Shown here in pieces: positions 1-41,419 of a stretch of DNA of 41,419 nucleotides. Numbering within the stretch: the first letter of the stretch is position 1; every line of letters starts with the position of its first letter. The notes below the pieces were generated by a model. The model searched no databases and was not told where the DNA came from. It was given only the letters and a program-made list of their open reading frames with translations. Both the position numbers and the translations under genes were made by a program. The stretch is from Bacteroidales bacterium (lineage in GTDB: Bacteria > Bacteroidota > Bacteroidia > Bacteroidales > F082), in NCBI GenBank assembly GCA_024400305.1, contig JAKSMX010000026.1:1-41419 (forward strand). The letters are read 5' to 3'.

Positions 1-1112
1 GCGGCGTTGAAATAGGCGTTTCGGCTGTCGATTTTTATGAGGCAAAGATTTGTCCCGAGACCGTGTTTTTCGTTGAACTCCGGAATAAAGACATTGTCAA
101 CCAACGACTTGAACCTGATTTCGCCATCACGCCGCTCCATCCGGCAGAGAATCCGTTTCTCGCTTTCCTCTTTTTGCGAGACGCTCAGAACTATATTGTC
201 CCAGTCTTTGATTAAAAACACGCAGTTCTGCCACGCATTGATGCTGAAATCGTTGAATTTCAACGAGTCGCGGAACCGCAAAGGATAAACGTCTTTGATT
301 TCCAGATTCTCGTCCAATCCGACGATGGCAGTCTCAGTCAAAATCCTGACAGTCGAGTCCTGATGCTCCTCGTTGAAATACGTGTCGATGTGATTCACAT
401 TGACAAGCAGAAACAGCGTGTCGTGAAAAACGCAGCCGTTGTCGATTTTTATCTTGCCGAAATCGGGGATGTAGCGCGATATTTCATCAGAATATCTGCC
501 GACCTCCCTCAAGGTCTTCCCATCGCCGAAAATGTCGAGATATAGCTTCTCAAGATCGGTTTTCGAGAAATCCTGACTGGCAATGTGTTTGAAGTCTTTG
601 TCGAAAAGATGCAATTCGTGATAGGCGAAATCCATCAATATATAATTGTCTTTCAACGAGATACATCTGTTGTTGGCTGACAAGACCACATCTTCGGGCA
701 ATCTGCCGGCTTTGTCTTCGAATGCGTTTTCGTGCTGAAGCTTTTTTAAGACAGGAATCCATTTCTCGCTTTGACCAAGTTCGGCGTCAAAGACAAGTTC
801 GCCGTCCTTGTAAAGATACAGCCACGGAAAGATGTTGTGTGTCAGCGACTTGAACAACGAGTCGTTGCAGACGATGTCGTAATCCCGATTGATTTTCAGA
901 AATTTGCCGGCGAATTTTTGCGCTTCTTTCTGGTTTGTCTTTTGAAACAGCAGTTGCAGTGTACAATCTTCGCCGATGCTGTCGAGGAAGCGGTATTCGT
1001 TGTAGCAATTCGGGCACAGGTTGGTGTTGGCGGTGACGATGACCTCCACGTCCGGCTTATGCGAACACGATATTACGCATAATGAAATGTAGAATAATAG
1101 TAGTTTTTTCAT
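1..1112 (-). CDS. Partial lipoprotein with N-terminal CxxC thiol motif (3' end beyond window)
   Basis: An open frame runs on the minus strand from an ATG at 1112 off the left edge of the window, giving about 370 visible residues without a stop. The N-terminus reads MKKLLLFYISLCVISC, a lipoprotein signal with lipobox VISC, so the product is probably anchored in a membrane facing the periplasm or surface. A CPNC motif follows near residue 38, in a stretch that reads like a small thioredoxin-type fold. The rest looks beta-rich and may be a propeller-like domain; that part is inference. It starts 4 nt after the stop of the 205-aa lipoprotein gene, so both are probably co-transcribed. The family is not recognised. 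It could be a redox or substrate-binding lipoprotein of the Bacteroidales accessory genome. The C-terminus is not visible. Confidence 0.8.
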   Translation of the reverse strand, partial: MKKLLLFYISLCVISCSHKPDVEVIVTANTNLCPNCYNEYRFLDSIGEDCTLQLLFQKTNQKEAQKFAGKFLKINRDYDIVCNDSLFKSLTHNIFPWLYLYKDGELVFDAELGQSEKWIPVLKKLQHENAFEDKAGRLPEDVVLSANNRCISLKDNYILMDFAYHELHLFDKDFKHIASQDFSKTDLEKLYLDIFGDGKTLREVGRYSDEISRYIPDFGKIKIDNGCVFHDTLFLLVNVNHIDTYFNEEHQDSTVRILTETAIVGLDENLEIKDVYPLRFRDSLKFNDFSINAWQNCVFLIKDWDNIVLSVSQKEESEKRILCRMERRDGEIRFKSLVDNVFIPEFNEKHGLGTNLCLIKIDSRNAYFNA

Positions 1113-1116
1113 GATT

Positions 1117-1734
1117 TTATTTTGATATACAAAGTTGCATATAGATTATTCTGAAATTCAGCCCATTCTTGTTCTTGTTGACATATCTGTTAACTTGACG
1201 CAAATGGCGTTTCATATAATATCCATGGTAGTTAGTCCAAATTACCACGATATTATAATCGTAATTTGAGCTTGTTTCCAATAGATTTTCTTTTACAGTC
1301 TCAACAGTATCTATGATTTTAACATGATTCGCTAATTTGAGCTTGTCTGAAATCACCTTGTTGTATATGTTTTCCCGAAATATAGGAACGTCTTTGTAAA
1401 CATTCAGGTATCGTGCGTTTCCCATGCAAAACTCGTAGGCTCCCACACAATCGCCGTGGCTGTCAAACATAATAGTTTGCATAGGCGATTGTGTGCCGCC
1501 ATGCTCATTTTTCCAAATGTTTATGCAAAAGTCCTCTCCATGCATGACGTCGTTGTTATAAACGGTGTCTATGGAATATGATACATGTTCGCAATCAGGA
1601 TAAAACTTTTCAAGTTTCACATTCGTCTGCTTGTCGGCGCCCGAAAACGGCAGCACCACAAAATCCCACATCACCGAACACGAAGTGAGCGAAAACAGGA
1701 TTATTACAGACAGTATATTGTTGATTATTCGCAT
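1117..1734 (-). CDS. Hypothetical lipoprotein, 205 aa
   Basis: The ATG at 1734 opens a protein whose first 19 residues form a lipoprotein signal peptide ending in the lipobox LTSC (Cys19). The mature part is about 186 residues, has no further membrane segment, and contains scattered cysteines and aromatic residues. I do not recognise a family. It lies between a 132-aa membrane protein gene upstream and the CxxC lipoprotein gene 4 nt downstream, all in one direction, which suggests an operon of envelope proteins. Base composition is AT-rich compared with the housekeeping genes further right, as for the rest of the first 5 kb, consistent with accessory DNA. Confidence 0.75.
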   Translation of the reverse strand: MRIINNILSVIILFSLTSCSVMWDFVVLPFSGADKQTNVKLEKFYPDCEHVSYSIDTVYNNDVMHGEDFCINIWKNEHGGTQSPMQTIMFDSHGDCVGAYEFCMGNARYLNVYKDVPIFRENIYNKVISDKLKLANHVKIIDTVETVKENLLETSSNYDYNIVVIWTNYHGYYMKRHLRQVNRYVNKNKNGLNFRIIYMQLCISK

Positions 1735-1796
1735 ATCTTACCTTACATCCACATGAACCAGTGTTGTTCCGTTTCTACTATGAGTGCAGTTCAAGC

Positions 1797-2195
1797 TCAT
1801 TTCCCATACTCATGATATTCACTTTGTTGCTGAATATCTTTCGATTTAATTATCTGTTTTATGTCGCAGCAGTCAATATACAAAAAGAAAACCAAATCAA
1901 TTAGGACAGTAATGATGCCTACTACGCCAAAATATAATGGGAACTCATCGTTATACTCACCGTCAACAAAGCCCCCGATAAGCATTACTACTAAAAATAT
2001 ATCCATAACTTTGTTGCCCCATGGCTTGCTCTTGTAGTCTTTTAACAGTACTACCAAAAAAACAAATGAAAAGATCAGTGCGATTATTGATGCCACATAC
2101 TTTTCCTTTGAATATTCCATGTAGGACAAACACCATACAAGTACTACTGCTGATATTTTATCTAAAGCGTTGATGATTTTGTGAAAAACACTCAT
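1797..2195 (-). CDS. Small integral membrane protein, 132 aa
   Basis: The frame starts at an ATG at 2195, 18 nt downstream of a copy of the shared leader repeat (2214-2245). Hydrophobic stretches near residues 12-25, 33-52, 67-80 and 88-108 suggest three or four membrane spans, with a short charged tail rich in Gln, Ser and Tyr. No catalytic motif is visible and I do not recognise a family. The conserved spacing to the leader, seen at two other genes in this region, supports the chosen start. The gene heads a minus-strand run with the two lipoprotein genes downstream. Confidence 0.65.
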   Translation of the reverse strand: MSVFHKIINALDKISAVVLVWCLSYMEYSKEKYVASIIALIFSFVFLVVLLKDYKSKPWGNKVMDIFLVVMLIGGFVDGEYNDEFPLYFGVVGIITVLIDLVFFLYIDCCDIKQIIKSKDIQQQSEYHEYGK

Positions 2196-2213
2196 TTCTT
2201 TTGTGATTTTTAT

Positions 2214-2245
2214 TTTGCCTACTCTATAAGCTTTTCGGCTTCCGC
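2214..2245 (-). repeat. Shared leader repeat, copy A
   Basis: This is the first of four copies of an element that reads AGCGGAAGCCGAAAAGCTTA followed by TAGAGTAGGCGAAA on the minus strand. This copy matches from GCGGAAGCC onward and lacks the first few bases. It ends 18 nt before the ATG of the 132-aa membrane protein. The other copies are at 3659-3694, 4593-4628 and 7574-7609. Position and strand suggest part of a 5' untranslated leader rather than coding sequence. Confidence 0.85.
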
Positions 2246-2246
2246 A

Positions 2247-2392
2247 TTATTCTTTCTTTACCACTCCGTTTATCCTTAAAATTGTATTCGCGTTATCAAC
2301 AGAGTTCGATTTGACAACATACTTCTGGCTTTTTGAGCCATTGCATTCATTGCAAACAATGTTGTAAATACTAACAATATGTGTTTTTTCAT
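2247..2392 (-). pseudogene. Small secreted protein gene with a one-base frameshift
   Basis: An ATG at 2392 opens a clear signal peptide (MKKHILLVFTTLFAMNAMAQ). The frame then runs through CAAAAAG into unrelated sequence and stops after 38 codons. The neighbouring frame continues with plausible coding sequence (QKYVVKSNSVDNANTILRI, then NGVVKKE and a stop at 2247-2249). One extra A in the five-A run would restore a 48-aa secreted protein. This is either a real inactivating deletion or a homopolymer sequencing error. It starts 4 nt after the thioredoxin-like gene ends, and its stop abuts leader repeat copy A. Confidence 0.55.
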
Positions 2393-2396
2393 GATT

Positions 2397-3641
2397 TTAT
2401 CTTTTTAAGCCTGATTCATAATTTCTTTTTGCTTTGATGATATTTGAATAATCATCTTCTATAATGGACGACTCATAAACAATCTTTTTGTCAGGTGATA
2501 TAAGGTAAACATAACCTAACGTTGGAAAAGATGTGAATTTTTCTATGTCTTTAGAGAAATAAATGATGTCACGCGCTTTACTGCGTTCTGCGATTTTATT
2601 TAATAAATCCAAATTGTCAGAACGATAATTAACGGCCAGTATGTTTATATCGTGTTGATTCAAAATATAATATCCTAATGAATCTTTTTCATGTCCCATC
2701 GCTTGCAAATGTTTCAGACAAGGTGCGCAGTTCGATGTCCAAAAATATACCAACAGCCAACCGTCTTTTGATGAAATTGTTGATGTTTGACCATATAAAT
2801 CATATATCTGGCAGTTTTGAACATTTGAGCAGCCTTTTTTTTCTTCGACGATATTTCTATATTTATGAGAATAGTTCTTATAATCTTTTGAATTTAAATT
2901 GATCACAGAATCAACATATTGTTGTTTGTCTGAATAATCGAAACCACTGATTTTTATCATTATTTTTCTGTTTTCATATTCAATTGGTTCTTGAAAAGAA
3001 AACACACTGTCCAAAGTGCCGGTGTCGGCATCAATAAACCATTGTATATTACTATATACAGATTGTCGTTTGTGATTTTCTGTATAAGAGTAATAATTTG
3101 AAGAACGTCCGGTGAATTTAAGATAGTTTTTTTCATTTATGGCGACAAACTCTTTGTTTTTTATAGTGGAAGCGGTATAAGTCATTAATCCTCCCTTAAT
3201 CTCATTTTGAAGAGGCACAAGATAATAATTCAAATAAAGGAAATGTTGTGGAATAAAACCCATGATTCCATAGCTGTGATAGTCGTCCCAGAACAGACGC
3301 CTGTTTTTATACATATCTATGTTATTGTCATCGTGATTGATTTCTATATACACGTTTTTGTCCAAGTAATAACTATTAGACACATCATCAAAAGAATTGA
3401 ATGATTCCATAAAAACAAAAGATTGTTTCCCGGAATAATGAATTATGGCATGATTGTGACGGCTCCACAACAACGAGTCGTTTTGATAATGTTCGGTTTT
3501 GATAACAAAACTTATCCATTGTTTAGAATTGGCCAAATCGTTTGCCAAAGTGTTATAGTCAGCTTTTTGACCATGAGCATATTTGACGAATACCAATGTC
3601 AATGCCGTGAGTGCCAAAAGGCTTTTCTTGAATTTGAACAT
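2397..3641 (-). CDS. Secreted thioredoxin-like (TlpA/ResA type) protein, 414 aa
   Basis: The start chosen is the ATG at 3641, which begins MFKFKKSLLALTALTLVF, a signal peptide ending near AHGQ. A longer frame upstream runs through the leader repeat and is rejected. The first ~270 residues form a large domain of unknown type rich in Tyr and Asn. The last ~130 resemble a TlpA/AhpC-like thioredoxin fold with the active-site motif WTSNCAPC, cysteines at about residues 305 and 308. Such proteins reduce or exchange disulfides in the periplasm or outer envelope. Bacteroidota carry many as paired N-terminal domain plus thioredoxin proteins, often of unknown substrate. The start lies 17 nt from leader repeat copy B, matching the spacing at the 74-aa membrane protein gene. 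Confidence 0.8.
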   Translation of the reverse strand: MFKFKKSLLALTALTLVFVKYAHGQKADYNTLANDLANSKQWISFVIKTEHYQNDSLLWSRHNHAIIHYSGKQSFVFMESFNSFDDVSNSYYLDKNVYIEINHDDNNIDMYKNRRLFWDDYHSYGIMGFIPQHFLYLNYYLVPLQNEIKGGLMTYTASTIKNKEFVAINEKNYLKFTGRSSNYYSYTENHKRQSVYSNIQWFIDADTGTLDSVFSFQEPIEYENRKIMIKISGFDYSDKQQYVDSVINLNSKDYKNYSHKYRNIVEEKKGCSNVQNCQIYDLYGQTSTISSKDGWLLVYFWTSNCAPCLKHLQAMGHEKDSLGYYILNQHDINILAVNYRSDNLDLLNKIAERSKARDIIYFSKDIEKFTSFPTLGYVYLISPDKKIVYESSIIEDDYSNIIKAKRNYESGLKR

Positions 3642-3658
3642 AATTTTGTAATTTTTAA

Positions 3659-3694
3659 TTTCGCCTACTCTATAAGCTTTTCGGCTTCCGCTGT
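3659..3694 (-). repeat. Shared leader repeat, copy B
   Basis: This is a full-length copy of the 36-bp element, read on the minus strand and ending 17 nt before the ATG of the thioredoxin-like gene. Sequence between element and start (AT-rich, ending CAAAATT before ATG) is also similar to that at copy C, so the conserved unit spans the whole leader. Upstream sequence on the minus strand contains CACATTTG just before the element, a weak match to a -7 box, which would make the element the very start of the transcript. Confidence 0.85.
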
Positions 3695-3772
3695 CAAATG
3701 TGAAAATCAAGACGAAAATGCATTTGATATAACAAACACGTTTTCAATGTTTTATCAGATATGTGTTATCAT

Positions 3773-3976
3773 TTAAATAGGTTTAGTGGAAGATTTTTCT
3801 TTATTATTTTCAGATAACAACACCCATATTATAGTTAACAACACCGTAATTATTCCTTGTATGATTAATAATAACGTGTTGTATTCCAAATCAAGCCTGC
3901 CGATAATCCAACTTACGATACCACTTATTACAGTACTGATGGCTGCCACGAGAAAAACTTTTAAATACTTTGACAT
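3773..3976 (-). CDS. Small two-span membrane protein, 67 aa (tandem paralogue)
   Basis: The protein begins MSKYLKVFLVAAISTVISGI and is almost identical over its first ~55 residues to the 74-aa protein encoded at 4351-4575, at DNA as well as protein level. Two hydrophobic helices (about residues 5-24 and 33-54) surround an IIGRLDLEYN loop. The C-terminal tail is charged. No function is recognised. The high DNA identity points to a recent tandem duplication. Unlike its twin it has no leader repeat upstream; the preceding 115 bp are AT-rich with a coding-like scrap. Confidence 0.65.
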   Translation of the reverse strand: MSKYLKVFLVAAISTVISGIVSWIIGRLDLEYNTLLLIIQGIITVLLTIIWVLLSENNKEKSSTKPI

Positions 3977-4091
3977 AATTATTCTTAATTAAAATTTGTA
4001 CATACTTTTTAAGCTTTATGCAAATTGTTTGCATATATAAATAGTGGCATAGGAATGATCATAGGCATTTTGCTGCCGTCATCTATCACAT

Positions 4092-4349
4092 CTATGTCTT
4101 ATGCCGTTTTTTGTTCGTATATAGTACAATCACTGGATTTATGAATCCGACAAATATTGCGATACAAATATCGTAAAGATTAAATATGGCAGAAACATGA
4201 ACTAATGATATACCTATATATAATGCATTGACAATTTGAAAAACAGTGAAATTATTTTTTTGTCTTTCATTTTCATCGCCGAAATCCATTCTTGTTCCCC
4301 ATATCCATTGAAATATAGTGAAAACTATCGAGAGTACCAAAAACATCAT
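4092..4349 (-). CDS. Small membrane protein, 85 aa
   Basis: This frame starts one base after the stop of the 74-aa paralogue (two adjacent ATGs at 4349 and 4346) and encodes a hydrophobic protein with about three membrane stretches (near residues 1-17, 37-56 and 60-77) and a basic tail ending KKRHKT. The tight spacing means it is translated with the upstream gene. No family is recognised. It is flanked on both sides by the two copies of the duplicated 67/74-aa gene, so it may be part of the duplicated unit, with the second copy lost. Confidence 0.55.
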   Translation of the reverse strand: MMFLVLSIVFTIFQWIWGTRMDFGDENERQKNNFTVFQIVNALYIGISLVHVSAIFNLYDICIAIFVGFINPVIVLYTNKKRHKT

Positions 4350-4350
4350 A

Positions 4351-4575
4351 TTACGAGAAAATATCGAAATACTTAATTGCGTTTAGGGAAGATTTATCTT
4401 TGTTTTTTTCAGATATCAACACCCATATTATAATTAAAAATACCGTAATTGTCCCTTGCATGATTAATAATAACGTGTTGTATTCCAAATCAAGCCTGCC
4501 GATAATCCAACTTACAATTCCACTTATTACAGTACTGATGGCTGCCACGAGAAAAATTTTTAAATACTTTGACAT
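4351..4575 (-). CDS. Small two-span membrane protein, 74 aa (tandem paralogue)
   Basis: It starts at an ATG at 4575, 17 nt downstream of leader repeat copy C, and shares the MSKYLK start, the AAISTVISGIVSWIIGRLDL core and two membrane helices with the 67-aa protein at 3773-3976. Its tail differs (NAIKYFDIFS), so the copies diverge only at the 3' end. It is the first gene of the minus-strand run that begins back-to-back with the helix-turn-helix regulator gene at 4822. Function is unknown. The conserved leader and start suggest it is the parent copy and the 67-aa gene the derivative, which is inference. Confidence 0.65.
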   Translation of the reverse strand: MSKYLKIFLVAAISTVISGIVSWIIGRLDLEYNTLLLIMQGTITVFLIIIWVLISEKNKDKSSLNAIKYFDIFS

Positions 4576-4592
4576 AATTTTGAAATTTTTTA

Positions 4593-4628
4593 TTTCGCCT
4601 ACTCTATAAGCTTTTCGGCTTCCGCTGT
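4593..4628 (-). repeat. Shared leader repeat, copy C
   Basis: This is a full copy of the element, 17 nt before the ATG of the 74-aa membrane protein. It differs from A and B in that ~190 bp on its other side lead to the divergent regulator gene. Much of that flank is also conserved next to copy D (starting CAAAATTG then TGAAATTAT, through to the CAATCAATT region). On the minus strand CAATTTTG lies about 13 nt before the element in both C and D, a near match to the -7 box, placing the likely transcript start at the element. Confidence 0.85.
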
Positions 4629-4779
4629 CAGATGCAAAATTGCTGAAATTATCTCTGAAAACTATGGAAACATATTGGAATTTTACTGGAATTTTTATAG
4701 ACTGTTATTTTGTAAATCATTAAAATACAATCAATTACAAATAATAAATCTTGATGCGCGATAAAATGGTGGAATCTTG

Positions 4780-4811
4780 TTGGAAAAGGTCAAAAAAAAT
4801 GACTACTTTTG
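4780..4811 (+). promoter_or_regulatory. Bacteroidota-type promoter of the regulator gene
   Basis: TTG at 4780-4782 and TACTTTTG at 4804-4811 fit the -33/-7 pattern with a 21-nt spacer. The ATG of the regulator follows only 10 nt after the -7 box, so the transcript would have almost no leader. This decides the start at 4822 against a TTG further upstream that lies inside the promoter. Confidence 0.7.
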
Positions 4812-4821
4812 CAAAAAAAAC

Positions 4822-5466
4822 ATGGAAACTGACACTATTAGAAAAGGAATAATTTGTCATTTGTCAGACGATCCTGTGGAAATTGCAGGGACTGTTGACA
4901 AAGAGACAGGCAATGCGACTTATAGAATCGCAATTGTGCCAGATGAGTTGACAGTGGTCGAAAATAACGACAGTCAAAACGGTCATGGTTTTTTGTGGCT
5001 GAGTGTTGCGCTTGCGGTTGTTGCCGCCGTGTTGTTTGCCGTCAAATATCTTTTGAAGAAAAATCGCAGCAATGATGTAAAAGTGAAAACTGCCGTACAG
5101 GAAAAATCATTGCGGCAGGAACTGCTGAAACACAAGGGCATATATAAGAGTTTTTGCAAGAAAGGTTATTTCTCAACCGTCAGAAAAAACAAACTTGCCG
5201 TTGTTGAAGAATCTGAGATCAACGAATTGTGCGATGCCGTTTCGGAAATCTTCCCGACATTCGTTGAGTTTTTGAACAGCCACGGACTTTCCGCCAAGGA
5301 TTATCAGTTCTGTTGCCTGTTGAAATCCGGCCTCACCACCTTCGAGTTGTCGGAGATTTATTGCGTTTCCGAAAGTGCCGTCTTCAAAAGGAAGCAGAAA
5401 ATCAAGGAGTTGACGGATTTCAAGTCTGACAAGAGAACTTTGGATGCGATTTTTGAGGAGATTTGA
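4822..5466 (+). CDS. Membrane-anchored helix-turn-helix regulator, 214 aa
   Basis: The start at 4822 is set by the promoter directly upstream. Residues 1-55 are a short N-terminal domain without a signal peptide. Residues 57-77 form one strongly hydrophobic membrane helix (LWLSVALAVVAAVLFAVKYL), followed by a basic linker. Residues ~150-197 form a LuxR/sigma-region-4-like helix-turn-helix (GLSAKDYQ, then LTTFELSEIYCVSESAVFKR, KQKIKEL). This layout resembles the Bacteroidota family in which a helix-turn-helix is tethered to the inner membrane, usually with TPR repeats, which are missing here. It probably senses an envelope signal and controls nearby genes, but its targets are unknown. It is divergent from leader copy C. 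Broken copies are at 7610-7795 and 41103-41283. Confidence 0.75.
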   Translation: METDTIRKGIICHLSDDPVEIAGTVDKETGNATYRIAIVPDELTVVENNDSQNGHGFLWLSVALAVVAAVLFAVKYLLKKNRSNDVKVKTAVQEKSLRQELLKHKGIYKSFCKKGYFSTVRKNKLAVVEESEINELCDAVSEIFPTFVEFLNSHGLSAKDYQFCCLLKSGLTTFELSEIYCVSESAVFKRKQKIKELTDFKSDKRTLDAIFEEI

Positions 5467-5469
5467 AAT

Positions 5470-5508
5470 GATGCGATTTTTTATAAACTGATGCAACTTT
5501 TATAAACT
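5470..5508. repeat. Short direct repeat (two ~20-bp units)
   Basis: GATGCGATTTTTTATAAACT at 5470-5489 is followed directly by GATGCAACTTTTATAAACT at 5490-5508. The pair lies just after the regulator stop, in the gap between two convergent genes. The gap 5509-5590 also holds coding-like sequence on the minus strand, including GCGAAAAGAGTAAAAACAGA, which is shared with the tail of the transposase remnant near 7.1 kb. No T-rich terminator hairpin is evident here. Confidence 0.5.
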
Positions 5509-5590
5509 AAAGGGGATTTCTGTTTTTACTCTTTTCGCGACACCCACGTTACCGTTGATGTAAATCGTGAGCGTGACCTTCCTTTCACAT

Positions 5591-6916
5591 TCACATATCA
5601 TCAATAGAAACCCCTATGATTTCATAAGTGAATGATTTGTGATGATTGATAATCTTTGCCGCTTTCTGAGTGAGTTTTTTCCCGTCAAATCTGTCGCGGT
5701 TCCGTTTGCATTCACCGATAACAAGATGTCGGTCGGCTTCGTTGACTGCAATGATGTCAATCTCGTTATTCTCGCCGGGTTGTCCTTTGGCCCCTTTCTC
5801 CCAATAATTTGTAACAGTATTGTAAAGTCCTGATTCACTGTATTTTTGGCGGAAATATTTTTCCAAAACATGTCCGAAATATGTCTCATAATCATTGAAA
5901 ATCTTATTTCTGACGTATTCCATGTTGCCGATTTCGACAGCGCTACGGTATTTATAGACGAACCTGAACCAGAAATTCAGGAAATTATCCGAAATCACAT
6001 ATCTCACATTTCGGCTGTTCTCGCCCGACATATACGGACGCACCTTGCTGATGACATTGTAATCCGTTTCAAGGCGGTCGAGAAAACCACCGACCTCGAA
6101 GCCCACGTAGCTTTCAATGTCGCCACGCGACGTGTGCCCTGACGATATGGCTGAAAGGACGGAAAAATAATTCCCATAATCCCTGCCGAACTCGTCCGAC
6201 AGAAGTTCCGTGCCCTCTTCAATGAAATACGAACCTAAAGAAACTGTTGCCTCAAGAATCTTATTTTTCGAGACAGCATTCTGATTTACAAGCAGTTCTA
6301 CATATTTCGCGACCCCTCCGGTTATCATGTAAAGAGCCAGCAAGTCTTCATTTGTGTAACTTGCCGAATTGTCTTTCAGGATTTCTTTGATTGTTTCAAT
6401 GCGGAAAGGTTTTATTTTAAACCTCGCTGTCGCTCTTCCGAAAAGCGGTTCGTCTTTGTCGTCAAAAATCTTTTTCATTTTTGAATAAATTGACCCGCAA
6501 ATGACAAGATTTATACGACTTTCGTCTTTGGTGCTGTCCCAAACATCTTGAATATCGGAAAAAACACCTCCGTAAGCGAATTTCAGATTTTGAAACTCAT
6601 CGAAGACAAGTGTGAAATTACGTCGTTTTGAGATATTCATTATCGCCGAAAACAGTCGCTTGAATGAAGTGAAATCACCAAGGTCTTCACCTAATGTCTC
6701 CGTCAAAATCTCTGTTAATTCCTTACACAGCAAGGATTCGCTCTTTTTGCCAACAAAAAAATAGACAAATGGTATTTCTGTAAAAGAGCGTTTGATGAGC
6801 GTTGTCTTGCCGATGCGTCGGCGACCTGTCATAACAATCATCTGGGCATTGTCTTTCGACAAAGCCTCGTACTTTTTCATTTCAGCCATTTCGGCTTCCC
6901 TGTCGTAGTATTTCAT
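5591..6916 (-). CDS. AAA-type ATPase with DUF234-like nuclease-fold tail, 441 aa
   Basis: Residues 31-38 are a Walker A motif (GRRRIGKT) and residues 101-109 a Walker B (FTLVFDEFQ), as in the 'archaeal ATPase' STAND/AAA family. The middle carries a helical lid and a winged-helix-like region. The C-terminal ~60 residues contain EIDIIA and, about 15 residues on, GECK, the pattern of a PD-(D/E)XK nuclease-like fold found in the DUF234 tail of this family. Length is normal and the gene appears intact. Family members occur in many copies in Bacteroidales genomes and their role is poorly known; defence or mobile-element functions have been suggested. A -7 box (TATTTTTG) lies at 6951-6958 on the minus strand. 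A second, different member is at 34463-35893. Confidence 0.85.
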   Translation of the reverse strand: MKYYDREAEMAEMKKYEALSKDNAQMIVMTGRRRIGKTTLIKRSFTEIPFVYFFVGKKSESLLCKELTEILTETLGEDLGDFTSFKRLFSAIMNISKRRNFTLVFDEFQNLKFAYGGVFSDIQDVWDSTKDESRINLVICGSIYSKMKKIFDDKDEPLFGRATARFKIKPFRIETIKEILKDNSASYTNEDLLALYMITGGVAKYVELLVNQNAVSKNKILEATVSLGSYFIEEGTELLSDEFGRDYGNYFSVLSAISSGHTSRGDIESYVGFEVGGFLDRLETDYNVISKVRPYMSGENSRNVRYVISDNFLNFWFRFVYKYRSAVEIGNMEYVRNKIFNDYETYFGHVLEKYFRQKYSESGLYNTVTNYWEKGAKGQPGENNEIDIIAVNEADRHLVIGECKRNRDRFDGKKLTQKAAKIINHHKSFTYEIIGVSIDDM

Positions 6917-7151
6917 AATAACGCAACGGTCGTTACTGTAACCGCGGTTGCAAAAATAGTATAAAAATCAATACCGAATGTGTTTTGTCAGGATTTTTTT
7001 GAATAATATTTTCTATTCCTTAACGACCACGTTATCAAGTGAGTCGAAAAAATTGTTTTTTATCAAATGGATGTTTCCGAAAACATCACGTTTATATGTT
7101 CGTATTTATGGGAACTTCTGTTTTTACTCTTTTCACGCCGCCCGTCTGAAT

Positions 7152-7290
7152 TTACTCATACCGGCACACGTTGTAAACCAGATTGGTCAGGGTGTTCCTG
7201 ACGGCATTCTGTGCGAAACCGACAACTCGGCTGAACATCCCGTGCGGGTTCAGCTCGCAGTAGCCTAATACATGCTTCCCCCGCGACCTT
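7152..7290 (-). pseudogene. Transposase C-terminal remnant
   Basis: On the minus strand one frame encodes HVLGYCELNPHGMFSRVVGF, then AQNAVRNTLTNLVYNVCRYE and a stop at 7152-7154. The pattern, with a closing NLVYNVCRYE, resembles the C-terminal end of DDE transposases of the IS5/IS1182-like type. The frame degrades further upstream, with no start, no catalytic triad and no visible inverted repeats, so only the 3' scrap of an insertion sequence remains. The 45 bp beyond the stop contain sequence also present near 5.5 kb and 15.8 kb. The family assignment is tentative. Confidence 0.5.
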
Positions 7291-7363
7291 GAAACCTTTC
7301 CGCTTGCAGGGTGAAATCAGGATGATGTACAGGCACGGCGTGGCTTGATGAACCTTTCGGAAC

Positions 7364-7573
7364 TCATCGGACGTCAATAGTTGGTTCTCTCATGGTTTCG
7401 ACAAACTTACCGTCCTCAAAATACATATAGCGGTGCCATATAGTCTCTGCGTTTTCATCGTAAACATGACCTAACAAGTCAACGAGAAACATTTTTTCCA
7501 ATGGTTTGCAACGGTCTGTGCCATATACTTCAGAGTTTTTCACGAATAACGGATGGTCGGTCAAATTTTTAAA
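7364..7573 (-). pseudogene. 5'-truncated hypothetical gene fused to leader copy D
   Basis: The frame encodes about 68 residues ending MREPTIDVR and a stop at 7364. It has no ATG; the first candidate is a TTG at 7564, and a stop codon inside leader copy D closes the frame upstream. At the other three copies the leader is followed by an ATG after 17-18 nt, here by TTTGACCGACC with no start. I read this as the 3' part of a gene brought next to the leader by a deletion that removed its start. Function is unknown. It may still be translated from the TTG. Confidence 0.5.
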
Positions 7574-7609
7574 TTTCGCCTACTCTATAAGCTTTTCGGC
7601 TTCCGCTGT
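7574..7609 (-). repeat. Shared leader repeat, copy D
   Basis: This is a full copy of the element, next to a truncated gene on one side and a decayed copy of the regulator locus on the other. The flank from 7610 to about 7735 matches the flank of copy C (4629 to ~4755) closely, which shows that C and D come from duplication of a whole divergent promoter region and not only of the 36-bp element. Confidence 0.85.
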
Positions 7610-7795
7610 TAAACGCAAAATTGATGAAATTATTTCTGAAAACTATGGAATTGTATTGAAAATTTATTGGAATTTTTACAGACCTTTATTTTAATCATCA
7701 AAATACAATCAATTGTAAAATATAAATTCTTGATGTATGGTATAGCAATTGTGCCGGATGAGGTGACGGTGGCCGAAGATAACGACAGCCAAAAA
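7610..7795 (+). pseudogene. Decayed copy of the regulator locus (promoter region plus N-terminal fragment)
   Basis: Sequence 7610-7735 matches the region upstream of the regulator gene at 4822. After CTTGATG it jumps to a segment encoding IAIVPDEVTVAEDNDSQ, matching residues ~36-52 of that regulator (IAIVPDELTVVENNDSQ). About 165 bp holding the promoter -7 box, the start codon and the first 33 codons are missing, and homology ends near 7790. The membrane and helix-turn-helix parts are absent, so this copy cannot make a functional regulator. Confidence 0.7.
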
Positions 7796-7973
7796 AAATA
7801 TTGGCAAAACATCTGCACAAATCAAAAAAAGTCGTACTTTCGCACCCAGTTTGACTTCATGATGAAGCAAGCTGATCAAAAATTATCCCAAAAAGGGAAG
7901 ACTTTGCCGAATCAGATATCAGGTTCTGCTGATGAGGCGAAGAAACGGGAAAAATAGAACCTTCATTTTTATT

Positions 7974-9152
7974 ATGAAAAAAACATTACTTATCATCGCT
8001 GCATTGATTGTCAGCAGTCTCGCATCAGCACAACAGCTGATTAAAGTTGAAAACCCTGAACCGACCGACAGGGAGGGATGGGTCGGAAACACCGATCTCA
8101 CCTATATGGCCATGATGGAAAACACGATTATGGTCATGGCGCCGCGCCAGATCGATCCGGACATCAGCGGAAAAATCACGAGTCTGAAATTCTATCGTCA
8201 AGTGTACAACGAGTACAATACCATGTCCTATACGGTGAAGATTTACGAAAACATCGACTTGCAGGTCTATGACCCAAACATGAATTATTATTCCTTTGAG
8301 TCGTGCGGCGATGAGGTTTATTCCCAAGATTATACGGCATCGAGCGAAGGCTGGCATATCGTCGAACTTGACACGCCTTACAACATCCCGGACGGCGAGT
8401 TCTGGATCGGCGTAAAGATGAACGGCGAAGGCATGGCTCTCTTTGGCGCTCAGGAAAGTGCCGTTTTGGGCCAGTATTACTACAGCGACCAGTATGAGTT
8501 TGTGTGGTATTGGAAGCCGTCATATTTCGTGATGAATTGGGACGAATACCTTTTCTCATTGGGTCTGGCCGTTTTTGTTGAGCCGGGCAGTGCCGTGAGT
8601 TGCAACCCTGTCCAGAATCTCCATGGTGAAGGATCGGTTGACCTTCAAATGGCTGAGCTTTTCTGGAATGCTCCCGAAAATGGCTCGACAGGCACGCTGA
8701 CAGGCTATGATGTTTATAGAGACGGCGTCAAGATAAACGACGCCTTGGTCGTTGAGACCGAGTTCATTGATTGGGGAAACGGCGAACCGCAGGTCATGGG
8801 GGATCTCATCCCTTACGAGACTTATACATATTATGTTGAAGCAGTTTACAGTGACGGTTGCACTTCGGCATGCGATCCTATTGAAGTGAAGATTGAGCAA
8901 AGTGACAATGTCGCGGAAAACAGCCACGCGAATATTGAGGTTTATCCGAACCCGGCCGAAGGCATAGTGAACGTCACAGCCGAAGGCCTGCAAGACATCA
9001 CCGTGATTGACATGATGGGCCGTGTCGTGAGCCAGACATCAGCCTCGCAGTCAGCGACGACAATTGATTTGTCAAACATCGCATCGGGCATTTATTTCCT
9101 ACGCGTGACGACTGAAAACGGCGTCGCCACACAGCGGCTGGAGGTGAAGTGA
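7974..9152 (+). CDS. Type IX-secreted protein with C-terminal sorting domain, 392 aa
   Basis: The start at 7974 gives MKKTLLIIAALIVSSLASAQ, a clean signal peptide; an in-frame ATG 14 codons upstream is rejected. Residues ~20-195 form a beta-rich domain with many Tyr, Trp and acidic residues. Residues ~200-305 resemble a fibronectin type III-like module (LFWNAPENGSTGTLTGYDVY). The last ~75 residues are a type A sorting domain: IEVYPNPAEGIVNV, then VIDMMGRVVSQ and a SGIYFLRV block, ending RLEVK. The protein should be exported by Sec and then across the outer membrane by the type IX system to the surface or outside. No enzyme motif is visible; it may be adhesive or carbohydrate-binding. Composition is closer to core genes than the preceding 8 kb. 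Confidence 0.88.
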   Translation: MKKTLLIIAALIVSSLASAQQLIKVENPEPTDREGWVGNTDLTYMAMMENTIMVMAPRQIDPDISGKITSLKFYRQVYNEYNTMSYTVKIYENIDLQVYDPNMNYYSFESCGDEVYSQDYTASSEGWHIVELDTPYNIPDGEFWIGVKMNGEGMALFGAQESAVLGQYYYSDQYEFVWYWKPSYFVMNWDEYLFSLGLAVFVEPGSAVSCNPVQNLHGEGSVDLQMAELFWNAPENGSTGTLTGYDVYRDGVKINDALVVETEFIDWGNGEPQVMGDLIPYETYTYYVEAVYSDGCTSACDPIEVKIEQSDNVAENSHANIEVYPNPAEGIVNVTAEGLQDITVIDMMGRVVSQTSASQSATTIDLSNIASGIYFLRVTTENGVATQRLEVK

Positions 9153-9174
9153 GTAGCTGATTTTGGAAAAAGTA

Positions 9175-9192
9175 TATATTTGCAAAGCAAAT
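9175..9192 (+). promoter_or_regulatory. -7 box overlapped by a palindrome upstream of the toxin-antitoxin pair
   Basis: TATATTTG at 9175-9182 fits the Bacteroidota -7 box 23 nt before the antitoxin ATG. A perfect inverted repeat ATTTGC-AAA-GCAAAT at 9178-9192 overlaps it, a position expected for an autorepressing operator. A clear -33 TTG at normal spacing is not seen. Confidence 0.5.
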
Positions 9193-9205
9193 CAGAAATA
9201 AAGCA

Positions 9206-9529
9206 ATGAATGTAGAGCAACTCAACATATTAAGCATGATTCAGCATCTTGGGAAAGACATTCTTCCCGCGAATGCCAAACTCTTGCTTTTCGGTTCTCA
9301 GGCTCGTGATGATGCACGACAGGATTCCGATTGGGATTTGCTCATTCTCCTTGAAGGTGAAAGTATCAGCAATGAGGATTTCGACACCATGGCGTTTCCG
9401 TTTGTCGAACTGGGCTGGACGCTTGGCGTTGAAATCAATCCGTTGATTTACACCTATAAGGAATGGCAAAAACGCCAGATTTCGCCTTTTTACAAGAATG
9501 TTATGAGGGAAGGGGTAGCGATATGTTGA
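9206..9529 (+). CDS. mntA: MntA-like nucleotidyltransferase antitoxin, 107 aa
   Basis: The motif GSQARDDARQDSDWDLLI (about residues 30-47) is the GSx10DxD signature of minimal nucleotidyltransferases. A third acidic residue follows near residue 75 (GVEINPL). MntA-type proteins neutralise a HEPN toxin by adding AMP to a tyrosine near the toxin's active site. Length fits the family. The stop overlaps the start of the HEPN gene by 7 bp (ATGTTGA), typical of this pair. The start was chosen as the first ATG after the promoter. The symbol rests on gene order and motif, not on a search. Confidence 0.85.
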   Translation: MNVEQLNILSMIQHLGKDILPANAKLLLFGSQARDDARQDSDWDLLILLEGESISNEDFDTMAFPFVELGWTLGVEINPLIYTYKEWQKRQISPFYKNVMREGVAIC

Positions 9530-9915
9530 GCGATGAAGAAAGACAAGCCATCGTCAAATATAGATTGGAAAAGGCTTTTGAGACTTTGGCAGAAGCGCGT
9601 GATTGTGGAGCAATGAATCATTGGACATTGGCTGCTAATCGCTTGTATTATGCTTCTTACCATGCATCATCGGCTTTACTGATTAAAAATGAGTTACAGG
9701 CTAAAACACACTCTGGCGTTATTACACTGATTGGCAATAATTTCGTAAAAGAAGAAGCTTTGTCGAAAGATGATGCTCGTCTTTTGGCAAGGCTTCAGAA
9801 TATGCGTCATTCAGGAGATTATGATGATTTTGCTGAATGGCATCGGGAAGAAGTTGAACCTCTGTTTGAAAAAGTGGAGAATTACATCAATAAGATAAAG
9901 ACATTGGTTGAATAA
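9523..9915 (+). CDS. hepT: HepT-like HEPN ribonuclease toxin, 130 aa
   Basis: I chose the ATG at 9523, overlapping the antitoxin stop; a longer frame from 9463 lies inside the antitoxin gene. The all-helical protein has the HEPN features: an N-terminal helix with EKAFETLAEARDCG, a middle NRLYYASYHASSALL helix, and near residue 100 RLQNMRHSGDY, the Rx4-6H catalytic motif with a following tyrosine. HEPN toxins of this type cut RNA and inhibit growth until AMPylated by MntA. The pair appears intact. It probably stabilises the region or acts in phage defence, which is inference from the family. Confidence 0.85.
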   Translation: MLSDEERQAIVKYRLEKAFETLAEARDCGAMNHWTLAANRLYYASYHASSALLIKNELQAKTHSGVITLIGNNFVKEEALSKDDARLLARLQNMRHSGDYDDFAEWHREEVEPLFEKVENYINKIKTLVE

Positions 9916-9987
9916 AAATATAAACGAAAGAAAAAGAGATAATTAGATAGACATATAAATAGTGACGAGTAACCCACCATATAATCG

Positions 9988-10020
9988 GTCATTTTTTGGA
10001 AAAAATCGCCAAAAAATGAC
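9988..10020. repeat. Perfect 12-bp inverted repeat
   Basis: GTCATTTTTTGG at 9988-9999 pairs exactly with CCAAAAAATGAC at 10009-10020 around a 9-nt loop. It lies inside direct repeats of TGACGAGTA (9963-9971 and 10018-10026). No T-run follows, so it is not a typical terminator. A -7-like box (TACTTTTG, 10042-10049) lies just downstream, so it could be an operator. Confidence 0.6.
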
Positions 10021-10087
10021 GAGTAGTTTTGAAATTATTTGTACTTTTGCAGCGTCAATCAAAATAAATGTTGGTGCCGATTTTAAG

Positions 10088-10122
10088 AAAAAAAGACAGA
10101 GGACGCAACATCGCCCTCTGTC
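10088..10122 (-). terminator. Rho-independent terminator of the RND operon (possibly bidirectional)
   Basis: GACAGAGG at 10095-10102 pairs with CCTCTGTC at 10115-10122. On the minus strand the stem is followed by seven T residues (10094-10088), 23 bp after the stop of the outer-membrane channel gene. On the plus strand four T residues follow, so it could also end a plus-strand transcript. Confidence 0.75.
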
Positions 10123-10145
10123 TTTTCATACTATTAAATTCATTA

Positions 10146-11462
10146 TCAATTACCGCCACCGAGGGCGAGATAGAGTGTTATCATTGAACAGATTGCATCG
10201 TAGTCGTTGGCTATTTTCATGAGGCTTGACTCCAACAGTGCCTGCTGTGCGAAAAGCACTTCAAGGTACGAGCCTTGACCGTGTTTCATCAACTCGTTGG
10301 TGGCGTCGAAGGCATCTTGATAATGAGCCTCTTGCTCCTTGTACAAAACCGCCGCATCGTTTGCTGTCTTCAGGCTGCACAAGGCGTTGTCTATATCAAC
10401 GGAAGCCGTGAACAAAGCCTTCTCGAAGTCGAGGCGTGCCTGTTCCTGCTGGGCTGCGGCAATCTTACGGTTGGCGTTGAGCTGGCCTCTCTGGAAGATC
10501 GGCTGGAACAGCGAGCCGACCACCGACCACACGAAATTGTCGGGGTTGAAGCCCGTTGACGCGCTTATCCCTATGTTGGGCCAATATTCGGCGACAGTGC
10601 CTCTCTCGGCATAGAACGCCGCCTCGAGAGCGTGCTGCGAAGCCCTCACATCGGGACGCGAGAGAAGGTTTATCGACGACACCTCCACATTCCCTATCTC
10701 AGGGAATGCTACATCCATCGAGCCGCACTGTATCTCATCGATATTTTCTTTTATCAAGATTGACAATGAGTTACGCACTTCGTTGAACTGTTTCTGAAGA
10801 TTGACCAACTGCACCTTGGCGGCGCAAAGCTCGGCGTTGAACTGGCTTACGGCCGCCGAGTTGACATGCCCGGCCATCATCAAGGCTTTCTGTGTCTCAA
10901 GAGCCTTTTCACGGATGGCGATGGTGTTGGTCACGACCTTCGTCTGGTTGTCGATCATCGACAAGGAATAATAGACCTTGGCTACGGCTGCTATCAGCTC
11001 CGCCCGCGTGGCCTGTTCGAGGTCGCGGTATTCTTCCGTGAGCGCATTGGCTTTCCTTTTGGCCGTGGTGGCGCGTCCGAAGATGTCGATCTGCCAGTCC
11101 AAAGCCACCGGTATCATGTATTCATCCGTGGATGTTGACTCGACACCCGTGAAAGTGGTGCCCGGATTGAAACCCACCGAAGGCATATATGCAAGCTTGG
11201 AGGCCTTGAGTGAAGCCTCCATCTGCTGCACCGCGAGATGTGACTTCTGCAAATCGGCGTTGTTCTGGAGAGCCTTTTCTATCAGGGCTTGAAGCTGAGG
11301 GTCGGTGAAGACCTCGCTCCACTGCATGTCCCCAAAGTGTCTCTCTTCATCGGCCTTGGTTTCCTGCCGCGTGTCGCTGACAGGCTCGAACTTCTTGTAA
11401 ATGCCGCAGCTTGAAAGCAGCATGGCGGCAACAAATATCAAAACTATATTCTTTTTACTCAT
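10146..11462 (-). CDS. Outer-membrane efflux channel (TolC/OprM, NodT type), 438 aa
   Basis: The N-terminus (MSKKNIVLIFVAAMLLSSC) is a lipoprotein signal with lipobox LSSC, as in OprM/NodT channels. The body shows the two internal repeats of outer membrane factors, with long Ala/Gln/Glu-rich helices and the recurring LISRPDV-like block (here NLLSRPDVRASQHALEAA). Length fits the family. It forms the trimeric channel through which the pump at 11459-14575 expels its substrate. Its start overlaps the pump stop by 4 bp (ATGA), so it is translationally coupled and last in the operon. The terminator follows at 10088-10122. Confidence 0.92.
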   Translation of the reverse strand: MSKKNIVLIFVAAMLLSSCGIYKKFEPVSDTRQETKADEERHFGDMQWSEVFTDPQLQALIEKALQNNADLQKSHLAVQQMEASLKASKLAYMPSVGFNPGTTFTGVESTSTDEYMIPVALDWQIDIFGRATTAKRKANALTEEYRDLEQATRAELIAAVAKVYYSLSMIDNQTKVVTNTIAIREKALETQKALMMAGHVNSAAVSQFNAELCAAKVQLVNLQKQFNEVRNSLSILIKENIDEIQCGSMDVAFPEIGNVEVSSINLLSRPDVRASQHALEAAFYAERGTVAEYWPNIGISASTGFNPDNFVWSVVGSLFQPIFQRGQLNANRKIAAAQQEQARLDFEKALFTASVDIDNALCSLKTANDAAVLYKEQEAHYQDAFDATNELMKHGQGSYLEVLFAQQALLESSLMKIANDYDAICSMITLYLALGGGN

Positions 11463-14400
11463 TTGTCTTGGCTTATTTTTTCATGCAATTTCTGGAAAAT
11501 AATGAAGAACGCCGGTGTCACGAAGAGCAGGGCTATCGTGCCGACAATCATGCCGCCTGTCACGCCGATGGCGAGCGAGCGGTTGCCCATGGCTCCTGCG
11601 CCGCCTTCGATGATAAGAGGAATCATACCTGCAACCATGGTGAGTACCGTCATCATAATCGGACGGAAACGGTCGTCGCAGGCCTGCCGCGCCGCGTCAA
11701 TGATACTCAGTCCCTGTGCGCGCCGCTCCGTGGCGAACTCGGTGATAAGAATCGCCGTCTTCGCCAACAGGCCGATGAGCATGATGACACCGGTCTGAAG
11801 ATATACGTTGTTCTCAAACCCTGTTATCTTCGTGAAGAAGAAAGCACCCATCAAGCCGAAAGGCACCGACATGAGCACCGCCAACGGCACGAACCACGAC
11901 TCATAGAGGCTGGCGAGGATGAGGTAGATCAGCAACACGCAGATGCCGTAGATGAAGACAGTGTTGTTGCTGCCCGCTGTTTTAGCCTCTTCCCTCGAGA
12001 TGCCCGCGTATTCGTAACCGTAACCGGCAGGAAGCGACTCCGCCGCAACCTCGGCGATGACTTTCTGCACCTGACCGGTGGAATATCCCGCCGCACCCTG
12101 GATGTTGCAGAAGATGGCGTTGAACAGGTTGAAACGTTTCTGCACCGAAGAGCCGAGTGTCGGGGTGAGCGTCACGAACTGCGAGACGGGAGCCATCTTG
12201 TCGCCGGTGCGCACGAAGATGTTGTTGAGCGAAGCGGGGTCGAGTGTGTATTCGGGTGAGGCCTTGGCCATGATGTTATATATCTTGCCGTACTTGTTGT
12301 ATTTGCCGCAGTATGCGCCGCCGCAATAAGCGCCGAGCACGTCAATGACCTCCTGAGGCGTTATGCCCGACTTCATGCACTGGGCCGCGTCCACATCGAC
12401 CTTGTATTTCGGGAAGTTCTCGTTGTAAGAGGTCATCGCCACATCAATCTCAGGCCGTGCCTGAAGCACTTCGAGGAAGCGGTTGGCGTGAGCCGCGAAC
12501 ACCGACATGTCGCCGCCCTGACGGTCTTCAAGGACAAGCTCCATCATGTTGCCCGTGCCGTAACCCGGAATCTGAGGCATCTGGAAAGGAACGACGGAGG
12601 CCTCCTTGACTCTCTGTGAAGCAAGGTAGTACTTATAGATGACCATGTTTATATTATGCTCTATGCCCTTTCTGTCGTCCCAGTTCTTCAACCTTAAGAT
12701 CAGGGTGCCGTAGTTGCTTCCCGCGCTCGAAAGCATGCCGAAGCCCGACACAGAGGCGCAGGTCTCAATCTCCGGAATGTCCATTATGTCTTTCTTCATG
12801 TCCTCCATGATTCTCTGAGTCTGCTCAAGGGTGTTGCCCGGAGCCGTTGAGATGTCAACGAGGATAACGCCCTGGTCTTCCTGCGGGATAAGTCCCGTAG
12901 GTGTCGTCTTCATCGTCCACACCATAAGCACCACTGCGCATACAAGTGCGACAACCGCGATGACAGGCTTCTTGACGAAAATCTGCACAGCCTTCATGTA
13001 CTTGTTTTTCATTGCAGAATATGAGGCGTCGTATGCTTTCTTCACATAATATCCGACGTTTTTCCTGACTTTGCCGTCCTTCGGGCGCATCATGATGCCG
13101 CACAGCGCAGGACAGAGCGTCAGAGCCGAGATGCAGGAGATGCCCACTGACGAGGCTATCGTTATGCCGAACTGCGTGAAGAACTTGCCGGAAGTGCCTG
13201 GCATGAACGTCGTCGGGATGAACACAGCCATGAACACGAGCGTGCAGCTTATGACAGGCACCATGACCTCGTGCATCGCCTCGTTGGTGGCATTGCGGGC
13301 CGACTGCGCACCGCCTTCTAACTTGGCCATGACAGCCTCAACCACCACGATGGCATCATCGACGACAGTTCCGATGGAAAGCACCAAGGCGAAAAGCGTC
13401 AGGATGTTAAGCGAGAAGCCGGCTAATTTCACGACGGCGAAAGTGCCGAGTGTCGATACTATTATGGAAATTGAAGGTATGAGCGTTGACTTGAAATCCT
13501 GCAAGAAGAAGAACACCACCAGGATGACGAGTATGATGGCGATGATAAGTGTCTCAACAACATTGTGGATGGCGGCGAAAAGGAAGTCGTCGGCTGTCTG
13601 AAGTATGGTGAACTCCAACCCGGCAGGCATTTCCTTCTGGATTTCTTTAAACGCCTCGCCTATCTGCGCATTGACCTGAGTGGCGTTGGCACCTGCGGCT
13701 TGATAGACGATGAACACAATGCCAGGCTTGCCGTCAATGTCCGAAGAGAACGAATACGACAAGGCTCCAAGCTCCACGTCGGCGACGTCCCTGAGCCTTA
13801 ATATCTTGCCGTTGTCGCCTGTCTTCACGACAATCTCTTTAAACTCCTCAATGTCTTTAAGTCGCCCGCTGTATTCCATCGTGTATTCATACATGTTCGA
13901 TGACTTCTGGCCGAGTGAGCCGGCCGGGGCGACGAAGTTCTGGGTGGAGATGACGCTGATGACATCGTTGGGCATCAGGTCGTAGGCGGCCATCTGGTCG
14001 GGATGAAACCAGATACGGAGTGAATAGACGTTGCCGAGGTTGGTAACGCCGCCGACACCGTTGATACGCATCAGCTTCGGAATCACGTTGATGTCCAAAT
14101 AGTTGGTGATGAAGTCGTTGTCGAAACGACCGTCCTTGCTCACCAAGGCCGAGATCTGAAGCATGCTCTTCTGTTTCTTTGTCACCTTGATGCCGTTCTG
14201 GAGCACTTCCTGCGGCAGTGTGCTCTGCACCTTGGTCACGCGGTTCTGTACGTTCACGGCGGCCATGTCGGGGTCAACGCCCTGCTCGAAGAAGACCTCT
14301 ATCGTGGCGTTGCCTGTTGACGAAGCCGTCGAGGTGATGTATGTCATGCCTTCCACGCCGTTGATGGACTCTTCTATGGGCATGATGACGGCGGTCATGA

Positions 14401-14575
14401 CGGAGTTGGCGTCAGCGCCGGTGTAGTCAGCCTCGATGTTGATTGTCGGAGGCGCGATGTCGGGATATTGCTCGATTGGCAAGGTGTTGAGTGAGATGAA
14501 GCCTATCAACAGTATCAGGACGGAGATGGACACCGCCATCACCTTCCTTTTCATGAAAAAATACTCCTTGTTCAT
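11459..14575 (-). CDS. RND efflux pump inner-membrane transporter (AcrB type, HAE1), 1038 aa
   Basis: The N-terminus has the characteristic first helix and NTLPIEQYPDIAPPTI segment, 8 residues shorter than common. The sequence holds the hydrophobic helices and two periplasmic loops of HAE1 pumps. The proton-relay aspartates in TM4 are present (IGTVVDDAIVVVEAV, about residues 406-407), as is the lysine of TM10 (LIGLLAKTAILITEFA). It exports hydrophobic drugs, bile acids or detergents, driven by the proton gradient. The adaptor gene ends one base upstream. No frameshift is seen. Substrates cannot be told from sequence. A second ATG at 14554 is a possible alternative start. Confidence 0.96.
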   Translation of the reverse strand: MNKEYFFMKRKVMAVSISVLILLIGFISLNTLPIEQYPDIAPPTINIEADYTGADANSVMTAVIMPIEESINGVEGMTYITSTASSTGNATIEVFFEQGVDPDMAAVNVQNRVTKVQSTLPQEVLQNGIKVTKKQKSMLQISALVSKDGRFDNDFITNYLDINVIPKLMRINGVGGVTNLGNVYSLRIWFHPDQMAAYDLMPNDVISVISTQNFVAPAGSLGQKSSNMYEYTMEYSGRLKDIEEFKEIVVKTGDNGKILRLRDVADVELGALSYSFSSDIDGKPGIVFIVYQAAGANATQVNAQIGEAFKEIQKEMPAGLEFTILQTADDFLFAAIHNVVETLIIAIILVILVVFFFLQDFKSTLIPSISIIVSTLGTFAVVKLAGFSLNILTLFALVLSIGTVVDDAIVVVEAVMAKLEGGAQSARNATNEAMHEVMVPVISCTLVFMAVFIPTTFMPGTSGKFFTQFGITIASSVGISCISALTLCPALCGIMMRPKDGKVRKNVGYYVKKAYDASYSAMKNKYMKAVQIFVKKPVIAVVALVCAVVLMVWTMKTTPTGLIPQEDQGVILVDISTAPGNTLEQTQRIMEDMKKDIMDIPEIETCASVSGFGMLSSAGSNYGTLILRLKNWDDRKGIEHNINMVIYKYYLASQRVKEASVVPFQMPQIPGYGTGNMMELVLEDRQGGDMSVFAAHANRFLEVLQARPEIDVAMTSYNENFPKYKVDVDAAQCMKSGITPQEVIDVLGAYCGGAYCGKYNKYGKIYNIMAKASPEYTLDPASLNNIFVRTGDKMAPVSQFVTLTPTLGSSVQKRFNLFNAIFCNIQGAAGYSTGQVQKVIAEVAAESLPAGYGYEYAGISREEAKTAGSNNTVFIYGICVLLIYLILASLYESWFVPLAVLMSVPFGLMGAFFFTKITGFENNVYLQTGVIMLIGLLAKTAILITEFATERRAQGLSIIDAARQACDDRFRPIMMTVLTMVAGMIPLIIEGGAGAMGNRSLAIGVTGGMIVGTIALLFVTPAFFIIFQKLHEKISQDK

Positions 14576-14576
14576 A

Positions 14577-15662
14577 TTACTTCACTTTCATTCCGTCCTG
14601 GACTGTCACTGCGCCTGATGCAACGATTTCATCGCCCACCGCCAGGCCGCCGGTGACAATGTAATTCTTTCCTGTATTTTCCGGAGCAACGTCAATCAAA
14701 GTAGCGGTGGCGCAACCGTCGGCGCCGACCTTGTAAACGAGCTTCTTGTCCTGTATCAGGACGACCGCCGCCATAGGGATGATGATGACATCATCATACG
14801 TATATGTGATGACTATCGTTCCGTTCTGGCCTGACAGCAGCTTGCCGTCAGGGTTGGGGAAACGCGCCTCGCACACTATGGAGCCCGTCTGCTTGTCAAC
14901 GACACCCGCCATGCTGGTGATCCTGCCCTTATGCTCGTACATCGAACCGTCTTTCAACTTCAGGTCAACGGGTGGCAGCATGTTCAGATCCATCAAGCCG
15001 CCGTATTCGTTTTGAATTGCCAAATAATCGTTTTCCGTAAGGGAGAAATTTGCTATTATCTCGCTGTTGTCGGAGATGACCGTCATCGGCTTGAACATCG
15101 TCGAGCTTACGAGGTCGCCCGGCGAAGGTACTATCTCGCCGAGTACTCCGTCAACGGGAGCCGTGATGTCACAATAGGAAAGGTTCGTCCTCGCGACGTC
15201 CTCTTCCGCCTTCGCGACTTCGACAGCTGCCTTTGCGCTCTTATAGTTGTTTTCCGCCGATTCCAAGACGTAATCACTGACTATCCCTTTCTGGAAAAGT
15301 TCCTTGTTGCTTTCATAGTTCAGTTTTGCGGTGGAGAGATTGGCTTCGGCGTTGAGACGTGCCGCCGTCGCCGACTGCAGCGCCAGATACTGCGCGCGGT
15401 CGTCAAGCTTGAACATCACCTGACCCTTGCTCACGCGTTGTCCGTTATGCACGAACGTCTCTTTAAGCTGCGCATCTATTTTTGGATAGACACTGACTGT
15501 CTTGGTGCCTTTCAGGTTTGAGGCGACCGCTGTCGGAAGCTCGCAGTCTGTCTTTGAGATAGTCATTGTCTCGTATGGGGTGAATTCCGCCTCCGGAACT
15601 TCGACACACGATGTTGCCGACAAAGCCAGCAACACAACTGGGATTAATAGTTTGAATTTCAT
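14577..15662 (-). CDS. RND efflux periplasmic adaptor (AcrA type), 361 aa
   Basis: A lipoprotein signal (MKFKLLIPVVLLALSATSC, lipobox ATSC) anchors it to the inner membrane. Next come the biotin-lipoyl-like half motif (VHNGQRVSKGQVMFKLDD), a coiled-coil hairpin rich in Ala and Glu (about residues 95-165), the second lipoyl half (DITAPVDGVLGEIVPSPGDLV) and a beta-barrel and membrane-proximal domain. This is the standard adaptor layout linking pump and channel. It is the first gene of the operon, with a promoter about 100 bp upstream. No dedicated regulator gene is adjacent. Confidence 0.94.
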   Translation of the reverse strand: MKFKLLIPVVLLALSATSCVEVPEAEFTPYETMTISKTDCELPTAVASNLKGTKTVSVYPKIDAQLKETFVHNGQRVSKGQVMFKLDDRAQYLALQSATAARLNAEANLSTAKLNYESNKELFQKGIVSDYVLESAENNYKSAKAAVEVAKAEEDVARTNLSYCDITAPVDGVLGEIVPSPGDLVSSTMFKPMTVISDNSEIIANFSLTENDYLAIQNEYGGLMDLNMLPPVDLKLKDGSMYEHKGRITSMAGVVDKQTGSIVCEARFPNPDGKLLSGQNGTIVITYTYDDVIIIPMAAVVLIQDKKLVYKVGADGCATATLIDVAPENTGKNYIVTGGLAVGDEIVASGAVTVQDGMKVK

Positions 15663-15772
15663 CTAATAAAAATATGTGGGTCCTGTAAATACATTTTTCG
15701 CCACGTCAGCCAGAACCGTTGAACTGACATGGTGAATATTCCGCCAATACCGGCGTCTTTATAACCAATCTG

Positions 15773-15803
15773 CAAAAATAGATAATTTTTCGATATGTCG
15801 AAA
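15773..15803 (-). promoter_or_regulatory. Promoter and palindromic operator candidate of the RND operon
   Basis: TATTTTTG at 15780-15773 on the minus strand fits the -7 box. A perfect inverted repeat TTTCGA-TATG-TCGAAA at 15788-15803 lies 8-23 nt upstream, where a repressor would block sigma factor contact. The leader to the adaptor ATG is about 105 nt. The rest of the gap 15663-15907 shows only a 24-bp stretch (15809-15832) like the transposase tail near 7.15 kb. Confidence 0.55.
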
Positions 15804-15907
15804 TTTTTTTCACGCCGCCAGTCAGAATTTCGCGAAGTCCGTCAAACAAAATCCGAAGACGATTTTAGAGATTTCAAATATGACAAACGTGATTTCGCAA
15901 AAGCCGG

Positions 15908-17587
15908 TCACTTTGTCCAGAGAGCATTGGACAGTTTATGCAACTGACAGTCCTTGCCCATTTGCATCAGACGGACCTGCCGTCCTTCCTCGCCATCATA
16001 GATTTCCACTGCTGTGCGGACGGGGTGTGAGCAGGCATTCTCGTCCACCCACGAACCCGTGTTGGCATAGATATATCCTTCCTCGCCGTCCCAACGCTCC
16101 ATTATGCGGAGATAAGGCACGTGCGTGTGACCGAAAACAACAACTTTATAGGTGTCGTCCCCGCCAAACAGCCGGTCCACCGCCACAGCATCCGTAAACG
16201 GCACTTCACAAATCATAGCCCCCAACAGGAACGGAAAGTCCGCCGGGGCGTTATTATGCTGCAGACGTCTCTCCCACTCTTGTTGCTTCCACATGGTTCG
16301 GTACAGCTTCGGTTCCGAATGGGCGGTCAGATAAAAATACTCGTTCAGGAAATAATTGCTTGTCAGTCCGTAAAGCCCAGTGGGGACAGGCATCGTCTCA
16401 ATACCTTCTACCGGCTTGGCCATAAGAACGACATTGCACACCAGCGTTATAATAAACTTGTTGAATTCATCATCTCCGGGTTTGTCGGCGACAGCTTTCA
16501 GTTCGCTCTCCGACGCAAAACCGAAATCGCTCATGCTTGCTTTCGCCAATCCCTTATTTCTGTTGGTAGCCGCAAGGCGGGTGGTGAAATACTGAATGCC
16601 CATAAAAGCGTTATCCTCCGTGACATCATCCACTCCGATATTGGAATAAGGATCCGGCGAACACAGCATATCATACCGGTGGCTATGCTCCATCACAACA
16701 TCCGGGGTGACGTATGAACCCAGACCTTTTACATCCGACACAAACTCAGCTCCGTTCCCGATAAACTCGTGCAGCAAATTCTCGTCTATACCGCTGTCGT
16801 GGTTGCCGGGCACATACACCACCTGCACGCCGGCATCCTGCACTTCCCTGATCTTGTCCAGAACCTCCTTGTTCTTCTCAACACGGGCTATGGCACGCAG
16901 ATAGTCGGTCTCCGACACCGTGACGCCATCTGCAACAAAAGTGTGAAACGGCAATGGAGTGACCACTTCATCAAACAAGTCTCCGAGCAACACCAACTCC
17001 TTGTACTCGTCATTGTGCTCAATCAGATTATCCAAGTATTCTATCAGATAGGGCTGATTATCGATGAACCAGCTCCATTTGCCGTCCATGGCACGCTGGT
17101 CGTTAAGATGGATGTCGGAGATGACCGCCGTATAAGCCTTGTGCTCTTCATACATCGCCGAAGCCGCCGTGTCCGGCACAAGCATCATGTGCGCCGTAAC
17201 AAACTGCTCATCATTCTCATACACCAAGGTGACAGCACGCTGCCCGGAGGACTCCAATCCAGACATGTCAAGCAACACCTGGCGTTTATCATCAGGATCC
17301 AACGAGAACGAAACGCCATCGATAGAAGATTCCGGCAAGACGGTCGGCACAGGATCCGTGTAATCCACCAGTCTCAAACGCTGGATGACACTTGCGTCCT
17401 CCTCGTCTGAAAAAGACAAGGTCATAATGCCATACGGCTGCTCCACCAGCACACCGGGGACGGTGCTCATCTGGTTACTATCCACCTCCAAAGTATGGGT
17501 GGGCAATATGGCATCCGGTTTACAACTGACCATTATCATGCAAAGCACGATGGCTGACAATACATTTTTCATGTTTGTTTTTTTCAT
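15908..17587 (-). CDS. Lipoprotein calcineurin-like metallophosphoesterase, 559 aa
   Basis: The ATG at 17587 begins MKKTNMKNVLSAIVLCMIMV followed by SCK, a lipoprotein signal. After a ~130-residue beta-rich domain the metallophosphoesterase motifs appear in order: DIHLND (~158), GDLFDE (~202), GNHD (~261), a histidine in MEHSHRYD, and GHTHVP (~486). These bind two metals and hydrolyse phosphomono- or diesters. The family includes nucleases, nucleotidases and lipid phosphatases; the substrate is not evident. It sits 12 nt after the last permease gene of the ABC export operon and is probably co-transcribed, facing the periplasm or cell surface. A TTG at 17593 could be an alternative start. Confidence 0.88.
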   Translation of the reverse strand: MKKTNMKNVLSAIVLCMIMVSCKPDAILPTHTLEVDSNQMSTVPGVLVEQPYGIMTLSFSDEEDASVIQRLRLVDYTDPVPTVLPESSIDGVSFSLDPDDKRQVLLDMSGLESSGQRAVTLVYENDEQFVTAHMMLVPDTAASAMYEEHKAYTAVISDIHLNDQRAMDGKWSWFIDNQPYLIEYLDNLIEHNDEYKELVLLGDLFDEVVTPLPFHTFVADGVTVSETDYLRAIARVEKNKEVLDKIREVQDAGVQVVYVPGNHDSGIDENLLHEFIGNGAEFVSDVKGLGSYVTPDVVMEHSHRYDMLCSPDPYSNIGVDDVTEDNAFMGIQYFTTRLAATNRNKGLAKASMSDFGFASESELKAVADKPGDDEFNKFIITLVCNVVLMAKPVEGIETMPVPTGLYGLTSNYFLNEYFYLTAHSEPKLYRTMWKQQEWERRLQHNNAPADFPFLLGAMICEVPFTDAVAVDRLFGGDDTYKVVVFGHTHVPYLRIMERWDGEEGYIYANTGSWVDENACSHPVRTAVEIYDGEEGRQVRLMQMGKDCQLHKLSNALWTK

Positions 17588-17599
17588 TTTCAAAATATA

Positions 17600-18724
17600 T
17601 TATAGTTGTCGTTTCTTGAATGTGCAGATGGCGAGGGTCCACAACACTACGCATTGAACCGCCAGGACTCCCAGCGGGCGCAATATGTCTATCAGCCCCG
17701 CCCCTTTCATATAGACACTTCGCAGTGCCACTATGGCATAGTACGCCGGATTGATGATATTGAGTCGCTGCATCCATTCAACCATGCTCTCTGACGGAGT
17801 GAGGAAGCCTGACATATTCTGTGATATCGACAGGAATGCTATAATTAAGATAGATGCCTGCATCGGATTGGAAGTGATGTTGTTAATAAAAACGGCAAAG
17901 GCTGGAACACCCAAGATATAGAGGGAATAGATGATGAATACCACTCCGAAGGAATGAATATCGGGCATGCCGTACCCGAAATAGGAACTGGCAATACCGA
18001 CAGTCATCGCAATCAATTCAGCTATATAACAGGAAAGAATCTTCGCCACCACCAGCACCCACGGTCTCAACGGACTGACATTCATCAGCTCCGCCACACC
18101 GCTGACCTCTTCGTTAAACATCGAATTGACGGACACATTGCTGCAAACGGTAAAGGCAATGGTCAGCAGGGCGACTGATACCATGAACAACAGGTAGTCC
18201 ATAGTAGGATTATAGAGGTTGATTTCGCTTATGACCTCATCTTTCGGCTGCACGTCTATCCCCTGCTGCTTGAAATACTTGGAGATGGTAGTCAAAACAG
18301 ATTTCTGGATCGATTTCGCTCCGAGAAGGCCCCTCGTGATGTCCACCGCCTTGACAGATAATTGCACCTTCTGCCGATTGGAGGAGAAATAACTGCTTTC
18401 CAGGCCCTTTGGGAAGACGGCTATGCAATCAATGTCCCCTCTCTCCATCAAATCAAACGCCTCATTGTATGTGGTGCAATTAGCATACAACGTCACCCGT
18501 CCCGAATGGTCAAGCCCATCCGTCAGCATGGCGGATAGCGCGGAACGGTCAGCATCCACCACGGCGACGTTGACATTCTTCACATCAAAATTATATATGC
18601 GCATGATGACGAAAACTGCCAGTACCGGAAAGAAAAGCAACATAGCCACAAGCATTTTGTTGCGGAACAACTGTTTCAGCTCCTTCTCGATAAGAGCCAA
18701 TATGCCGATCAGTGAGTTCTTCAT
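17600..18724 (-). CDS. ABC-2 family export permease, 374 aa (second subunit)
   Basis: The start at 18724 overlaps the previous gene's stop by 4 bp (ATGA); an upstream in-frame start lies within the neighbour and is rejected. The layout is that of the YhhJ/YbhS/YbhR family: an N-terminal helix after a KEKELKQLFRNK motif (basic, cytoplasmic), a periplasmic domain of ~150 residues, then five hydrophobic helices with a SGVAELMNVSPLRPW cytoplasmic loop. It pairs with the permease encoded just upstream and the double ATPase to make an exporter. Substrate is unknown; relatives export drugs or cations. Confidence 0.9.
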   Translation of the reverse strand: MKNSLIGILALIEKELKQLFRNKMLVAMLLFFPVLAVFVIMRIYNFDVKNVNVAVVDADRSALSAMLTDGLDHSGRVTLYANCTTYNEAFDLMERGDIDCIAVFPKGLESSYFSSNRQKVQLSVKAVDITRGLLGAKSIQKSVLTTISKYFKQQGIDVQPKDEVISEINLYNPTMDYLLFMVSVALLTIAFTVCSNVSVNSMFNEEVSGVAELMNVSPLRPWVLVVAKILSCYIAELIAMTVGIASSYFGYGMPDIHSFGVVFIIYSLYILGVPAFAVFINNITSNPMQASILIIAFLSISQNMSGFLTPSESMVEWMQRLNIINPAYYAIVALRSVYMKGAGLIDILRPLGVLAVQCVVLWTLAICTFKKRQL

Positions 18725-19791
18725 CTGCTTAACCGTTTTAGTTTGAAATGACAAGCCAAAGTAATCGCTATGGTCGATATGGACATCAGCAGCACTTCCT
18801 TAACGACATAAACAGCATCCACGCCCTGAATGAGCAGTTTTCTCAAAGCGTCCACATACCAACGCACATAGAACAAATCGCTGATTACCTGTCCCCACTC
18901 GGGCAGGTTGTCCACGGGAACAAACACACCACCGAAATACATAACAGGCAAGGTGATTCCTCCCCAACTGATGATGAAAGCATCCGCCTGACTTGACGTG
19001 ACGAGAGCGATATACACCCCCAAGCGCATCGTTGTGAAGATATAAAGGACAGTGATGAGGAAGATAACGAGATAAGACCCTCTGACAGGTATTTCTGTCA
19101 CCAAGACACCCACAGTCAGTGTGATGCCACCAACCAACAGACCGAGAACAGAGTATGGTATTGACTTGCCGAGATAAAAGACATTTAGAGCGACGGGTGA
19201 CAGGGTGACTGAGTCAATGGTCCCGTACTCTTTCTCCCGTACTAACGAAGAGGACGTCAAAACCAGCACCACAAGCAAAATGACAAAAGCAATAATGCCC
19301 GGTTGGAAAGAATAAGCACTAATCAGCCGCGGATTGTACAACATCTTGTAGGAAATCAGTTCCTCGCTTCCATCTGACAGCTCGGCATCGACAACCGCCC
19401 GTATGTATATGCTCGCGGCGCTACCCATCGTACAGTTGGAGACATCGGTGGCTATCTGTACCGAATGCGATTGCTCAAAGTCAGGCGCAAGGACGATGGC
19501 AGCGTTGACTTTGTTGACGCGCATCATTTTCTCCGCCTCGGCAAGGTCGTTGACATACCCCTTGAAGCGGAACACGGGATTGTTCTCAAACCGCGCAATC
19601 AGACCTCTGCTCGCTTCCGAATGGTGCGGCACCACCGCCACCACCTTGACCGTCCTCACATCAGTATGCAGAATAAGACTATATGCCACCGAGATGAACA
19701 CGGGCACAATGAGCACGATGAAGAACGTGCCCTTGTCGCGGAGAACATGCCGCCATTCCTTGTGTATTATGATTAATAAGGATGAAATCAT
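18721..19791 (-). CDS. ABC-2 family export permease, 356 aa (first subunit)
   Basis: It begins MISSLLIIIHKEWRHVLRDK, the cytoplasmic IHKEWRH motif and first helix of YbhR/YhhJ-type permeases. A periplasmic region follows, then helices from about residue 175 on, with the VREKEYGTIDSVTLSPV loop that contacts the ATPase. It overlaps its neighbours by 4 bp on both sides, so translation of the three genes is coupled. With the second permease it forms the membrane channel. Both permeases are of usual length and appear intact. Confidence 0.9.
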   Translation of the reverse strand: MISSLLIIIHKEWRHVLRDKGTFFIVLIVPVFISVAYSLILHTDVRTVKVVAVVPHHSEASRGLIARFENNPVFRFKGYVNDLAEAEKMMRVNKVNAAIVLAPDFEQSHSVQIATDVSNCTMGSAASIYIRAVVDAELSDGSEELISYKMLYNPRLISAYSFQPGIIAFVILLVVLVLTSSSLVREKEYGTIDSVTLSPVALNVFYLGKSIPYSVLGLLVGGITLTVGVLVTEIPVRGSYLVIFLITVLYIFTTMRLGVYIALVTSSQADAFIISWGGITLPVMYFGGVFVPVDNLPEWGQVISDLFYVRWYVDALRKLLIQGVDAVYVVKEVLLMSISTIAITLACHFKLKRLSR

Positions 19792-21221
19792 TGCCTTGTT
19801 TGCGTTACTTGTTTAAACACCTCATAGAAATCGGAGTCTCCCGCCTTCACCTGCGACCGCAGGTCTCCCATTGCCTTGATGACACCATCCACCATGATAC
19901 ACTGGCGGTCACACCACAGCACCTCTTCCATATTGTGTGTCACCACGACGATGGTGGTGCCGCGTGCCGCCACAGCGCGGATGATATCCCATATCTGCTC
20001 CCGGGCAACCACATCCACGCCGCTGGTGGGTTCGTCCAAGAACAAGACGGAAGGATCGTGCATCATCGCCGCCGCAAAACTGACACGCCTCTTCCAACCC
20101 AAAGGCAGCCCTCCGAACAGACGGTCGGCATAGTCCGCCAGACCGATCTTATCAAGCAACAGGTCTATTCGCCTGTTCGCCTCTTTCTTGCCTATACCAT
20201 ATATGCCGGCAGCCAAACGCAGGTTCTCGCGCACGGTCAAGTCCGTCGGCAGGCAGTCACGCTGACTGACATAGCCGATGTGGAATTTTATTTTTTCGTA
20301 ATCCTTGTTCAGGTCGATGCCCGCGATCCTGCCTGTGCCGGAAGTCGGCTCGGACAATCCGCACAGCATACGGATGGCGGTTGTCTTGCCGGCTCCGTTC
20401 GCCCCGAGGAAACCGAAGATTTCGCCTTTGCGCACATGGAAACTGATATGGTCAACGGCGGTGAATTTGCCGAAACACTTGGTCAACCCATCCACCTCTA
20501 TTATATTCTCCTCCTTGAGTTGGCCGTCGGTACCATAGGCTGCAATTCCCTCTGGCGGCAGAATCTCGGATGGTTTGCCCACCCGCACTATCCTTCCGTC
20601 CTCTATCAGGGCTGCGCGGTCGCACATCATAATCTCGTTGCGGTACGGAGAGGAGAGGATAATGGTCGTTCCGAATTGCTTGTTAAGCAGTTCCAGGCAG
20701 TCTATCATATCCTTGCGTGAAGTGGCGTCTATACCTGTAGTCGGTTCGTCCAGCATCAGCAGGCGCGGCTTATTGATCAGGGCGCAGCAAAGAGCCAGTT
20801 TCTGCTTCATGCCGCCGGAGAGGTTACGCGCCAGGCGGTCGGAAAACGGAGCCAGATAGCGGTAGATAGGTTCAATCATCGGGTCATTTCCGTCAAACGG
20901 GAGTCCGAACAAATCGGTATGGAAACGGATATTCTCCTCTATGGAGAGGTCCATGTAGAGGGAGAAAGTGGATGGTACAAAACCGATAATTTTGCGTATC
21001 TCCTGCTTGTCTTTCACAAGGTCGAATCCAAAGATATTGGCACTGCCACTATCGGGCTTCATCAGCGTGCATAAGATGCGCTCCAAGGTCGTCTTGCCTG
21101 CTCCGTCGGCACCATAGATGCCAAACTTCTCCCCTTCGGCAATGTCAAGACAGACTCCGTCAAGAGCCGTGACTTTGCCAAAACGCTTGGATAACTCCCT
21201 TATGCTGACCGAACCGTTCAT
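19788..21221 (-). CDS. ABC exporter ATPase with two nucleotide-binding domains, 477 aa
   Basis: Two ABC domains are fused. The first has GADGAGKTT (~residue 34), signature NLSGGMKQKLAL and Walker B LLMLDEPTTGID. The second has GANGAGKTT (~residue 270), a divergent signature GGLPLGWKRRVSFA, and VLFLDEPTSGVD. The LPLGW form of the second signature is known from YbhF-like proteins, so it is not a sign of decay. The protein powers the two ABC-2 permeases encoded downstream. The arrangement HlyD adaptor, double ATPase and two permeases matches the ybhFSR/YhiI-RbbA-YhhJ type of exporter. No membrane segment is present. Confidence 0.93.
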   Translation of the reverse strand: MNGSVSIRELSKRFGKVTALDGVCLDIAEGEKFGIYGADGAGKTTLERILCTLMKPDSGSANIFGFDLVKDKQEIRKIIGFVPSTFSLYMDLSIEENIRFHTDLFGLPFDGNDPMIEPIYRYLAPFSDRLARNLSGGMKQKLALCCALINKPRLLMLDEPTTGIDATSRKDMIDCLELLNKQFGTTIILSSPYRNEIMMCDRAALIEDGRIVRVGKPSEILPPEGIAAYGTDGQLKEENIIEVDGLTKCFGKFTAVDHISFHVRKGEIFGFLGANGAGKTTAIRMLCGLSEPTSGTGRIAGIDLNKDYEKIKFHIGYVSQRDCLPTDLTVRENLRLAAGIYGIGKKEANRRIDLLLDKIGLADYADRLFGGLPLGWKRRVSFAAAMMHDPSVLFLDEPTSGVDVVAREQIWDIIRAVAARGTTIVVVTHNMEEVLWCDRQCIMVDGVIKAMGDLRSQVKAGDSDFYEVFKQVTQTRQ

Positions 21222-21237
21222 TTTGAGGTATGTCCTA

Positions 21238-22140
21238 TCAATTAAAATACACTTCGCCTAAGACGCCCGCTTTCAAGTAACCGTCATTCTCCACTGTGAT
21301 TTTCGCCTCATAGACGAGGTTGGAACGTTCATCATCCGTCAGAATGGTTTTGGGAGTGAACTCGCTCTCGTCAGATATCCAGACAATCGTCCCCTCATAC
21401 TCGCGGATGCTGTCTTTCCCGTAGTTGGCAATCACCTTCACTTTCTGCCCGACTGCGATGTCACGCAGTTGCGGTGAAGTGAAATACGCCCTCAAATAGG
21501 CATTGTCCGTATCGGCTATCTTAAGCACCGTGCGACCCGCCACCGCTATCTCACCTTCGGAAGCGTACTTGGCTGTCACCACGCCGTCTGTCGGGGAAAC
21601 GACGTGACATTTCTCCATCAGGGTGCGGACACCTTTTATCTGGGCATCCAAGCTCTCCACATTGCCGGTGGTGGCATTATTGGCATTGGTAATGGTGGCA
21701 CGCACAGCGGCGGCCTGACTCTCCAGCACGGAAATCTCCGTCTCGAGGTTTTCCTGCTGTTTGCGCGGAGCCGCACCGGACTCAACCAGACGTTTTGTGG
21801 TTTGCAAGTCATCCTTCAACTTGGCAATCTTCTGCCGCATGGCGGCTGTCTGCACCTCCGCATCCGACTGCACCACAGCGGCCGCTCTCTTGGCTGCCTC
21901 AAGGTTGTCTCTCTGAACGGTGAAAGTGACAGTATCGGTCAGCGCCAGTTCCTGACCCTTGACCACCTTATCGCCTTCTTTGACGTAGAAGGCGAGAATC
22001 TTGCCGTTATTCTCCGCGCCGACACTGACGGAAGGAAATTCAAACACCCCGTGCGCATCCGGCTCGTCGCCGCCGCAAGAAACCAACGCCGCACCCAATA
22101 CAAGGGCGAGGGCGAATCTTAAAGTTTTTATCATAGTCAT
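21238..22140 (-). CDS. HlyD-family adaptor of the ABC exporter, 300 aa
   Basis: The ATG at 22140 gives a lipoprotein signal (MTMIKTLRFALALVLGAALV, then SCGG). A GTG at 22155 overlapping the channel stop is an alternative start. Lipoyl-like halves (VKEGDKVVKGQELALTDT and VVSPTDGVVTAKYASEGEIA) flank a long coiled coil (about residues 75-160), followed by a beta-barrel. This is the YhiI/YbhG type of adaptor that links ABC-2 permeases to an outer-membrane channel. It lies between the channel gene (upstream) and the ATPase gene (16 bp downstream) in one operon. Confidence 0.92.
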   Translation of the reverse strand: MTMIKTLRFALALVLGAALVSCGGDEPDAHGVFEFPSVSVGAENNGKILAFYVKEGDKVVKGQELALTDTVTFTVQRDNLEAAKRAAAVVQSDAEVQTAAMRQKIAKLKDDLQTTKRLVESGAAPRKQQENLETEISVLESQAAAVRATITNANNATTGNVESLDAQIKGVRTLMEKCHVVSPTDGVVTAKYASEGEIAVAGRTVLKIADTDNAYLRAYFTSPQLRDIAVGQKVKVIANYGKDSIREYEGTIVWISDESEFTPKTILTDDERSNLVYEAKITVENDGYLKAGVLGEVYFN

Positions 22141-22151
22141 GTCTATTATTT

Positions 22152-23441
22152 TCACTGCTCCTCCATTTCCACCTTCTCCTGCCTGTAAAGGGCCTGCAGC
22201 AGTTCTATCCGGTGGATGCTCTTCTGCAACGAGGCGTGCGCCTCGTCGTTTATCTTTTGCAACAGGTCGGAGGCGTCAATGACGCCGCTTTCCATCCGTT
22301 CTTCCGCTGCGACACGGACATCGGTGCGAAGCCGGAGTATCTCGGCGTCGTCCTCCAATGTCTGACGAAGGAATTGTATCTCCTGACTGACACCTGTATT
22401 AGCAAGGCGGGTCTTGAAATTCAGCAGGTCCCTCTGCAAATCCAATTCGCGCATCTGATTATAAATCACAGCCTTGTCATTCTTGCGGGTATAGAGCGGA
22501 CCAAGATTGAATTTCAACTGAATGCCCAATGCGGCATTGAAAGACGGGTCATGGTCAGTCAGTCCTTTGAAAATATTCCTTCCGGGATAACCGTAATATG
22601 CGTCAGCGATGAAATTAATTTTAGGTGACAAATTGACATTGAGTTTCTTCATCTTGAGTTCCAGCGTCTTCCGGCTGCTCTCAATGAAAACGTATTCAGG
22701 ACGTAAAGAGACCGTCTCCGGCTCGTCCGGTGTTATCAACTCCTCTTCGCTCAAGTCCATCGATGTCAATAAAGATAGCGACAGTCGGGATGATGCAATA
22801 TTCGTCTCTATCAATTTGATTTGCTGTCTCGCCTCTTTGACCTCCGCCTCCACAGATTTGAGGTCCATTGCTGACAGCTCGCCCTCGTCAAAGATGGACT
22901 GCATCTTGGCGAGGTTGCTTTCCAGCACCTGCATCCGGCCCCGGGCTTGCTTGAGCCGCTCTTCAAGGAGCAAAACAGAGAAATAGACCTCATCCACCTG
23001 ACGTTGCAGTTCATAGAAAGACACTTCCAACTCCGCCTCATTCTTGTCGGCAGTGGCTTGCGCCATTTTCTTGTCAAGCGCGGAGACGCCACCATCCCAA
23101 ACAGATTGAGTAAGAGTGGCATTAACCTTGTATTGCCAGGGCTGCTCTGCTTTTCCTGTCATATCAATCATGTGACCTAACCCTCCAAGCACCTCGGCAA
23201 GGTCTTCCGCATCGGTCGCATTGCTCAACCAGGCTCCGCTTCCTCCTATCTCCAAACGAGGCAGCCATGCGAGGGAGGCGTTGTGTACATTGCATTCCTT
23301 CGTGGCTTGGATAAGGTCGTATCGGCTCACAAGCGGATAGTTCTCACGAGCCTTGTCACGGCACTCCTGAAGAGTGACCGCGGCGTTCGCAGAGAATGCA
23401 AAGGCCAAAATAACCGAAAATATGGCGCAGAATTTTTTCAT
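22152..23441 (-). CDS. TolC-family outer-membrane channel of the ABC exporter, 429 aa
   Basis: It begins with a signal peptide MKKFCAIFSVILAFAFSANA and then VTLQECRDKARENYPLVSRY, the usual opening of TolC repeats. Two long helical hairpins rich in Glu, Gln and Ala and the short NLGPLYTRKND beta segment follow. It is the first gene of a six-gene operon and provides the exit channel for the ABC exporter. It is not lipidated, unlike the channel of the RND operon, so the two are not recent duplicates. Confidence 0.92.
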   Translation of the reverse strand: MKKFCAIFSVILAFAFSANAAVTLQECRDKARENYPLVSRYDLIQATKECNVHNASLAWLPRLEIGGSGAWLSNATDAEDLAEVLGGLGHMIDMTGKAEQPWQYKVNATLTQSVWDGGVSALDKKMAQATADKNEAELEVSFYELQRQVDEVYFSVLLLEERLKQARGRMQVLESNLAKMQSIFDEGELSAMDLKSVEAEVKEARQQIKLIETNIASSRLSLSLLTSMDLSEEELITPDEPETVSLRPEYVFIESSRKTLELKMKKLNVNLSPKINFIADAYYGYPGRNIFKGLTDHDPSFNAALGIQLKFNLGPLYTRKNDKAVIYNQMRELDLQRDLLNFKTRLANTGVSQEIQFLRQTLEDDAEILRLRTDVRVAAEERMESGVIDASDLLQKINDEAHASLQKSIHRIELLQALYRQEKVEMEEQ

Positions 23442-23615
23442 TGATTAATTGTTATATCGCTCCTTTTTAATTGAAACCCACGAAGTTACACTTAAGGCGG
23501 ACTCCATAAATTCATTTTACGCCTTCAAGGTGGCACAGAACCCCATGACCATCTGTAAGGCCTCAATTTTCTCCAACCACAACGATTACGTTTTGTTTTG
23601 GACTGAATTCAGACG

Positions 23616-23644
23616 CAAAGTTACACAATTTTCATCATACACAA
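23616..23644 (-). promoter_or_regulatory. Promoter of the ABC export operon with long leader
   Basis: TAACTTTG at 23623-23616 and TTG at 23644-23642 on the minus strand match the -7/-33 pattern with an 18-nt spacer. The leader to the ATG at 23441 is about 165 nt. The leader has a coding-like stretch in one frame (LWLEKIEALQMVMGFCATLK then A and a stop, about 23521-23580) without a start, perhaps a gene scrap. I see no clear riboswitch pattern. The remainder of the gap 23645-23744 is AT-rich and holds nothing recognisable. Confidence 0.7.
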
Positions 23645-23744
23645 TGAAAAATTCTACTTTTTTGTAATTGTTTCATTTTTCTGTTTTTTTTGTGGTGGTG
23701 AATGTCAGTTGGTCGGCGAAAACACTAATATTTGGCGTTTGATT

Positions 23745-24677
23745 TTAGAACGGATATCCGATTCCGAAATTGAACACGAGGCCGTTGCGCCAGAACTTGG
23801 GGATGTTGTAATAGCCGCTGCGTCCGGTGTCGTATGGTGCGTGGATGGCGATGCCGATGTCGAACCTGATGACTATCGACTCATAGTCGAGGCGCAGGCC
23901 CATTCCCGTTCCGAGTGCTATCTGTTTCAGGAATGTCTCCGCCTTATCTCCAAAGCGGTGTTGACGGCACGGCTTCTGTCGCGGTAGTTGTTATAGTCGA
24001 ATGAATATCTTATTAAAGGGACGAACTCGTTGTTGCGGACGCTGTAATCGACGCCACCGTACAGTTTGTGGATGCCGTAGTCGCCGGAGATGTTTTCGTT
24101 CAGGTAGCCGAGCCGGTAAACCGTCTGTCCGTTGTATTTCCGCGCCCATTCGCCGATTTGCATGTACGGGAAGTTGAGGGCGAAGTCCGCACCGAAGAGG
24201 TACGTGTCGTTCCTCGACGGGTCTTTCAGCTGCTTCCTGTTGAGGTTCCAGTAACACGCCCCCTTGAGTTTGACGGTGAAGATGTCGTTGCGTCTGAAGA
24301 GATTCTGTCTTGTCAAAGAGGACGCCGACATCTATCAACGCACTTGCTTCAGCCCTGCCCACCTCGAGCATCAACGCCATCTGTTCCATGGAAAACCTCA
24401 CATTTTCCATAGAGACATCTTCGAGGTCAATGGCAAACGCCGTGCTGTCAGAAGACTCTTCCTCGTCATCCGGATTGAGAATGAGTGACACGTCGGCATC
24501 TTTGATGAATGCGTCAGTTATCCCGAAACATTCCTCGCTCAAGCTGAAAGCCTTGATTCCGGCGGAAAGATACCCGATGTTCCCGTCAATCGTGAGATAT
24601 GGAACCAGATCGCCGGTATGTGCGACAACATCATTGGTTTTCAGCCAGATATTTCGTTTCCTTTTTGCTTGAGGCAT
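23745..24677 (-). pseudogene. Broken AsmA/TamB-like and Omp85/TamL-like gene
   Basis: The ATG at 24677 starts about 115 residues resembling an AsmA/TamB-type segment (for example FAIDLEDVSMENVRFSMEQM). Near 24310 reading must shift frame to continue with Omp85/TamL-like barrel sequence (QNLFRRNDIFTVKLKGACYW, then DTYLFGADFALNFPYMQI). Near 23960 it must shift again to reach the C-terminal strands (LKQIALGTGMGLRLDY) and the closing FRNGL-like NGLVFNFGIGYPF with stop at 23745. The closing strand with terminal Phe is diagnostic of Omp85 barrels. The middle of the barrel and all POTRA domains are missing. It looks like a deletion chimera of neighbouring tam genes and should be non-functional. Confidence 0.65.
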
Positions 24678-24701
24678 TATAACCGTTCTTAAATCAGTCC
24701 G

Positions 24702-24709
24702 CAAAGTTA
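24702..24709 (-). promoter_or_regulatory. -7 box upstream of the broken tam-like gene
   Basis: TAACTTTG on the minus strand lies 24 nt before the ATG at 24677. The nearest TTG (24728-24726) gives a 16-nt spacer, shorter than usual. The surviving promoter suggests the gene decayed recently. Confidence 0.5.
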
Positions 24710-24780
24710 GATTTTTTTCTCACACCAAACCTTTCCTGACCAAATTTTTATTTGTCTGCGTGTCACTCTGAAAATTTGTG

Positions 24781-24788
24781 TACTTTTG
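24781..24788 (+). promoter_or_regulatory. -7 box of the YfcC-type carrier gene
   Basis: TACTTTTG lies 14 nt before the ATG at 24803 and fits the -7 consensus well. A TTG at the normal distance is not present; one lies about 26 nt upstream. It supports the start at 24803 over an in-frame start at 24752, which lies upstream of the box. Confidence 0.55.
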
Positions 24789-24802
24789 CAAAAAAGATTT
24801 TT

Positions 24803-26389
24803 ATGGCTAAAAGAAAAGTACCGCACACATACGTAATCATATTTTTCATCATTGTGCTCGCCGCAATGCTGACGTGGTTCATAAAACCCGGAAGATATAT
24901 CGGCGGCACATTTTATTTTGAAAACGAGATACCAGTTGAAAATCAAGGTGATTTCAACCCCGAACCGCAGACGTGGCAGGTGTTCTCGGCACTTTTCGAC
25001 GGCTTCGTGGAGCAGAAATCGATCATCGCGTTCATCCTGATAATCGGCGGCGCATTCTGGATCATGAACAAGAGCCGAGCCATCGACATGGGGATCTTCT
25101 CATTCCTGAGATTCACGAAACGGCTTGAGAGCAACAGGGTCCTCGGCGCGATAGGCGTTGACAACATCATCATCGTATTGATAATGCTGCTGTTCAGTTT
25201 CTTCGGCGCCATCTTCGGGATGAGCGAGGAATGCATCGCCTTCGTGGTCATCGTCATACCGCTCGCTATATCAATGGGTTACGACAGCATCGTCGGACTG
25301 TGCATGGTGTATGTGGCGGCGCACATCGGTTTCGCCGGTGCGATATTGAACCCGTTCACCATCGGGATAGCGCAGGGAATCGCCGGCGTGCCGCTTTTCT
25401 CCGGGATAGGCTACAGAATCTTCTGCTGGGTGATAATCAACATCTTCGGAATCGCCTTCGTTCTGAAATACGCACATAAAGTGAAGAGAAATCCAACCTC
25501 CTCGATAATGTTCGACGACGATGCTTATTGGAGAAGAAACGCCGCTGCGCAAGGCGAGGAGTTTGAAAAATACGTTCCTAAAGCGGCGTGGTTCGTATAT
25601 GCCTTCCTGCTTGTCGCGATGGTTCTGTTCTCGTTCAAAAATCCGTCAACGACATTGAAAATCGGCGCGGGCGAGATGACACTGCCGATTATTCCCGTGC
25701 TGACTGGCATCTTCGCGGTTGCCGGCGTCTTTTCGTTGAGGAAAACAGTTCATAAATTCATCCTGCTTCTCCTCACCTACACCATCTTGTATCTGATCAT
25801 CGGCGTGATGGGTTACGGCTGGTATGTTGGCGAGATCGCCACGTTGTTCCTCGCCATGGGAATCTCGGCGGGCGTGGCTATCGGCAAGAGTGCCAGCGAC
25901 ATAGCGGGACTCTTCGTTGAAGGCATGAAAGACATCCTGTCGGCGGCGATGGTCGTCGGCCTCGCCGGAGGAATAGTGATAATTTTGAAGAACGGAGGCG
26001 TCATCGACACGATATTGTACGGGCTTTCCAAGTCGATGTCCGACTTCGGCAAGGTGGCGTCGGTGGAGATAATGTACGGCATCCAGACGTTCATCAACGT
26101 CATCATCCCGTCGGGATCGGCGAAGGCCGCCATCACGATGCCCATCATGGCGCCGTTCAGCGACCTCATCGGCATCAGCCGTCAGGCCACGGTGACGGCG
26201 TTCCAGTTCGGCGACGGCTTCACCAACATGATCACCCCGACGTCCGGTGTCCTCATCGGCGCCCTCGGCGTGGCGAAGATACCTTATCAGAAATGGTTCA
26301 AATGGGTCTGGAAATTCATCCTCATGATGGTGATTTTGGGCGCGATACTGCTCATCCCGACGGTGACGATGAGCTTGGAGGGGTTTTGA
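24803..26389 (+). CDS. YfcC-family membrane carrier, 528 aa
   Basis: The protein has about 12 hydrophobic helices, beginning MAKRKVPHTYVIIFFIIVLA, and motifs of the YfcC/DcuC-like ion transporter group: MLTWFIKPGRYIG, GAIFGMSEECIAFVVIVIPL, AHIGFAGAILNPFTIGIAQG, and near the C-terminus NVIIPSGSAKAAITMPIMAP and FTNMITPTSGVLIGALGVAK. Members carry dicarboxylates or amino acids such as arginine/ornithine. The substrate is not certain here, but rocD (39804) and the peptide and serine genes that follow would suit amino-acid uptake or exchange; this is inference. The gene is intact. A 17-bp tandem repeat begins right after the stop. Confidence 0.85.
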   Translation: MAKRKVPHTYVIIFFIIVLAAMLTWFIKPGRYIGGTFYFENEIPVENQGDFNPEPQTWQVFSALFDGFVEQKSIIAFILIIGGAFWIMNKSRAIDMGIFSFLRFTKRLESNRVLGAIGVDNIIIVLIMLLFSFFGAIFGMSEECIAFVVIVIPLAISMGYDSIVGLCMVYVAAHIGFAGAILNPFTIGIAQGIAGVPLFSGIGYRIFCWVIINIFGIAFVLKYAHKVKRNPTSSIMFDDDAYWRRNAAAQGEEFEKYVPKAAWFVYAFLLVAMVLFSFKNPSTTLKIGAGEMTLPIIPVLTGIFAVAGVFSLRKTVHKFILLLLTYTILYLIIGVMGYGWYVGEIATLFLAMGISAGVAIGKSASDIAGLFVEGMKDILSAAMVVGLAGGIVIILKNGGVIDTILYGLSKSMSDFGKVASVEIMYGIQTFINVIIPSGSAKAAITMPIMAPFSDLIGISRQATVTAFQFGDGFTNMITPTSGVLIGALGVAKIPYQKWFKWVWKFILMMVILGAILLIPTVTMSLEGF

Positions 26390-26482
26390 TTAGGAGTTTG
26401 AGGTAATTAGGTGTTTGAGGTAATTAGGTGTTTGAAGTAATTAGGTGTTTGAAGTAATTAGGTGGTTAGGTGTTTGAGATAG
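26390..26482. repeat. 17-bp tandem repeat (minisatellite)
   Basis: Units of TTAGGTGTTTGAGGTAA type repeat four times exactly in register (26390-26457). An 8-bp partial unit and one further unit (26466-26482) follow. The array fills most of the gap between the carrier gene and the peptide ATPase gene. A related unit occurs after serine dehydratase at 29440-29466. It has no spacer structure and is not a CRISPR array. Confidence 0.85.
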
Positions 26483-26513
26483 TTAAAATAAAAATCTGCG
26501 AGAGAAAATAAAC

Positions 26514-28229
26514 ATGGAAACGTTATTGAAAGTCAAGAACCTGCGTGTGTCCTTCCGTCATGACGGCGGTTGGAAGGAGACCGTGCACGGCATAGGCTTC
26601 GAGGTTTTCAAAGGGAAGACGCTCGGCATCGTCGGCGAGTCAGGATCGGGGAAGTCGGTGAGCAACCTCGCCGTCATGCGGCTGCTCAACGAGAGGCAGT
26701 CGCACATCACCGCCGACACCATCGAACTCGACGGCACCGACATCTCAAAGTACGACGAGACGCAGATGAACGACATCCGCGGGAAACGCATCGCGATGAT
26801 CTTCCAGGAGCCGATGACATCGCTCAACCCCGTGTTCCGCTGCGGTTATCAGATCGTCGAAGCCATTCAAGCGCACGAAGACGTCACCAAGGAAGCGGCA
26901 CGCGAACGCGTCATAAAGCTCTTCAAGAGAGTCATGCTTCCGCGCCCGGAAATCATATTCGAGAGCTACCCGCACGAACTCTCCGGCGGACAAAAACAAC
27001 GCGTCATGATTGCCATGGCATTGGCCTGCAACCCCGAGCTGCTCATCGCCGACGAACCTACGACGGCGTTGGACGTGACGGTGCAGAAAGAAATCCTGAA
27101 ACTGCTGAAAGAACTACAAAGCGACGGGGACATGGGCATGGTCTTCATCACCCACGACCTCGGCGTGGTGGCGGAGATAGCCGACCACGTCGCCGTCATG
27201 CACAACGGCGAGATAGTGGAATACGGCGAAGTGAGACAGATCCTCGACACCCCCAAAGACCCTTACACCAAAGGGCTTCTGGCGTGCCGCCCGCCACTCG
27301 ACATACGGCTGCAACGCCTTCCCGTCGTGAAGGAGTTTCTCGACGGAGTGTGGAAAGACAATGATGATTTCACAGCGAAACTCATTGTCACACAAGAAGA
27401 AAGGAAAGAACATCTTGAAAAGTTATACCAACAGAAGCCGCTTCTGAAAGTGGAACATCTGAAGACATGGTTTCCTCTGCGGAAAGGCGTTTTCAACAGG
27501 ACACACGACTATGTGCGGGCCGTCGATGACGTCAGCTTCGAGGTGTTCCCGGGCGAAACGCTCGGTCTCGTCGGCGAATCGGGATGCGGAAAGACTTCGC
27601 TCGGGCGTTCGATTCTAAGGCTGATAGAGCCTTCCGGCGGAAAAATTTATTTCGATGGAAAAGAAATCACCTCTATGAACGCCAACGACTTACGTCTGTT
27701 CAGGAAACAGGCGCAGATTGTGTTTCAGGATCCGTATTCCTCTCTGAACCCGAATATCACCATCGGCGATGCCATCGCGGAGCCGATGATGGTTCACGGG
27801 ATAGAGAAAGACACCGCAAGACGCAGGGAGAGAGTATGCAGGCTGTTGGAGGAGGTCGGGCTTGAAGCGGCTCATTACCAGCGTTATCCGCACGAGTTCT
27901 CGGGCGGGCAGCGGCAGCGTGTCTGCATCGCGAGGGCGTTGGCGGTCAACCCGCGCCTCATAATATGCGACGAGTCGGTGTCGGCTCTCGACGTCTCGGT
28001 GCAGGCGCAGGTGCTCAACCTGCTCAACAGGCTGAAACGCGACTTCGGCTTCACATACATCTTTATCTCACACGACCTCAGCGTGGTGCGTTTCATGTCG
28101 GACCGCATCCTCGTGATGTACAACGGCAAGCCTGTCGAGCTTGGCGACGCCGATGATATTTTCAACAACCCGAAAAACGACTACACGAAAAAATTAATAA
28201 ACGCAATACCGAAAATTAATAAAAAATGA
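26514..28229 (+). CDS. Fused oligopeptide ABC transporter ATPase (DppD-DppF type), 571 aa
   Basis: Two complete ABC domains are joined. The first has GESGSGKS (~42), [18 protein letters not shown], Walker [15 protein letters not shown] and HDLGVVAE. The second starts near 320 with [41 protein letters not shown] and HDLSVVRF. Each is followed by the Pxx[15 protein letters not shown] tail typical of dipeptide/oligopeptide ATPases. It would energise import of peptides with permease and binding proteins encoded elsewhere, since none are in this window. The second Walker B ends in DES rather than DEP, common in the DppF half. The stop overlaps the start of the serine dehydratase gene (ATGA). Confidence 0.93.
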
Positions 28230-29434
28230 AAACGATAAAAGAAATCTACAGAATCGGCCATGGCCCGTCGTCGAGCCACACCATGGGGCCGAGGTTCGCG
28301 GCGGAGCAGTTTCTGGCGCGTCATTCGGAAGCGAAAGCCTTTGAGGTAACGTTATACGGCAGCCTCGCCGCCACAGGCAAAGGCCATTTCACCGACAAGG
28401 CAATCATTGAAGTCTTGGAGCAACAAGCACCAGTCTCCATTTTCTGGAAAGCGAAGATAGTATTGCCATTTCACCCTAACGGAATGACATTCAAGGCCAT
28501 TGACAGCAGCGGAGCCGTCACCGAAGAATGGACCGTGTATAGTGTCGGCGGCGGCGCATTGGCGGAGGAAGGACATCCGTCAAGGCTTCCCGACATATAC
28601 GAGATGACGAAGATGACCGACATCATGAACTGGTGCGAGCGCACCGGCAAGCAGTATTGGGAATATGTCGATGAGAGCGAAAACGACAGATCCCTTGACG
28701 AACATCTGGCAAACGTATGGAACGCTATGAAGGAAGCCGTCGGCCGCGGACTCACCGCTGAAGGCCGTCTGCCAGGCCCGCTGAATCTCCCGCGCAAGGC
28801 GGCTCAATATCACATCAAGGCGCAGGGATTCCAGCATTCGATGCGAAGCCGCGGCATGATTTTCGCCTACGCCCTCGCAGTGTCGGAGGAGAACGCCTCC
28901 GGCGGCGTCATCGTCACCGCCCCGACATGCGGCTCGTGCGGAGTGCTTCCCGCGGTGCTTTACCATTGCAACAAGGCATACAACTTCGACGATACACGTA
29001 TCATCAGGGCGTTGAAGACAGCGGGGCTTGTCGGCAACATCGTGAAGGAGAACGCCTCCATCTCCGGCGCCGAGGTGGGCTGTCAGGGCGAGGTCGGGGT
29101 GGCCTGTTCAATGGCGGCGGCAGCAGCATGTCAGCTCTTCGGCGGCAGCGTAGCACAGATAGAATACGCCGCCGAGATGGCTCTCGAACATCACCTCGGC
29201 ATGACCTGCGACCCCGTCTGCGGACTCGTCCAGATCCCCTGCATCGAACGCAACGCCTTCGCCGCGGCACGCGCCCTCGACGCCAACGCCTTCGCCACCT
29301 TCAGCGACGGACACCACAGAGTGTCGTTCGACAAGGTCGTGTTCACCATGAACAAGACCGGCCGCGATATACCTTATTTATATAGAGAGACAGCAGAAGG
29401 CGGTCTCGCCTCCGGATACCAACAAATGAAATAG
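28226..29434 (+). CDS. sdaA: L-serine dehydratase, iron-sulfur type, single chain, 402 aa
   Basis: The N-terminal beta domain opens with IYRIGHGPSSSHTMGPRFAA, the highly conserved start of L-serine ammonia-lyases. The C-terminal alpha domain has APTCGSCGVLPAVL, GCQGEVGVACSMAAAAACQL and GMTCDPVCGLVQIPCIERNA, which supply the cysteines for the [4Fe-4S] cluster. The enzyme turns L-serine into pyruvate and ammonia. Length fits the fused one-chain form. Translation is coupled to the peptide ATPase gene by a 4-bp overlap, which links peptide import with amino-acid breakdown. Confidence 0.96.
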   Translation: MKTIKEIYRIGHGPSSSHTMGPRFAAEQFLARHSEAKAFEVTLYGSLAATGKGHFTDKAIIEVLEQQAPVSIFWKAKIVLPFHPNGMTFKAIDSSGAVTEEWTVYSVGGGALAEEGHPSRLPDIYEMTKMTDIMNWCERTGKQYWEYVDESENDRSLDEHLANVWNAMKEAVGRGLTAEGRLPGPLNLPRKAAQYHIKAQGFQHSMRSRGMIFAYALAVSEENASGGVIVTAPTCGSCGVLPAVLYHCNKAYNFDDTRIIRALKTAGLVGNIVKENASISGAEVGCQGEVGVACSMAAAAACQLFGGSVAQIEYAAEMALEHHLGMTCDPVCGLVQIPCIERNAFAAARALDANAFATFSDGHHRVSFDKVVFTMNKTGRDIPYLYRETAEGGLASGYQQMK

Positions 29435-29440
29435 GTATTT

Positions 29441-29483
29441 AGGAGTTTAAGGTAGTTAGGTATTTTAAACTCCTTAAACTCCT
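29441..29483. repeat. Inverted repeat made of the 17-bp repeat family
   Basis: AGGAGTTTAAGG at 29441-29452 pairs perfectly with CCTTAAACTCCT at 29472-29483 around a 19-nt loop. Left arm and loop read like units of the tandem repeat at 26390, so one unit is inverted here. It may end transcription weakly after serine dehydratase, but no T-run follows. Confidence 0.7.
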
Positions 29484-29498
29484 CAAACAACTAATATC

Positions 29499-30068
29499 AT
29501 GAAAAGACTATTTCTCGCAATACCAATCCAGACAGAGAACAACGGCTTCGCGCCGCTGCTGAACGACCTGAAGACACGGCTCTCACACGAGAAACGCATT
29601 AACTGGTCGATACCGAAAAACATACATCTCACGCTGAAATTCATCGGCGACACCTATCCGCCCGACGAGCCGAGAATCATCGAGGCTGTCGGCAAAGTCG
29701 TTGAAAACCACAGAAGTTTCGAGATGGATTTCAACAGGACAGGCGTCTTCGGCAGTCATTACGCACCGCGCGTGCTGTGGCTCGGGATGCAGCAGACACC
29801 GCAGCAACTCCTTGATTTGGAGGAAGACATCCTCACCGCGTTCGACAGCATCGGCTTCATGCGCGACCGCCAGAACTTCGTGCCGCACATCACGTTGGGC
29901 CGCATCAAAGACCTGTGCGAAAAACAGTATTTCTGGAAGGTCACCACGGCGATAGAACAGAAATCGTACATCCACCAGGAGGTGAGAGACATCATACTCT
30001 TCCAAAGCATACTGAGGCCTGAAGGCGCGATTTATAAAGTGCTGAAAAAATGGGAGTTAAACCCCTAA
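29499..30068 (+). CDS. thpR: RNA 2',3'-cyclic phosphodiesterase (ThpR/LigT), 189 aa
   Basis: The two catalytic HxTx motifs of the 2H phosphoesterase family are present: HLTLKF at residues 43-48 and HITLGR at 130-135. Length and the MKRLFLAIPI start fit ThpR. It opens 2',3'-cyclic phosphate ends of RNA and may act in RNA repair. The 3' end overlaps the convergent antitoxin gene by 12 bp, so both genes share their stop region. Confidence 0.93.
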   Translation: MKRLFLAIPIQTENNGFAPLLNDLKTRLSHEKRINWSIPKNIHLTLKFIGDTYPPDEPRIIEAVGKVVENHRSFEMDFNRTGVFGSHYAPRVLWLGMQQTPQQLLDLEEDILTAFDSIGFMRDRQNFVPHITLGRIKDLCEKQYFWKVTTAIEQKSYIHQEVRDIILFQSILRPEGAIYKVLKKWELNP

Positions 30069-30422
30069 AACTATTGCGGGGTCGATATTCAACTTGCGGC
30101 TTATCTCCCTCGCCACCTTGAGCGTAGGCTCAGATTTGCCGGTCATGTACTCGCTGACACGGGAAGGACTCACGCCTAACATTTCGGCCAGACCTTTCTG
30201 CGTCAGCTTCATCTCCGACAGCCGGAGAATCATCACATCGATAAGTGATGGCGTGCCGACCGAAAAATGCTCATCGGAATAATCAGCGACGAGATTTGAA
30301 AGCAGCTCCAACTCAATTGAATTCGGATCGCCCGCTGGAGTGTCGTCGTTCACAAGCGAAAGAAGCTCCTCCACCCTTGAAACCGCCCATTCATACTGTT
30401 GTTCATTCTCAATCTTTGTCAT
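30057..30422 (-). CDS. higA: HigA-type antitoxin with XRE helix-turn-helix, 121 aa
   Basis: Residues ~75-121 form an XRE helix-turn-helix (MKLTQKGLAEMLGVSPSRVS, then EYMTGKSEPTLKVAREI). The N-terminal ~70 residues are acidic, rich in Leu and Asp, and resemble the toxin-binding domain of the HigA group with an N-terminal extension. It follows the toxin gene by 6 nt, the toxin-first order normal for higBA. It should neutralise HigB and repress the operon. It ends 12 bp inside the thpR 3' end. Confidence 0.85.
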   Translation of the reverse strand: MTKIENEQQYEWAVSRVEELLSLVNDDTPAGDPNSIELELLSNLVADYSDEHFSVGTPSLIDVMILRLSEMKLTQKGLAEMLGVSPSRVSEYMTGKSEPTLKVAREISRKLNIDPAIVLGV

Positions 30423-30428
30423 AACTTA

Positions 30429-30725
30429 TTATATATTAGTGATATCCTTGATTTTTTCATACTCCTCATGCCGCCCGATAAAACGCACGTAAACAAACTT
30501 TATCGTGAATTTTATCACAACGACCAACCTGTAAATATTCCCCTTGATGTTAAACACATAGTGTTGATTTCCAACGCTATCAACGCTGTTAAACGTCGAT
30601 TTCACATCAGCGAAGCAACCCCATTCAGCCCTTTTGACAATCGAAACCCACTCCTGAACCGCCGTCCTCGACTTCGGCTCCTTCTCAATGTATTCCTTCA
30701 GTTTCTGTTCCGTAAAAATCCTCAT
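30429..30725 (-). CDS. higB: HigB-type mRNA interferase toxin, 98 aa
   Basis: I chose the ATG at 30725 (MRIFTEQKLKEYIEKEPKS); an in-frame start 8 codons upstream is less likely because it lies directly on the promoter -7 box. The protein has the HigB_toxin pattern: an acidic N-terminal helix region, WGCFADVKSTFNSVDSVGNQ, YVFNIKGNIYRLVVVIKF, and the conserved closing KFVYVRFIGRHEEYEKI. Such toxins cut mRNA on the ribosome. The pair appears complete. Confidence 0.88.
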   Translation of the reverse strand: MRIFTEQKLKEYIEKEPKSRTAVQEWVSIVKRAEWGCFADVKSTFNSVDSVGNQHYVFNIKGNIYRLVVVIKFTIKFVYVRFIGRHEEYEKIKDITNI

Positions 30726-31104
30726 AAATTCAAATTTTTGAAAATGCAAAATTACACATTATTTTGAAACATGAAATAATATTTTGAAATTTAAATTTAT
30801 TTTTCCGAACATCCAATTTATGATTCCAACAACAATGTCATTTTGTCAGGTAATTTACTCAAAAAAAGAGGCGTTTCGGAAATTTTGTCAGTTATAAAAT
30901 TTTCCTAAAAATTTTCTCTGCGGAATAAAACATTATCAATCAAAGAGTTGTTTGTATTTCCAAAAACAATATAATTTTACGGAATGCAAATTGACAGTCC
31001 GTCCGCGTCATCGGAAAAAATGGCGAAAAAACAATATAAAGATTAGAAATTAAAGTTAAAAAACACAAACAACGTTAAAAAACTAAAAAATAGGAGATTA
31101 GATT
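30726..31104. other. AT-rich divergent intergenic region
   Basis: This 379-bp gap separates higBA (minus) from the Hsp20 gene (plus). On the minus side TAATTTTG at 30754-30747 is a good -7 box 22 nt before the toxin start, without a TTG at normal spacing. On the plus side a purine-rich AGGAG lies 8 nt before the Hsp20 ATG. A slipped inverted repeat (GGAAATTTT near 30888 with AAAATTTTCC near 30896-30905) is visible. I see no gene, and no CIRCE-type heat-shock operator. Confidence 0.6.
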
Positions 31105-31533
31105 ATGTTAGTAGCAAAAAGAACTTCGGATTTCTTCCCGACACTGTTCAACGACCTTTTTGAAAACTTCAATTACGGAATGCCGAAAACGAGCAGCCCG
31201 CAGATGAACATCATTGAAAATCAAGAGGAATTCAAGATTGAGATGAGCGTCCCCGGCCTCACGAAGGAGGATCTGACATTGAACATCGACAGCGACAACA
31301 ACCTTGTCATTGAGATGGTGAAGAAAAGCGGCAGCGAAGAAAACAACAAGAAACAGCAGTACCTGCGCCGCGAATTCACGACCGCGCACTTCAAGGAGAT
31401 GCTCGCTTTGCCCGACATCGTGAAAACCGAGGAGATCAGGGCGAAAGTCGAAAACGGCATCCTGGAGGTGACGCTCCCGAAAATAAAACCAGAGGAAAAA
31501 ATCAAACTCACGAAAACGATAGAAATCGCTTAG
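31105..31533 (+). CDS. Small heat-shock protein, Hsp20/alpha-crystallin, 142 aa
   Basis: The protein has the short N-terminal arm (FFPTLFNDLFENFNYGM) and an alpha-crystallin domain from about residue 35 to 135, including EFKIEMSVPGLTKEDLTLNI and the AxVENGILEVTLPK motif (KVENGILEVTLPKIK). The C-terminal anchor is short. It is an ATP-independent holdase that keeps unfolded proteins soluble in the cytoplasm. It is a single-gene unit with its own terminator. The AGGAG ahead of the start is unusual for this genome. Confidence 0.94.
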   Translation: MLVAKRTSDFFPTLFNDLFENFNYGMPKTSSPQMNIIENQEEFKIEMSVPGLTKEDLTLNIDSDNNLVIEMVKKSGSEENNKKQQYLRREFTTAHFKEMLALPDIVKTEEIRAKVENGILEVTLPKIKPEEKIKLTKTIEIA

Positions 31534-31570
31534 CCGCACGGGAAAAGCACAGACTAAAACCTACAACGGA

Positions 31571-31603
31571 AAGGTTCGGAAAAAACATCCGAACCTTTTT
31601 TCC
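31571..31603 (+). terminator. Rho-independent terminator after Hsp20
   Basis: AAGGTTCGG at 31571-31579 pairs with CCGAACCTT at 31589-31597. T residues follow (TTTT at 31598-31601) in the 40 bp after the Hsp20 stop. Confidence 0.85.
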
Positions 31604-31644
31604 GTTTTTCTGTTATTCATTCAAATTAATTATTATTTTTAAAC

Positions 31645-31675
31645 TTGACTTTTGTTTTTTTTATCCATAACTTTG
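31645..31675 (+). promoter_or_regulatory. Promoter of the antiporter gene
   Basis: TTG at 31645-31647 and TAACTTTG at 31668-31675 match the Bacteroidota -33/-7 pattern with a 20-nt spacer. The leader to the ATG at 31724 is about 40 nt. The aldolase gene 32 bp downstream of the antiporter has no promoter of its own visible, so it is probably transcribed from here. Confidence 0.75.
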
Positions 31676-31723
31676 CAGCGATTTTTAAACAACTTTTATT
31701 TAACATAAAAACAACAATTCGAC

Positions 31724-33331
31724 ATGACTTTCACTGCTGGCAACTTCCTACTCTTGGCTGGTTTTATCTTGATTCTCAGTATTTTACTTTCAAAAACAGG
31801 TTACAAGGCCGGCATTCCGGTCTTGTTGGTGTTCCTGTTGGTCGGAATGCTTTTCGGAGAAGACGGGGTCGGAATTCACTTTGAAAATTACACCATCGCG
31901 CAGTCAATCGGCATGGTGGCGATGTCGATTATCTTGTTCAACGGCGGCATGGACACGAAATACACCACCATCAAGCCCGTCCTCGGCCCCGGAATCGTGC
32001 TCGCGACCGTGGGTGTCTTGCTGACGACGCTGATAACCGGGTTCTTCATCCACATCACAAGCACATCATTCAACAGCCTCGTCAACGTGTCGTTCCCATA
32101 CGCCGTGCTGATCGCCGCCACGATGTCGTCAACCGACTCGGCTTCGGTCTTCAGCATCATCAGGGCGCAGAAAATGAAGATGCACAACAACCTCCAACCG
32201 CTTCTGGAGCTTGAGTCGGGAAGTAACGACCCGATGGCCAACATGCTGACAATCGTGATGATACAAATCGTGATGAACAGCGGCGGCGGAGATGCAAGCG
32301 CAGTGAGCATCATTCTCACATTCCTGTGGCAGTTCGGCATGGGCTTGGTGATAGGGTTCGTTTTCGGCCGCAGCTATGTATGGCTGCACAACACGATAAA
32401 GCTCGAGAACAAGTCGATGTACCAGATCCTCATCATGGGATTCGTCTTCCTCACGTTCTCAATCACCAACATGATCAATGCAAACGGCTACCTCGCCGTC
32501 TATATCGCCGGCATCGTCGTGGGCAACGCCGGATTGGTCAAAGGAACGCCGAAAATCCGCATCTTCAAAAAGGAATACCCGCTTTTCGGAAGCAAGAAAA
32601 TCATCGAGAAACGCAGCATCAACAAGCTCCTCGACGGGCTCACGTGGCTGGTGCAGATCGTGATGTTCCTCATGCTCGGCCTTCTCGTCGCGCCGCACAA
32701 CATGATGGACATGGCATTCAACGCCATAATCCTCGGTTTATTCGTGATCTTCATCGGGCGACCGCTGGCCGTCTATCTCAGCCTCATACCTTTCAGGAAG
32801 ATAGGATTCAAAGACAAAGCCTTCATCTCGTGGGTCGGACTGCGCGGCGCGGCGCCAATCATCTTCGCGACATATCCAGTTGTAGCCGGAGTAAAAGACG
32901 GCGAATTGGTATTCAACGTGGTGTTTTTCATAACGTTAATATCACTTTTGGTCCAAGGGACGACAATTCCTTTCGTCGCGAACATGCTTAAGCTGGGCGA
33001 AAAAGACGAAAGCGGCCCTGAAAACTTCGGCATCGAGATTCCCGACGAACTCAACACGATAATGGAGCAGCAGACTGTCGAGAAAGAGACAATCCTCAAA
33101 GACTACCCGCTCAAGAAAGGCACCCTCATCATGATCGTAAAACGCGGCGACCGCTACATCGTCCCGAACGGCAGGCTCATCCTGAAGAAAGGCGACCAGC
33201 TTCTCGTCATCTCCGAAAGCGGAGAGGAGGAAATCATGGAAAGCATGGAAAAGCAGCATAGCGACTTTATGAAGCTCAACTGGAACTTCAACATCAACAT
33301 GTTAGAAACTGATGACGAAAAGCAATCATAG
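31724..33331 (+). CDS. Potassium/proton antiporter (NhaP2/CvrA type), 535 aa
   Basis: About 12 membrane helices of the CPA1 family are followed by a cytoplasmic tail. Seen motifs are PVLLVFLLVGMLFGEDGVGI, FNGGMDTKYTTIKPVLGPGI, the SSTDSASVFSIIRA segment holding the ion-binding Asp, LESGSNDPMANML, and WVGLRGAAPIIFATYPVVAG. The last ~100 residues (from about 440) form a TrkA-C-like domain (LKKGTLIMIVKRGDRYIVPN, KKGDQLLVIS), which is the mark of the NhaP2/CvrA group and may bind a nucleotide. It exchanges K+ (or Na+) for protons across the inner membrane. The gene is intact. Confidence 0.92.
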   Translation: MTFTAGNFLLLAGFILILSILLSKTGYKAGIPVLLVFLLVGMLFGEDGVGIHFENYTIAQSIGMVAMSIILFNGGMDTKYTTIKPVLGPGIVLATVGVLLTTLITGFFIHITSTSFNSLVNVSFPYAVLIAATMSSTDSASVFSIIRAQKMKMHNNLQPLLELESGSNDPMANMLTIVMIQIVMNSGGGDASAVSIILTFLWQFGMGLVIGFVFGRSYVWLHNTIKLENKSMYQILIMGFVFLTFSITNMINANGYLAVYIAGIVVGNAGLVKGTPKIRIFKKEYPLFGSKKIIEKRSINKLLDGLTWLVQIVMFLMLGLLVAPHNMMDMAFNAIILGLFVIFIGRPLAVYLSLIPFRKIGFKDKAFISWVGLRGAAPIIFATYPVVAGVKDGELVFNVVFFITLISLLVQGTTIPFVANMLKLGEKDESGPENFGIEIPDELNTIMEQQTVEKETILKDYPLKKGTLIMIVKRGDRYIVPNGRLILKKGDQLLVISESGEEEIMESMEKQHSDFMKLNWNFNINMLETDDEKQS

Positions 33332-33363
33332 ACACGGAAAAATCTTAAAATAAACATATTAAT

Positions 33364-34371
33364 ATGGTAAATTACAAAGACTTAGGGTTGGTGAACACAC
33401 GTGCGATGTTCGCCAAGGCCGTCAGGGGCGGCTACGCAATCCCTGCATTCAACTTCAACAATATGGAACAGATGCAGGCCATCATCATGGCCGCGGTGGA
33501 GACGAAATCTCCCGTCATCCTCCAAATTTCAAAGGGCGCGCGCAACTATGCAAACCAGACACTTCTCCGTTACATGGCTGAAGGCGCCGTCGCGTACGCC
33601 AAGGAACTCGGCTGCGAGCATCCCGAAATCGTGCTTCACCTCGACCACGGCGACTCATACGAGCTCTGCAAGAACTGCATCGAGATGGGCTTCTCATCAG
33701 TGATGATCGACGGCTCGGCACTCCCATACGACGAGAACGTCGCACTGACGAAGAAAGTGGTTGAGTTTGCGCACCAGTACGACGTCACCGTCGAAGGCGA
33801 ACTCGGCGTTCTGGCCGGCGTCGAAGACGAGGTGTCGGCGGCGGAGAGCCACTACACGAAACCGGAGGAAGTGATTGACTTCGTGACGAAGACAGGTGTC
33901 GATTCACTTGCAATCTCCATCGGCACGTCACACGGCGCATACAAGTTCACGCCGGAGCAGTGCACCGTCGATCCGAAGACAGGCCGTCTGCTTCCGCCTC
34001 CGCTGGCGTTCGACGTCCTCGAAGCCGTCGAGGAGAAACTCCCCGGCTTTCCCATCGTGCTTCACGGCTCGTCGTCGGTCCCGCAGGAAGACGTTGACAT
34101 CATCAACAGCAACGGCGGCTGCCTGAAGGCGGCGGTCGGAATCCCTGAAGAACAGCTCAGGAAAGCCTCGAAGTCGGCGGTCTGCAAGATCAACATCGAC
34201 TCCGACAGCCGTCTGGCGATGACGGCGGCCATCCGCAAGACCATGGCCGAGAAACCCGCCGAGTTCGACCCGCGCAAATACCTCGGCCCCGCCCGCGACC
34301 GCATGAAGGAACTCTACATGCACAAGATCATCAACGTGCTGGGGAGCAACGACCAGCTGATTGAGGGATGA
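33364..34371 (+). CDS. fba: Class II fructose-bisphosphate aldolase, 335 aa
   Basis: Zinc-binding and catalytic motifs of class II aldolases are in place: HLDHGDSYELC, the YDVTVEGELGVLAGVEDEV block, SIGTSHGAYKF and IVLHGSSSVPQEDVDIINS. Length matches the shorter class II form of Bacteroidota. It cleaves fructose 1,6-bisphosphate into two trioses, in glycolysis and gluconeogenesis. Codon use is of highly expressed type. It stands 32 bp after the antiporter gene and is probably co-transcribed. No terminator hairpin is clear after it. Confidence 0.96.
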   Translation: MVNYKDLGLVNTRAMFAKAVRGGYAIPAFNFNNMEQMQAIIMAAVETKSPVILQISKGARNYANQTLLRYMAEGAVAYAKELGCEHPEIVLHLDHGDSYELCKNCIEMGFSSVMIDGSALPYDENVALTKKVVEFAHQYDVTVEGELGVLAGVEDEVSAAESHYTKPEEVIDFVTKTGVDSLAISIGTSHGAYKFTPEQCTVDPKTGRLLPPPLAFDVLEAVEEKLPGFPIVLHGSSSVPQEDVDIINSNGGCLKAAVGIPEEQLRKASKSAVCKINIDSDSRLAMTAAIRKTMAEKPAEFDPRKYLGPARDRMKELYMHKIINVLGSNDQLIEG

Positions 34372-34404
34372 TTTGAGTTAAAAGTTAAGAGAGGAGAGTT
34401 AAGA

Positions 34405-34482
34405 GAAGCCGCCGACAGCGACGACATCAAGGCGAGGATTGAGGGGAATGTGATCGATTTCCTCAAAACATATCGTCCATAG
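34405..34482 (+). pseudogene. Possible 3' gene scrap
   Basis: One frame reads EAADSDDIKARIEGNVIDFL then KTYRP and a stop at 34480-34482, with codon choice like the neighbouring genes. It has no start of its own, and upstream is a purine-rich low-complexity stretch (GAGTTAAAAGTTAAGAGAGG type). It overlaps the 3' end of the ATPase gene on the other strand. It may be the end of a gene lost by deletion. The family is unknown. Confidence 0.3.
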
Positions 34483-35893
34483 TAACAACAGATTGGAAAC
34501 GTCCGGAATACATGTTCCTGTCTAATCCGTAGGTTGTCACCAACGACAAATGAACTGATTTCCTGCAATTTGTATCTTCGATGAATCGTTCAACTTTTCT
34601 GCGGAGTTCAAGGTCGTAGTCTTTATTGATTGAAAAATCGTCAGCTGCAAATTTCATTTCGCACAGGTTGACCACCCTGTCGCTTCTGTCGAAGAGCAGG
34701 TCAACTTGTGCGTTGTTGTTTTTGCTGCGCCAAGGTGCGGCGACAACATCGACCGCGCCGAAACCCAACGCTTTTTTTATTTGTGACCGATGAATGAGAC
34801 AGACATCTTCGAATGCCAACCCTCTCCATGTGTTCAACTCCGGCGTTCTGATGTTCTTTGTCCAAAAGCCCTCACACACATTTTTCTTGTCGATAAAATT
34901 CAGATAAAACAGTGAAAACATGTCAGTCAGTTTGTAATAAACGTCTCGTGCATTTCCTCCGAAGAATGTATAACTGCTGATAAAATCGCTATTTTTGAGA
35001 GATTGGAGCATCTTTGTCAGAAGCCCGTTATATGCGATTTGTGTCTTTTCGGCTATTTCCTTTCGGGTGAAGCCATTGCGTTTGGTACTCAGAAGCCGCA
35101 CGATTTCAATGTATTTTTCAGAATTTGAAAACAATGAGCCATAAAGCCGCTCGAATTCTTTTTTAAGCCGGGCTTCTTTGGAGAAAAAGAGATTGTCGAT
35201 GTTTTCCGGAAGGCTGTACCCCGGTTTCAGATAATCCAAGTAATATGGAATGCCGCCGAACACCATGTAGCTTTGCAGCTGGTCATAACGGTCCATGCTT
35301 ATCCCTCTTGATTGGTAGAAAAGTTCGCATTCTCTCAAATTGAAAGGATGCAGATGCATTTCATGTGTGAGCCTTCCATACAAACCGCCTTTGTTGTTGA
35401 TAATGTTGTCGTTCATCCATGATGCCGCCGAGCCGCAGACTATGAGCATGAGATCTGTCCGACTTGCGCCCCAGCCGTTCCAAAAATGTTCAAGGGCGGA
35501 TACAAATCCCGATTTATATGTGTCCATCCAAGGTAATTCATCAATGAAAACTACCTGACGTGCATTGCCGTCGTGTTTTTCAAGCAGTGATTTAAGGCAG
35601 GCGAAAGCGTCGAACCAGTCTTGCGGGTATGCGTCCCAGTCGCCGCCATATTGCTGGATGCTTGAGCAGAAGGCTCTCAGTTGTTCTTTTTTCAATTCCG
35701 CCTTGTTGCCTTGGAAGTCGGCCGGGGATATTGCCGTGTGGTAAAATGAGAGTCGGCCCGAAAAATGTTCGCGGACGAGGAATGTCTTGCCCACGCGGCG
35801 TCTTCCATAAACGGCGACAAATTCCGGTCTGCCTGAGTTGTAAAGCCTTTCGAATTCTTTTTGTTCCGGTTTTCTTCCAATTATTTCTTGCAT
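34463..35893 (-). CDS. AAA-type ATPase with nuclease-fold C-terminus, 476 aa
   Basis: The ATG at 35893 (MQEIIGRKPEQKEFERLYNS) is set by the promoter just upstream; a longer frame running through the palindromic repeats is rejected. Walker A is GRRRVGKT (30-37) and Walker B VVFIDELPW (114-122), followed by a sensor-like VCGSAASWM. A winged-helix region (TRKEIAEKTQIAYNGLLTKM) lies near the middle. The C-terminus has AQVDLLFDR and, some 15 residues on, CEMKF, a PD-(D/E)XK-like pattern. The family ('ATPase domain predominantly from Archaea' with DUF234-like tail) is multi-copy in Bacteroidales and of unclear role. It is only distantly related to the ATPase at 5591-6916. Confidence 0.85.
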   Translation of the reverse strand: MQEIIGRKPEQKEFERLYNSGRPEFVAVYGRRRVGKTFLVREHFSGRLSFYHTAISPADFQGNKAELKKEQLRAFCSSIQQYGGDWDAYPQDWFDAFACLKSLLEKHDGNARQVVFIDELPWMDTYKSGFVSALEHFWNGWGASRTDLMLIVCGSAASWMNDNIINNKGGLYGRLTHEMHLHPFNLRECELFYQSRGISMDRYDQLQSYMVFGGIPYYLDYLKPGYSLPENIDNLFFSKEARLKKEFERLYGSLFSNSEKYIEIVRLLSTKRNGFTRKEIAEKTQIAYNGLLTKMLQSLKNSDFISSYTFFGGNARDVYYKLTDMFSLFYLNFIDKKNVCEGFWTKNIRTPELNTWRGLAFEDVCLIHRSQIKKALGFGAVDVVAAPWRSKNNNAQVDLLFDRSDRVVNLCEMKFAADDFSINKDYDLELRRKVERFIEDTNCRKSVHLSLVTTYGLDRNMYSGRFQSVVTMDDMF

Positions 35894-35913
35894 GGCATGT
35901 TGTTTTTCTGCCG

Positions 35914-35945
35914 CAAAAATAACAATAATTTCTTTTCGTGGACAA
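35914..35945 (-). promoter_or_regulatory. Promoter of the second ATPase gene
   Basis: TATTTTTG at 35921-35914 and TTG at 35945-35943 on the minus strand fit the -7/-33 pattern with a 21-nt spacer, 20 nt before the ATG. The -33 TTG lies inside the first unit of the palindromic tandem repeat, so anything binding the repeat would control this promoter. Confidence 0.7.
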
Positions 35946-36060
35946 ATTTTTACAAAAAAAGTGTCCACGAAACGTACTTTAAAGGCTTTCATGGACAAAA
36001 AAAACACTAAAAAAGTGTTCATGAACCTCGTTAAAAACGGTTTCGTGGACACTTTTTTCT
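35934..36060. repeat. Palindromic tandem repeat, ~54-bp unit, 2.4 copies
   Basis: Units start at 35934, 35987 and 36041 with TTTCGTGGACA or TTTCATGGACA. Inside the first unit TTCGTGGACA is inverted as TGTCCACGAA (35963-35972) with an A/T-rich loop. In the second, GTGTTCATGAA (36015-36025) can pair with TTCGTGGACAC of the third through G-U pairs in RNA, followed by TTTTTT, so the plus strand carries a terminator-like hairpin there. The array fills the space between the orphan antitoxin gene and the ATPase gene. Confidence 0.75.
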
Positions 36061-36403
36061 ATAACGCCGCTGCGATTTTCCTGATTTTGTTCAGGCGCGT
36101 GATGAGGTTCGGGTTTTTCCTTGCCGCATCTATTTCAAATTTGGCTTGCATTCTGACGAGGAATTCAGCGTCGATGTCCAGGGCTTTCCCTATAAGAAGC
36201 GCATAGTCTGTCGTCATGGCGCGTTTCCCGTTGAGGACTTCGTTCAGCACGGAATAAGAAATTCCTGTCGTTTCCGCCAATTTGCGTTGCGATATGCCGC
36301 GGTATTCAATCTCGTCTTTTACAACCTCTCCCGGATGTGTCGGGATGAAGGGCGTGAGGTTGTTGGCAATCATTTCGTCTGCTATTCCTTCGATGTGTGT
36401 CAT
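36059..36403 (-). CDS. HigA-family antitoxin-like XRE protein, 114 aa (no toxin partner seen)
   Basis: The sequence has the HigA/VapI signature: TPFIPTHPGEVVKDEIEYRG, ISQRKLAETTGISYSVLNEV, LNGKRAMTTDYALLIGKALD. This is an XRE helix-turn-helix preceded by the HPGE motif. Length fits the family. HigA normally follows higB, but the gene upstream encodes a 231-aa secreted protein and not a HigB toxin, so it is orphaned or has a distant partner. It could bind the palindromic repeat that begins at its stop codon; that is inference. Confidence 0.85.
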   Translation of the reverse strand: MTHIEGIADEMIANNLTPFIPTHPGEVVKDEIEYRGISQRKLAETTGISYSVLNEVLNGKRAMTTDYALLIGKALDIDAEFLVRMQAKFEIDAARKNPNLITRLNKIRKIAAAL

Positions 36404-36427
36404 GGTTTTAGCAGTCTTTACTTTTAT

Positions 36428-37123
36428 CTATAAATCATCGCCGTTGGCTTGATTATGCAAATTATCGTAATACATCAAAATTTTGTATTTTCCATAATTC
36501 TCATTTATCATAAACCAAACTGAATTTTTTGAAAATTTTTCCATAAAGTGTGATAAATAATCAACGAAAACTTCTAATTTTTCATCGTCATTTAAATCAT
36601 CAATATTTTTATTGTTTCCATATTTGTTATATACAAGACCCTGCATCTCTTTTATAATTGTTATTGAATCTATGGCTTGGTCAATCTGATAGAATGATGC
36701 TTCAAATCTTTTATTGTTGACACTCATTTCGTAAGATATATCTTCTTGTTCTGATATTTCATATTCTTTTAAAGAAATGTATCTTTGGTTATTACCAAAT
36801 TGTTGACATAACCTATTAAAACGAATTTTAATATCTGTTTCACTCGTAGAATAAGCGTCTTCAACCATTATACGATAAACTTTGTTGTTGTTTGTAACAA
36901 CGTGAATACGAACATCATAACCATTAAATTCCCCTTCCAAACAATCATAATCGTTGTTGTAATAATACCCTTTATTAATCAAGTTTTGCACCATTTCTCT
37001 CTTAGTACCATCAATTGGAATACCAAGAAACTTCGTAACTGTTGAAGTTATTTGAGTTTGTGCATTGACGAGAATGGAGACGCTAAATAATACAGTGACT
37101 GCTAATAATTTTTTTATTTTCAT
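36428..37123 (-). CDS. Secreted hypothetical protein, 231 aa
   Basis: The ATG at 37123 gives a signal peptide MKIKKLLAVTVLFSVSILVN with cleavage near NAQ. The mature part is about 210 residues, hydrophilic, rich in Asn, Tyr and Glu, without cysteines placed as a motif. FLGIPIDGTKREMVQNLINK near its start resembles small Bacteroidales periplasmic proteins that open with a 'KFLGIPVDG' phrase, whose role is unknown. Composition is AT-rich, as in the 1-5 kb accessory part. The gene lies 50 bp downstream of a terminator-like hairpin that ends a structured leader or RNA (37173-37371). Confidence 0.75.
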   Translation of the reverse strand: MKIKKLLAVTVLFSVSILVNAQTQITSTVTKFLGIPIDGTKREMVQNLINKGYYYNNDYDCLEGEFNGYDVRIHVVTNNNKVYRIMVEDAYSTSETDIKIRFNRLCQQFGNNQRYISLKEYEISEQEDISYEMSVNNKRFEASFYQIDQAIDSITIIKEMQGLVYNKYGNNKNIDDLNDDEKLEVFVDYLSHFMEKFSKNSVWFMINENYGKYKILMYYDNLHNQANGDDL

Positions 37124-37172
37124 TACGGACATTTTTGTTTCCAAGTCCCATAGAAACATTTTTATTCAACAC

Positions 37173-37198
37173 AAAAAGCGTGGAACTGTATGCCACAC
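37173..37198 (-). terminator. Terminator-like hairpin ending the structured RNA
   Basis: On the minus strand GTGTGG (37198-37193) pairs with CCACGC (37183-37178), one G-U included, followed by TTTTT (37177-37173). It lies between the structured RNA and the 231-aa protein gene. Confidence 0.6.
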
Positions 37199-37371
37199 TG
37201 CAGATGAAGGTCGTAGGAAAAACCCGAAAACACAAACATGGAACAACAGCCCACGCAATATTGCGTGAAACCATTATGAAATCTTGTGTTTTCAAATGAA
37301 AATTTCCTACGTTTTCATCTACAAGATAAGCATAACGCTTCTATAATAAACCACGATTGGCGAACCAATCG
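37173..37371 (-). ncRNA. Structured RNA candidate, ~199 nt, with own promoter and terminator
   Basis: Read on the minus strand the transcript would start with hairpin CGATTGG-TTCG-CCAATCG (37371-37354). A long rod follows: GTAGATGAA (37322-37314) pairs with TTCATCTGC (37208-37200), CGTAGGAAA (37311-37303) with TTTCCTACG (37220-37212), GAAAACACAA (37293-37284) with TTGTGTTTTC (37235-37226). ATGG (37274-37271) pairs with CCAT (37241-37238), and the palindrome CACGCAATATTGCGTG (37267-37252) is inside. The rod is interrupted by internal loops. A terminator ends it. Size and rod shape recall 6S-like RNA or the Bacteroidales-1 RNA motif, but neither is proven. The separate 5' hairpin argues against a classic 6S closing stem. 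It could instead be an attenuating leader of the 231-aa protein gene. Confidence 0.65.
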
Positions 37372-37375
37372 GGTG

Positions 37376-37383
37376 CAAAAGTA
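37376..37383 (-). promoter_or_regulatory. -7 box of the structured RNA
   Basis: TACTTTTG on the minus strand is a full match to the -7 consensus and ends 5 nt before the 5' hairpin of the RNA candidate. No TTG stands at 18-21 nt upstream; that region is A/T only. The divergent toxin-antitoxin promoter begins 20 bp away. Confidence 0.6.
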
Positions 37384-37403
37384 ATAAATTTTCACATAAA
37401 CAT

Positions 37404-37432
37404 TTGCATTTTTTGAAAAAATATTACTTTTG
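37404..37432 (+). promoter_or_regulatory. Promoter with palindromic operator of the PIN toxin-antitoxin pair
   Basis: TTG at 37404-37406 and TACTTTTG at 37425-37432 match the -33/-7 pattern with an 18-nt spacer, 16 nt before the ATG at 37449. A perfect palindrome ATTTTTT-G-AAAAAAT (37408-37422) fills the spacer, where an antitoxin could repress. Confidence 0.75.
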
Positions 37433-37448
37433 CAAAAAATTTTTAAAA

Positions 37449-37664
37449 ATGGAGGCAACTGTTTTTAATCCGATACAAGTTCATCTACTTAAGATGTTCG
37501 CTCTTGATAGCACCCAAAGCGGTCTTGTTGAACTTAAGGACGTGCTTTATCGCCATTATTCGGCGCAAATGAATGCACAGCTTGAGGAAATGTGGCAAAT
37601 TGGGGAGTTAAGCCAAGAACGTCTTGATGAAATCAACAAAATGGATTTGCATAAATTGCAATAA
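37449..37664 (+). CDS. Antitoxin of PIN-domain pair, 71 aa
   Basis: The ATG at 37449 is chosen because the promoter lies upstream of it; a TTG at 37404 is in the promoter. The protein is helical and acidic (MEATVFNPIQVHLLKMFALD, then EMWQIGELSQERLDEINKMD). It resembles small antitoxin-like proteins found ahead of PIN genes in Bacteroidales. No classic DNA-binding fold is obvious. It sits 5 nt before the PIN gene in the same direction. The antitoxin role is inferred from gene order. Confidence 0.7.
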   Translation: MEATVFNPIQVHLLKMFALDSTQSGLVELKDVLYRHYSAQMNAQLEEMWQIGELSQERLDEINKMDLHKLQ

Positions 37665-37669
37665 AGATT

Positions 37670-38083
37670 ATGAGAATAGTTCTGGATACCAACTGCTTGA
37701 TTCAGATTATCTCGCCACATGGCAAATATCACGATGTTTGGTTGTCACTTGTGGACGGCCAAAATATTTTGTGTATTTCAAATGAGATAATTGATGAATA
37801 TGTTGAGATTTTAGAAAGATTGTTCAACCATAATTTGGCAGAGGCGGTTGTGAAAACGATAGTTAACAGTCCTTTTGTTGAGTCGGTTACTCCATTTTAC
37901 AAATTTGAACTAATAAAAGCTGACCCTGATGATAACAAGTTTGTTGATTGTGCCATTGCAGCCAATGCTCGATATATTGTAAGCAATGACCGTCATTATG
38001 ATGTACTTCGAAATATAAAATTCCCTCGTGTTGAAGTCCTTTCTTTGATTGATTTTACAAAGATAATAAAAAGTACTTTTTGA
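37670..38083 (+). CDS. PIN-domain ribonuclease toxin, 137 aa
   Basis: The sequence opens MRIVLDTNCLIQ, with the first acidic residue of the PIN active site at Asp6. SNEIIDEYVEIL (near 40) supplies the conserved Glu, and KADPDDNKFVDCAIAANARY (near 85-104) and VSNDRHY the remaining acidic residues, as in the COG1569-type 'putative toxin-antitoxin system PIN' family. PIN toxins cut RNA in a metal-dependent way. Together with the 71-aa protein it appears to be a complete module. No terminator is clear in the 60 bp after it. Confidence 0.88.
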   Translation: MRIVLDTNCLIQIISPHGKYHDVWLSLVDGQNILCISNEIIDEYVEILERLFNHNLAEAVVKTIVNSPFVESVTPFYKFELIKADPDDNKFVDCAIAANARYIVSNDRHYDVLRNIKFPRVEVLSLIDFTKIIKSTF

Positions 38084-38143
38084 TAAATTGGTACAGAGAC
38101 GATTTTAAAGCATTAGATGATAATCTTTTCCTAATAATTTCTA

Positions 38144-38722
38144 TCACCTCTCGTAAAACCTCATCTCATCAATGTATTTATAAACCTTTTCGGGAACGAA
38201 ATACCTCACGTCGTGGCCTTCCGAAATGGCTTTTCTTATGAATGTCGATGAGACCTCAATCTCAGGCGCATTGATGACCTTAACTGACAGGTGATTGACT
38301 AACTCATTGCCGCTGAAGCCTTTGCGCGGATAGACAAGCAGATGGTAATACTCCAGAATCACTTCGTAATTCTTCCATTTCCTGAAACTTTCGAGGCTGT
38401 CCATTCCGCAGATAAGATAAAACTCGTGGTTGGGATAACGTTCATGGAGTTTCGCCAATGTGTCGATAGTGTATGACGGCTTCGGCATGTAAAACTCGAT
38501 GTCGCAGACCTGAAACCGCTCGTCGCCTTCGACGGCGAGTTCCACCATGCGCAGCCGGTGTCGGTCGTCGAGCAACGTCTTCTTGTCTTTCAACGGGTTG
38601 TGCGGCGAAACGACAAACCAGATCTCATCCATGTCACCATATTCCGCCAAGTAATTGGCGAGCATCAGATGACCGTTGTGAACCGGGTTGAACGAACCGA
38701 AGAAAAGACCTATCTTTCTCAT
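38144..38722 (-). CDS. nadD: Nicotinate-nucleotide adenylyltransferase, 192 aa
   Basis: The ATG at 38722 begins MRKIGLFFGSFNPVHNGHLM, which holds the GSFNPxHxGH nucleotidyltransferase motif; an upstream frame through simple repeats is rejected. FVVSPHNPLKDKKTL and, near the end, SSTFIRKAISEG complete the nadD signatures. It joins nicotinate mononucleotide to ATP to make deamido-NAD in NAD synthesis. Length is normal. In many Bacteroidales yicC, gmk and nadD stand together; here yicC and nadD are adjacent and gmk is missing between them. Confidence 0.95.
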   Translation of the reverse strand: MRKIGLFFGSFNPVHNGHLMLANYLAEYGDMDEIWFVVSPHNPLKDKKTLLDDRHRLRMVELAVEGDERFQVCDIEFYMPKPSYTIDTLAKLHERYPNHEFYLICGMDSLESFRKWKNYEVILEYYHLLVYPRKGFSGNELVNHLSVKVINAPEIEVSSTFIRKAISEGHDVRYFVPEKVYKYIDEMRFYER

Positions 38723-38801
38723 AGTGTGGAGTTTTGAGAGTGGAGTGTGGAGTTTTGAGAGTGGAGTTCCCAACTTCACTCTCAACTCTCAACACTTAAC
38801 A
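38723..38801. repeat. Simple-repeat spacer between yicC and nadD
   Basis: GTGGAGTTTTGAGA followed by GTGGAGT occurs twice in tandem (about 38726-38767). An inverted, related stretch (ACTCTCAACTCTCAACACTT) follows on the right. The two parts can pair into a hairpin. It is the same style of G/A-T repeat as seen at 26.4, 29.45 and 34.4 kb. Confidence 0.75.
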
Positions 38802-39671
38802 CTATAAAATATTGAACAGCTGCTCCTTGATTTTTTCGAGTTCGTCTTTCATCTTGACCACAAGTCGTTGAATGTCAGCATCGTTGGCTTTGGAGCCGAG
38901 GGTGTTGATTTCGCGTCCCATCTCCTGGGCGATGAAACCGAGTTTCTTTCCGGCACCTTCCTCGTCGATGCTTTCCATGAAGTAGTCGCAGTGCTTGCGG
39001 AGACGCACTTTTTCTTCGGTAATGTCTAATTTCTCAAGATAAAAGATGAGTTCCTGCTCGAAGCGGTTTTCGTCGTACTCACCGGAAGTCAGCTCCTGAA
39101 GATTTTTCTGGAGTTTCCCCTTGATAATCTCGTGACGGTTCTTCTCAAACGGCTCAACTTCAGCGAGATAGCCGAGAATCAGCTCGACGCGCTTGACCAG
39201 ATCTTTCTTGAGGACGACACCTTCTTTGGCTCTGAAATCGTCTGTCATCTCCAACGCCTGAATCAATGTCTCCATGATTTTCGCGAGAAACTCATCGTCA
39301 TAATCCTGGGTCGGGGCGACGAAGATTCCGGGCATCCTGAAAATGATGGAAGCCACGTCTTTTGCTTCCGGAATGTTGTATTCCCTTGATATTGAATTGA
39401 TTTGCTCAAAATACGATGCAACGACCTCTTTCTCAACATGTGTGTTCTGCGCGACATCGGTGTTTGTGATGGTGATGGTGGCGTCAACTTTTCCTCTTTG
39501 CAGACGTGCGGAAATTTCATTTCGGTAGTCAAACTCGCTTGCCTTAAGTTCTTGCGGAAGTTTTAAGGAAAGGTCTAACTGCTTGCTGTTCAACGTCTTG
39601 ATTTCCACGCAAATATTATTTGTATTATAAAGTTGCTCGGCTTTTCCGTAGCCTGTCATCGAATGAATCAT
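38802..39671 (-). CDS. yicC: YicC-family endoribonuclease, 289 aa
   Basis: It begins MIHSMTGYGKAEQLYNTNNI, the invariant MxxSMTGYG start of the family, continues with EIKTLNSKQLDLSLKLPQEL, and ends with the DUF1732 domain (KLGFIAQEMGREINTLGSKA, then VVKMKDELEKIKEQLFNIL). Members are cytoplasmic RNA endonucleases acting on small RNAs or mRNA. Length is normal. A -7 box at 39695-39688 gives a very short leader. The nadD gene follows after 79 bp of repeats. Confidence 0.93.
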   Translation of the reverse strand: MIHSMTGYGKAEQLYNTNNICVEIKTLNSKQLDLSLKLPQELKASEFDYRNEISARLQRGKVDATITITNTDVAQNTHVEKEVVASYFEQINSISREYNIPEAKDVASIIFRMPGIFVAPTQDYDDEFLAKIMETLIQALEMTDDFRAKEGVVLKKDLVKRVELILGYLAEVEPFEKNRHEIIKGKLQKNLQELTSGEYDENRFEQELIFYLEKLDITEEKVRLRKHCDYFMESIDEEGAGKKLGFIAQEMGREINTLGSKANDADIQRLVVKMKDELEKIKEQLFNIL

Positions 39672-39687
39672 ACTTGAAAATTTTTCG

Positions 39688-39695
39688 CAAAAATA
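39688..39695 (-). promoter_or_regulatory. -7 box of yicC
   Basis: TATTTTTG on the minus strand fits the -7 consensus and lies 16 nt before the yicC start codon at 39671. A matching TTG upstream is not seen. Confidence 0.5.
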
Positions 39696-39761
39696 TTAAA
39701 TTTTCTTGTGCATAAGGTAAAAAATATTTTCAAAAGTTAGCCATTGATATGAAAAAATACT

Positions 39762-39769
39762 TAATTTTG
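39762..39769 (+). promoter_or_regulatory. -7 box of rocD
   Basis: TAATTTTG fits the -7 consensus, 34 nt before the rocD start codon at 39804. The nearest TTG (39744-39746) gives a 15-nt spacer, shorter than the usual 18-21. Confidence 0.5.
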
Positions 39770-39803
39770 CGGTCATAAATTAAATTTCTAAAAAATTACA
39801 ATC

Positions 39804-41033
39804 ATGGCAGAAGAAAAAATGACTTCTCAGTATGCGATGGAGTTGGAGGCCAGATACGGCGCTCACAACTATCATCCGCTTCCGGTAGTCCTCGCAAAAG
39901 GCAAAGGCGCCAAGGTGTGGGACGTTGAAGGAAAAGAATATTTCGATTTTTTATCAGCTTATTCGGCTGTGAATCAGGGACATTGCCACCCGGCAATCAT
40001 CAAGGCGATGACCGATCAGGCGGAGAGGCTGACTTTAAGCTCACGCGCTTTCTACAACGACGCCCTCGGCCCGTGGGAGAAATATGTGACAGAATATTTC
40101 GGTTATGACAAGGTGTTGCCGATGAACACAGGCGCCGAGGCCGACGAGACGGCTCTGAAGCTCGCACGCCGCTGGGGCACCGTCTGCAAGGGCATCCCGA
40201 ATGACGAGACATGCATCGTATGCTGCGAAGGCAACTTCCACGGCCGCACAATCACCATCATCACCATGTCGAACGACCCTGACTCGTATGCAAACTACGG
40301 TCCTCTGACACCTGGCTTCATCCGCATCCCTTACAACGACCCGGACGCTCTGGAGCAGGTTCTCGCAAAAGACGGCAAGAAGATCGCTGCATTCCTCGTC
40401 GAGCCGATTCAAGGTGAGGCCGGCGTGTATGTCCCGGATGAAGGCTATCTCAAGAAATGCTACGACATCTGCAAGAAATACAATGTGTTGTTCATGGCCG
40501 ACGAGGTTCAATGCGGTATCGCCCGTACAGGCAAGATGCTCGCCTGCGACCACGAAGGCGTCCGTCCTGACGTGCTTATCTTGGGCAAGGCTCTCGGCGG
40601 CGGCGTGGTGCCGGTGTCAGCAGTCCTCGCCGACGACTACATCATGATGAACATCAAACCGGGCGAGCACGGCTCTACATTCGGCGGCAACCCTGTCGCG
40701 GCGAGAGTGTCAATGGCCGCCTTGCAGGTCATCAAAGACGAAGGCCTTATGGAAAAAGCCGATTACCTCGGAAAGATTTTCCGTGAGGAAATCATGAAGA
40801 TCAAACACCCGATGATTCAGAAGGTCCGCGGTAAAGGTTTGCTCAACGCAGTGATTATCAAGCCTATGAACGGCAAGGAAGCTTGGGATGTCTGCCTCAA
40901 GATGCGCGACAACGGTCTGTTGGCAAAACCGACGCACCAGCACATCATCCGCTTCGCTCCGCCTCTCGTGATCACCGAAGAGGAACTCCGTCAGGCCATT
41001 GAAATCATCAAGAAGTCGATTATGGAATTCTAA
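39804..41033 (+). CDS. rocD: Ornithine aminotransferase, 409 aa
   Basis: The sequence matches class III aminotransferases of the ornithine type: [83 protein letters not shown] (Asp233, Glu234) and [15 protein letters not shown] with the pyridoxal phosphate lysine at about 262. It moves the delta-amino group of ornithine to 2-oxoglutarate, giving glutamate semialdehyde, which links arginine and ornithine to proline and glutamate. Length is normal. It is a single-gene unit with a strong terminator. Confidence 0.95.
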
Positions 41034-41071
41034 GGTTTCACGCAGGAACAAGGAAGATAACAGAAATGTCA

Positions 41072-41099
41072 GGCGTCAACAAATCGTTGACGCCTTTTT
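41072..41099 (+). terminator. Rho-independent terminator after rocD
   Basis: GGCGTCAAC at 41072-41080 pairs perfectly with GTTGACGCC at 41086-41094 around a 5-nt loop, followed by TTTTT. Confidence 0.92.
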
Positions 41100-41102
41100 G
41101 TT

Positions 41103-41283
41103 TGCGGTTTTTGAACAACCACGGGTTTTCAGTTTTGTTGTCTGGTAAAAGCACGCCTCTCCACACTTGAACTGTCAGAAATATACTGCGTTTCGGAAAG
41201 TGACATCTTCAAAATGAAACAGAAAAACAAAAAACAGTTCGGATTCGAGTCGGATGACAAGACTTTGGATGTGGTTTTTAAGC
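41103..41283 (+). pseudogene. Decayed C-terminal fragment of a membrane-tethered helix-turn-helix regulator
   Basis: One frame reads QFCCLVKARLSTLELSEIYC, then VSESDIFKMKQKNKK, ending near KTLDVVFKRY. It aligns with the C-terminus of the regulator at 4822-5466 (QFCCLLKSGLTTFELSEIYC, VSESAVFKRKQKIKE, KRTLDAIFEEI). Just upstream, in another frame, FLNNHGF matches FLNSHGL, with about 12 bases and one frame lost between them. The N-terminus and membrane helix are absent. It begins directly after the rocD terminator. It is a remnant of a third copy of this regulator family. Confidence 0.7.
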
Positions 41284-41330
41284 GATACACTTTATTTTTA
41301 ACTATCGACAAATCAATGAGTTATAAAAAC

Positions 41331-41363
41331 AAAAAAGGCTGCGGAAAAATTTTCCGCAGCCTT
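41331..41363 (-). terminator. Rho-independent terminator of the tRNA-Glu gene
   Basis: On the minus strand AAGGCTGCGG (41363-41354) pairs with CCGCAGCCTT (41344-41335), followed by more T residues (to 41331). The stem begins at the last base of the encoded CCA end, so no spacer separates tRNA and terminator. Confidence 0.85.
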
Positions 41364-41419
41364 GGTATCGGGTAAGGGAATCGAACCCTTATTTCGACAG
41401 TGAGAGTGTCGTTACCTAA
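41363..41419 (-). tRNA. tRNA-Glu (anticodon CTC), 5' part beyond the window
   Basis: On the minus strand the 3' portion of a tRNA is visible: anticodon stem CGACA/TGTCG around loop CTCTCAC (anticodon CTC), a 4-nt variable loop, T stem AAGGG/CCCTT with loop TTCGATT, acceptor strand ACCCGAT, discriminator A and an encoded CCA. The D arm and 5' acceptor strand are cut by the window end. Anticodon CTC reads GAG, so the tRNA carries glutamate; the acceptor 5' strand should be ATCGGGT, which could not be checked. Confidence 0.88.

Follow-up and report, generated by a model that had tools for sequence, protein, structure and literature searches.

An RNA of about 170 letters is conserved in gut Bacteroidales, and Rfam 15 contains no family for this leader. 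The copy described here lies on the minus strand of the window, by which we mean the whole 41,419-nt stretch analyzed (positions 1 to 41,419 of contig JAKSMX010000026.1 from a Bacteroidales bacterium). With moderate confidence, we read it as a bistable cis-regulatory 5′ leader of the exported-protein gene at 37123-36428, probably acting on translation. If this is correct, a widespread class of gut-bacterial mRNA leaders, present in about a third of the sampled Bacteroidales genomes and in up to 15 copies per genome, is missing from the standard RNA library. An earlier note made from the letters of the window had singled out the same 210 bp; its observation is confirmed and its interpretation partly supported, while the downstream pseudoknot, the second fold and the large family go beyond it. 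The parts of the RNA are, in the order of transcription:

37376..37383, minus strand: -7 box TAnnTTTG, located by position, of a promoter that we take to be of the Bacteroides type
37354..37371, minus strand: 5′ hairpin CGAUUGG-UUCG-CCAAUCG (-7.7 kcal/mol, z -4.4)
37172..37342, minus strand: rod, the family core, 171 nt; match to covariance model R1 at 170.3 bits (this copy is also in the training set)
37322..37341, minus strand: 5′ arm, with the 3′ arm (rod) or mid1 (two-hairpin fold) as partner
37319-37312, minus strand: strand X, part of an alternative local hairpin at 37295..37319
37311-37304, minus strand: 5′ strand of helix P5, inside the X local hairpin
37302-37295, minus strand: local partner of X, which closes the alternative local hairpin with it
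37263..37287, minus strand: mid1 arm, ACAAGAU...GUUUCACGC, with the 5′ arm (two-hairpin fold) or mid2 (rod) as partner; both pairings covary
37267-37252, minus strand: apical 16-nt palindrome CACGCAAUAUUGCGUG, the apex of the rod
37237..37256, minus strand: mid2 arm GCGUGGGCUGUUGUUCCAUG, with mid1 (rod) or the 3′ arm (two-hairpin fold) as partner
37209..37225, minus strand: GGGU, 3′ strand of P5, ACC; the 3′ half of helix P5 and the flanking GGY/RCC pair
37175..37198, minus strand: 3′ arm, containing the bulge CAGUUCC (37188-37182) and the closing strand ACGCUU
37181-37172, minus strand: ACGCUUUUUG, which closes the rod
37137..37157, minus strand: small hairpin GUUUCUA-UGGGACU-UGGAAAC (-4.7 kcal/mol, z -3.6)
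37149-37144, minus strand: loop GGGACU of the small hairpin, with the bulge segment AGUUCC as partner; covaries over 112 relatives
36428..37123, minus strand: small exported-protein gene, MKIKKLLAVTVLFSVSILVNAQ..., an ORF and the putative target of the leader

The stretch 37383-37173 has a predicted minus-strand folding energy of -79.9 kcal/mol, compared with a mean of -45.5 (sd 4.0) for shuffled sequences (z -8.7; 0 of 200 reach it), and folding of the plus strand is weaker (z -6.1). The strong structure, the UUCG hairpin and the apical palindrome that the earlier note had proposed are thus all found on this strand. Its judgment that the stretch holds no convincing gene is likewise upheld: a coding explanation through the 70-aa ORF at 37295-37083 was rejected because the frame is not conserved, rod lengths in 114 representatives being spread over all residues modulo 3 (49/39/26).

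A BLAST search with the stretch returned a second copy in the window genome; 22 of 60 genomes, counting that of the window, have matches. The covariance model R1 was built from 26 aligned rods and spans 169 positions and 40 pairs. At E ≤1.5e-6, it detects nine copies in the window genome, of which two score strongly, at 144-170 bits, and the other seven less so, at 39-75 bits; one further match is an antisense echo of the first copy. Of 99 genomes from the genus, 90 carry one or more matches, with a maximum of 15 per genome; restricted to good genomes, the count is 42 of 46. Across the order Bacteroidales, 97 of the 295 genomes sampled have a match, as do 62 of the 177 genera. The phylum sample gave 7 of 198, one of them the window genome and the other six from the same class with 45-72 bits. 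A pattern scan of named genomes yielded at least 120 matching stretches, 102 of which R1 confirms (69/80 and 33/40); the confirmed carriers listed include Bacteroides gallinarum, B. acidifaciens, Phocaeicola coprophilus, Parabacteroides faecis and Butyricimonas synergistica, Alistipes and Prevotella records, and one record labeled Firmicutes (L059). The 18 unconfirmed matches come from other phyla in 16 cases, by record label. Among stretches from viral contigs, R1 confirms 12 of 22 and leaves 10 unconfirmed.

Selection on the RNA was assessed with a set of 88 non-training sequences (A3) that share <88% identity with each other and with the training set, candidates at ≥88% identity having been left out beforehand. 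This is the alignment of homologues that the earlier note had proposed, and compensatory changes are present: standard pairs fill 94.6% of cells (81.1% in shuffled and 33-48% in slid controls), 28 of 40 pairs have changed on both sides (19.0 shuffled), and helix P5 is paired in 100% of cells, although all of these counts lean upward since A3 was fitted to the rod structure. None of 500 shuffles reaches any of the five pairing measures. G-U cells outnumber A-C cells by 475 to 57, and by 150 to 51 when pairs dominated by G-U are excluded, which argues that this strand is selected as RNA and not as a DNA hairpin.

This asymmetry bears on a DNA-level reading, in which the arms would act as single-stranded DNA hairpins (REPIN-, attC- or origin-like) in mobility or cargo exchange. 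In REPINs, two inverted hairpins can together fold as one long hairpin, a layout that the rod and its dispersed copies share; the breakpoints between mobile-element backbone and cargo described below fall at the rod end, and a gene that appears RAYT-like by eye (L219, 4955-5971; no Pfam match) lies 1-3 kb from two copies at that locus. Relatives of this gene occur in 14 of 60 genus genomes; they were not found in the window genome, which holds nine copies, or in G018, G031, G586 and G597, which have 12, 9, 10 and 9 matches. Given those absences, and with the RAYT identity judged by eye, dependence on a RAYT/REPIN system was rejected. Unlike REPINs, the RNA has strand-specific pairing and no evident dependence on a transposase gene, and most copies sit in 5′ UTRs at narrow distances from the -7 box and the start codon, whereas strands of a DNA element should be equally selected. 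We consider the DNA-level reading very improbable.

We take TAnnTTTG to be the -7 box of a Bacteroides-type promoter. That name for the promoter type agrees with the available part of PMC7366714. The earlier note had called the box at 37383-37376 a promoter element. Of 114 representatives, 104 have this motif in the 150 nt upstream (letter-shuffled upstream regions give 13.0, maximum 23), mostly 32-48 nt from the rod. In relatives, the sequence and length of the 5′ hairpin vary, but by eye a hairpin is often present. An ORF was called within 260 nt downstream of 164 of 170 loci, and 134 of these 164 genes start 30-110 nt past the rod. This conserved structure therefore occupies what the promoter motif and the ORF together suggest is a 5′ UTR, and the copies appear to be 5′ leaders rather than 6S RNAs; the suggestion that the RNA leads a secreted-protein gene has held up. 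For the window gene, the signal-peptide-like N-terminus and the spacing in relatives lead us to infer a start at 37123 rather than 37159.

The same note had leaned toward a free RNA recalling 6S or other Bacteroidales noncoding RNAs, or a leader with a built-in terminator. A free small RNA, either 6S-like or an attenuator product of about 210 nt ending at a terminator, would be consistent with the presence of its own promoter, with the U-rich tail of about half the copies and with the three terminator-like sites on the minus strand (0.6 in shuffles; only loops of 3-8 scanned), two of which fall at the apical hairpin and the third at the 5′ hairpin. The U-tailed terminator fares unevenly: at least six T in the 8 nt after the closing stem are found in 60 of 112 relatives, whereas the scan of loops 3-8 detected no terminator at the rod end. 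As the T-run follows the stem in just 60 of 112, a terminator is not a general feature of the relatives. Copies mostly precede genes, and the structure extends past the rod into the leader hairpin, both of which argue against a free RNA and make it quite improbable.

Comparison with known families points the same way. 6S RNA is a rod of roughly 180 nt with a large central bubble; the rod here is similar in outline but lacks such a bubble, is multicopy, is a leader, and matches neither the 6S nor the 6S-Flavo model of Rfam at 37172-37383. Bacteroidales-1, Flavo-1, DUF805/DUF805b and FopS were also rejected, none reaching its gathering score on the rod, so that the Rfam scan proposed in the earlier note gave no support to a 6S-like or other known free RNA. 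At gathering score, the window contains only DUF805b and tRNA matches, both elsewhere in it. A permissive scan of 36900-37600 (E ≤10) gave 12 matches, all below gathering score; MIR398 was the best of those on the rod, at 24.2 bits where 55 are required (E 0.0055). No family was detected on the rod in 19 loci with relatives at gathering score, nor, at that score, in five loci (three of them repeated) scanned at E ≤0.5. The FopS sRNAs of Bacteroides are, according to the available part of PMC11697453, also multicopy paralogous RNAs with canonical promoters, but they have a single-stranded 5′ stretch and a terminator hairpin and act in trans; the FopS model in L053 matches a place other than the rod. 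This leader RNA is not described in the available parts of the literature; PMC8040213, by its available part, predicts thousands of RNAs, and its supplements may hold an unnamed partial prediction of it. Like orphan riboswitch candidates and other cis-regulatory leaders, the RNA appears as a structured 5′ leader with exclusive pairings and a pseudoknot near the start codon, but it differs from them in having two whole-domain folds and no preferred downstream gene family.

A second fold of two hairpins, which excludes the rod, is supported by covariation. Folded alone, the 5′ half of the window copy gives one hairpin (UUAUG...AUCUUGU with ACAAGAU...CAUAA), and the 3′ half gives one as well; across the non-training set, separate halves fold in this way with at least 8 pairs in 87 of 88 cases (5′) and 88 of 88 (3′), with medians of 18 and 20 arm pairs (2 of the 88 rows were dropped in the analysis of separate halves and of bulge-mid2 pairing). 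In permutation tests over the 88 sequences, which leave relatedness in and use an alignment fitted to the rod model, the duplex energy is -17.7 against -15.2 permuted for 5′ arm-mid1 (z -13.1), -20.1 against -18.0 for mid2-3′ arm (z -9.1), and -16.2 against -13.9 for the rod pair mid1-mid2 (z -9.6). The 5′ arm and 3′ arm show no covariation beyond chance (z +0.5), because both are nearly invariant. Stretches that are largely unpaired in the rod model covary within each half (z -8.3 and -9.6) but do not clearly covary across the halves (z -1.3; the other cross-controls give +1.6 and +2.2).

Two smaller, inner pairings are part of the two-hairpin fold as well. Strand X covaries with its local partner (z 6.5, 4.8 for the variable part; four control segments -1.0 to -2.3), and the X hairpin forms in 81 of 88 predicted half transcripts (47-57 with the segment shuffled) and in 0 of 88 full rods; in the window sequence alone it is unexceptional (-2.8 kcal/mol, z -1.5). 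The inner GGY/RCC pair is U-A in 78 of the 88 sequences, C-G in 7, U-G in 2 and another combination in 1, and the pairing overall scores 3.75 against 3.66 permuted (sd 0.044), about 2 sd for a near-invariant element. Bulge-mid2 pairing, also near invariant, shows a slight excess on its own (4.33 against 4.16 permuted, sd 0.05). On average, the rod is predicted to be 15.5 kcal/mol (range 4.3-26) more stable than its two halves added together, a figure that leaves the contact between the hairpin loops uncounted; that 7-bp contact (P5) is worth about -10 as a duplex. With this advantage to the rod, the two-hairpin fold may be a mere folding intermediate.

The bulge, defined as the 7 nt preceding the closing ACGC strand, is CAGUUCC in 42 of 112 relatives and is complementary to the loop of the small hairpin downstream; covariation supports a pseudoknot between the two. 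The pairing score is at least 5 in 87 loci, and the site starts 18-29 nt after the closing 7-mer in 72 of these; bulge/loop examples are CAGUUCC/GGAACUG, CAGAGCC/GGCUCUG, CAGUACC/GGUACUG, CAGCACC/GGUGCUG and CGGCUCC/GGAGUCG. Over the 112 relatives (rows L013, L203 and L218 were dropped), the mean score is 5.63 compared with 4.83 for permuted bulges (sd 0.08; maximum of 200 permutations, 5.08), and 64 score at least 6 against a permuted mean of 26 and maximum of 35. For each of the 70 loci with a bulge other than CAGUUCC, the locus's own bulge was compared with CAGUUCC: it is the better fit in 47 and the poorer in 15, with 8 ties. Scores fall below 5 in 25 of 112, including three of six tested weak copies of the window genome. 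A stem flanking the pseudoknot is weakly supported, scoring at least 4 in 80 of 87 against 60.2 in the shuffled control. The paired loop ends at a median of 25 nt upstream of the ATG. In 83 of 85 loci the distance is within 150 nt, with one group of 59 at 11-31 nt and another of 24 lying farther off; in the window, AGUUCC/GGGACU is placed 20 nt upstream of the ATG at 37123. In L235 (Parabacteroides distasonis), the ATG follows the rod by 16 nt, leaving no room for the small hairpin.

In L065, the downstream gene and flank are homologous to those of the window copy (L001), but the promoter-leader block (-94 to +4) is a 93.7% match to L101, and the bulge has lost its fit to the loop downstream; such a mosaic suggests that recombination moves leaders between genes. 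L021 (G017:C16, 1547-1590) is a natural deletion in which the whole rod is gone. It still carries the promoter and 5′ hairpin, the closing stem, and the bulge with its matching loop downstream, which would suit a leader built of separable sensor and output parts. One exact pattern for the short rod-less form had no match in the 295 genomes, leaving L021 as the sole case here.

These features suggest how a bistable leader might work. Transcription would start past the -7 box, and the 5′ hairpin would cap the message, followed by the 171-nt domain with its two folds. During synthesis, the 5′ arm and mid1 would fold together, and so would mid2 and the 3′ arm; the two hairpin loops, complementary over the 7 bp of P5, could kiss, and branch migration could convert the two hairpins into one long rod. 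As long as the two hairpins persist, CAGUUCC would be paired with GGGCUG of mid2. The pseudoknot requires the rod because the two-hairpin fold puts CAGUUCC into the stem of the second hairpin; in the rod, the segment would be a free bulge able to pair with the GGGACU loop about 20 nt upstream of the start codon. If both folds are used in cells, the choice between them would decide whether the pseudoknot stands beside the ribosome landing site and would thereby set translation, so that exclusive pairings appear tied to an expression platform. We lean weakly toward the rod with pseudoknot as the ON state: with a median distance of 25 nt from its end to the ATG, the pseudoknot would not cover the landing site.

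The genes behind the leader are diverse: no Pfam family is found in more than 4 of 107 representative proteins, the remaining 7 of 114 representatives being left out of the gene-family scans for want of a called ORF of 55 aa. Among the matches listed are surface leucine-rich repeats (4), PorV (2), HxsD (3) and HSDR_N nucleases (3), with single cases of DarT, GmrSD and a DNA methylase; PorV-like genes behind the leader recur in three genus genomes (L015, L019, L028). Judged by a crude signal-peptide rule, 67 of the 107 proteins downstream look exported, compared with 80 of 352 flanking ORFs of at least 100 aa (odds ratio 5.7, p 7e-14, without correction for relatedness). The motif F[KLM]G[IV]P[IVL][DE]G (FLGIPVDG-like) marks a family of small exported proteins that accounts for 18 of 164 and includes the window gene, whose product has no Pfam or NCBIfam match. 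No downstream gene theme points to a ligand. With no gene family dominant, we favor a general physiological signal or an RNA-binding protein over a pathway metabolite.

The same diversity is consistent with a constitutive portable leader, in which promoter, 5′ hairpin and rod would protect the message and standardize an insulated translation start, and the second fold would be only the folding path. That the rod is the predicted ground state, and that the leader occurs at the joint between backbone and cargo of mobile elements, fit this explanation as well. A stabilizer, however, needs no conserved inner sequence, pseudoknot or covarying alternative arms, and we consider the explanation unlikely.

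In one mobile-element lineage, the leader marks the joint between backbone and cargo. The backbone of this mobilizable element comprises a tyrosine recombinase, a DUF5906 protein, a Toprim protein and MobV, and it is 92-96% identical among L119, L169, L170, L226 and L231; the identity breaks off near the rod end, from 4 nt ahead of it to 8 nt past it, with different cargo beyond, and L169 and L170 have their right end in common too. Leaders of some locus pairs are 92-96% identical, and their best alignment stops near the RNA ends. L007 and L186 belong to different families; their alignment runs from -48 to -3 of the rod, their downstream genes differ, and both carry diverged MobV remnants upstream. 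A similar layout, with a hypothetical protein in the MobV position, occurs upstream of a DUF4433 protein in Parabacteroides distasonis, and one precedes blaMUN-1 on B. uniformis pBUN1. R1 confirms six named plasmid regions (seven plasmid records were matched by BLAST), and phage records are also among the BLAST matches. MobV or a remnant lies upstream of 17 of 183 leader hits (duplicates included; 146 have at least 1.4 kb of upstream DNA). Conversely, 15 MobV matches were found in 11 of 149 genomes and a leader follows just two, so that dependence on MobV elements was rejected and the link holds for part of them; no MobV relative was found in the window genome.

Returning to the bistable leader, its wider form would be a portable, gene-independent two-state switch before exported and horizontally acquired genes, through which one signal would govern many accessory genes; the cargo would then be the defense, toxin-like, surface and resistance genes of integrative mobilizable elements. 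We offer this extension tentatively and think it rather doubtful. If true, it would give a first handle on joint RNA-level control of unrelated exported and imported genes, and on how new mobile-element cargo comes under host control, and the two-fold architecture makes exact, testable predictions.

Several further observations concern individual loci. In pBUN1 (L238, 6044-6261), on a plasmid typed as mobilizable, the leader stands directly upstream of the ESBL gene blaMUN-1, and by eye its pseudoknot has covaried (UAGUCC/GGGCUA). The words upstream, promoter, mobilizable and untranslated do not occur in the available part of PMC10989005, on blaMUN-1. A second conserved element, GUUGYGCCCGACACG, is found between the pseudoknot hairpin and the start codon in 14 of 114 leaders, L003, L010, L029 and L181 among them. 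Four exact copies occur in the window genome, on C9, C17 (two) and C76; those at C17:14359 and C76:65681 have no detected leader copy within 500 nt.

The window also contains four DUF805b RNAs (RF02914) on the minus strand, at 2216-2248, 3662-3694, 4596-4628 and 7577-7609. DUF805b resembles the present RNA in being a small Bacteroidales leader hairpin of the same genome; it differs in its 35-nt length and its sequence, and matches neither the window rod nor the GGGACU hairpin. In L181 (1398-1433), from the same genome as the window, a DUF805b lies 40 nt past a weak rod copy, and with DUF805b beside the leader, Bacteroidales 5′ UTRs look modular. The window copy is flanked on one side by a PIN-type pair and by genes that we take to be nadD-like and yicC-like, and on the other by a helix-turn-helix gene and an ATPase gene. 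The PIN-domain protein and its small upstream partner (37404-38083, plus strand) are divergent from the leader, and a pair similar by eye, at L222 14493-15127, lies within 3 kb of a leader.
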